A stretch of DNA of 64,000 nt from positions 7,850,745 to 7,914,744 of the forward strand of contig OZ025876.1 of NCBI GenBank assembly GCA_964019415.1, read 5' to 3'. Both the position numbers and the translations under genes were made by a program. The DNA comes from Ianthella basta. Taxonomy: Eukaryota; Porifera; Demospongiae; Verongiida; Ianthellidae. Shown here in pieces: positions 1-64,000 of the stretch. Position 1 is the first letter of the stretch. Each line of letters begins with the position of its first letter. Under the pieces are notes generated by a model. It saw only the letters and a program-made list of their open reading frames with translations. It did no database searches and had not been told where the DNA came from.

Positions 1-832
1 ACTACTGCAGTGTGAGGAGTGTGTGAGAGTGTGGGCAGGCGGCACCATCAGGTGTGTATGCAAGGGTCGGAAAAGGGGTTTACATTCTGGAGAGACAAAA
101 AACGTCTGAAGAAAATACTCCCACCTAGTGATGTCACAACAAAATGGAAGACAGTGTAAATAGTTGTACGCTCACACTAAATTGCTGGAATAGAGGGACA
201 AAGCCTCTGGTCTTCAATAAGGATTTTGGCTACTTAGTTATAAGTTTTATGCATGCTGGAAGGGAGGTTTGTATCCCCCCCCCGCTTATATAATCTTGAG
301 CTAACAGCCATGCACTTTGGAGCTCCCTTGATGTCCTCTGGTGTCTGTTAGTGGAGGCTCTACTGCTCTGCTGCATTCACTCACAAATTATTGCTGATAA
401 ACCAGGCCTGTATGCAGGGGGTTCATTGGGTCTGTACTAACTCCCATTCCAATATCTGTGGTGCATTAAATTATGAACCGTTTTGTAGTAGTTCGAGGAC
501 CTATTGAGGGTCAGAAGCATCATTTTTTGAAGCTTTGTCACTACTTCCAGCAGCTCCATGTGTGTGTGTGACCATTACACTGTTTGCTATGCATTTTGCT
601 GTGAGGTCATTGGCTTGAAAAATTTCTTTCAGACAGTTTTCTCCCCAGAATGTAATCCCCCTTTCAATACCCTGTATAAGGGCCTGTAAGTGTTGCACAT
701 GTGTATGTACATAATTATATATGTGCATATGATCAGTAGGAGAGTCCATCTGTCATTGTGCATATGTATTACATGTGTGTAATGAACTATTGGACAAACA
801 GTCATTTGTTTTTTGCTGTGGAATGTTTATAG

Positions 833-7138
<6,306 letters not shown>

Positions 7139-7178
7139 AGTGATGGTCAATGGACAACTTGTATTAAATTAAAAGGTC

Positions 7179-7184
7179 AATAAA
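7179..7184 (+). terminator. Poly(A) signal of gene A
   Basis: AATAAA lies 41 bases after the gene A stop codon in an A/T-rich stretch, where a metazoan polyadenylation signal is expected. Confidence 0.7.
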
Positions 7185-7200
7185 CTTATTAAACATTTAT

Positions 7201-7290
7201 AGGCCCCTCTATCAATTTGTTACACAATAATGTCTGCAAACGGATGAGCTCCTCCTGCTGCGTCTAAAACCTGCAAAACTGTTATTGACT
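7201..7290 (+). pseudogene. Relic of a kinase promoter and start
   Basis: The sequence GGCCCCTCTATCAATTTGTT, then ACACAATAATGTCTGCAAAC and an ATG followed by GAGCTCC and CCTGCA, aligns with the promoter and first codons of the kinase genes at 23576, 31605 and 37843, but it is frameshifted and its C/EBP-like motif is degraded. The rest of 7139-7543 shows nothing I recognise. Confidence 0.55.
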
Positions 7291-7543
7291 GTCATGCTGA
7301 CTGTGATTCACATGTGGAGAGTTTGTGCATGGATTCTCTCTACACACTCGAGGTACGTAGCTACATCGCATTCCTCCACTATTCCAATCTCTTCTCCAAC
7401 AACATGAAATTGGACTTCTCTTCAGTTCTCTTGATCCCTTTCATTCTCATATATTTTTCTCAACAGTAACTTTTACTGACACTTCAGTACCATTTTAAAA
7501 TGAACAAACTTATGAATATGAATTGAGGCGTTGGCTGCCAAAC

Positions 7544-10500
7544 ATGGCCGAAGCCGAGCTCCCTCCCAAACCTGCAGGACTAGTAATTCGCCAGGAGCGA
7601 GCTCGCGGCTCTTACGGCGCAGTGTACACTGGAGAGCTGGACGGGAAACCTGTGGTGGTCAAGAGAATCCACCTAGTCCTTCTCCAAGCGCCGAATAATG
7701 CCAAACTCCTGCGTGACTTCTATCACGAGTGTCGCATCTTGTCTACAGTTCGCCATGCTAACGTGGTCAGCTTCATCGGAGCGTACTGGGACGAGGAGAC
7801 CAAGGAACCGCTACTAGTGATGGAGGCGGCTAAGGAGAATCTGAGGGAATACCTGGAGAAGAATAAAGATCATCTCAGTATGGATAGGCAAGTGGCCATC
7901 TGCTCCGGCATGGCGGAAGGACTCAGTTTCCTGCACGCGAGAGCGGAGCCGATCATCCACCGTGATCTGAAGCCGGAGAACGTGCTTGTGTGGGAGAACG
8001 GCGCAGTCAAGATTGCTGATTTCGGTCAGTCCAAGCTGCTGGACCATCCCCATGACTACATGCGGACCACACAGCCGGGCACTGTTGCCTACATGCCTCC
8101 TGAAGCGCTGAAGAAGAATCCGCGATACACCTCTAAAGTGGATGTGTTCTCGCTGGGAGTGGTGATGCTTGAGGTTGGCACTCAGTCCCCGCCATCTGTG
8201 TGGTTGGAAGGGATCGGCGCGGTGCCTGAGGTGGAGCGACATAAAGATGACCTTGCTCTCCTTCCAGACACCCACCCGCTGAAGCCACTGATTGTCTGGT
8301 GTCTACAGGACAACCACGAGTCTCGACCAGATGTGAAGTCTACCCACGATCAAGTGAAATCACTGGTAAGTTGTGTATAAAACTACTGCAGTGTGAGGAG
8401 TGTGCGCGAGTGTGCAGGCAGGAGTGCAGCTGCAGCCCCATCTGGTGTGTACCCTAGTCTTGTGCACCAGTCCCCCTGCAGAAATATCTGGTATTATTGC
8501 GTATGTACTTGTCTAGGACGAGATCCTGTCCTTGCCAATCAGATTTGCCATTTGCTAAATGATGTTACACTACCACTCTGCGGACAACATTGTGCAAGAA
8601 TTAACCACAATTATGCAATAATTACATTCCTATGGCACAAGTCAGCTTACACAATACTACCAGATCCTTCCACAGGGGATCTGGCATGTGAGACTAGCCT
8701 GTACCCAAGGTTCTGAAAAGGGGATTGCTTCCTACCTAGACTATTAAGTTTATGCACCACAGATCCTGGAAGGGGGGGGGGTCATATGCACCCAACGAAC
8801 CCGCACTCCCTGCATATGGGCCTGCCCATATATAGTCTTGAGCTTGCAGCCGTGCACTTTGCAGCTCCCATTGATGTCTATTGCAAATAGTATGCATGCT
8901 ACACTGGATGTGCCTCTCTAGCTTAGTTCCTTTGTAGCTGAGAAATCTGTTATTGGAGGCTCTAGACTACTGTTCTGCGCAGTTACTTGCACAAATTGTT
9001 GCAGATGATCCAGGCCCGTATGTAAGGGGGGTCATTGTGTTTGTACGAACACCCATTCCAGGATCTAGGGTGCATAGATTTATGAATCATTTTGTGGACC
9101 TATTGAGGATCAGAAGCATTGTTTCTGAGGCACTGTCGCTGTGTTTCAGCACCTCCAGTGTGCATGCATGATCGTTTACACCGTTTGCCATTTCGGTGTG
9201 GCATCATTGGCTGGAAAAATTCCTTCAGACAGTTTCCTTTCCTGAATGTACAGTGGAACCTCTATAATGCGGACACCCTTTGTAACCCCCTTTCAAAGCC
9301 CTGTGTGTGCATAATTTGTACATATGAGCAGTAGGAGTGTGGTGAGTCCAGCTGTCATTGTGTATATACACGTGTACAGAACTATTGAACAAACAGTCAT
9401 TTGTTCCTGTCATTTACCTTTGCTGTGGAATGTTCATAGGCAAGTGGTTTGAAGGAGCCACACTATCAGCAAAGAATTATTCAGCTGGAGAGTGAGCTGA
9501 GGGAACACCAGGAGAAGGAGACAGACTTGCATGGAAGGTTGGAGACAGCAGCACTAGAACTGATGGACACTCAAGCTCAGGTTGTGAATCTGGAGGAAAT
9601 GCTGGAGACTGGAAGACATGAACTGAAGGAGAAGCAAGAGGAGCTGATAAATGTAAATCATGAACTGAAGGCATGTAAGACTGAGCACTCAAAGACACTT
9701 GCACACTTTGACGCCACTAGTAAGGAATTGAAGGCTAAGCGCACTCAGCTGGAGGCTTCCAAGCGTGAGCTGGAGACATCTAAAAATGAACACACAAGGA
9801 CAGCTGCAGACTTGCGCACTGCTCGTGAGGAATCGAAGGCTAAGCGCACTCAGCTGGAGGCTTCCAAGCGTGAGCTGGAGACATCTAAAAGCAAACACGC
9901 AAGGACAGCTGCAGACTTGCGCACTGCTTGTGAGGAATTGAAGGCAAAGCACACTCAGCTGGAGGCTTCCAATCGCAAACTGGAGACATCTAAAAATGAA
10001 CACACAAGGACAGCTGCAGACTTGCGCACTGCTCGTGAGGAATTGAAGGCTAAGCACACTCAGCTGGAGGCTTCCAATCGTGAGCTGGAGACATCTAAGA
10101 CCGAACACACAAGGACAGTTGCAGACTTGCGCACTGCTCGTGAGGAATTGTTTGCTGTGCGTAGTGAGCTGGGGGCCACCACTCGTGATCTCAATGACAC
10201 CAGGAAGGAAAAGGAGTCACTAGAGGTGTGCTTTACTGTCATCACATGCATGAGTGTATGTGAGGACTCATGTACAGTAGTGCTGTGTTGGACACAGTAT
10301 ATTATAACTTGAGGGCTGACATCTTTAGGTCTTAAACAGTGACTACTGTAGACGCTGCAGATTTCATTGCAGGACTGTTGTCCATTTTACCTTGTGTGCA
10401 GGCTGAGTTGACACACCTCAGGCAGACACTGGATGCAGTGACAGCTGCAATGGAGGTGAGGGCGGTGTATATCTGATCATATCGCGCATTGTTTAAGTAC

Positions 10501-13500
10501 ACCAGTCACTGAGTGCACTACAACAGATTGCTCCGTGTAGCACTGTCCAAATGATGATGAATGCAGAACATAAGAAGTAGGATAATCATGACGTGAGGCA
10601 ATGTTACCATATAGTTTCTAATATAGCCGCCCCTTAAAAATAATTCCAGTGCTGAAAGGTGCTTCTTATTAGAACTGCCAAAAATATGCAATGATCAAGG
10701 GGCGTTTAAATTAGAAGGGCGCCTAGCACGTGTATATGTTAGAGCAGAATAGTACTTTTGAGCACCTGCGTACAGAACAGTGCACTGCTTTTGTTTCGTG
10801 GTGTACTGGCATCGACTGGACTTGGCACTTGTGGGCTCCTCGCTATCAGCAAATACAGGTGCCACCTGGAGGTCTTATTTGTCAGCCTGCGCCAATCAGT
10901 TCCAGTGGGCGCTTCCTTGGTCTCACCACTGGTCGCTTGACCCACTTAACCATCTTCTTCCCACATTTTGCGGACATGAATGAAGCAGCAACGCGGTTAA
11001 AGTAGTCCATCAGGGCCACCGTTTCGCTGTCTCACGTTCAGCACATGCAGTATAGTGCAAAATAATATATTCCGCTTCAGTAGTTTAGGTGCCGCCTGAT
11101 ATTATTTCCAATGCCCAAGGGGGCGCTCACGATTGGAAAGGGAAAAAATACGGTATGCCCTAGGAGGCACTTTAATTGGGGTAGCGCCTATAAATCATTA
11201 GAAATTATACGGTATAATGTTGGACAATCTGAAAGTTGTGTTCAAATAGACTGTAGAATTCTACCCAAAGTATTTTAGTGTAGAGACTCATTGCTACATA
11301 CAATAACGGATGAATGGTAAATGGCTTTTGATATGGATTCACGTAACACAAGTTCAATGGTTCAGAGTGCTTCGGCCACATCAAGCAGCAACACTTTCAT
11401 ACATGCATGTGGTCAAAACACCAAAACTTCATCAGCTAATAGTGATACTGATGAAGGCCTATGTGGCTGAAATGTTCCGAAACATTGAGTCTCTGCTGCA
11501 CGAATCCAGCTCATGCAACTTCACTTACTGATCCAAACATATTATATTTTAGACATGTGCTGCCTCTCATTGGGGATAGGGTAAAGTGCTAGTGTTTCTG
11601 CTCCTTGTGCAAGTAGAACTGCATGTGTGGTCCTTTCAATCTTTTGTAGAGAAGAGATGAAGAGTGTTTGAGTAAGGTGAAAGAGTTGGAAAGTTTGCTG
11701 AGCAGCAAGAAGTACAGCGCCGTCCTTCAATCTGCTGATAAGCGTACTCCTACGTCTCCCACATCACCCAAGTCATCTGACACAAGTTGGTGCAGTCAAT
11801 TGTGAATGTGTCTTAATGTGAACTTGTGTACTAGTGCGTGAGCGTTTACAATGTAACAGGAAACAATTGAAATACGTTTTGACCACAAAAGTCTCCATGG
11901 CATGGTTACTGTTGCTGTAGCATCTAGCACCTCTACCACTGTGACATCAAGTTTTGAATGTTTGTGTAGTGCAGTTACTTCAGTAATGTTTGTTTCCAGC
12001 TCCCTCCCAGAGTGGCTGCGAGACTCCTAACTCTTTAGAGAAGGAAACAGTTGGGGTGGATGTGGAGAGGAGAGATTCTGGCCTGAGGAAGATGTCAGCT
12101 TCAGTGCCTGAACCAGCCACATCACACGTATCAGACAGAATGCCCAAGTTGTTGCAGTCATCCACAGGTGGGTGATGTGTATTTGTGTGTGTTTGTGCGT
12201 ATGTGTGTACGCATGTGTATGCACATGTTCATGTATGCATTAGTGTTACCATGATAATGGCAACACATGGCCATTTTAGTGATGTCACTGTATGTGTATA
12301 CTGCCTGATAAGTTGTATCTGTAAACAAAACAGCACTAGCTCCACACTGATGGCAGGCTAGCAGTATCTTACTCTCTTCTACTCAGCTATACGCTTATAA
12401 TGATGTGTTTGGCTGAAAGCATGAGTTGTATTGCACTGCACACACACACACACGTGCATGCACATGCATTCTAGTGTTGCCACGATACAAGAAAATTAGT
12501 ATATTGATAGTCAAAGTTTCTTTGAATAGTTGTTGAATGATGTGTGAGAATTTAGTGGCCACTTGCCATGTTTGCCAATGGACTGCATGGTGTCCTAGAT
12601 CTTGCCTAGATTTAGGTAAACTGCGACCTTCATAAGCTGTAGTCTCCGTTCAGTAAAGAGATTGGCTTGGTGGGACTGAGTTTATTGGAGCAAGACCACA
12701 TTTGTCACAACTATTGGTCCAGGGGACTGAATATTAACAGCAAACTAGCTTAATTGGCTCAGCTAGACAGAAATGAGTGAGACTAATAGCCCTATGACAA
12801 GTCACTTCAATATGACCGCACATACTGTGTTGTGTGTAGTTCTAGTTGTGTGTATTGTACTGTAGATATAGCACTGTGTCTGAACTGTATTGTGTGTAGA
12901 GCTAGCTGGACTATGCCACTGTTATTTATCAAGCTAGCCAAGGCCATGTTGTTCCATTCTTAGTCACCACACCTCAAAGCCCCAGTGCTGAGGACTCACT
13001 CTCTTCAGTGAAGTGTGTAGACTGTGACAGTCAATTGTCGGCAGAAGTAACCAGACAACGTGAGGATGAAGGAGAAGCTATGTTGTGTGATGTGTGCAGA
13101 ACTGCTCACTTGAGATGTCAACAAGATGATGGTGATGGTAATGTTGTCTTGGGTGAGTATAGACATGCTTCATGCGTTAAGAGTGTCAGTCTATAGCTCG
13201 TGTCACTATTGCTCTGGTATCAGTCTCAAGTGCCTTTAGGCTAGGCTGTGGCTTATTGATAAGTGTATTTGTGTACTGGTCTGGAAGTCTCTGGGGAGCA
13301 CATGTAGGGAGTTTTTGGGGAATATGAGGGGATGCTGGTGTGGTGAGTGAGGGAGGCAATGCTGCTCAGGCTGCTGCTCCGTCGAAGTGTTGAGGAACTG
13401 CTACTCTCTAAAGGATCATCCAACAAGTCACTTTCTTTTGACTGTCCCAAACTGTCCTTGAGTTTACTGTCATACCGTGGGAGGTAGTGTTCATTCCTAC

Positions 13501-15219
13501 ACTGCAGACTGTGGGTCAGAGTACCTCGGGCTAGAGTAGCCTTTTCTCTTGCACTGCTGAGTACACCTCTCACAGTGTAGGCTGTCAACCAGCATAACAC
13601 AGGCCAGATGGTGGCTGTCAGAACATGGTGGCCACGGGTTTGGTGTCCACTGGCCCGAGCGTGTGAGTATGAGTAACTAGCATGTATGATGAGCCGGACT
13701 CAGTCAGGGCTAGGCGTCTTATCTTGCGTCAACTGCGGGAGGAGGGTACGGGGGTGGAACTGGTTGAATCCTTGACACATGCTTAGCCGGTGGGTGCCGG
13801 CGGGTTTTACAAATGTAGTGGGAAGGGAGCGCTACAAATTAGCCTCCACGCACCAACCATCTTGTGTCAGGCTGTTTGTACGTGTGTAACGAGAGAGAAT
13901 CCCCTAACAATTCTCTCCACTGTGACGTCATTGTAGTCCCAAGAAGCAAATCGTGCACCACTAAGACAGGGAATGGGAGTCACCTCAAGAGGAGAAGTGC
14001 TCTCACTCTGGCTGTTGGTGCAGTGAATTCCTAAAATCTTCAGTTCTAGTGAGTGTCACCTGTGTAACTATCGTCCCACGAGTCGCAAGTCCTTAGACTC
14101 ACCTCAGCAACCTGGTTTTGACAGTGACAACCAGCTACAAAACCTGTTGCACCATATGCACAGACAGTGATAGCCTTGTGGCAATTAAGGCTGACTGTAG
14201 CCTAGTTACAGAAGATGCCGCTAAGAGATATAGTGCTATGGTTCCCTGCACTGGTGAGGGGAAGGCGGGAGTGGAAGGGCAGAAAAGAGAGAGAAGGGAT
14301 GGGAGGGACTAGCCTTACATAGTGAGGCCTATTTCATATTGGAATATTAGGTCGGTACATTGGCATACACTGTGTTATACTGGTTGCCAACTCAATAGGG
14401 CTTCCTGCCCCCTACCAACTGAGACACCAATACTGGTGTAGTTGGTGGGTCTAGCATAATATCCAGTGATTACCATTCAATCAATTGCCCCTGCAGTTGA
14501 TAACTGCAAACAATTGTCCCCCTTTCAATGAAAATGCTGTTTAACTGATAGGATTGTAATAGCAGCGTTAGTGCAGTGATCCCTGTCTTGTTCCAGACGG
14601 AGGTAAGGGGAGCCATCCAACTGCTCCCCTAATACATTCACACCACAACCAGCAACACCACCATGGTCACCCTTCCAGTAAGGCCACTGGTGGAACAAGT
14701 GGCTGGAAGACTTGTTTGACATGTGACACCCCGTACTCATCAGTGGATTTGGGGGCGTGTCCCAAGTGCTGCCCGAGACAATCATGTAAAAGTGGGTGTG
14801 GCAAGCCAGCATTCTATACCATGGACCTGGGCTCATTTGGCTACTGCAGTGCTGAGTGTCGGGACAGGTGTGAACTAGAGAGTGCCAAGAGTGAGGTGAG
14901 TAGAGAACTGGAGGAGTTTGAGGTAATCCCTGGAAGCACCAAGACACCTGCAAAGGAGGCTGTCAGCCACAATGCAACACCTCATGTGCAGCCCCTCACC
15001 AGGCCCAGGCGTAGGAGTGAGGACACGCCCACCATTGTAGGTGCTACTTGTGAGGCACCTCCCACTCAGCAATCTACTCCACCACAAGAACAAAGGACTG
15101 TTAGTGTCCATTGCTATAAAGTGTCCCTAGGGGCTGTACGTGCAATGTCCTTCTATGACAGTGGAAAACTACAGACAGTGAGGGGAACAAAGGGGGTGAG
15201 CTCATTATTAACTGGTTAA
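7544..15219 (+). CDS. Gene B: TKL-like kinase with coiled coil and Z2/Z6 zinc modules
   Basis: Exons 7544-8365 (kinase), 9440-10225 and 10402-10455 (coiled coil), 11650-11785, 12000-12167, 12964-13152 (Z2) and 14597-15195 (Z6) join with matching phases. The kinase has a glycine loop (RGSYGAVY), lysine 40, HRDLKPEN at about 139, DFG at about 159 and MPPEAL. The HRDLKPEN form is usual for Ser/Thr-specific TKL kinases. The start follows AAC and gives MAEAELPPKP, as in the other copies. The coiled-coil exon has four 35-residue repeats. The end is uncertain: reading through the donor after 15195 gives TAA at 15219, but the phase-0 donor could also splice to the PDZ exon at 18757 of gene C, making one long kinase-PDZ transcript. 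Exon 14597 may instead belong to a broken Z1 gene whose first exon is the relic at 13973. Confidence 0.72.
9735..10150 (+). repeat. 105-bp (35-residue) coiled-coil repeats in gene B
   Basis: Four near-identical units containing TQLEASKRELETSK and HTRTAADLRTA occur in tandem. Gene A has a single unit at the same place (1118-1240), so the unit count has changed between paralogues. Confidence 0.85.
10607..11212. mobile_element. 606-bp TA-flanked MITE
   Basis: The ends are inverted repeats: CCATATAGTTTCTAAT on the left and the complement of CCGTATAATTTCTAAT on the right. They are flanked by TA at 10605-10606 and 11213-11214. The corresponding intron of gene A (near 1690) lacks it, giving an empty site. 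The TA duplication suggests mobilisation by a Tc1/mariner-type transposase. No coding sequence is seen inside. Confidence 0.8.
11350..11493. repeat. Fold-back element in gene B intron, paralogue of 1821-1974
   Basis: The left arm AAGTTCAATGGTTCAGAGTG is complementary to the right arm ending ACATTGAGTCT. The right arm holds CTGATGA, AGGCC/GGCT, GAAA and an ATGTT/AACAT stem, a better hammerhead-like arrangement than in the gene A copy. Confidence 0.55.
13253..13880 (-). pseudogene. Degraded copy of gene C' (Z1/Z6 small protein)
   Basis: The C-terminal Ser-rich tail (ESSSSSTLRRSSSLSSIASL) is conserved with gene C', but the Z6 cysteines are mostly lost, part of the second exon is missing and about 40 bases of the Z1 exon including its start are deleted. 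It lies at the same relative position to a kappaB/CRE motif as C' does. Confidence 0.75.
13895..13930. promoter_or_regulatory. Relic kappaB-18-CRE element
   Basis: GAGAATCCCC (one base off the kappaB form) is followed after 18 bases by a perfect TGACGTCA at 13923-13930. It lies between two pseudogene relics, mirroring the promoter at 16381. Confidence 0.55.
13973..14166 (+). pseudogene. Broken Z1 first exon
   Basis: It starts ATGGGAGTCACCTCAAGAGG and keeps fragments matching CSHPGC and TPQQPG, ending at CAGACA before a damaged donor. Internal deletions and stops break the frame. It matches the first exon of gene C; the following Z6 exon at 14597 is intact, but no PDZ exons follow. Confidence 0.7.
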
Positions 15220-15595
15220 ACACTGTCTCTCTGTGTCTGGGAGGATGTCATGTATTCTGTAACAGTTCCTGTTCTCTAGCAGTGTGTGGAAGAGCAGCCT
15301 GCATGGCTAATGTACAGGATGGTAGGCGAATTCACTAAAGGACATTGTTACGTTTGCTGTGGAATTGCTACTACACAACATAGTCTGTGACAGCTGAACC
15401 CATGACACCACTGGGTTATTAACTACACTGCTGGGTCATTACATGTAAGTAGATGCATGCACAATACTGAGTATAGACTTGTTACATGCTTCATGTTTTG
15501 AGAATGTCGGTCCAAGTTTGCGTCACACTTGTTCTGGTGTCAGTCTCAAGTGCCTCAAGGCCTGTTGGTTGGTCTGCAGCTTATTGCTAGAAGGT

Positions 15596-16359
15596 CTAGT
15601 TGTATAATCGTCTGCGAGGCTGTGGAGAATACATGTAGGGAGGTTGTGGGGAATATGAATGGGTGCTGGTGTCAAGGGTGAGGGAGGCAATGCTGCTCAG
15701 GCTGCTGCTCCGTCGAAGTGTTGAGGAACTGCTACTCTCTAAAGGATCATCCAACAAGTCACTTTCCTTTGACTGTCCCAAACTGACCTTGACCTTTCTG
15801 TCATACCGCGGAAGGTAGTGTTCATTCCTACACTGTGGACTACAGTACTTGAACGCTCCCAACTCTGGGTCATAGTACCTTGGTCTGGGGCAGCCTTTTC
15901 TCCTGCATGGCTGAGCGCACCTCTCACAGCGCGAGCCATTGACCAGCGAAGCACAAGGCTTCCTACACTGTTGGCAGATGGTGGCTGTTTGAACATGGTG
16001 GCCACGGGTTTGGCGTCCACTGGTCCGAGGTTGTGAGTATGAACGATGAGACTTGTCTCCAGTTGAGTATACTCTACTCCTCCAATCTGAGGGACCGACA
16101 GACGAACATGTATCAATCAATAACAGTAGTAACTAGAGAGTATGATAAGCCGGATTGAGTCAGGGCGAGGCCCCTCACCTTGTACATGTGCCGCGGGAGG
16201 AGGGTACGGGGGCGGAACGGGTTGATTCGACACATGCTTAGCCGGTGGGTGGTGGCAGGTTTTACAAACGTAGCGAGAAGGAAGTGCTACAAAGTCGCCA
16301 CAGGAGCAGCCCGAAACGGAGCAACCTCCGCGCATTACCCCTCTGTTGTCCACTCCCAT
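15596..16359 (-). CDS. Gene C': small Z1/Z6 zinc-module protein
   Basis: Two exons, 16359-16179 and 16086-15596, join in phase 1 and encode 223 residues. The first exon encodes MGVDNRGVMRGGC, a CSCGDF step and CKTCHHPPAKH (Z1), then a Pro-rich stretch. The second encodes CQQCRKPC, CERCAQPC and RKGCPRPRYYDPELGAFKYC with SPQC, a Z6-like finger, and ends in a Ser-rich tail. There is no kinase, PDZ or enzyme domain. It is transcribed away from gene C from a shared 127-base promoter containing kappaB and CRE motifs. Its function is unknown; a zinc-binding adaptor or inhibitor of the larger Z6 proteins is possible. Relics of the same gene lie at 13253, 20100, 27677 and 56530, each next to a Z1 gene on the other strand. 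Confidence 0.8.
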
Positions 16360-16380
16360 CTCTCTGTGTGTGTGACGAGA

Positions 16381-16416
16381 GGGAATCCCCTAGCAATTCT
16401 CCCCACTGTGACGTCA
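16381..16416. promoter_or_regulatory. kappaB-18-CRE composite in the bidirectional C'/C promoter
   Basis: GGGAATCCCC at 16381-16390 fits the NF-kappaB consensus, and TGACGTCA at 16409-16416 is a perfect CREB/ATF palindrome, with 18 bases between them. The start codons of C' (16359, minus) and C (16487, plus) flank it. Confidence 0.75.
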
Positions 16417-16486
16417 TTGTAATCCCAAGAAGCCAACGCCCGAGTGTGCACGACTCACACAACTCGTGTGACTCAGACTAGAGAGA

Positions 16487-19483
16487 ATGGCAATTGATTC
16501 AAGAGGCATTTATCGTGGAGAATGTTTTCATCCTGGGTGTCGGTGCCGTGACTTTCAGAATCCCGACTCTGGTAGCAGTAAGTGCTCCGGATGTGGCCAT
16601 CCTCCGGCGAGTCACAGGGCATTTGGCACACCTCAGCAACCCGGTTCTGGCAGTGGCAGCCGCACAGCTGCGAAACCTGTCGCGTCTTACGGCACAGACA
16701 GTGAGTAATGTATATTGCATTGCATCAAGGCTGATTGTAGCCCAGCGACAGTTAAGAGATGTCTTATTCTTCCCAGTATAAGAGGGAGGAAAAGAGGGAG
16801 GATGCAAGGGCATACGTATACAGGGGTGGGGTGGGGTGGGTGGGGCTAGCCTCACATACCCAGGCCTATTTTATATGGGGATAATAGGCCAGGGACACTG
16901 CCTTACATTGAGTTTTGCAGGTTGCAGCCCAAAGTGTGACCCAATCAGATTACAGATATACAATGACATTGTGTAAGCCTGACGATATGCCATGGATTTT
17001 GAAGAGCAAAGGTGTAACTGGCCAGGTTCCATCACTGTAGGACTATCTCATGTGGCTGCCCCACTACCACGTAAGGTCTAATATTTGCAAGACTGTATTT
17101 TCACGAATTTGTGAGTCACTTGACCAGTATTCATGAAAATGGAATCTTATGAAAATTTTGTACTTCATACATTCTCAATACCCTTCCAAATGGCCATTTG
17201 TGATTTTTTGTCCTACAAATGTTTGAGCTTGCACTGTGCTCCTGCCTCCATATTTTATGTACTGAGTGATAGCTTTATCATAATACTGGAGCCAGGAGTT
17301 GAGTTGGCCATGTATAACTATAGGCGCGTTTACACTTGAGCAAACTGGGTTGAAACCTGATTTAGAGTCGATTTGGTTAAAGCGGTGTAGTGAGCGTTCA
17401 CACATAGATAGCTAACATTTGCTTAAACAGCACCGAGCAACTGGGAGTTACACGCGTACTTCGTAAGATGGCTTCTCACTAGCAATTGGAATGTGTCTTG
17501 CCACTATTGATGAGCGTATGACTGCACGGCAGCTGCAGCGAAGGAGAGAAGTCATCAGAAGAGTGAGAGTTGGACAATTCGCTCCACAACAGCAGAACAT
17601 GTACCACTAAACTGGTTTGAAGACAATTCCATGTTCACACGACGAGCAAACCGACTCAAGCGGGTTTCAAACTACCTCCGGAGGTGGTTTGGCTAAACCG
17701 CTTCTGAGTTGCTTTGGAGTACATTTACACTACGCAGTTTGGTGACCTGAATTGGTTTTGAACTGGTTTAAGAACATGTGTAAACGTGCCTTATTAAAAC
17801 TGTAGGCAGCGACCAAGGAAAATGGTATTTGTCTGATAGAGCTATTATAGACGTGTTAGTGCAGTGATCCCTGTCTTGTTCCAGAAGGAGGTAAGGAGAG
17901 CCATCCAACTGCTCCCCCATTACATTCACACCACAACCAGCAACACCACCATGGTCACCCTTCCAGTAGGGCCACTGGTGGAATGAGTGGCCAGAAGACG
18001 TGTTTGACATGTGACACCACCTACTCACCAGTGGATCTAGGGGCGTGTCCCAAGTGCTGCCCGAGACAATCATGTAGAAGTGGGTGTGGCAAGCCAGCAT
18101 TCTGTACCTTGGACCTGGGCCCATTTGGCTACTGCAGTGCTGAGTGTCGGGACAGGTGTGAACTGGAGAGGGCCAAGAGTGAGGTGACTAGAGCACTGAA
18201 GGAGTTTGAGGTGATGCCTGGAAGCACCAAGACACCTGCAAAGGAGCCTGTCAGTCACAATGCAACACCTCATGTGCAGCCCCTCACCAGGCCCAGACGT
18301 AGGAGTGAGGACACGCCCACCATTGTAGGTGCTACTTGTGAGGCACCTCCCACTCAGAAACCTCCTTCACCACAAGAACAAGTGACTGTTGGTTACCAGA
18401 GCTATAAAGTGTCCATAGCGGCTGTGCATGCAATGTCACTCTATGACAGTGGAAAACTACAGGCAATGAAGGGAACAAAGGGGGTGAGCTCATTAACTGG
18501 ACAAGTGTTTCTACCCTGTTCTCCAATGTCTTCATAATTATGATGCACCAGTCACTCTAGCTACCAGCCTCAGCTGGTCTGATAACTTGTGCAACACTGC
18601 CACCTTGTGGTATTGTCCTGTGTTATCACGCCCTATGTGTGGTCTCATTAGACAGGTTATCATGATCATGTTGGTCCTATTAGACAGGTTCCACTGTATA
18701 GTGCACTGTCACCAAGTGACTAGCATTATGTGTGGCATTCTTTCATTCTGATGCAGTTATTGGTGACATCAGTTGAGGTGAACAAGGACACATTAGAGTG
18801 TGGTGTGCACCCACTAGACCTGATCACTCACTTGGATGGCAAATCAGCTGACAAGTTGTGTGACTTTTTTGGACGGTGCAGTTTATTGAGTATCAAAATG
18901 ACAAAAAGCACTGCGGATGTGTGGGTTGCAAGGACTCTCGGCATCCCTTCCATGTCTCTCATTCAAAGTGAGCGATGCATGAGGTCACTGTAGTAACTAG
19001 TGCTGAATGTAGCCATGCCGGGGTCACATGCGTGTGTAGCTTTGTTGTGACTGTTATTGTCTGTCCTTGATCTGTTGCAGGGTTTGAGGAGCTTCCAATA
19101 TACCAGTCGGGAAGGAAGCACAGGATTGTTGGGTTGCTAGCGACACAGAAGGACCTGGTAGACCCAGCCTCTTTCTTGGGAGTGAGCATGGACAAATACT
19201 CTAACATCAAAATGGTGATCTTGCTGCCAGCATGACCTGAACTTTGTGTTCTCTGTCTTCATGTCACGTGTTCTGTTCACTACTCCAGGTGGATCGTGTA
19301 AGTGTAATGAGTGAAGGAGAGAAAGCAGGGCTACACTACAATGACATCATCCACTCTGTGACTTTGGTCACTGCAGAGAAAGCTTTTGGCCCTTATGCAG
19401 AGTGGAGTTTTGAGGGCATCAAGAGAGTTGCAAAGGACTCACCATCTGTCTGTGCTCTTCTACTGACTGTAGCGAGGTACTGA
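16487..19483 (+). CDS. Gene C: Z1-Z6-PDZ-PDZ protein
   Basis: Exons 16487-16700, 17885-18483, 18757-18967, 19081-19214 and 19289-19483 join in frame to give 450 residues. Z1 is MAIDSRGIYRGEC...GCRCRDF...CSGCGHPPASH. A His-rich stretch precedes Z6 (CLTCDTTY, DLGACPKCCPRQSC, FGYCSAECRDRC). PDZ1 has AVHAMSLYDSG and PLDLITHLDGK; PDZ2 spans the last two exons with SFLGVSMD, AGLHYNDIIHSV and FEGIKRVAKDSP. The start follows the kappaB/CRE promoter by about 70 bases. It is probably a cytoplasmic scaffold that binds C-terminal peptides, but no ligand can be inferred. The PDZ exons might also be used by a long gene B transcript. Confidence 0.85.
17323..17790. mobile_element. 468-bp MITE with PIF/Harbinger-like ends in intron 1 of gene C
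   Basis: The left end GGCGCGTTTACACTTGAGCA and the complement of the right end (GGCACGTTTACACATGTTCT) form inverted repeats like those of PIF/Harbinger elements. The three-base target duplication is imperfect. No coding sequence is seen inside. Confidence 0.6.
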
Positions 19484-20099
19484 TACAGAACTAGAGGTCA
19501 TGACGTTGTTTGTAGTACTTTGGATGAACTGTAACCTGTATAATTATACCTTAATTTGTGTAATGATATTAATTGCATGTTAAATCCAAAATGGCTGGCA
19601 CACCTGCATTAGTATGAGTAACATGTATTCCCCTGGGCCACAGTGCAAGGAGTGCCAAATCACCTGCCTTGCAGTTTGGCTCTGCTTCTCAAGAAGGGGA
19701 CTCAGTGCTAATTGATGTACATAGGCACTAGTGCATGCTCCTTGAAGTTGTATATTGTCAGTGATATATATAGCTAGCTAGTCCAGCTAGACGAAAGCAA
19801 TTCAATCTACATACAGAGCAACATGGACTCTATAAAGCATTTAACTTTGCTCTCTCAATCTTGCACTGCAGCTATCTATACAGCCACCTCCTAGCAGTGC
19901 ACAACGTCTCAGTCATACAGTAGGTAGCTACAGAGCACACCTGGTGCATCAGGAGCATAGCTTAACTGTAATGCATGGTCAACGAATGTCCTGCAGTTTC
20001 TTCCTCACAGGATGGGCGTGTTTGACAGTCCTTCACGTTATATCTCTTCATCCTTCGCATTTTGCCCTTGCTTATATACCTAACTAGCTACAAGACATC
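19484..20099. other. Intergenic, no gene seen
   Basis: A/T-rich sequence downstream of gene C with short T/A runs and no splice-linked open frames that match the cluster's modules. Confidence 0.6.
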
Positions 20100-20257
20100 G
20101 AGTTTGGGGGTACGGGGGCGGAACTGATGGAGCCTCTGCATGCTCGTCTGGGGGGTGGCGGTAGATTCCACATACATAGTGAGAAAGAAACGTGCCATGG
20201 GGACAGACCGAAAAGGAGCAGCCTCCGCGCACCATCCCTCTGTTGTCCACTCCCATC
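20100..20257 (-). pseudogene. Relic of the C' first exon
   Basis: Read on the minus strand from 20257 it gives MGVDNRGMVRGGC and a weak HPP motif, but several Z1 cysteines are lost and no second exon follows. It is another remnant of the head-to-head C'/C arrangement, next to gene D. Confidence 0.7.
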
Positions 20258-20562
20258 TAGTGTAAGCCCCTGCCAATGTCATGATCATTCCTCCAATTCT
20301 GATGAAGATACCACAGCAAGACTCCTGTGCCTGGCTTGCCACAACCACAAGATAGCAGCAGATATCCACACCATGTGGAAGGCGCGTTTTGGCACATAGG
20401 GCCAGAATGAACTCCCTATACCCTGCAGGCCCTTAACTGATTTGTATATTGTATATGTGAAGGACATCATCTAAACAGTTTTATGTAAATGTTTGTGTAT
20501 ATAGTGCTGCTTTGGGCCGGCCTGGGCCCTAGTGCTGTATGGCATGATGCACTCGAATATTG

Positions 20563-20586
20563 ATTGATTGATTGATTGATTGATTG
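20563..20586. repeat. (TTGA)n microsatellite
   Basis: Six tandem four-base units lie in the intergenic region upstream of gene D. They are followed by about 200 bases with GTGACGGAATTACC/GTGACGAAATTACC repeats. Confidence 0.9.
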
Positions 20587-20816
20587 TAAGGTAAACCGGG
20601 GTAATTCCGTCACTCGAGTCTGCAGCTACTTATTGAGAAGGAGTGCGCCCACTCCCGCTTAAGTTTAAAGAGTGCAGTAGATATGTTGTAAAATAGTGGG
20701 GTTGTGCTGAGCTAAAAGCCTACCGCGAAGGAAGAAGAGTCGAGACAAAACCCTAGTGACGGAATTACCCTAGTGACGAAATTACCCCGGTACCTTATAC
20801 TGCATATAGCGAAGAG

Positions 20817-20827
20817 GGGAATCCCCT
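20817..20827. promoter_or_regulatory. kappaB-like site upstream of gene D
   Basis: A perfect GGGGAATCCCC palindrome lies 45 bases before the gene D ATG. No CRE is present at the usual spacing. Confidence 0.65.
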
Positions 20828-20871
20828 CACAATCTCCCCCCATACCACAGCCGTAGTGGAGACTAGGGGGG

Positions 20872-23045
20872 ATGGGAGTCGACTCTAGAGGCATTAATCG
20901 AGGAGAGTGTTCTCACCCAGGGTGTCGGTGTGGCGAATTTCAAAGACCCCCTGGGTCCAGTAAGTGTTCCGGTTGTAGCCATCCTCCCACGAACCACAAG
21001 GCCTTGGACTCATCTCAACAACCTGGCGTTGGCGGTGACAAGCTCACCAGATCAGACGTCGCATCTCACAACAGTGACAGTGAGTTGTAGTGTATGTAAC
21101 TGGTCGTAACCTTGACAGCGAGATAGAGTACCTTGTATAGAATACTGGCTAGATATTGTTGTAGCTACCATTCGTCATCAGTGTGTAGTGAAGATAGGAT
21201 GAGTGTAGGGACAAGTAACTCTGGTAGATCACTTTCTAGTCAGACTTGTACTATGTAACTGGTGACTTAGCATTCTCACCTTGTGCATAGTCAGACCAGC
21301 TCTCATCCAACCCCATGTATTGCAAGATGAGAACGTCTGTGTTAGTAGCTCAGTTAACATTATATCTCGATCAGTTACGATCAGACGTCATTGATTCCTC
21401 ATATGTCTGGTAGGTGGGTTGCAGTGTTAGTGCAGTGACTCTATGTCTCATTGCAGAAAGAGGCCTAGAAAGCCATGCAGCTGCTCCATTGGGAGGGTAT
21501 TCAAACTGGGAGGTGCACGGCAGTCAACCTCACCATCACCGTCATCCTTTGAATGAGGTCATTGATAGAAGTGGCTGGAAGATCTGCTCGAGATGTGGCA
21601 AGGGGTACTCAGTAGTGGATTTGGGGGCATGTCCTAAGTGCTGCCCAAGAGAATTATGTAAGAATCATCAGTGCAGCAAGCCAGCATTCTGTACTTTTGA
21701 CCTGGGCTCATTTGGCTACTGCAGTGCTGAGTGTCGGGACAAGTGTGAACTAGAGAGGGCCAAAAGAGAACTGACTAGAGCACTGGAGGAGTTTGAGGTG
21801 AACCCTGGGGGAGGCAGCACCCAGACACCTGTGAAGGAGCCTGTCAGCCACAGTGCACCATTGAGGCCTCTCACCAGGGCAGAGCTTTGGAGTGAGGCTG
21901 CTCCTACCCATGAATATGTTACTCATAGGGCGTATCCCACTCTGCGACCTTCTCCACCACAAACACCAGCCGGTGTTTCTGATTTTGATTACAAGTTGTC
22001 TATAGGTGAGATACTTGCCATGTCGTTCTATGACAGTGGAAGGTTGCAGACAGTGAAGGGAACAAAAGGGGTGAGCTCAGCATGAAAACCACCTGCTTGT
22101 CAGCCATGTAGCGTATTCTCTGCTTGTATGACTGAGAATCAACACTTTGTTCTGTGCACCACCATGGGGCACCCACCTCTGTAGTAAGGTCACATATTAT
22201 CAGGACCCAACATGGTCTCATTACACAGGTTATCTTTCCTTAGGTGGTCTCATTAGACAGGCTCCACTGTATAGTGCGCTGTATGTGACTTGTTGCAGAT
22301 ACTGGTGTCATCAATTGAGGTGAATAAGGCCACACTAGACTGTGGTGTGCAGCCACTAGATCTGATCACTCACTTGGATGGCAAACCAGTTGAGAGCTTA
22401 TGCAACCATTTTGACCAGCATGCTTTCATTGGCCAAATGACAAAGAGCATTGCAGATGTGCGGGCTGCAAGGACATCCGGGATCCCTACCATGTCTCTTC
22501 TTCAGAGTGAGTGATGAAGTTACCATAGTAATCAGAGTGCTGTTTGTATATAGACATGCTGATTTCACATATGTACACAGCTTTACATGTTGTGACTGTT
22601 ATTGTTTGCCCTTGATCTGTTGAAGGAATCGAGGAGCTGCCTGTACACCAGTCAAGCAGGAAGTATAAGATTGTTGGGTTGCTAGTGACACAGAAAGACC
22701 TTCTAGACCCTGAATCTTTCCTAGGAGTGCGCATGGATGAACACTCAAACAGAAGGGTAATCTTGTTTGCATGCTAACCATGGCTAACATGACCTGTACT
22801 TTACTTGCGTGTTCTCCTACTGGCCTTATGAACCATTGCCACAGGTGGTTCTTCTAAGTGCAGGTAGTGTAGGGAGTAAAGCTGGGCTTCGCTACAACAA
22901 CATCATTCAGTCTGTGGCCGTGGTCACTGCAGAGGGACTTGTGGGACCTGACACAGAATGGAGTTTTGAAGGCATGAAAAGAACTGCAAGGAGCTCACAA
23001 TCTCTTTATGCACTCATGATGACTGTAGTAATGTCAGGCTTATAA
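20872..23045 (+). CDS. Gene D: Z1-Z6-PDZ-PDZ protein
   Basis: Exons 20872-21079, 21457-22070, 22299-22506, 22626-22756 and 22845-23045 encode 453 residues. Z1 is MGVDSRGINRGEC with GCRCGEF and CSGCSHPPTNHK. Z6 is preceded by a His-rich stretch and reads CSRCGKGY, DLGACPKCCPRELC and FGYCSAECRDKC. PDZ1 contains PLDLITHLDGKPV; PDZ2 contains SFLGVRMDE, KAGLRYNNIIQSV and FEGMKRTARSS. The fourth exon is reached through a weak acceptor (TGTTGAAG), shared by paralogues H and L, so it is probably real. PDZ2 has NN where the others have ND, a small divergence in the loop before the domain's central strand. Confidence 0.85.
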
Positions 23046-23334
23046 TGTTTGTGTAAGACAGTGCTAATGCATTGGCTAACAGACTACACTGTTGTATGTA
23101 TTATTGATCAAGTAATATCAATTTGTATGTTTTTACAAGTCCAAAATGGCTAAAGCAGATGTACAAAAGGACATCTTAGTTTCATGATTCTCGATATTGA
23201 TATACAGTAACACACCACTTGCAATATCTAATCACAGCTCCCCTAAACTTTGCATGGGCCTGCACTCTCTCATTCCCATATATATATGTCCCCTACTTTG
23301 ATCCATGGTACATGCCATGTCACAACTGCCTTCG

Positions 23335-23470
23335 ACTCCTCTCTCAGCTCCTCACTTCATCAGCGGCTGTCCAAGTTTGTTCTGTCCACTGCCATCACCA
23401 CCATCACCCCAGTAGGAGTCATGGATTGTGTGCTCAACCAGTTTGTAATCACCCGCATCCTATCCTACAC
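23335..23470 (-). pseudogene. NADAR C-terminal fragment
   Basis: On the minus strand this resembles the end of the NADAR exon (the SRDSYWGD region followed by KLGQLL-like codons) but covers less than a quarter of it and has mutations. It suggests that a NADAR gene once stood here on the minus strand. Confidence 0.7.
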
Positions 23471-23599
23471 CGTATAACACAGCAATGATGTTTATATACA
23501 TTCTTAGACTAAGTGCCTCATTGCATATACCCTAGTGCATGGTCACCCTACAGAGTGGCTTCTGTTGCTGTTTAGGCCATGGCCACTCCTATCAATTTC

Positions 23600-23608
23600 T
23601 TGCGCAAT
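23600..23608. promoter_or_regulatory. C/EBP-like site in the kinase promoter of gene E
   Basis: TTGCGCAAT sits 14 bases before the ATG, inside the block CCTATCAATTTCTTGCGCAA that also precedes the kinase starts of genes G and H. Confidence 0.55.
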
Positions 23609-23621
23609 ACAGTCTACAAAG

Positions 23622-25899
23622 ATGGCCGTGCTACCTCCAAAACCTGCAGGACTAGTGATTCGCCAGGAGCGAGATCGCGGCTCCTACGGCGCAGTGTACT
23701 CTGGAGAGCTGGACGGGAAACCTGTGGTGGTCAAGAGGATTCATCAGCTCCTCCTCAAAGCACCGAATAACGACAAACTCTTGCGTGACTTCTATCGCGA
23801 GTGTCGCATCTTGTCTACCGTTCGCCATGCCAACGTGGTCCGCTTCATCGGAGCGTACTGGGACGAGAAGACGAAGGAACCGCTACTAGTGATGGAGGCG
23901 GCCAAGGAGAATCTGAGGGAATACCTGGAGAGGAATAAAGATTATCTCAGTATGGATAGGCAAATGGCCATCTGCTCCGGCATGGCGGAAGGACTCAGTT
24001 TCCTGCACGCAAGAGCGGAGCCGATCGTCCACCGTGATCTGAAGCCGGAGAACGTGCTTGTATGGGAGGACGGCACAGTCAAGATTGCTGATTTCGGTCA
24101 GTCCAAGCTGCTGGATCATCCCCACATCTACATGAATAGCATGCAGCCGGGCACAATTGCCTACATGCCTCCTGAAGCATTGAGGAAGAACCCGCGGTAC
24201 ACCTCTAAAGTGGATGTGTTCTCGCTAGGAGTGGTGATGCTTGAGGTTAGCACTCAGTCCCCACCATCTGTGTGGTTGGAAGGAATCGGCGCAGTACCTG
24301 AGGTGGAGCGACACAAAGAAGACCTTGTTCTCCTTCCAGACACCCACCCACTGAAGCCACTGATTGTCTGGTGTCTACAGGACAACCATGAGTCTCGACC
24401 AGATGTGAAGTCTACCCATGATCTAGTGAAATCACTGGTAAGTTATCCGACAATTCATGTTGTTTGCAGAGTGTACAAGTAATATGTATGGGGCACCTTG
24501 CACAGCCTAGAGCTGACGACCACTTTTGAACCCACTGCTGTCCATTAGAAGACTTTGTGCATGCTACACCGGACCAAGCTCTCTACCTTAGGTACTTTGG
24601 AACTGGGAGGTCCTTGTTAATGGTGTCCACCACTAGAGGCCCTTCTGCATTGCTGCAGTCACTTGCATCAGTCATTTCAGAAATGTTATCAGTGTATAGC
24701 CAGTAGGACTGTGGAGGTATCACCTGTCACAGTGTGTGTGTGGTACAGTGTGATGTATTGTACTATTGTGTGAATAAATTTACCTGTCATTTGCCTTTCC
24801 CTTTGAAATGTTCATAGGCAAATGGTTTGAAGGTACCACACTACCAGCAAAGAATTTGTCAGCTGGAGGGTGAGTTGAGGGAGAGCCACAAGATGCTGAT
24901 GAATGCCAACCGTGAGCTGGAGATGTCTAAGAGTAAACACACAAAGATACTTAAGCGATTAGGCACCACTTGTGACAAACTGAAGATTACGTGTGATCAA
25001 CTGGAGGTTGCCAGGAAGGAAAAGGAGTCACTAGAGGTGTGCTATACTGTTATTGCATACATGAATGTGTGAGAGGACTGGTGCATTGCTGTGTTGGACA
25101 TCACAGAAATACTCGTATATGTCTGTATAGAGGCCGGGAGTCAAATAGAAGCCGGGGGTCCGAGTAGTGAATCTTTAATAGAGGCCGGGTCTCGAATTGA
25201 TGCCGGGTCTGGAATCCACATACTGGCACTCTTTAGCATCTGAGGTGGATGTTTTATGTATGAATGGAAGGCAGCATGACGTGTGGTGACTTACTGGAAT
25301 TCCTGCTGCAGTAGCGATTTCCAAGTCTGAAGCAAAGCGCACCGCGTAGCTACTTCTTCCTGCAGCATAAAGTATGGAGCGAACGTAGTGGGGCCGCGAA
25401 AGAAGCCACTGTGAGGGAGATGGGAGTCGCTGGACAAGACTGAATTGTGAGCTTGGCAACTTCTGAGACTCGCGCCTTCTCAGCGCATGCGGATCAACGG
25501 CAGCCATGTGTTGTCTGAAATTTAAATAAGAATCATGGCTAGGAAGCAGTTCATTTTGTACAGATTTTTAATAGAGGCCGGGTCAAAAACCTTATGGAGG
25601 AAATAGAGGCCGGGTCAAAAACCTCTTGGAAGAAATAGAGGCCGGGTCAAAAACCTTTTGGAGGAAATAGAGGCCTGGGCCTCTATTTGGACATATGCGG
25701 TATTGTACTGTATAGTCTAACATCATAAGGTCCTACGTAGATGGTGACTGCTGTAGACTGCATTCCGTTGCAGTATCTCATCCCATCTATCTATTGAACT
25801 GATGTGCATTGTATCCTGTTCAGGCTGAGTTGATACACATGAAGCAGGCACTGAGCATTGTCAAGCCATCTACCACAGGTTGGTACTCAGTCAGTTTGT

Positions 25900-25962
<63 letters not shown>

Positions 25963-27135
25963 CGTGTGCGTGCATGGGCGCATGCGTGCGTGCGTGCAAT
26001 ATCACAGCTGTATGTGTTCTATACTCAGTTCCCTCACAAAGTCAATAGAAGGAAAAAGCAATAGAATTTGTGTTTCTGAGTCTTTGTGTGTGTGTGTGTG
26101 TTGTGGGGGACTTGGAGTGAGTGTGAAGTAAAGGGACTTCCCTAATATTTCTCATAATATGATATTATCGCTATCCAATCCATATATAAGTACTTTCAGT
26201 CTGTGGTTGCAGTTGGGTATACCATACAGGTCTTTCAAAATGGCTGTACCATGGCAGGTGCAGGTGCATGCAAAGCAATTTAGTGTGACAAAATGCAAAT
26301 TCATATTTATCTCAAAGGCTAAAAGTGACAGGCACTATCTTTACACCATTAAGTATTCATTCCTCCCTATGGGAGATATACTAGCTATCTACTCCCATGC
26401 AGGATATGCTTCACTCTACCTATGTACTTTCTCTTGCCATACTTGCCTTCAGTGCCACAAAATGGGCTCCTTCCTTCAACAGTGAGTAAGAGGAGAAGGG
26501 ACCACGCTCCTCGTCTTGTCCTGGACAATGATCGAGAAATCAAGTGTGCCTTCCTAACAAGGTGGATCAAGGCCCCACCCAAATGCGAGCCAGCTGAAAT
26601 CAAGGGGGTCTTTCGCATTGAGAACCCGGTCTTGAAGAGTAGGTTTGACCAATATTGTGCCACCCTTCCCTCCCCCAATGTGAACTGGCATTATCATGGG
26701 ACAGCCATAAAGTGCAACCTCCTGCAGTCTAATAAGTTCTGTAGTGATTCATCATGTGGGATCTGTGGTATTTGTCAGGTTGGGTTTGACAAGGCAATGA
26801 TCGGAAAGTACCCTGAATCAGTATCAAATGTAGGCAAAGCATTCTACCTGGCTCTCAATTCATCCAGATCCCACAAGTACACACTGGGCTTTGGTGACAT
26901 GCGTGCACTCCTCTACTGCCAGGTTGCCCTTGGCAACCCCTGTTTTGCAACCCAGTCAGACAATACTATGACATCCCCACCCCTTGGGTACAACAGTGTG
27001 TATGTTCAAGTTGGCACAGAGTACAACTGGAACTGGAATGAGGTGGCCATTTATGGGGTGTTGGAGGCCATTTTGCCAAGGTACATTATAGTCTATCAGA
27101 AGGATGGCATTGGCAAATTGCGTAAAGATGGATAG
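23622..27135 (+). CDS. Gene E: TKL-like kinase fused to a PARP catalytic domain
   Basis: Exons 23622-24437 (kinase), 24818-25036 (coiled coil), 25824-25878 and 26453-27135 join in frame to give 590 residues. The kinase has RGSYGAVY, lysine 38, HRDLKPEN at 137 and DFG at 157, so it looks active. The last exon encodes a PARP-type fold with YHGTA (His), AFYLALNSS (Tyr) and NEVAIYGVLEAILPRYIIVY (Glu), a complete H-Y-E triad. A cysteine-rich insert (CSDSSCGICGIC) between the His and Tyr motifs probably binds zinc and recalls fungal PARP-like proteins. The coiled coil is short, lacking the expanded repeats of B and G. The product may link phosphorylation to ADP-ribosylation; target and chemistry are unknown. 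A MITE fills intron 2. Confidence 0.85.
25112..25700. mobile_element. 589-bp TA-flanked MITE with AGGCCGGG subrepeats
   Basis: The ends TCGTATATGTCTGTATAGAGG and the complement CCGCATATGTCCAAATAGAG are inverted repeats flanked by TA. Three copies of an about 38-base unit (AATAGAGGCCGGGTCAAAAA...) occur near the right end. It is related in style to the element at 10607. Confidence 0.65.
25902..25960. repeat. (TG)n microsatellite
   Basis: A pure TG tract of nearly 60 bases lies in the last intron of gene E, followed by degenerate TGCG units. Confidence 0.95.
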
Positions 27136-27364
27136 TAACTTTTACTACACTAACTTAAGATTGCTCAGAACAAACTTGAATTTTACAGTATGGCTGTCGT
27201 AGTGTTTCTATAGACAGATGTAATTGTATACTGTAAATGGTTAACTAGTTTGTGAGTCAATGAGGATTAGCTACCTGCAGCAGAGAGCTTGTTCTCCCTA
27301 TTGTGGCATAAATTGAGAAGAGCATATAGCTAGCTATGACCACAGCTGTAGCAGACTAGATGGA
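27136..27364. other. 3' flank of gene E, no gene seen
   Basis: Short A/T-rich stretch downstream of the PARP exon. No open frame matching the cluster's modules is present. Confidence 0.55.
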
Positions 27365-27440
27365 ATGGGAGTCGACTGTAGAAATAATTAATCAGGAAGC
27401 ATGTCCTCATTCTGGGTGTATGTGCACCGACTATGCACTG
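27365..27440 (+). pseudogene. Z1 first-exon relic
   Basis: ATGGGAGTCGACTGTAGAAA opens like MGVDSRG, but an in-frame TAA follows within ten codons; CPHSGC-like codons persist in another frame. Confidence 0.65.
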
Positions 27441-27676
27441 AGAGCAAAAGTGTACTAGATAGTTGGACTCAGTCAGGATCAACACTGCACAACAGAGGAT
27501 AGTTCAGCAGTGATGACAGATGAGTGTCCTGCACTGTCTTCCACTCAGGTGTGTTTAGCAGTTCCATTATTGTCAGCTCTTCAAGTAAACCAAGTGCTTC
27601 ACATTACATACTTCCTCGTGTCCAGTTGTTCTTACTTACCCAATGTGGGGATGCTAAGGGGAACTGGTTGAATCAC

Positions 27677-27823
27677 TGACACACAGCTACTTAGCCAGTG
27701 GGTGGTGGTAGGTTTTAAAAACGTAGTGGGAAGGGAGTGCTACAAATTCGCCACAGGAACAGCCCGAAATGGGGCAGCCTCCGCGCACCACGTGCACCCC
27801 TCTTTGCATGTCCACGGCCATCT
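27677..27823 (-). pseudogene. Relic of the C' first exon upstream of gene F
   Basis: The minus strand from 27823 keeps VRGGCPISGCSCGEF and a damaged HH-P motif with a stop, matching C' exon 1. It again sits head to head with a Z1 gene (F) across a kappaB/CRE motif. Confidence 0.75.
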
Positions 27824-27840
27824 TGTATGTGTGGCAAGGA

Positions 27841-27876
27841 GGGAATCCCCTAGCAATTCTCCCCATTGCGACGTCA
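27841..27876. promoter_or_regulatory. kappaB-18-CRE composite upstream of gene F
   Basis: GGGAATCCCC at 27841-27850 is followed after 18 bases by CGACGTCA (one base from TGACGTCA) at 27869-27876. The ATG is at 27957. Confidence 0.7.
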
Positions 27877-27956
27877 TTAGACGCTTACTCTGTGAGAAAC
27901 CATAAACACACGGAGAAACGAACGTATACATGTAGGACCACAGACGACTAGAGAGA

Positions 27957-30900
27957 ATGGGAATTGACTCCAGAAACATTAATCGCGGGGCGTGTACTCA
28001 TCATGGCTGTACGTGTGCTGACTTTCAAAGATCCTCCGCTTCCAGTAAGTGCTCCGATTGTAGCCATCCTCCGACGAACCACAAGGTCATTGACTCATCT
28101 CAGCAATCTAGTATTGGCGGTGACAAGCTCAACAGACCTGACGTCGCGCCTCACAACACGTACAGTGAGTTGTAGTGTATGTACCTGATCGTAACCTTGA
28201 CAACAAGGCACCGTGCCATGTTTAATACATAGCTGCTGTCGCTCGATATTGTTGTACCATCTGTCATCAGTGTGCAGTGAAGATAGGGTGAGCATAGGGA
28301 CTCGTAACTCTGGTAGATCATCTTCTAGTCAGGCTTGCAGCTTGTGGACCTAACATTCTCAACTCATGCATATTATGTCGTCATGGGTCATATAAACATC
28401 CCAAGTGTCATGCTTGCATCTCACAAAATACGACACAAGATGCATGCCAAAGTCACCTTCACCTTCAACAGACATACTGTTGATTTTGAGTGTGTGTGAA
28501 TGATGTGCAGAGTAGTGTACTATACTGTGTTTTTATCCGATTGTGCGCGCGTGTGTGTGTGCGCACGCGCGCATGTCACCAGTCTAGCCCAGTGTGCACA
28601 TGGCATGAAGCACAGCTTAGGAGAAGGAAGCAATTGAGGTTGGCATATATATTCAACTAGCAGAGGAATCCTTGCCACACATGCAAGATAACAATGAGGT
28701 GTTCTTCATCACTCCTAAACCCAACATCATCCACGTCAACCTGGCTTGCATGCTCTGTTGTCATTGTGAGTCTTGTGGGCAGTAAATGTAGAGAGGTTGT
28801 TCTCCCTATTATGACGTAAAATGAAGTGCCATGTTAGCTATATACTGTAGCTTGATATTGTTGTTAACCATTCGTCATCGGTGTGCGGTGAAGATAAGAT
28901 GAGTGTAGGGACTAGTAACTCTGGTAGATCACCTTCTAGTCAGACTTGCAGCTGGTGGACCTAACATTCTCAACCCGTGCATGGTCAGCTGTAGACCAGC
29001 TCTCATCCGACCCCATGTATTGCAAGATGAGAAAGTCTGTGCATGTTACCTCAGTTACATTGTGTATCTCAATCAGTTATGACCAGATGTCATTGATCCC
29101 TCACTTGTGTGGTGGGTGGATTGCAGTGTTAGTGCAGTGACACTATGTCTCATTGCAGAAGGAGGCCTAGAAAGCCATGCAGCTGCTCCATCAGGAGGGT
29201 ATTCAAACTGGGTGGTGCACGGCAGTCAACCTCACCATCACTGGCATCTTTTGAATGAGGTCATTGATAGGAGTGGCTGGAAGACATGCTCTAGATGCAG
29301 CACAGGATACTCAGTGGTGGATTTGAGGGCGTGTCCTGAGTGCTGCCCAAGAGAATCATGTAAGAATGATCAATGTGACAAACCAGCATTCTATACCTTG
29401 GACCTGGGCTCATTTGGCTACTGCAGTGCTGAGTGTAGGGACAGGTGTGAACTGGAGAGGGCCAAGAGAGAGCTGACTAGAGCACTGGAGGAGTTTGAGG
29501 TGAACCCTGAGAGAGGCAGTACTCAGTCACCTGCAAAGGAGCCTGTGAACCATGATGAAGTATCACAACCTCTCACCAGGACCAGGCTTCAGAGTGAGGA
29601 CACACCCACCGAAGGTGCCACTCAAGTGTCACCTCCCACTCAGCAGCTGTCTCCACCACAAGGACCAGCCAGTATTATTGCTAATTGCAAGCTGTCCAAA
29701 GATGCTGTATGGGCCATGTCATTCTATGACAGAGGAAGACTGCACACAGTGAGGGGAACAAAAGGAGTGAGTTTGCTGCTAACTGGAGTCAACACATACT
29801 TAATTGAATCATTGCTATAATAACAACCTGTTTATAAGGTCACATGTGCAGCTTGTCTTAGCAGCTCCACTTTGAACACTGTCTCTACTGTAGCAGGTTA
29901 TAAAATTCTATAGTAGCTGTCCAACCCTTGGGTCATGTGCAGCTGTTTCTTGTACAAACTGTATACACAGTGTAACAGGAAGTACAAATTACATACCACA
30001 ATATAGGTACAAGCATCAGCTACAAATGACCCCCTAAAGCTGACATACTATAGCCTCAGTCCCATGAATGTAAAATGGGGAATACAAGCTGACCTCTCAA
30101 ACTCACCGTACATGCATTCCTGACAAAGACACATACTGTTAGTCTCGAGCACCAGCCCCTATGATTGCACAATCATGTAGGGAACACTGCCTACATCATC
30201 AGGTACAGTGCATGTGTTTGATTGGCCAGTTTGACTTCCCATATTATTTTATGCATGTGGAGCAAGCAACATGAATTGGCTGCATTTGGTAGCGCATTAA
30301 TTTCCACCTCTGTAAAGCTGCCACTTCCATGCATTCCATTGTAGTGCAAGCTTAAGGCCAAATGTTTTATGACCCAAGGTTGACCTCATTAGACAGGCCC
30401 CACTGTGTAGTATGTTGCCGCCTGGTTCCCTTCCTTATTGCGCAGATATTAGTGACATCAATTGAGGTGAACAAGGCCACATTAAACTGTGGTCTGCGGC
30501 CACTAGACCTGATCACTCAGTTTGATGGCAAGTCAGTTGAGAGCCTGTGTGATAAATTTGGGCAGTGTTTTTTGAAGAGCAAAACGATGCAGAGCACAGA
30601 CGTGTGGGTTGCAAGGACATCTGGGGTGCCTCCCATGTTGGGCCTTCAGAGTAAGTAACAAAGCTTGTAAACTAATAAACATGCAGTTCACATATCTGTC
30701 ATGCTGAATTACGTTGTGACTGTATGGATATTGCACATGCATCTTTCACCAGTTGAAGGCCTTACGGAACCACACCAGTCAAGCAGAAAGCACAGGGTTG
30801 TTGGGTTCCTAGTGACACAGAAGGACCTGGAGGACCCTGCCTCTTACCTAGGAGTGCGTATGCATGAATACTCAAAGAGAAAGGTAATCTGAAGATTCAG

Positions 30901-31194
30901 TTAGCATGATTTAGAGATCTGCTAACTATAGCTAATACTAGCTACAGTATGATGCTGTGGTGTCTGCTCACACATACTGTCCATGGACCATTCCTCCAGG
31001 TGGAACGTGTAGAAGTAGCGAGTGAGGGGTATAAAGCAGGGCTGCATGAAAATGACATCATTCAATCTGTGACTGTGGTCACTGCAGAGGGAGTTGTGGT
31101 ACCTGATAAAGAGTGGGATTTTGAGGGCATCAAGAGAGTTGCAAGGGACTCACCGTCTGTCTGTGCTCTTCTATTGACTGTAATGAATTTCTAA
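27957..31194 (+). CDS. Gene F: Z1-Z6-PDZ-PDZ protein
   Basis: Exons 27957-28164, 29159-29766, 30446-30650, 30753-30883 and 31000-31194 encode 448 residues. Z1 reads MGIDSRNINRGAC with GCTCADF and CSDCSHPPTNHK. Z6 has CSRCSTGY, DLRACPECCPRESC and FGYCSAECRDRC. PDZ1 has AVWAMSFYDRG and PLDLITQFDGK; PDZ2 has SYLGVRMHE, KAGLHENDIIQSV and FEGIKRVARDSP. Intron 1 (28165-29158) carries two copies of a block beginning near CATTCGTCATC/CATCTGTCATC (28258 and 28868) that also occurs once in the introns of D and H. Confidence 0.86.
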
Positions 31195-31600
31195 CTGTGT
31201 GACTGTCAGATTACAAGGTGCTATGCGTTTGTACATAATTATGGTGATGTACAAAGCCACAATTAAGTGCCAACTGAATACACTCACTGCCACATTAACT
31301 ATCGGCTGCATAGTGTATGCACAACAAGAGCTCATTGCACTGTAGAAATGTAAACAAAGTTCAAATAATCTGGCCTAGCCACACCTTCCCCATGCATTTA
31401 GCTAGCTATTATAAGGGGTGGTCAGGCCTGACTATACTGTGGTCCTCTCTAGCTGTTCTATCAGTGCATCATTAGCAAACACTATTAGCTACTATACTGT
31501 GACAGAGCTACATTCATAATCTTCTCTTCTAAATCCCTTAGTTGCCCACTGTATCTAGCTATACCCTTATAGTCACATCCTAGAGTCAGAGGGATGCGTT
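31195..31600. other. Intergenic between F and G, no gene seen
   Basis: A/T-rich sequence with GCTAGCT and ACTATACTGTGAC motifs shared with the region before gene H (37435-37500), consistent with duplication of the F/G junction. No coding signal is present. Confidence 0.55.
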
Positions 31601-31627
31601 CTTGTTTAGGCCACGCCTATCAATTTC

Positions 31628-31636
31628 TTGCGCAAT
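31628..31636. promoter_or_regulatory. C/EBP-like site in the kinase promoter of gene G
   Basis: TTGCGCAAT lies 17 bases before the ATG within the conserved CCTATCAATTTCTTGCGCAA block. Confidence 0.55.
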
Positions 31637-31652
31637 AATAAAGTCTGCAAAA

Positions 31653-34600
31653 ATGGCCGAGCTCCCTCCCAAACCTGCAGGACTAGTGATTGGCCAGGAG
31701 CGAGATCGCGGCTCCTACGGCGCAGTGTACTCTGGAGAGCTGGACGGGAAACCTGTGGTTATCAAGAGAATTCACCAGATCCTCCTCCAAGCGCCGAATA
31801 ACGACAAACTCTTGCGTGAATTCTATCACGAGTGTCGCGTCTTGTCTGCAGTTCGTCATGCTAACGTGGTCAGCTTCATCGGAGCGTACTGGGACGAGGA
31901 TACGAAGGAACCTCTGCTAGTAATGGAGGCGGCCAAGGAAAATCTGAAGGAGTACCTGGAGCGGAATAAAGGTCGGATCAACGTGGACAGGCAAGTGGCC
32001 ATCTGCTCCAGCATGGCGGAAGGACTCGGTTTTCTGCACGCAAGGGAGGAGCCGATCGTCCACCGTGATCTGAAGCCGGAGAACGTACTTGTGTGGGAGG
32101 ATGGCACAGTCAAGATTGCTGATTTCGGTCAGTCCAAGCTGCTGGACCATCCCCAGAACTACATGAAGACCACACAGCCAGGCACAGTTGCCTACATGCC
32201 TCCTGAAGCGCTGAAGAAGAACCCGCGGTACACCTCTAAGGTGGATGTGTTCTCGCTGGGAGCAGTGATGCTTGAGGTTGGCACTCAGTCCCCACCATCT
32301 GTGTGGCTGGAAGGGATCGGCGTAGTGCCTGAGGTGGAGCGACACAAAGATGACCTTGCTCTCCTTCCAAACACCCACCCACTGAAGCCACTGATTGTCT
32401 GGTGTCTACAGGACAACCATGAGTCTCGACCAGACGTGAAGTCTACCCATGATCAAGTGAAATTGTTGGTACGTTAGTTGTATTTGTCATGCTGTGCAAG
32501 GATGTAGCCTCCTAATGTAGCTAGCAGCCACTTTGGCTTCTTGCTCAAGTATATGGTTTTGGATATCTCCTTCAACTGGGATCAGGATCTGTTCTAGTTT
32601 GTCATTTTAATACTTAAGCCGTAAACCATTAATGTACATGGAAATTTGTGCCTGAAATATATTTGCAATGCCTGTGTGAAGATGAAGGTGTCATGAATGG
32701 CTCCTTGAGTGCATAAGGTATCAAGACCTGGATGGGTTCATACATAGCTTTATGATTTCCCCACTGACACTTCTGAGGCTCGTTGCTGATGGCTAAGAGA
32801 AGTCCTTGTTGTTAAGGCCTTAATTCTGTATTGGCCACGAATCTGCAATGTTCTTTGTAACCGAGAAGTCCTTTGTTCATAGCCTATTCTATATCGCATT
32901 GCTGCAGTCGCTTATAGGAATTGTGACTGCATATACACACCCTTGGCATGTGTGCAAGGGCATGCAGTGGCACTATATGGACTGTGGAGGCTTTATGTGC
33001 TATGAAAAGTGTATGTACATGCACTATTGGATATCAATATATTTGATTGTCTTCCCTGTGCCAATGTATTCTCAGGCAGGAGGTTTGAAGGAGCCTCACT
33101 ACCTGCAAGTGATTAACAAGCAGGATGGTGAGCTGCTGATGAGCATGCAGAGGGGGGAAAGTTTGAAGAATAGGTTAGAAGAAGCAACACGAGAGTTGGT
33201 GGCCAGTAAGGGGCGGGAGGAGGGCTTGCAGAGATGGCTGGAGGAAGCCACAGAAGAGCTGAGGGACACTAAGGAGCGGGAAGAGGGCTTGCAGAGAAGG
33301 CTAGAGAAATCAACACGAAAGCTGAGGGCCAGTAAGGGGCGGGAGAAAGGCTTGCAGAGAAGGCTAGAGGAAGCAACACGAGAGCTGGTGGTCACTAAGG
33401 GGCAGGAGGAGGGTTTGCAGAGAAGGCTAGAGAAATCAACACGAGAGCTGAGGGCCAGTAAGGGGTGGGAGAAAGGCTTGCAGAGAAGGCTGAAGGAAGC
33501 AGCAAGAGAGCTTAGGGAGACTAAGGGGCGAGAGGAGGGCTTGGAGAGAAGGTTGGAGGAGGCAACAGAAGAGCTGAGGTACACCAAAGGACAGGAGGAG
33601 GGCTTGCAGAGACGGCTGAAGGAAGCCACCGAAGAGCTGAGGGCCACTAAGGGGTGGGAGGAGGGCTTGCAGAGTAGGCTGGAGGAAGCAACTCAAGAGC
33701 TGAGGGCCACTAAGGGGTGGAAGGAGGGCTTGCAGAGAAGGCTGGAGGAAGCCACGGAAGAGCTGAGGGCCACTAAGGGGTGGGAGGAAGGCTTGCAGAG
33801 AAGGTTGGAAGAAATAACAGAAGAGCTAAACCACAGAAGGGTGCAGCATCAGGAGGTGATGCAGAGGGATGCCTCTTATCTGCAGTTGGAAGATGTGAAC
33901 AAGCAGTTGAAGACTGAGTTTACAAAGCCACTGGAGACTTTGATCACCACTTGTGATGAACTCGAAGATGCAGAGAAGCAGCTGGAGGTTACCCCTTGTG
34001 ATCATACTGACACCGGGAAGGAACTAGAAGAGGTGTGCTTTACTATTAACACATGCATAATGATATGTATGCACCTTTAAACTATGAGTGGACATATAAT
34101 GTGTGTATGTATGTATAGTACTGTGTGTGCCTTGGCTGTATACAGCAACAGTTTCTGAGATGTAATTGGCATACCAGACACTATAGATGCAGACACATCG
34201 ACAACTACTTATCATGCATGCCTGTCACAGCCTGTAATAGATGCAGTGTCACAGCCTCTTATCAAGGCTGGGCTACACAGTGAGGACACACCCACCAGTG
34301 AAAGTGCTACTCCTGGATCACCTCATGCATAGTATTGTATGTGTTCTGTATTTGCGCATGTGTGTGTACAGTGAAGATGCCACTCTTCTCTTGTGTATAG
34401 GAGTATGCTGACTACCGTAACATCCTCCTTGCCACTCCCATCGAAGATGACTTTGGCAGTGACATCCTGGACACCCATGAGGAGCCTCTCATCTCAATCT
34501 TCAACAGACCAACTGCCATCATGTTGGAGACACAGACTAATGAGAACAAGGTAAGAAACACGCGGTGAAGGGTTTAGGTAGGTCATGTGACTTGCATGTG

Positions 34601-35603
34601 ACTTGGTATAGGGGTTGTACATATGTACATGGTTCTTTTCTTGATGCCTGCAAGTGTGTACGTATGTGTGCATATGTAGGCAACTCACAGCACTTAGTCC
34701 TTTATGCTCAGTACTTCTTAGCCATCAGTTATTGCCATCTGTTAGCCTCTGCCTGTGCTGCATGGCACCATGGGTTCGTTTTCATATGTGCATGGAACGT
34801 CGTTGTATGTATTTCCATTAATGTTTCTTCTTCCTACCCTCATCACTTCTCTACCATCACTCCTGCTCTGTCACTCCTGCCCCAGTTGGATTTGCTAGCT
34901 TGCACTGCCCACACCCAGCAGTTTGACGATATCCACTCAGACAGTGAAGAGGATACGGAAGAGCTGAGAGCCACTAACTGGGAGGAGGGCTTGCAGAGAG
35001 GGCTACTAGCAGAGGAAGTAACAGAAGAGCTAAACCACAGAAGGGTGCAGCATCAGGAGGTGATGCAGAGGGATGCCTCTTCTCTGCAGTTGGAAGATGT
35101 GAACAAGCAGTTGAAGACTGAGTTTACAAAGCCACTGGAGACTTTGATCACCACTTGTGATGAACTCGAAGATGCAGAGAAGCAGCTGGAGGTTACCCCT
35201 TGTGATCTTAGTGTCACCTGGAAGGAACTAGAAGAGGTGTGCTTTACTATTAACACAATCATGCATATGTATGCGTCTTTAAACTGTGAGTGGACATATA
35301 CTGTGTGTATATGTACGTAGTTCTGTGATATACCTTGGTTGTATACAGCAACAATTTCTGAGATGGGGGTGCTGGTGGTCTGGTGGTCAAGATCAAGTCC
35401 AGTGATCCAGTGACAATGACAGTGACAGTGGTAGCATTCCCCTAACAACAAACTCCCAATGAACGAATAACAAACTGATTAGTTACTGACTGGTCATGTG
35501 TGTGTGTGCATGTGTTATGTATGTTGTGTGTATATAGGGTTTGCAGGAAGACCAGCAAATTGCTGATGCGACTCCCTATTCAAATAATCATTATTATTAT
35601 TGA
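31653..35603 (+). CDS. Gene G: TKL-like kinase with long repeated coiled coil and unrecognised exons
   Basis: Exons 31653-32468 (kinase), 33076-34032 (coiled coil), 34401-34550, 34886-35236 and possibly 35538-35603 join in phase 0 (779 residues if all are used). The kinase has RGSYGAVY, an intact lysine (VVIKRIH), HRDLKPEN and DFG. The coiled coil contains about ten 21-residue units (RLEEATEELRATKGWEEGLQ). Exon 34401 encodes EYADYRNILLATPIEDDFGS and continues with an acidic stretch I do not recognise; exon 34886 starts LDLLACTAHTQQFDDIHSDS and then repeats the end of the coiled-coil exon. These look like sequence captured from elsewhere plus a partial exon duplication. The 3' end is doubtful: the last small exon is weak, and the usual Z6-PDZ exons are gone except an orphan PDZ exon at 37030. 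Confidence 0.68.
33164..33810 (+). repeat. 63-bp (21-residue) coiled-coil repeats in gene G
   Basis: About ten units with the pattern RLEEATEELRATKGxEEGLQ occur in tandem. Gene H has only three to four at the homologous place, so the array length differs between adjacent paralogues. Confidence 0.9.
34225..34325 (+). pseudogene. Fragment of a Z6 exon
   Basis: GTGTCACAGCCTCTTATCAA and GTGAAAGTGCTACTCCTGGA match the middle of the Z6 exon of gene H (near 40938-41010), but both ends are missing and it has no usable splice sites. Confidence 0.65.
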
Positions 35604-35635
35604 AGTTGTAGAGGCTCATTACTACGTTAGGTCAA

Positions 35636-35783
35636 ATCGGATAAATAAATTTTTGAGCATCAGACGTAGCAGATAGATAATAGACAATTGACACAACTTA
35701 AGGCCTACATGGCCAAAACGTCCTGTGTCAATTGTCTATTACCTATCTGCTACGTCTGATGCTCAAAAATTTACTTATCTGAT
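35636..35783. repeat. Near-perfect hairpin element
   Basis: Two arms of about 59 bases (35636-35694 and 35725-35783) are nearly exact inverted complements around a 30-base loop that holds AAGGCCTACATGGCCAAAAC. This is a recent fold-back insertion, because the arms have barely diverged. Confidence 0.85.
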
Positions 35784-35789
35784 TATTAT

Positions 35790-37029
35790 TATTACTAGCT
35801 GAATGCCTGCCCTTCGGGTGGGTTCCCAGCATATCCTCCCTTTGAAATTTGAGTGTTTAACCAATCAGAACCGTCCATTTAATTGGGAGTATTCCGTAGA
35901 CTCGTCCGTAAAACTTCGTACGTACAGAATTTACTTAAGTTAGTTCATTTCGTTTAAAGGAATTCAGCGGTGAAGGCACTAACCACCTTAGGTCACCCCA
36001 CGTATTACCGTGATATACTCTTCCAAGTTTGGCGAAGATTGGTGAAAAATTGAAGGAGGAGTTCGTGCACAACCAAACACGATCTTTTCCCTATCTCTTT
36101 TTTATGTAAACTTGCATAGACAAGTCAATTATTAAATAATAATACATAAGGCACACATGTGCACTGCCTTGGATAATAAACAACAAACACAACAGAGACC
36201 AAGCAAATGTCATAGTAGATATAATAGTTAGTAGTTAGTCATAGTTAGCCCATCACTTGGGCTTCGGCATGCATGAGTGTGAAATCAAATGGAGCAATCG
36301 GGTGATGCAGCGATCTTGATCCTCTGATAGCGCGAATGGATGATCTAAGAAGGGCAAATGAAATCTTGCAGCAAATCAGAAGCATCATCTTGGAGAAGCA
36401 GATCTTCTTCTCCCTATCTCTTAGATATGGCGGCGACTGTAAAAGTGGCAAGAACTCGGACAGAACGACCAAATTTCGTCTCAGTACAACTGTGTATAGC
36501 AGGAGCTAGAGAAGCGCCCCTGGTTCCACCCTTAGGCTGCTTCACACACGTACCATGCTGCCTCCTTCGACCTTGTCTACTGTAAACGGGCGTGTTTGAG
36601 CAGAGGCTTGGTCTCTCAACTCTCTACAGGCTAGCTATACTGCGTTTTCTTGACAAGCTTGACACAGCATACGCGACGGAGCACACACGTGACAAAAGGA
36701 GCTTAAATGTCCCGTTATGGAAAGTAAAATGACTCACAGGCATGATTATCACAGAGTCCATGGATTTGCGGTGAAAGCTACGGACTATTGCGAGGAGTGT
36801 GAGCTTCCATAGAATTGCGCACAGTATTCCAGAACTTGCGCGCAAAACTGGCGCGGAGAGGGGCATTTTGCGCGCAGATCCATTTCCGCGCAATGTTTTG
36901 CGCACAAAAGCGTGCGTGTCATTGTTGCACTTTATAGGACTTCCATAATATTATGCCAGCCAGCGCAATAGCCCATAGCTTTCACCGAGTGTTAACTCTC
37001 CCACACTGACGCATTTATTACTACTCCAG
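35790..37029. other. Transposon-like noncoding region
   Basis: This stretch has no module of the cluster. It begins with CTGAATGCCTGCCCTTCGGG and contains palindromic GCGC-rich sequence around 36830-36910. It separates the gene G coding exons from an orphan PDZ exon, so insertion and deletion here probably destroyed G's original 3' half. Short open frames inside have no recognisable domain. Confidence 0.5.
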
Positions 37030-37224
37030 GTGAATCGTGTAAAAGCACTCGGTGAGGAGTATAAAGCAGGGCTGCGTGAAAATGACATCATTCGGTCGGT
37101 GGCCATGGTCACTGCAGAGGGAGTTGTGGGACCTGATACAGAGTGGAGTTTTGAGGGCATCAAGAGAATTGCAAGGGATTTGCCATCTATCTGTGCTCTT
37201 CTGATGACTGTACTGAATTTCTAA
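37030..37224 (+). pseudogene. Orphan last PDZ exon
   Basis: A good acceptor (TACTACTCCAG) precedes an intact exon with KAGLRENDIIRSV, PDTEWSFEGIKRIARD and a TAA stop, equal to the last exon of genes F and H. No upstream PDZ exons are found within 1.4 kb, so it is either a remnant or a distant 3' exon of gene G. Confidence 0.8.
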
Positions 37225-37861
37225 CTGTGTGACTGTCAGACTATAGCACTACTTCAGCATCATTAATGTACAAGGCAAAATGGCCGACACAATTGATTAC
37301 CACTTTAATTATATCTAGCTTTAGCTTGCATGGCAACTGTGAGGCACTGTACAATAACTTGTGAGCACGATAAATTCAAATTTCAACATGACTATTCTTG
37401 AATGTGCTTCTGTCTCGATCTGCTATTAGTGCGCCATTTGCTAGCTAGCCAACACTATTAGCTACTATACTGTGACACTATAGCTGCATTCTCATAGCTA
37501 ATCTTTGTCTTCTCTAAGTTGCCATATTGCATTGTATCTCTAGCCTTATAGCCACGCCCTAGAGAGTGGCTATGGTGAGGTTGCAGCAGGAATGTACCGT
37601 GTAGCCGGAAATGTTTGCAGTGATTATATCTTGTAATTTGGGATTTGTAGTAGAAAATGAAGTTTGTGGATTTAAAGTATGCGATAATACAGAACAGACC
37701 ATTTTATACCGATAATATACAAAACTTTTAGCAGATATATTACAATGTCTGTGGATTCCTGCCAAAACCGCGACCGCAAACAGCAAAATTTAATGTCTGC
37801 AAACATTTCCAGCTGGCTAGCTAGTACGGTATTCTTGCTTTAGGCCGCTCCTATCAATTTC
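37225..37861. other. Intergenic before gene H, no gene seen
   Basis: A/T-rich sequence with an inverted-repeat pair (AATGTTTGCAGTGATTATAT near 37609 and the complementary TGTCTGCAAACATTTCC near 37794), likely a small insertion within the kinase promoter region. Confidence 0.5.
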
Positions 37862-37870
37862 TTGCGCAAT
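37862..37870. promoter_or_regulatory. C/EBP-like site in the kinase promoter of gene H
   Basis: TTGCGCAAT lies 19 bases before the gene H ATG in the conserved kinase promoter block. Confidence 0.55.
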
Positions 37871-37888
37871 AATAAAATCTGTATAAAG

Positions 37889-40800
37889 ATGGCTGACCTA
37901 CCTCCCAAACCTGTTGGACTAGTGATTCGCCAGGAGCGAGATCGCGGCTCCTACGGCGCAGTGTACTTTGGAGAGCTGTACGGGAAACCTGTGGTGGTCA
38001 AGAGAATCCACCAGATCCTCCTCCAAGCGCCGAATAACGACAAACTCTTGCGCGATTTCTATCACGAGTGTCGCATCTTGTCTACCGTTCGCCATGCCCA
38101 TGTGGTCCGTTTCATCGGAGCGTACTGGGACGAGGAGACGAAAGAACCGCTACTAGTGATGGAGGCGGCTAAGGAGAACCTGAGGAAATGCCTGGAGCGG
38201 AATAAAGGTCGGATCAACGTGGATAGGCAAGTGGCCATCTGCTCCAGCATGGCGGAAGGACTCAGTTTCCTGCACTCGAGAGCAGAGCCGATCGTCCACC
38301 GTGATCTGAAGCCGGAGAACGTACTTGTGTGGGAGGATGGCACAGTCAAGATTGCTGATTTTGGTCAGTCCAAGCTGCTGGACCACCCCCATGACTACAT
38401 GCGGACCACACAGCCGGGCACAGTTGCCTACATGCCTCCTGAAGCACTGAGGAAGAACCCGCAGTACACATCCAAGCTGGATGTATTCTCATTGGGAGCA
38501 GTGATGCTTGAAGTTGGCACTCAGTCCCCACCATCTGTGGGTCTGGTAGGGATCGGCGTAGTACCTGAGGTGGAGCGACACAAAGACGACCTTGCTCTCC
38601 TTCCAGACACCCACCCACTGAAGCCACTGATTGTCTGGTGTCTACAGGACAACCACGAGTCTCGACCAGATGTGAAGTCTACCCATGATCAAGTGAAATT
38701 GTTGGTACGTTAGTTTGTATTTGTCATGCTGTGCAGGAATGTGGGTCAGTGGATCTTTCCACCATTCCTTACTTAAAAGATGCATGGACCCGATGTAGCC
38801 TCCTAATATGGCTATCAGCCACTTTGGCTTCTCGCTCAAATGAATGGTATTAGGAAATCTCCTTCAATTGGGGTCAGGATCTTTTCTGGTTTGACTTTTT
38901 AATCACCTAGCCATTTACCATTTATTGTTTACATGTAAACTTGTGCCTGAAATATATTTGCAATGCCTGTGTGAAGATGAAGGTGTCGTTAATGGCTCCT
39001 TGAGTGCATAAGGTATCAAGACCTGGAAGGGTTCATACATAGTTTTATGATTTCCTCACTGACACTTCTGAGGCTCGTTGCTGATGGCTAAGAGAAGTCC
39101 CTGTTGTTAAGGCCTTAATTCTGTGGCCTTGAGTCTGCAATGTTCTTTGTAGCTGAGAAGTCCTTTGTGCATAGCCTCCTCTGCATTGTGTTGCTGCAGT
39201 CATTCACATGAACTGTGACTGCATACACACCCTTGGCACGTGTATGGGCATGCAATGACACGTTGGACTGCATGTAGACTGAGGTTCCATGTGCTCTGAA
39301 AGGTGTATGTATGTGTACATGCACTATTGGGTATCAGTATATAGTTGGTTGTCTTCCCTGTGCCAATGTATTCCCAGGCAGGAGGTTTGAAGGAGCCTCA
39401 CTACCTGCAAACAATTTACAAGCAGGATGGTGAGCTGCTGATGAGCATGCAGAGGGGGGAAGGTTTGAAGAAAGGGTTAGAAGAAGCAATGCAAGAGTTG
39501 ATGGACACTAAAGGGCAGGTGGAAGGCTTGCAGAGAAGGTTGGAGGAAGCAACACGAGAGCTGAGGGCCAGTAAGGGGCGGGAGGAGGGCTTGCAGATAA
39601 GGCTGGAGGAAGCAACACGAGAGCTGAGGGCCAGTAAGGGGCGGGAGGAGGGCTTGCAGAGAAGGCTGGAGGAAGCAACAGAAGAGCTAAACCACAGAAG
39701 GGTGCAGCATCAAGTGGTGCAGAGGCCGGATGTCTCTTCCCTTCAGTTGGAAGATGTGAACAAGCAGTTGATGACTGAGTTCACAAAGCCACTTGAGACT
39801 TTGAGCGCCTCTTGTGATGAACATGAAGATGCAGAGAAGCAGCTGGAGTTTGCCGCCACTTGTCTTCTTAGTGACACCAGGAAGGAACCAGTAGAGGTGT
39901 GCTTTACTGTTAACACATGCATATGTACGTATGCACCTTTAAACTGTGAGTGGACATGTGCTGTGTATATGTATGTATGTAGTACTGTGTTGTGCCTTGG
40001 TTGTACACAGCATCAGTTTCCAAATGGAACAGCCTCTGTGCATTATCACAAGATCCTTGACTCATCTCAACAGCCTGGTATTAGCAGTGACAAGCGCACC
40101 TGGTCAGACGTCGCACCTCACAACACTGACAGTGAGTTGTAGTGTATGTAACTGGTCGTAACCTTGACAACAAGGCACACTACAATGTTATTAATGGCTA
40201 CATAGATATTGTTGTAGCTACCATTCGTCATCAGTGCCCAGTGAAGATAGGATGAGTCTAGGGACTAGCAGCTCATTTAGATCACTTTCTAGTCAGACTT
40301 GCAGCTGTTGAACCTAACATTCTCATCTTGTGAATTGTCGGACCAGCTCTCCTCCAACCCCATGCAAGTTTAGAGAGAGTCTGTGTTAGTAGCTAGGTTA
40401 TGTTATATCCAAATGAGTTATGACCATTGCAAACCAGTTACGACCAGACGTGTTGTCATCACTGATTCCTCATTTGTGTGGTGGGTGGGCTGCAGTGTTA
40501 ATGCAGTGACACTGAGTCTATGTCTCATTGCAGAAGGAGGCCTAGAAAGCCATGCAGCTGCTCCATCAGGAGGGTACTCAAACTGGGAGGTGCACAGCAG
40601 TCAACCTCACCATCACCGTCATCCTTTGAATGAGGTCATTGATAGGAGTGGCTGGAAGACATGCTCTAGCTGCAGCACAGGGTACTCAGTCGTGTATTTA
40701 GGGGCGTGTCCCAGGTGCTGCCCGAGAGAATCATGTAAAAGTGGGTGTGGCAAGCCAGCATTCTATACCTTGGACCTGGGCTCATTTGGCTACTGCAGTG

Positions 40801-42231
40801 CTGAGTGTAGGGACAGGTGTGAACTGGAGAGGGCCAAGAGAGAGCTGACTAGAGCACTGGAGGAGTTTGAGGTGATCCCTGGGAGAGGCAGCACCCAAGC
40901 ACCTACAAGGGAGGTTGTCATGATCAGTCAAGTTGCAGTGTCACAGCCTCTTGCCAGAGCTGGACTTCACAGTGAGGACACAGCCGCCAGTGAAAGTGCT
41001 ACTCCGGGATCACCTCCCAAGCAGCTACCTCCTCAACCTCAAGAGCTACCCAGTGTTTCTGTTTGTAACTGCAAAGTGCCCAGAGATGCTGTACGTGATA
41101 TGCGTATGTTCTATGACCGGGGAAGACTACACACAGTGAGGGGATTGAAAGGAGTGAGTCCCTGTTATGTACTTGACAAGCACACAAGTTATAGCTGTAT
41201 TGCAACCTGTCTAATGAGGTCAGTGCATCAGACAATCACCTGTCTATAACAGTCAGCCCCCTCCCTCTCCCCAACCCAGAGTAGCAATGTATGTGCAGCA
41301 TAGCAGTGCACCACCATAACACTGCCACCTCTGTAGTAAGACCACTTGTTATGCCGTAAGGTGGTCTCATTAGACAGGGTATCATGCCTAAGGTGGTCTC
41401 ATTAGACGGGGTATCTTGCCTAAGGTGGTCTCATTAGACAGCTACCACTATATGATGCACTGTCACCAAGTGACTAGCATTATGTGTGATATTCCTTCAT
41501 TCTGATGTGTGCAGTTACTGGTGACATCATTTGAGGTGAACAAGGGCAAACAAATCTGTGAACTCCAGCCCTTAGATCTGATCACTCATGTAGACGGCAA
41601 GTCAGTTGAGAGTCTGTGTGACAAAGAAGGAAGATGCTATTTGTTCCTCAAAATGGCAGGGAGCGTTTCAGATGTGTCAGTTGCGCGGTCATCTGGAATC
41701 CCTCCTGTGTCCCTTCTTCAAAGTGAGTAATGTTACTGCCACAGTGTACTTGAGCCAGTTCTGTTTAATGTAGCCACAGCTGTGTGTGTATCATGTCTGC
41801 TGCAACTGACTGTTATCTGCCACTGATCCGTGAAGGCCATGCTGTACCAAGCCAGTCAATGAGGAAGCAATGGATTGTTGGTTTTCTAGTGACACAGAAG
41901 GACCTGGTAGACCCTGCCACCTACCTGGGAGTGAGTATGTATAAATACTCAGTTGACAGAAAGGTAATGTTTGCTTATTAATTGGAATTAATGTAATAAA
42001 GCTGTGAACTCTCCAACACATTTATTACTACTCCAGGTGGAGCATGTAAGGATAATGAGTGAGGGGTATAAAGCAGGGCTGTGTGACAATGACATCATTC
42101 GGTCGGTGACCGTGGTCACTGCAGAGGGAGTTGTGGGACCTGAGACAGAGTGGAGTTTTGAGGGTATCAAGAGAATTGCGAAGGACTTGCCATCTGTCTA
42201 TGCTCTTCTGATGACTGTACTGAATTTCTAA
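37889..42231 (+). CDS. Gene H: complete TKL-like kinase, coiled coil, Z6, PDZ-PDZ protein
   Basis: Exons 37889-38704, 39378-39896, 40011-40131, 40534-41153, 41515-41722, 41836-41963 and 42037-42231 join in frame to give 868 residues, the clearest full-length example of the kinase-scaffold form. The kinase has glycine loop 20-25 (GSYGAV), lysine 38, Glu60, HRD 137-139 and DFG 157-159, all intact. Three to four 21-residue coiled-coil units follow. Exon 40011 is a cut-down Z1 exon: only the tail after the zinc ligands remains (HKILDSSQQPG), and a new phase-0 acceptor joins it to the coiled coil. Z6 has DLxACPxCCPRESC spacing and FGYCSAECRDRC. PDZ1 has PLDLITHVDGK; PDZ2 has TYLGVSMYK, KAGLCDNDIIRSV and FEGIKRIAKD. 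It is probably a membrane-proximal or cytoplasmic signalling kinase; no transmembrane or death domain is seen. Confidence 0.88.
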
Positions 42232-42511
42232 CTGTGTGGACTGTCAGACTAAATAGTACTATACTTTTGTATGTGTGTTGGTGTACAAGGCCAAAATGGC
42301 TGACCCAACTGATTGCATTCACTGCCATGTTTACAGTTAACTGTCAGCCACAGAATGCGTATATGTATGCATGACAGGAGATCATTATTGCACTGTAGAA
42401 ATGTGAGCAAGATTCAGATTAGTCTAGCTTGCCTAGCCACACCTCCCCATGTGTGTGTAGCTGGCTATGAGGTGGCTAGGCTTGACTATTCTGTGGTTCT
42501 CTCTGCTCCAG

Positions 42512-42660
42512 GTATCAGTGCACCTTTTTAGCCAGCTAACACTATTGCCACATCCGTCAGGAAAGAAGCGCAGGATTGTTGGGTATCTAGTGACACAGAA
42601 GGACCTGGTAGACCCTGCCACCTACCTGGGAGTGAGCATGTATGAATACTCAAAGAGAAA
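42512..42660 (+). pseudogene. Orphan first half of PDZ2
   Basis: After a CTGCTCCAG acceptor the sequence carries RRIVGYLVTQKDLVDPATYL and GVSMYEYSKR, matching the exon 41836-41963, but the donor is gone (AAACG) and no partner exons follow. It is a duplicated remnant of gene H's 3' end. Confidence 0.75.
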
Positions 42661-42823
42661 CGTTTCCTCCGGCCAGCTCCTCCGTAAGCCTCAGATGTCC
42701 GAGCTTGTTAATCCCACTACCACCACCCCAGTAGGTATGTATTCGTAGCCTAGGACCAGCAGCTGAGCTCAAGGTAGAACAACGGGCAGCGTCCACTCCC
42801 TAATACATGCGGAGCGTGACTGA

Positions 42824-42834
42824 GGGGAATCCCC
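42824..42834. promoter_or_regulatory. kappaB-like site upstream of gene I
   Basis: Perfect GGGGAATCCCC, 125 bases before the ATG at 42960. No CRE occurs at the usual distance. Confidence 0.65.
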
Positions 42835-42959
42835 TATCAATTCTCCTAGCTACACGCATTGCATCCCCCATTGCAATTGCAACGAACGTGCTCGCACACG
42901 CGAGCGTAGACTCAGCGAAGGACTGCAGTTGGAGGATTCGTTTTAAGATTACAGAAGGA

Positions 42960-48435
<5,476 letters not shown>

Positions 48436-48910
48436 TGAGAGACATGTACATACACTGCCATTTACAATTCTAAAGATAGTGCTTGGAACAATAATATTTT
48501 TATAAGAGCCAAGTTTGTATTGTGGTATGGGTCTCTATAATACATGTAATATAGTGCATGTTATTATACAATATGGTGACATGTTTGGATTGGAATCATC
48601 AGAGAATAGATGATTAATCTCAAGGGCCACTACTAGTAGAAAGTGTCGCATAGCCAGAGTCTACAAAATGTGCGGCAGTCTGGCTATCAGAGACTACACG
48701 GTATACACAACGTCATGAATACTGTACAAAATGTCCAGTTTACATAAAAATCGCTCCATAAATCCAAACAACAGTACACATGCATGCACACATACTCATC
48801 TTAGCTGTATGTTTTTCATTCTACACCACTCCCAGTGTATGATGCATTTAAATAGCTGCTCTTCCTTGCCCATGGATTGTAGCTCCCTTAATCTTACACT
48901 CCCTCCCTCC
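48436..48910. other. Convergent 3' region of genes I and K
   Basis: No gene. Around 48640-48705 a small fold-back has GCATAGCCAGAGTCTAC against CAGTCTGGCTATCAGAG. Genes I (plus) and K (minus) end on either side. Confidence 0.6.
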
Positions 48911-50124
48911 CTAGGGGACATGCCCTCCTGTAGCTGCCTCCACCTCCTTCCTCAGCTCCTCCCTCAGCTTCATCAGCAGCTGTCCAAGCTTGTTCTGTCC
49001 ACTGCCATCACCACCGTCGCCCCAGTAGGAGTCACGGCTCGTGTGTTCAATCAGTTTGCGCTCACCCGTATCCAATAGCAACCGCCTGAGACGCTGGTGC
49101 TGTGTGAACTTGGCATACAGTGCGACATACATCACATCATCCTTGACCTCCTCCCAGTCACTCCTCCTCCACTGCAGTCCAAGGACAGGAGTGCGGGAGA
49201 TGTCAAATGCTTCCCTTGGGGTCTTGCTCTGTTGGATGGCGTCAAAGAGGGGAGTGCCGATGTACTTCTGAGCTTGGAAGTAGTTCTCTGATGTGGCCCA
49301 AAGTCTGCCGTCAATCTGGAGAGGAGCCTGATAGAAGTTGGTGAACTCGTAGTAGGAGTCATGTTTGTGGTAGAACCTGATTGGGTGTGTCCCTCTCTGT
49401 CGGGTGTTCCGCTTATCAAAGTTCACAGAGTTACCATGGTTACGTGAGTCACTATGAGAGCTCAAATTAGAACGCTGCTGTATCCCAGACTTGTCTATAA
49501 TATACAAAGGAAGTGAACTCCAGTGACATTTCTCCCCACCCCCACACAAAGTGCTGAACAAACATCAACAATGACTGAATCGCAATGAATACACCCACAC
49601 AGTGTGGGTGGAGGTGGAGGTACTAGGGGGTGTGGCCCTACCTGTGGGATGATCGACATGAAGAAAGTGATGACCTAGTATGTGTGGGGTGAAGTGATCT
49701 GCACTTAACCGCTAAAAGCTCACCTCTGCCCTTGCCTCTGCCACTTCCCTGGACACCACTGTGCTCCTTAAACTCCCTCACTCGACTCTCTTGTTCAGTG
49801 TGGTGCACTACACAGCAAGCTAGGACCCTCCCATTATTAACACAGTATATGCTGTCAATCACACAGAGAACAAGTACGTACCTTTCTGGACAGTACTGTG
49901 CTGCTTCCCCTTCAAGTCTGTCTTGCCCTGCTTCTGCTTGCGCGAGTCTAGCCCCTCCCCCTGCCCCACCCCCTGGCACCTTGTGTCTTGCTCTCTACCA
50001 GTCACTGCACACATAGTAGAACAATTAGTGTGAGTGCATTAGGACATGAGTACACACCACACTGTACGTGAGAGTGGGACTCGTGGTGATTATATTTGAC
50101 ATCACCACTGGAGTCTGGTCTTAA

Positions 50125-50211
<87 letters not shown>

Positions 50212-50644
50212 GCTTACCAGTCCTCCGCTCTCCACTAGCCAAATCCCGAGGAGCTGTCTTGTTCTTCAACTGTGAGCCTTGCCTCCTCCCCTCCCTCCCA
50301 GCAGTAGCCTCACTGCTGGCACGAGCAGACATGTGCGCGGTACGACCACCGTCCTTGCCAGTGTTGGACATTGGAGGCGCCTCCAACTGTATGGGCGAGT
50401 GGGTTTTAACACTTTGCGTGGTATCCGAGCGAGAAGAGTCCTCTTCCATCATTCCAACACGACCTGGTGAGGTATCATTCACCGTCGTAGCCACTTCCAT
50501 AGCGTTAATAAAATCTTCAGAGCTTTCTACACCGTCCGCTACTTCAGTTCGAGAGGTGAACGGCAAGCAGTTCAGCCGTCTAGCCAAAGCGTGACACGCT
50601 CTGCGTACAGCTTTACAGGCTTTCTTACAGCAGCAGCAGTACAT
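48911..50644 (-). CDS. Gene K: NADAR-domain protein with Cys-rich N terminus
   Basis: Exons 50644-50218, 50004-49882 and 49494-48911 join in phase 1 and give 377 residues. The N terminus (MYCCCCKKACKAVRRACHAL) is Cys-rich and could be lipidated or metal-binding. A Ser/Thr-rich linker and a Gln/Gly-rich exon follow. The NADAR exon has FYHKHDSYYEFTNF, ATSENYFQAQKY, SYWGDGGDGSGQNKLGQLLM and ends after TGGHVP. NADAR enzymes hydrolyse ADP-ribose from modified guanine or from riboflavin precursors, depending on the family. Between exon 2 and the NADAR exon, decayed Z4 (49740-49850) and Z5 (49560-49640) exons remain but are out of frame, so the protein has lost them. It is transcribed divergently from the PARP gene J, with 280 bases and one kappaB site between the start codons. 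Confidence 0.8.
50126..50208. repeat. (AC)n microsatellite in intron 1 of gene K
   Basis: Pure AC tract of about 80 bases beside the exon 1 donor. Confidence 0.96.
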
Positions 50645-50756
50645 GACTTCCCATCCCAGATTTTGCCTTTCAACTATACCACAGTTGTGATTGCGCGGGA
50701 CAACCTCTGCAACGACACACGAGGGTGTCGACCTCTCTATGCAAGGGAGTAGCCGA

Positions 50757-50767
50757 GGGGAATCCCC
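50757..50767. promoter_or_regulatory. kappaB-like site between genes K and J
   Basis: Perfect GGGGAATCCCC lies 112 bases upstream of the K start and 157 bases upstream of the J start. No CRE is found at 18 bases. Confidence 0.68.
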
Positions 50768-50924
50768 TAGCAATTCTCTGAACTACACGTGCACGCCACA
50801 GCAACGAACGTACTAGCACACTAGTCTCGCGAGCCAGCCCGAGACTACTAACACGCGTAAACGTGGACTCAGCGAAGACTGTAGTTGGGCCTGTTGGCGA
50901 ATCGGTTTTAAGACGACAAAAGAA

Positions 50925-53900
50925 ATGGGAGTGGATTCTAGAGGCGTTCGTCGTGGAGCGTGTCGTCATCCTGGGTGTTGCTGTGGAGACTTTAAAAAAG
51001 GCTCCGGTACAGTTAAGTGTACCGAGTGTAACCATCCTCCTACGAACCATAAGGTACGCCATTGCCCTGCAGTGGGACAGTGTAGTGTGAGGCTGCTTTA
51101 GTGCGCTGGTGCTGTAAGCAGTTATGGTCTCAATGCTCTGTAGATAAGAGGTGAAGAGTGTTCACATGTGATGATGACATCAACACCAAAGCAGACTGCG
51201 TCTTCAGCATCTCCCAAAGGTGAGTGTAAATGTTGTCGAAGCATAAATCTATTTAAGTGTGAAGGGCTCAGCTGGGGCTATTTTCGTCCCCAGTCTACTT
51301 GTGGTTGCCATTTTAAATTGGCATGGCCAAGATTAAATTGCTGGCTGGAAGAGGGCTATGGATATGACTAGGGTGATGACAGGAGTGAAGCATATGTGAT
51401 GGGCTGTGATTACAGGATGGGTTTGGGAGTGTAGTTTGGTAGGCTAAGGTGATGTAGCAAGGAAATGTACGTATATCACACATAAAGACACACCTGACCA
51501 CAACTTTCACTACGACCTTGTCTAATTATAATATTGCTAGAGTATTCCTATAAATGTATTCTATATCCTTATTGTGTGTGGTATGTGTAGTCTGCATATG
51601 GTAGCTATCTGTGCTACATACATAACTTTGTACATAATACCCTGTGGACCTCACGCAAAGGCTATGTACTCGAGTGGGCTCATGCAGGCTAGTCCCAATC
51701 TATGTCATGTGAGGACTCGTGAGAGAACACTATCCCTCAGTGGCCATTTGTGCGGCCATAATGTTACAGTATGATTCTGCCCTATTTCTGCTCCCCCAAA
51801 CATTTCACGGCTGTCTGACTCCTGCTGTCAGTGCCTGCAGTACTGCAGTGTTCTTGCCAAGAATCATCTCTCGCTCTGTCCCCCTCTCATTCACTGTGTG
51901 GTGTGTTCAGGTCCTAAACCTGCTCCAGGTGGCACTGTTGGCATGGAGGTGCATCCCATACATTCCTCTGTGGGTGGGGATGGAACAACATCAGGGAATA
52001 GGAGTGGCCAGCAATTACTGAGCCTGCCCAAGCCACAGTCAGATAGCGGCAGTGTGGCCGCTATCAGGGAGAATGAGGAAGGGAGACATGGCCCAGTGCT
52101 GATGGACACAGCACCTTGTGGCGTCATCGATAGACAAGGGAGAGCAGGTGAGCCCGCTGTGTTGCCCCACTCTCTGCACTGCGCATGCACTCAGACCCTG
52201 ACAGCCCGTTTACACTACGCAGAGGAACGGTTCTCATAACCGGTTCCGGAACCGTTCCACTATGGTGGTATATATTGATCGTGCAAATCTACTGGTGGGT
52301 GTGGCCCATGTCACACAATACCAGGGGGTGGGGCAATCTGTTGTCAATCTATAGAGTTAAGTGAAATGCCACTGTTGTGAATCAAGGTAGTAAATGTCAT
52401 CTTGTTCCATACTTAGTCACACCACCTCAAAGCCCCAGTGCTGAGGACTCGCTCTCTTCAGTGAAGTGTTTATACTGTGACAAGCAATTGCTTGTAGAAG
52501 AAATCAGACAACGTAAGGCTGGAGGAGAAGTTCTAGTGTGTGATGCGTGCAGAAAAGCTCACCTGAGCTGTGTACAAGATGACGACGACGACGACGACGA
52601 CGACGATGATGATGATGATGATGATTACTTGGATGCAGCCAGTACAGACACACAATTGAGTCCTGATGTTGTGTCTAAAGGACCAATGTGTAAGCTACCA
52701 GGGTGCAACCAGAGAGCACAGGTGGAAAGTGGAAAGTACAATGGATTTTGCAGCAAAGGCCATTATCAGGTGTATAGCATGATAACACCATCACCTGTGT
52801 CACCAGTGCCAACCACATCTGATAAGTCACCCATCTCATCCACAGGTGGGTGACATGTAGTCAAACTGTGCAAGTGTATCACATGTAATTGTAATTGTAG
52901 TGCATGTGTGTTCTGTCTCCAGTTCCCTCCCAAAGTGGTGAGGCCCCTACCTGTCAGTACCCTGAGTGCAGTGAGGTGTGTGCAGTGGATGGTAATGGGA
53001 GGGTCCTAGCTTGCTGTGAAGTGCACCACACTGAACAAGAGAGACAACCGAGGGAGGTTAATGAGCACAGTAATGCTCAGAGAAGTGACGGTAGTGTTTG
53101 GGGAGCTGACAGCGGCGTTCGGGGAGCTGACAGCAGTGTTCGGGGAGCTGACAGCAGGGTTCGGGGAGCTGACAGCGGTGTTTGGGGAGCTGGCAGTGGT
53201 GTTTGGGGAGCTGACAGCGGTGTTCGGGGAGCTGACAGTGTTGAGAGAGCTGGCAGTAACAGTGGAGGTAAGCTATACTTAGTCGAACAGTCCTTGGGTA
53301 ATCAAACCTCAGCTAGCCTGTAAATCAGTAGACAGATGTTAGTTGTGAGTTTTATTCCCAAACGTTCTAGAACTGTCGTCAGTGGTAGATCAAAGTACAA
53401 GAAGTGGTGGCTTACATATATACACAAACAGTGGGGGAGGGACACTGTGGGAAAAAGGTGGGTGAGAATACAGGTGGTTACTTGGGCATATAGGTTTACA
53501 ATCCAATCCAATCCATTAACTATGGGATGGGCAATGAATACAGAGTGAACAGCAGTGGTGTAAAGGGACGGGGGGGGGGGGGGGGAGGGGGGAGGCAGGG
53601 GTAATGGTACCACCATTATTGGATTGGATTGTAAGCATATGCCAAACAACCACTTGTATTCCCGCCTCCGTTTTCTCCCGCTGTGCCACTCTTCCCCACT
53701 GTGTATTTAAGTAAGCCACCATGTGTACTTTGATCTACCACTGATAAAGGCCTTAGACTGGGCCGAAACGTTTGGTAATAAATTCCTTTGTGACAACAAA
53801 CATCTGCCCATTGATTTCTTGTCTAGTGGACTTCCCATTGCGCAAGAATGTCTACACCTAGACACATAGAGATTTTCATAGTTGAATGGTTGGCTTCACA

Positions 53901-56262
53901 CCAAGCGAACATGGGCAGGCACTGCTGAGGAGGACCTCTCCAGTCCCACACACCATGCTATCTCACTCTGTTGTAACATCCCCCTTGCTTCACAGGTAGA
54001 GACAGGGGCCACACCCCCCAGCACCGCCCACCTGTACCCACTCCCAGACGTAAGATATGTAAGCTCCCTGGATGTGAGCGGCCATGTTATGTGGAGAGAG
54101 ACGGACATGTCCGTGAATTCTGCGGGCACACTCATGCACAACAATACCAAGCCGAGCAGACCAGGAGCAGCAGGGCAGTGCAGAGGCAACACAAAGAAGA
54201 GCAGAAAGGAACAGGATGGTTTGGTGCGTTCTTTCTGTGAGACTACAGTGGATATACGAATTCATTATAACTTAGTTTTTGTACTACTCGATCAGTTAGT
54301 TCATTTGCATGAACCGACAGGAGTCCATTCACTATCCATGTGTTGATACAACATTCTTTATTTAGGCAAAGTTTGGAAATCAATTTGGGGTTCCAATCCT
54401 AACTCCCATACCAATGACAGTGAAGACAGCAGTTTTAATGAGGCCAGTGCAGACATGCAATTGAGTCCTAATGTTGTGTCTAGAGGACCACAAAGTGATG
54501 GTGATGCCACTAACATTTCAGAGATGGATGCAGGTGGAGTCAGCGTGGAGGGGAGGAGAGCTACTAACCTGAGGAAGAAACAACCTTCAAAGCTTAAGCC
54601 ACGGCCAGCAGACATGATATGGGGAACAGCCAAATCACGCACAGGTAGGTGCTACTTTACAGTAAATCTACTTTTATGTGTCATGTGCCATGTCACTGTA
54701 GTGTGCTTCTTCTCCAGGCCCTTCCCAAAGGGATGGTGTTGTCCCTAGCTTTTTAAAGAAGGAATCAGGTGGAGTCAGTGTGGAGAGGAAGGCTTCTAAC
54801 CAGAGGAAGAAACCTCCTTCAGTGCTTGAACCACCCACAGCACACGTGTCACACAGGATAGAAAGATTACTAAAGTCATCCACAGGTTGGTATTTGTGTA
54901 AGTGCATGCATGGGTATGCAGAGAGGGGAATCTCCAAATAATTCTCTTTACTGTGACATCATTGCACTCTTATCCAAAGGTACACAAGTGAATGCAGCTA
55001 TGGGTCAAGCAGGAATAGGTGTCAGTTCTAAAGGCATGAAATGTGGAGCATGTTCCTGCGAAGGCTTTCAAAGTTCTCCTGGCACCAATCTGTGTTACGT
55101 GTGTAGCCATCACCCAACAGCACACATGGCCTTGCACTCACCTCTGCAACCTGACTTCACCAGTGACACAAGCACAACTCTGACAACTGTCAGGACTTCC
55201 AACGCAGATAGTGAGTGGTATGTAGTGTGTGTGTGTGTGTTGTGGTGCCAGTTATTTGCCTTTGTGTTTGCTCACAAATCGTAAACATGAAGCCCTAGTC
55301 ATGGGACTATCACATTACACTTCAAAATGGTGCTGGTGGTCACGGCTGGTTTCTTGTTGTACTGTATGAGCCAAGTAGGCATATGTACATATCTCACTTG
55401 TGAAGGTCACTGCGAACACTTCTGTACAGCAGAGACATACATACACAGCACTGTCGCATACTCTATACAGCATATTACCAGGGATCAAACAACTTACTGC
55501 ACCGTGAGAGCCCCCATCACCCAAAGGTTGTTCTCATGGCATAGTTCACTGGACCTTTCCTGTCTCTTGTCTTACTTGTCTCCAGGTGCACAAGATCTGG
55601 TCCTTCCTCCTCCGGCAGCTAGGGAAGCAGAGGCTCGTCTTGTCTTGGACAATGATGATGCAATCATACAAGCCTTCTTGACAAAGTGGACCAAGAGGCC
55701 AGAGAGGAAACCGCAGCCAGCTGACATCAAGGGAGTGTTTCGTATTGACAACCCAGCCTTGAAGAGAAAGTTCGACCAATATTGTGCCACCCTTCTTTCC
55801 TCCAAAGTGGAATTGCATTATCACGGGACGGCGATGAAATGCAACCTCCTGCAGTCTCAGACGTTCTGCAGTGACACAACTTGTGGAGTTTGTGGGATCA
55901 GTCGGGATGGGTTTGACAAGACAAGGATTGGGACACATGTTGATTGGTTCAAGCGCTTCGGCCATGCCTTCTACCTGGCTCCCAACTCATCCAAATGTCA
56001 TGAGTACACACTGGGCTTTGGTAACCTACGTGCACTCCTCTACTGCCAGGTTGCCCTTGGCAACCCATATTACACACGCTCTGACCTGGAGAAATGCCAA
56101 TCCCCACCTGAAGGATGTCACAGTGTGTATGGTGAGGCTGGTAGGCACCACAGCAGAAAGGGAAGCTTGAACTACGATGAGGTGGCCGTTTATGTGTCAG
56201 AGGCCATTTTGCCAAGGTACATTGTAGTCTATCAGAAGGACGGCATTGGCGGCTTGCTTTGA
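50925..56262 (+). CDS. Gene J: multi-zinc-module PARP protein, paralogue of gene I
   Basis: Ten exons join in frame: 50925-51053, 51144-51219, 51911-52147, 52417-52845, 52923-53267, 53996-54223, 54366-54644, 54718-54885, 54980-55210 and 55586-56262, giving 932 residues. Order: Z1 (MGVDSRGVRRGAC with CTECNHPPTNHK), linkers, Z2 with a 16-Asp run and Z3 in one exon, Z4 plus heptads (VRGADSG), Z5, two linkers, a second Z1 and PARP. Z2 (KCLYCDKQ...CDACRKAH) and Z3 (CKLPGCNQRAQVESG) are intact, unlike in gene I. The PARP triad is present in YHGTA, AFYLAPNSSKCHEYT and NYDEVAVYVSEAILPRY; one residue is missing compared with gene I (VAIYGVPEA), close to the triad Glu. It is paired head to head with gene K. 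Likely an inducible ADP-ribosyltransferase. Confidence 0.83.
53090..53245 (+). repeat. 21-bp coding repeats (VRGADSG) in gene J
   Basis: About seven 21-base units (GTTCGGGGAGCTGACAGC plus three bases) encode a heptad linker after Z4, at the same place as the VQGGDSG array of gene A but with a different unit sequence. Confidence 0.85.
53351..53787. repeat. Long fold-back element in a gene J intron
   Basis: The left part (CAGTGGTAGATCAAAGTACA, then AATCCAATCCAATCC) and the right part (GGATTGGATTGT... TACTTTGATCTACCACTG) are inverted copies around a G-rich centre. The right end has CTGATAAAGGCC, TGGGCCGAAAC and GTTTGG, similar to the hammerhead-like ends at 1929 and 11448. Confidence 0.75.
54926..54961. 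promoter_or_regulatory. Internal kappaB-18-CRE relic before the second Z1 exon of gene J
   Basis: GGGAATCTCC at 54926-54935 and TGACATCA at 54954-54961 each differ by one base from the consensus and keep the exact 18-base spacing. They lie in the intron before exon 54980. Confidence 0.55.
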
Positions 56263-56529
56263 TGAGTCTTGGTAACGTGTTAATTCTAAAGATTTTTCTT
56301 TTTCATAGGTTTTATGTGTTGTACAATGCATGTAACAATCAATGACGTGCTCATGACAGTCACTGAGCAATCGGTTTTCACTCGTGCAGTTTTGTTCCAT
56401 CGTCATTGACTGGGAATAAGCTTGATTAAATAGTCCACAAGCCATTGACATGGCACAGAGTGTGTGTATTTGTGTGCATGTGCGCGCGCGTGTGTACATA
56501 TGTCTTCAGCCCCTAATGTGGCAGTGAGA
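56263..56529. other. 3' flank of gene J, no gene seen
   Basis: Noncoding sequence with a short TG/CG tract around 56461-56495 and no module of the cluster. Confidence 0.55.
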
Positions 56530-56990
56530 CCCTGGAGTAGGAAGCAGTTAGGGTAGATGTAATCTGAAGTAAAGGAATCCCTGCCATATGAGGAACTAGT
56601 ATGGAGCTCTGCATCAGAGCTAGAGCCAGCATCACCCACGTCAACGTGCCGGTTTGATTTGTTGTCCATGAGTGGAAAACATGAAAGCTGGCACTGTGGG
56701 GACACAATGCTGCTCCGTCAGGGTGTGGAGGAACTGCTACTCTCTAAAGAAACACCCGCCAAATGCCTGTCTTGGACTGTCTTTCAGTACCTATCATATA
56801 ATATCATACCACGGGAGGTAGCTAGTGGCTATTCATTCCTACACTGTGCATGAACTGCAGTACTTGAACACTCTCAACTCTGAAAGAATCACGCAGGGAA
56901 CCGTAGGGACCAAAGGGAACTCCGCGAACTCGCCACGGGGGCATACTGTAACGGGACAGCCGCCAAGCTGGCGCCACCCAACCCCTTTCT
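56530..56990 (-). pseudogene. Relic of a C'-like gene upstream of gene L
   Basis: On the minus strand, segments matching the C' Ser-rich tail (around GAGGAACTGCTACTCTCTAA on the plus strand) and the Z1/Z6 exons survive with large changes. It is head to head with gene L across the 57024 kappaB/CRE element, repeating the C'/C layout. Confidence 0.65.
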
Positions 56991-57023
56991 TCAGGGTCGT
57001 CTTGACGTGTGCCCGTGGAGAAA

Positions 57024-57059
57024 GGGAATCCCCCTAACAAGCCTCTTATTGTGACGTCA
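57024..57059. promoter_or_regulatory. kappaB-18-CRE composite upstream of gene L
   Basis: GGGAATCCCC at 57024-57033 and a perfect TGACGTCA at 57052-57059 are separated by 18 bases; the ATG is at 57101. Confidence 0.75.
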
Positions 57060-57100
57060 TAGGAAAGTGGCCTGAACCAACTGATGAGAGTCAAATTTTA

Positions 57101-58568
57101 ATGGGAGTCGATTCTAGAGGAGTTCATCGCGGAGAATGTTCTCTTCCCGGGTGCCAGTGCAAGGAATTTCAACGTGTCTCTGGTACCAGTAAGTGTTCCA
57201 CCTGTAATCATCCTCCCGCGAGCCACAAGGTCCCTCAGCAAGGTCCCTACAGTGACCATGAGGACAGTGTTGGAATTAGCGGCTGGCAGACCTGCCCTAG
57301 ATGTGGCACGGGGTACTCGCTGGTGGATTTAGGGGCGTGTCCCAAGTGCTGCCCAAGAGAATCGTGTAAAAGTGGGTGTGGCAAGCCAGCATTCTGTACC
57401 GTGGACCTGAGCTCATTTGGCTACTGCAGTTCTGAATGTCGGGACAGGCGTGAACTAGAGAGGGCCAAGAGTGAGGTGAGCAGAGCACTGGAGGAGTTTG
57501 AGGTGAACCCTGGAAGAGGCAGCACCCAAGCACCTGCAAAGGAGCCTGTCAGCTATGGTGCAACGGGACAGCCTCTGACCAGGGCCAAACTTCAGAGTAC
57601 TGACACTCCCACCAGTAAAGGTACTACTCATGGGTCCCCTCCCACTCAGCAACCAACCCCGCTTCATGGAGCAGTCTTTACGTTTTATCACTATGAAGTG
57701 TCCCTAAATGGCATACGTGCCATGTCCTTCTATAACAGTGGAAAGATTGAGATATTGAGTGGAACAAGAGGGGTGAGTTCATTGATTGTACTGTATAGTG
57801 CACTGTCACCAAGTGACTAGCATTATGTGTGGTGTTCCTTCATTCTGATGAGTGCAGATACTGGTGTCGTCAATTGAGGTGAACAAGGACACACTGAAGT
57901 GTAGTGTGCAGCCACTAGACCTGATCACTCAGTTTGATGACAAGTCAGTAGACAGCTTGTGTGACCAGTCTGGACGGTGCGAATTGATTGGTGAAATGTC
58001 ATTGAACAGTGTCAGCATGTGGGTTGCAAGGATACCAGGGATCCCTCACATAGCTTACCTCCAGAGTGAGTGAGAGAGCTACGATCATGTCCATATCTTC
58101 ATGGATGTGATAGTACAGGAATAATTTACATGTTGTGACTGGCTATTGTCTGCTTTTGGACTGTTGAAGAGGTTGAGGAGCCGCCTGTACGCGAATCAAG
58201 CAAGAAGCAGAGGGTTGTTGGATTTCTAGTGACACAGAAGGACCTGGAGGACCCTGCCTTATTCCTGGGAGTGTACATGGATGAACAGTCAAGCAGAAGG
58301 GTAATCTTGTTCGCAGACATAAGCTGTAGTTGAAATGTGTGTTCTCTTACTTGTCTTGTGCCCACTCCTCCAGGTGAACCATGTAAAAGCAGGCAGTGAG
58401 GGGTATAAAGCTGGGCTGCGTGAAAATGACATCATTCGGTCTGTGACTGTGGTCACTGCAGAGGGAATTGTGGGACCTGATACAGAGTGGAGTTTTGAGG
58501 GCATCAAGAGAATTGCAAGGGACTCACCATCTGTCTGTGCTCTACTGATGACTGTAGTGAACTCCTAA
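57101..58568 (+). CDS. Gene L: Z1/Z6-PDZ-PDZ protein with fused first exons
   Basis: Exons 57101-57772, 57858-58065, 58170-58300 and 58374-58568 encode 401 residues. Z1 (MGVDSRGVHRGEC, GCQCKEF, CSTCNHPPASHK) and Z6 (CPRCGTGY, DLGACPKCCPRESC, FGYCSSECRDR) lie in one uninterrupted exon, whereas C, D and F have an intron of about 400 to 1,200 bases here. The His-rich stretch coded at the start of their second exon is also missing, so the intron and flanking codons were deleted together. One Z6 ligand position reads R (CRDRRELE) where paralogues have C. PDZ1 has PLDLITQFDDK; PDZ2 has LFLGVYMDE, KAGLRENDIIRSV and FEGIKRIARDSP. Confidence 0.88.
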
Positions 58569-58882
58569 TGCAGCGGTCATTGTGTATGGGAGGATGTGTT
58601 AACACAGATATGCTAATTTTGGGAGACTGTACATTAGGCAGCTAGACCCTTTTGTGTAATGATATTCATTGTGTGCTCAAGAAAATGGCCGACAACTGCA
58701 GAGTATTATAATTATATGTAGCTACAATGCAATTTAGTATACATTAGGCTAATGCAAAAGGTTGCCGATTGAAGAGCATGACTCAAATATCAATCAACAT
58801 AAGGTACAAAAATATGAATTGAAAGTAATTAGCTGAATTTTAGAGACATTCAAAACACGTTTGGATTTTGGATAGCTGAATC

Positions 58883-60536
58883 TCAGTCTAAGCTATTCCC
58901 AGTGTCCAGCATATCTGTACGGCTGTTTGTCTTTGCCATGGACTGTGGCCCTGCACCACTCTCACTCCTATGATTTCTTCCTCTATGAGATATGTGCTTT
59001 GCTGTATCTGCCTCCACCTCCCTCCTCAGCTCGTCCCTCACCTTCATCAGCAGCTGTCCAAGCTTGTTCTGTCCACTGCCATCACCACCGTCACCCCAGT
59101 AGGAGTCATGGCTTGTATGCTCAATCAGTTTGCGCTCACCCGTATCCAATAGCAACCACCTGAGACGCTCGTGCTGTGTGAACTTGGCATACAGTGCGAC
59201 ATACATCACATCATCCTTGACCTCCTCCCAGTCACTCCTCCTCCACTGCAGTCCAAGGACAGGAGTGCGGGAGATGTCAAATGCCTCCCTTGCAGTCTGG
59301 CTCTGTTGGATAGTGTCAAAGAGGGGAGTGCCGATGTACTTCTGAGCTTGGAAGTAGTTCTCTGATGTGGCCCAATCTCTGCCGTCAATCCGGAGAGGAG
59401 CCTGATAGAAGTTGGTGAACTCGTAGTAGGGGTCATGTTTGTGGTAGAACCTGATTGGGTGTGATTCTGAACTGGATTTAGACCTAAAAAGTTTCCCAAG
59501 TTTGCCTGTAAAATACGAAGAAATTAACTCAATAAATCATAATTCTCTCACACCCATATTAACTAGCTCAAAATGAACACATTTACATGATCTTCACAGA
59601 ATGAACGCACCAAAGAATGACCATCTTGTTCTTTGCTGCCCATCTTCTCTTTGTTGGCTTTGCACTGCCCTGCTGCTCCTGGCCCGCTCGGCTTGGTATT
59701 GTTGTGCATGAGTGTGCCCACAGAAATCATGGACACGTCCATCTCCCTCCACATAGCATGGCCGTTGGCATCCAGGGAGCTTGCATATCTTACGTCTGGG
59801 AGTGGGTGCAGGTGGGCGGTGCTGGGGGGTGTGGCCCCTGTCTCTACCTGTGAAACAGGGAGGGATGATACAAGAGTGGGATAGGGCGGTGTATGTTGAA
59901 TGATATGTGCAATAAAAGGTCTTTTACATCACATGGCACACTTGGTCATGATCTCTTGGTATGAAGCTATCTATCATTACTAAAACGTGGAGCAAGTACC
60001 TCTCTGAGCAGTACTGCGCCGCTTCCCCTTGACTCTAGTCTTGCTGTGCTCCTGCTTGCGTGAGTCTAGCCCCTCCCCCTGCCCCACCCCCTGGCATCTT
60101 GCGCTTTGCGCTGTAATATTGATACAAGTTGAGCTAGGACCTGAATATGCACCACACCGTGTATGAGAGTGGGACGAAGTAATACAGAAGTGATGATTGA
60201 CAGAGTCACTAATCGGAGTCTGGGCAGCTGGAGGCATTTAACTACACACACACCACTTTGAATCCTACCCTTCATTCTGTGTGGAGGCAGTCACTCACTA
60301 CTGTGCGAAGTACCCAAGTAAGTAGCGTCCTCTTCCACCACTTCAACGTGGTCTTGTGAGGCGTCGTTGGATGTCGTGCCCGATTCCAGCAGCTCTGCCG
60401 TATCATCGGTTACTTCAGTTCCAGAGTTAAACAGCGTGATCAGCCATCTAAAGAAAACGTGACACGCGTCGCGTACAGCTTTACGAGCTTTGTTACAACA
60501 ACGCAAACAAGTGCAGTGCACTTTACACCCTCTCAT
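58883..60536 (-). CDS. Gene M: Z5-NADAR protein
   Basis: Exons 60536-60299, 60140-60000, 59847-59611 and 59505-58883 join in phase 1 to give 412 residues. The Cys-rich start (CKVHCTCLRCCNKARKAV) matches gene K. A Gln/Gly-rich exon (CQGVGQGEGLDSRKQ) follows, then an intact Z5 (CKLPGCQRPCYVEGDGRVHD and FCGHTHAQQY), then NADAR with FYHKHDPYYEFTNF, ATSENYFQAQKY, SYWGDGGDGSGQNKLGQLLM. The NADAR exon has no in-frame Met until late, so it must be spliced rather than start on its own. Gene K is the same design without Z5. The initiating ATG at 60536 is the first in frame after the promoter motif at 60605. ADP-ribosyl hydrolase activity is inferred from the family. Confidence 0.83.
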
Positions 60537-60604
60537 GGCTTTAGCGCAGCGTGCTGCACGCAACAACTTCGTACAGTTAGCAATGCTCAATTCCTGGACT
60601 TGGT

Positions 60605-60638
60605 GGGGAGTTCCCCTATGTTCTTTCCCATGACATCA
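60605..60638. promoter_or_regulatory. kappaB-like and CRE-like sites upstream of gene M
   Basis: GGGGAGTTCCCC at 60605-60616 contains a consensus kappaB site of a different half-site type, and TGACATCA at 60631-60638 is one base from a CRE. They lie 70-100 bases upstream of the minus-strand ATG at 60536. Confidence 0.6.
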
Positions 60639-60639
60639 T

Positions 60640-61018
60640 TCGTCACCGGGCCAATGGAGCCATGCTACTGAGACGCGCTCTAGTCACGGCCCCGTCTTTG
60701 CTGATCGAACTGATGATCATGATGGCATCTTTGCAGTGTCACTGGCAGCAACCATTCCGTTAACATATTGCGCACGTGGGGGGGGGGGGGGGGGGGTGGG
60801 ATAGCTACATGTGTCACTATGCCATCACATCTGCCTGCTAGCTTTCCTGTGTGGGGTTCACGACATGATTCAAACTTTCAAACGTGACACAACAAAAGTA
60901 CTAGCAGTACTGTGCAAAATACATGTGAGATAAATGTACATAATAGCATGACACATGCATTGTGCAGATTCATAATTGACCTTTAAGTGCAGGCATGCAA
61001 AAATAACATTGATGATCC
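60640..61018. other. Intergenic between M and N
   Basis: Contains a G-run of about 18 bases at 60778-60796; no gene seen. It holds the 3' flank of gene N and the distal promoter of gene M. Confidence 0.55.
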
Positions 61019-64000
61019 TTAATCTACACAAGTCCCATCATGTGAGGTCTCTGGACAGCTGACCTTTGCCATGGAATGTGGCTCAGCACCATCTTCAGGC
61101 TTTCGCTTCCTGTCCCCCTTCGCTTTCTTCAGCTCCTCTCTCAGCTCCTTCCTCAGCTTCATCAGCAGCTGTCCAAGCTTGTTCTGTCCACTGCCATCAC
61201 CACCGTCGCCCCAGTAGGAGTCACGGCTTGTGTGTTCAACAAGCCTGCGATCATCTGTATCCAACAGCAACCGCCTGAGACGCTCGTGCTGTGTGAACTT
61301 GGCATACAGTGCGACATACATCACATCATCCTTGACCTCCTCCCAGTCACTCCTCCTCCACTGCAGTCCAAGGACAGGAGTGCGGGAGATGTCAAATGCC
61401 TCCCTTGCAGTCTGGCTCTGTTGGATGGCACCAAAGAGGGGAGTGCCGATGTACTTCTGAGCTTGGAAGTAGTTCTCTGATGTGGCCCAAACTCTGCCGT
61501 CAATCTGGAGGGGAGCCTGATAGAAGTTGGTGAACTCGTAGTAGGGATCATGTTTGTGGTAGAACTTGATTGGCTGTGGTCCTCTCTGTTGGGTGCTCCC
61601 TGAGCTCAAATGTATCCCAATTTTGTCTATGGAAAATGAAAAGAATGACACATCAACATGGACACATGTACTGAGCTTCTATGCCTTCAGAATCCCAAGA
61701 AAGCACTCGCCCACACCCATAAGTGAAGATGAATAGTATAATTATGAGCTAGGTCAATATGAACATATCTGCAGTACATGGTCTTCACAGAATGAACGCA
61801 CCAAGTAACCACCATCCAGTTCCTTGTTGCTTATTTTCCTTGTGTTGGTTCTGTACTTCCCTGCTGCTCCTGGTCTGCTGGGTTAGGTATTGTTGTGCAT
61901 GAGTCCACCCACAAAAGTCATGGACACGTCCATCTCTCTCCTCATAACATGGGCGCTGACATCCAGGGAACTTACATATCTTACGTCTGGGTGTGGGTGC
62001 AGATGGGAGGTACCAGGGGGTGTGGCCCCTGTCTGTACCTGTGAAGCAATGGAAGGATAATACAAGGACTGGATGGTACACATGGGACATCCACTGGTAC
62101 GAAATCAACTCTCATATCTCACCTCTGCTAATTCTGTCACCGCCTTGAATAGATGCTTCAACTGCCTGAATACTGCTGTCATTTTCTTGAGCACTACTGT
62201 CACTATCCTGAGCACCACTGTCACCTCCCTGACCTCCACCATCACTGTCCTGAGCGCCAACGTCACCTACCTGAGTGCCACCGTCACCCTCGTGAGCACC
62301 ACTGTCACCCTCCTGAGTACCACTGTCACCTCCCTGAGCACCACCGTCACCTCCTAGAGCACCACTGTCACCTCCCTGAGCAACACTGTCACCTCCCTGA
62401 GCAACATTGTCACCTCCTAGAGCACTGCCGTCACCTCCCTGAGCACCACTGTCACCTCCCTGAGCAACACTGTCACCTCCTAGAGCACCGCCGTCACCTC
62501 CCTGAGCACCAAGACTGTCACCTCCTAGAGCACCGCCGTCACCTCCTAGAGCACCACTGTCACCTCCTAGAGCACCACCGTCACCTCCTAGAGCACCACT
62601 GTCAACTCCTAGAGCACCACCGTCAACTCCTAGAGCACCACTGTCACCTCTCTGAGCAACACTGTCACCTCCTAGAGCACCACCGTCAACTCCTAGAGCA
62701 CCACTGTCACCTCCTAGAGCACCTCCGTCACCTCCCTGAGCAACACTGTCACCTCCCTGAGCACCACTGTCACCCTCCTGAGCACCACTGTCACCTCCCT
62801 GAGCACCACTGTCACCTCCCTGAGCACCACTGTCACCTTCCTGAGCACCACTGTCACCTCCCTGAGCACCACTGTCACCTTCCTGAGCAACACTGTCACC
62901 TCCTAGAGCACCACTGTCACCTCCTAGAGCACCACTGTCACCTCCTAGAGCACCACTGTCACCTCCTAGAGCACCACTGTCACCTCCCTGAGCACCGCTG
63001 TCACCTCCCTGAGCACCACTGTCACCTCCTAGAGCACCACTGTCACCTCCCTGAGCACCACTGTCACCTCCCTGAGCACCACTGTCACCTCCTAGAGCAC
63101 CACTGTCACCTCCTAGAGCACCACTGTCACCTCCCTGAGCACCACTGTCACCACTATTCTGACCACCACAGTTACCTTCCTGGCTACCATTTTGGAGTGG
63201 AACTGGAGACAAAACGCATTACATTGATATTAAATATTTGACACACTTTGTCATGTACTGAGTATTGCACTCACCTGTAGGTGATGTGGGTGACATGCGT
63301 GAACTTTGAGACATGGGCAGCATTGGTGACACAGGTATCTGTGTCAACATGCTAAACATCTGATAATGGCGTTTGCTGCAAAACTCCTTGTACTCTCCAC
63401 TCTCCGCTTGGGCTTGCTCGTTGCACCCTGGTAGCTTACACTGTGGTCCTTCGCACACAACTTCAGGACTCAATTGTGTGTTTGCAGTGGTTTCACCCAA
63501 GACAACCTTACCATCACTATCATACTGTAGACATCTCAAGTGAGCAGTTCTGCACACATCACACACTAGAGCTTCTCTTCCATCCTCACGTTGTCTGGTT
63601 ACTTCTGCTGACAGTGGTATGCCACAGTCTACACACTTCACGGGAGATAATGAGTCCTCAGTACTGGGGCTTTGAGGTGTGGTGACTAAGTGTGGAACAA
63701 GATGCTTATGATGGAATAGACAATAGCAGCACATCTTCTAGCTCCATAGCTCGATAACAGTTCAGCACAGTGCTTTGTTTAATAGCACTCAACACAGTAT
63801 GTGCTGGCAGTCACACAGTCAACAAGTACCTCTCTGATCATGAGCGGTGTCAGGCCACTTCTCCTGGCTGCTTGTCTTGTCCTGCTGTTGCTGCTGCTGC
63901 TTGCCAGAGTCCTGCTCCACCCCCTGCCCCTCCTCCTGACACTCCATGTCTTGGACTGCACCTGTCTGCACCTCCATGTCAACAGCCTCACCTGGAGCAG
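61019..64000 (-). CDS. Gene N: zinc-module, long heptad-repeat and NADAR protein (5' end outside window)
   Basis: Minus-strand exons 64000-63830 (open to the right), 63685-63275, 63202-62123, 62038-61802 and 61626-61019 join in phase 1, with about 835 residues visible. Order: Gln-rich linker (GKQQQQQQDK), Z2 (KCVDCGIPL and CDVCRTAHLRC) with Z3 (CKLPGCNEQAQAESGEYKEF), about 40 heptads of GAQGGDS/GALGGDS, Z5 (CKFPGCQRPCYEERDGRVHD) and NADAR (FYHKHDPYYEFTNF, ATSENYFQAQKY, SYWGDGGDGSGQNKLGQLLM). The heptad exon lacks the Z4 finger that starts the matching exon in gene A. The opposite strand is also open across the heptads, but only the minus strand has flanking zinc modules and phase-matched splice sites. 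Confidence 0.83.
62290..63150 (-). repeat. 21-bp coding minisatellite (GAQGGDS / GALGGDS) in gene N
   Basis: About 40 tandem 21-base units lie within the exon 63202-62123. Two unit types alternate in blocks (CTGAGC and TAGAGC on the plus strand), suggesting higher-order duplications. Gene A has about 15 related units. Confidence 0.92.

Follow-up and report, generated by a model that had tools for sequence, protein, structure and literature searches.

A PARP gene (J) and a NADAR gene (K) lie head to head in Ianthella basta, with a single kappaB-type site in the 280 bp between their start codons. Catalytic residues are complete in both genes, PARP and NADAR gene regions of the family have Cys/His-rich modules in common, and the presence of a recurring promoter element ahead of J, K and other members of the family suggests shared control. 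All positions refer to a window of 64,000 nt (OZ025876.1, 7,850,745-7,914,744, forward strand). Within it are 3 PARP exons, 4 full NADAR exons and one 35-aa NADAR remnant, which fits the earlier assignment of PARP to genes E, I and J and of NADAR to genes A, K, M and N. The PARP of gene I and gene K are arranged tail to tail, and 475 bp separate their stops.

Gene models and catalytic domains

The exon models of J and K are predictions, built by hand and in frame from sequence alone (Table 1). All J introns are of phase 1 in this model except intron 1. The PARP domain of J scores 37.8 bits against Pfam PF00644 (cut-off 26.7) and, when aligned to tankyrase-1, retains the complete H-Y-E triad that defines PARP catalytic residues. 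Tankyrases are the nearest solved relatives of J by sequence. A structural model of this domain gives PARP3 and tankyrases as top Foldseek matches (E 4.7e-06, TM ~0.5), and because its confidence is low (pLDDT 59.2) we claim no pocket geometry. PARP is the sole Pfam family in J at E up to 1, so that J has no ankyrin or SAM match, and no macrodomain match is seen at this threshold. A search of genome contigs with two peptide patterns confirmed none of 74 pattern stretches as a prokaryotic relative of the J-type PARP. The M1, PGC1 and M3 modules of J are predicted to bind zinc; the M3 structure prediction has a pLDDT of 68.6 and a pTM of 0.41. On the same strands, M3 also precedes PARP I and NADAR A, M, N and O.

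K scores 131 bits against PF08719 (cut-off 35.1), and its closest PDB match is E. coli YbiA (2b3w, E 3.1e-39). In the SE..FQAQK motif K retains the Glu and the Lys, and its catalytic Glu (KLIEHT) is of YbiA type, as alignment to YbiA shows. The roles of these residues are taken as described in PMC11543638, to whose numbering K was matched by motif and spacing. The first-exon protein of K resembles the first exons of NADAR M (45%, E 1.4e-14) and N (35%, E 5.4e-08). Of the modules, K has a single damaged M2 copy, which is excluded from the exon model; M1, PGC1 and M3 are absent.

Among the copies in the loci analysed, from which all residue rows were drawn, the PARP His and Glu are conserved in 12/12 rows and the Tyr in 9/12. 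Cys replaces the catalytic Tyr in three PARPs that adjoin NADAR genes (C9 7369645, C12 4469257 and C12 4467866). The 11 full NADAR rows retain the first Glu in 10, the Lys in all 11 and the last Glu in 9. Values of dN/dS, given as estimates with no significance test, are below 1 throughout: 0.33 for J versus I, and 0.22-0.52 for the ten pairwise comparisons among NADARs K, M, N, O and A.

Table 1 Positions of genes, domains and promoter elements in the window
Feature	Position	Strand	Remarks
Gene K	48911..50644	-	predicted, three exons, 377 aa; ATG 50644, stop 48911
K exons	50644-50218, 50004-49882, 49494-48911	-	
K NADAR domain, YbiA type	48944..49384	-	PF08719
Gene J	50925..56262	+	predicted, ten exons, 932 aa; ATG 50925, stop 56262
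J exons 1-5	50925-51053, 51144-51219, 51911-52147, 52417-52845, 52923-53267	+	
J exons 6-10	53996-54223, 54366-54644, 54718-54885, 54980-55210, 55586-56262	+	
J modules M1 + PGC1, Cys/His-rich	52416..52781	+	shared with NADAR N and O gene regions
J module M3, CKLPGC..RPCY..FCG.THA	53995..54183	+	putative zinc binding
J PARP catalytic domain, H-Y-E triad	55705..56259	+	PF00644; aligned to tankyrase-1
Gene E PARP domain	26581..27132	+	PARP exon
Gene I PARP domain	47878..48432	+	tail to tail with K
Gene A NADAR domain	4499..4939	+	full NADAR exon
Gene M NADAR domain	59018..59458	-	full NADAR exon; ATG of M at 60536
Gene N NADAR domain	61133..61573	-	ATG beyond window, at window-equivalent 64835
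NADAR remnant, 35 aa	23355	-	
kappaB-like (2 mismatches) + CRE composite	13894..13930	+	
kappaB-type site + CRE	16380..16416	.	between divergent module-4 exons, ATGs 16359 (-) / 16487 (+), 127 bp apart
kappaB site	20816..20826	+	upstream of module-4 exon
kappaB-type + CRE-like site	27840..27876	+	upstream of module-4 exon
kappaB site	42824..42834	+	before module-4 exon 42960, assigned to gene I
kappaB site	47346..47356	+	before module-4 exon 47431 inside gene I
kappaB-type site GGGGAATCCCC	50757..50767	.	exact; between K and J
kappaB-type + CRE-like site	54925..54961	+	J intron 8, ahead of internal module-4-type exon of J
kappaB-type site + CRE	57023..57059	+	before module-4 exon 57101
kappaB-type (2 mismatches) + CRE-like site	60605..60638	-	before ATG of M; no PARP opposite

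The kappaB-type element at K/J and across the family

The original prediction placed one site between J and K starts 280 bases apart, and this is what we find: an exact copy of GGGGAATCCCC, a near-palindromic 11-mer (reverse complement GGGGATTCCCC) located 112 bp off the ATG of K and 157 bp off that of J. No CRE at up to one mismatch lies within 250 bp upstream of either start. The exact 11-mer is present at 4 places in the window, and allowing one mismatch on both strands gives 12 matches (8 places) versus 0.58 expected. This excess was rejected as independent evidence for the pair, since each of the 8 places is followed by a copy of the same duplicated exon type. Genome-wide, GGGGAATCCCC occurs 544 times versus 36 in a reversed control; when 20 of the 544 sites were compared at E up to 1e-3, sequence was shared in one locus pair.

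When 2 mismatches are allowed, the 250 bp upstream contain a kappaB-type site for 10/14 module-4 exons and 4/4 NADAR first exons, compared with 3.1% of 3000 random 250-bp stretches from the same loci; these counts are interdependent, as one site is common to exons 16359 and 16487 and another to K and J, C9a and C12 are duplicates, and the promoters of M and N align. The 14 scored exons derive from 15 module-4 matches, from which the gene-I-internal exon 47431 (exact site) was excluded. Among the NADARs, scoring covered the first exon in each of K, M, N and O and, for the C9a and C12 copies, the module-4 exon that precedes each; NADAR A, the C9 copies at 7388653, 7392075 and 7400984 and the C8 copy, for which a first exon was not identified, were left out. 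The four module-4 exons that lack a site include those of the PARP (+) genes at C9 7371816 and C12 4471432.

Over 114 kb, composites of kappaB and CRE match 9 times (7 places); in 20 Markov controls the mean number of matches is 0.45 and the largest 2. Alignment of 8 sites with their surroundings gives 93% identity for the 11-mer (a value inflated because the sites were chosen by kappaB match), 61% and 47% for the next two blocks, and 26-32% for the outer flanks. An extended element, GGGAATCCCCTAGCAATTCTC, has 7 matches genome-wide at up to 3 mismatches, 6 of them in the window, and 0 in the reversed control. Rel-homology matches are confined to one locus of the genome.

Proposed family-wide control and competing explanations

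J and K had been proposed as a writer/eraser pair under a shared kappaB site. The writer- and eraser-type domains, their catalytic residues, the animal setting and the kappaB-type site all hold. Exclusivity of the site to J and K was rejected, since NADAR M, N and O and other genes have such a site as well. Shared regulation of J and K becomes more plausible for the same reason, as kappaB-type sites also precede these three NADARs and most module-4 exons tested, and shared control is more plausibly a property of the family than one specific to K/J.

Our leading explanation, to which we give a little less than an even chance, is a family regulon. J and K are members of an expanded animal family that combines the same Cys/His-rich modules with varying C-terminal enzymes, PARP or NADAR. 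Many family promoters carry a kappaB-type site and some a CRE in addition. A Rel-family factor, joined by a CREB/ATF-type factor where the CRE survives, most likely induces the family on microbial or stress signals. The K/J site would act bidirectionally and so lead to joint production of writer and eraser. J would attach NAD+-derived ADP-ribose to a target recruited through its modules, and K would hydrolyse the N-glycosidic ADP-ribose product, thereby limiting or clearing the modification; the two enzymes would meet on a single substrate. In favour stand the catalytic residues, the dN/dS values, the recurring kappaB-type sites and composites, the modules common to PARP and NADAR gene regions, the closeness of NADAR to PARP matches and the single Rel-homology locus. 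Against it stand the single occurrence of the K/J combination, the modules missing from K, the module-4 exons that lack a site, the Tyr-to-Cys changes beside NADARs, the absence of a CRE at K/J and the frequency of GGGGAATCCCC in the genome. A more specific form, in which an animal NF-kappaB (+CRE) regulon co-induces module-steered PARPs and NADARs, the K/J pair is one bidirectional unit, and K takes off the ADP-ribose that J places on guanine of nucleic acid, appears unlikely. If true, animal immunity would include a reversible circuit of ADP-ribosylation on nucleic acid.

J and K may instead belong to one regulon and act on separate substrates, with promoter elements and modules common by descent, which we regard as a substantial though doubtful possibility. 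J would then be a protein-modifying PARP, tankyrase-like or mono-ADP-ribosylating, and K, rather than erase the mark of J, would clear ADP-ribose that foreign toxins or viruses place on guanine, or would take part in the clean-up of damaged riboflavin intermediates or of soluble ADP-ribose products. The affinity of J to tankyrases and of K to E. coli YbiA fits such a division, as do the riboflavin-intermediate roles described for bacterial and plant NADARs (PMC11543638, PMC11125620). So does the survey of six NADAR start regions (K, M, N, O, C9a and C12), in which a PARP lies opposite K only. Against this, 10/11 NADAR matches fall within 22.1 kb of a PARP match, and Cys/His-rich modules are common to PARP and NADAR gene regions, which suggests one pathway; no PARP match was found on C8, the location of the eleventh NADAR match.

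Tandem duplication could also have produced the arrangement by accident, with the kappaB element serving J alone and K being merely its upstream neighbour; this we consider improbable. Absence of the pairing in close relatives had been named as a result that would refute the proposal, and the paralogs compared within this genome show such an absence: the head-to-head combination is seen once and has no counterpart in the two paralogous clusters, C9 and C12, which agrees with an accident. In both clusters the NADAR gene meets a PARP tail to tail, and its divergent neighbour opens with a module-4-like exon, with no PARP in the 2.8 kb (C9) or 4.6 kb (C12) behind the start of that neighbour. The K/J site also lies within a block (AATTCTC side) that recurs at other module-4 exons, which indicates that it arrived with the exon type of J. 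Yet each of NADAR M, N and O is preceded by a kappaB-type site of its own (at -80, -126 and -96, respectively) that faces no PARP, and the C9a and C12 NADAR genes have one too if their module-4 exon is part of the NADAR gene. That J, K or both are decaying or mis-modelled is very improbable: the modules missing from K, its damaged M2 copy and the NADAR remnant at 23355 point that way, but reading frames that stay open, phase-matched splice signals, complete catalytic residues and a dN/dS of at most 0.52 among five close NADARs argue against it.

Relation to known ADP-ribosylation systems

The closest precedent for the K/J locus is the interferon-responsive bidirectional promoter of PARP9/DTX3L, described in vertebrates together with PARP14 and macrodomain erasers (a 2006 study, as cited in PMC13224862 and PMC11251020). 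K and J likewise diverge around an immune-type element, whose use is predicted. The PARP9/DTX3L locus involves macrodomain erasers and a ubiquitin ligase partner, whereas K supplies an eraser-type NADAR domain, the motif is of kappaB type, and J has no macrodomain match (Pfam, E up to 1). If confirmed, NADAR would join macrodomains at immune-type ADP-ribosylation loci.

In the DarTG1 toxin-antitoxin system (DarT1-NADAR), an ADP-ribosyltransferase gene adjoins a NADAR gene (PMC11543638), just as K neighbours J, a gene of an ADP-ribosyltransferase family. That system is a bacterial operon with a DarT writer, and its NADAR has a catalytic Asp, whereas the partner of K lies on the opposite strand and encodes a PF00644 PARP, and K has a Glu aligned to that of YbiA (class set by the published description); membership of K/J in DarTG1 was rejected on these grounds. 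The YarT-YbiA pair of myxobacteria also combines a YbiA-type NADAR with an ADP-ribosyltransferase, in this case a toxin unrelated to DarT (PMC11125620), and differs in being a bacterial toxin-antitoxin pair; it is set beside K/J by its description alone. Tankyrases, which are also among the best fold matches of the low-confidence J model, differ from J in their ankyrin and SAM domains, for which J has no match.

A YbiA-type oomycete NADAR is described as hydrolysing guanine-ADP-ribose (PMC11543638), and the roles of eukaryotic NADARs, including those of animals, are called unclear in one account (PMC11125620). We recognised no description of an animal PARP/NADAR gene pair in the open-access literature. 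NADARs that adjoin PARPs and have common modules and a kappaB element turn the eukaryotic role into a concrete question, namely whether they reverse the action of a co-induced PARP, and on which substrate. Kinase exons are present in the same cluster as the PARP and NADAR genes. NADAR relatives also occur in viral contigs (51/96 stretches), the best segments being 26-50% identical.

Models and catalytic domains of the divergent pair

The PARP gene J and the NADAR gene K begin as close together as the original prediction claimed, with an ATG-to-ATG gap of 280 bp. The kappaB-type 11-mer between them, an NF-kappaB-type site, is 112 bp from the ATG of K and 157 bp from that of J. Both models were built from frame, splice signals and paralogs, and are sequence-based predictions; for all other genes, exons were only located and were allotted to genes by order and strand. 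From the second onward, the introns of the J model are all in phase 1. K intron 1 has a CA repeat at its 5′ end, which reads as poly-CV in the raw ORF.

Features of the J/K region and related loci (bare coordinates are window positions)
Feature	Position	Strand	Description
Window	C9:7850745-7914744		64,000 nt
Gene J	50925-56262	+	PARP; ten-exon model, 932 aa
Gene K	50644-48911	-	NADAR; three-exon model, 377 aa
CA repeat	~50127-50209		K intron 1
kappaB-type 11-mer	50757-50767		between K and J
Internal site, I	47346-47356		kappaB-type
Internal site, J	54925-54961		kappaB-type and CRE-like; in-frame ATG at 55000
NADAR remnant	23355-23459	-	35 aa
Kinase ORFs	7544, 23622, 31653, 37889	+	four ORFs
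Paralogous cluster C9a	C9 7.364-7.374 Mb		NADAR(+) tail to tail with PARP(-); PARP(-) adjoins PARP(+)
Paralogous cluster C12	4.462-4.474 Mb		NADAR(+) tail to tail with PARP(-), two PARP(-) copies; PARP(-) adjoins PARP(+)

In Pfam, J passes as PARP (37.8 bits) and K as NADAR (131 bits), and their nearest solved sequences are the tankyrases (E 1.2e-06) and E. coli YbiA (E 3.1e-39), respectively. AlphaFold2 gave a low-confidence model of the J PARP domain (pLDDT 59.2), whose best fold matches are PARP3 and tankyrases (best E 4.7e-06, TM ~0.5). Every scored catalytic residue is retained in J and K. Among the 12 J-type PARP copies at the loci examined, His and Glu are present in 12/12 and Tyr in 9/12; the other three carry Cys (C9 7369645, C12 4469257 and C12 4467866), with dN/dS of 0.17–0.29 among them. 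The 11 full-length NADAR copies, a count that omits a twelfth row consisting of a 35-aa remnant, keep the first Glu in 10, the Lys in all 11 and the last Glu in 9. Point estimates of dN/dS are 0.33 for J versus the PARP gene I, 0.50 for J versus the PARP gene E and 0.22–0.52 across all ten pairs of the NADARs K, M, N, O and A.

The last catalytic Glu is Tyr in the NADARs C9:7392075 and C9:7400984, the latter having also lost the first Glu, and kinase-type matches lie in the same region (7389755 and 7393447). The NADAR remnant is directly upstream of an opposite-strand kinase exon.

Guanine-ADP-ribose hydrolysis is reported for DarT1-linked NADARs and an oomycete YbiA-type NADAR (PMC11543638), and NADARs occur in animals including porifera, where their roles are called unclear (PMC11125620). 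The K/J arrangement is real and testable, and its writer–eraser step is putative. Related discussions cover ART-based responses of animals to viruses, along with NADARs of animal RNA viruses (PMC9503650), the bidirectional promoter common to PARP9 and DTX3L (PMC13224862), hydrolysis by PARP9 and PARP14 macrodomains (PMC11251020) and PARPs in inflammation (review, PMC7050484).

The kappaB/CRE promoter element

Eight places in the window match the kappaB-type site with at most one mismatch, each upstream of a copy of the duplicated module-4 exon (MGVDSRG...); one internal exon of I and one of J are among these copies. In ungapped comparison the 11-mer is 93% identical, and identity falls to 61% and 47% in the two adjoining blocks and to 26–32% farther out; because the sites were picked by 11-mer match, only the adjoining blocks are unselected in this comparison. 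Several copies carry a CRE-like site 13–18 bp downstream of the kappaB site. Across 114 kb, 7 places account for 9 matches to such composites (0.45 expected), and clusters C9a and C12 hold one further composite each.

A kappaB-type site (at most two mismatches) lies within 250 bp upstream of 10 of 14 module-4 exons and 4/4 NADAR first exons, versus 3.1% of random stretches (n=3000), although the scored sites are not independent: 16359 and 16487 share one, K and J have theirs in common, clusters C9a and C12 nearly duplicate each other, and the promoters of M and N can be aligned around the site. The NADAR score covers K, N, M and O (0, 1, 2 and 2 mismatches, respectively), no first exon having been identified for A. 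The module-4 exons at 7837642, 7371816, 4471432 and 7313422 are without such a site; the internal exon at 47431, outside the 14 scored, has an exact one.

Genome-wide, the extended element (at most three mismatches) has 7 matches, 6 of them inside the window; its reversed control has none. The bare 11-mer GGGGAATCCCC occurs 544 times (20 sampled) versus 36 for its reversed control, and is therefore not peculiar to the PARP/NADAR gene family. The source genome (209 Mb, 96 contigs) has 34 Wnt-domain matches (best 1.8e-66) and three Rel-homology matches, all at one locus (C7:6.11 Mb); by sequence, these mark an animal genome with a predicted NF-kappaB-type factor. Sponge NF-kappaB is treated in PMC13042239.

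The internal sites of I and J lie directly before module-4-type exons, and could serve as internal promoters of short PARP isoforms.

Recurrence and polarity of the arrangement

In the C9a and C12 NADAR genes a module-4 exon is preceded by a kappaB-type site, at −93 or −92, assuming that module 4 and NADAR, 3 to 4 kb apart, form one gene. A divergent exon lies opposite, 240 or 241 bp away. It is module-4-like (C9a copy 45%, E 1.7e-11; J copy 36%) and is followed on the same strand by M3, a Cys/His-rich module, and no PARP was found behind it in the 2.8 kb (C9a) or 4.6 kb (C12) examined. In the window, I and K are tail to tail, 475 bp apart, and the starts at 16359 and 16487 also diverge, with a kappaB-type site and a CRE lying between them. 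Thus, PARP–NADAR adjacency and kappaB-centred divergent starts recur, while the PARP/NADAR head-to-head was seen once.

The NADAR genes M and O have the order CRE, kappaB, ATG. Of six scored module-4 exons with kappaB (at most two mismatches) and CRE (at most one), five have kappaB, CRE, ATG; the exception, 16359, is on the back side of the element shared with 16487. Such polarity would be consistent with an old bidirectional element that had a NADAR and a module-4 gene on its two sides; K/J may have survived from it. The weaker copies do not all match, CRE coming first at 7837642, 7371816 and 4471432 (kappaB with three mismatches), so we infer such an origin only provisionally.

Shared modules, N-termini and neighboring kinases

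The regions of the NADAR genes N and O share the modules M1 and PGC1 with J. M3 is present in I and J, precedes NADAR in A, M, N and O, and lies near the PARPs and NADARs of C9a and C12; K is without M1, PGC1 and M3. Pfam assigns no family to the J modules, whose Cys/His spacing suggests zinc binding. The first-exon protein of K matches those of M (45%, E 1.4e-14) and N (35%, E 5.4e-08), with no match to that of O (23%, E 0.04). Cys-rich N-termini are seen in K (ATG 50644, MYCCCC), N (ATG window-equivalent 64835, MGCCHCC) and M (ATG 60536, MRGCKVHCTCLRCC), and our impression is that these could be acylation signals.

The four kinase ORFs lie near module-4 and Cys-rich CSE exons, and the one run through Pfam is a protein kinase.
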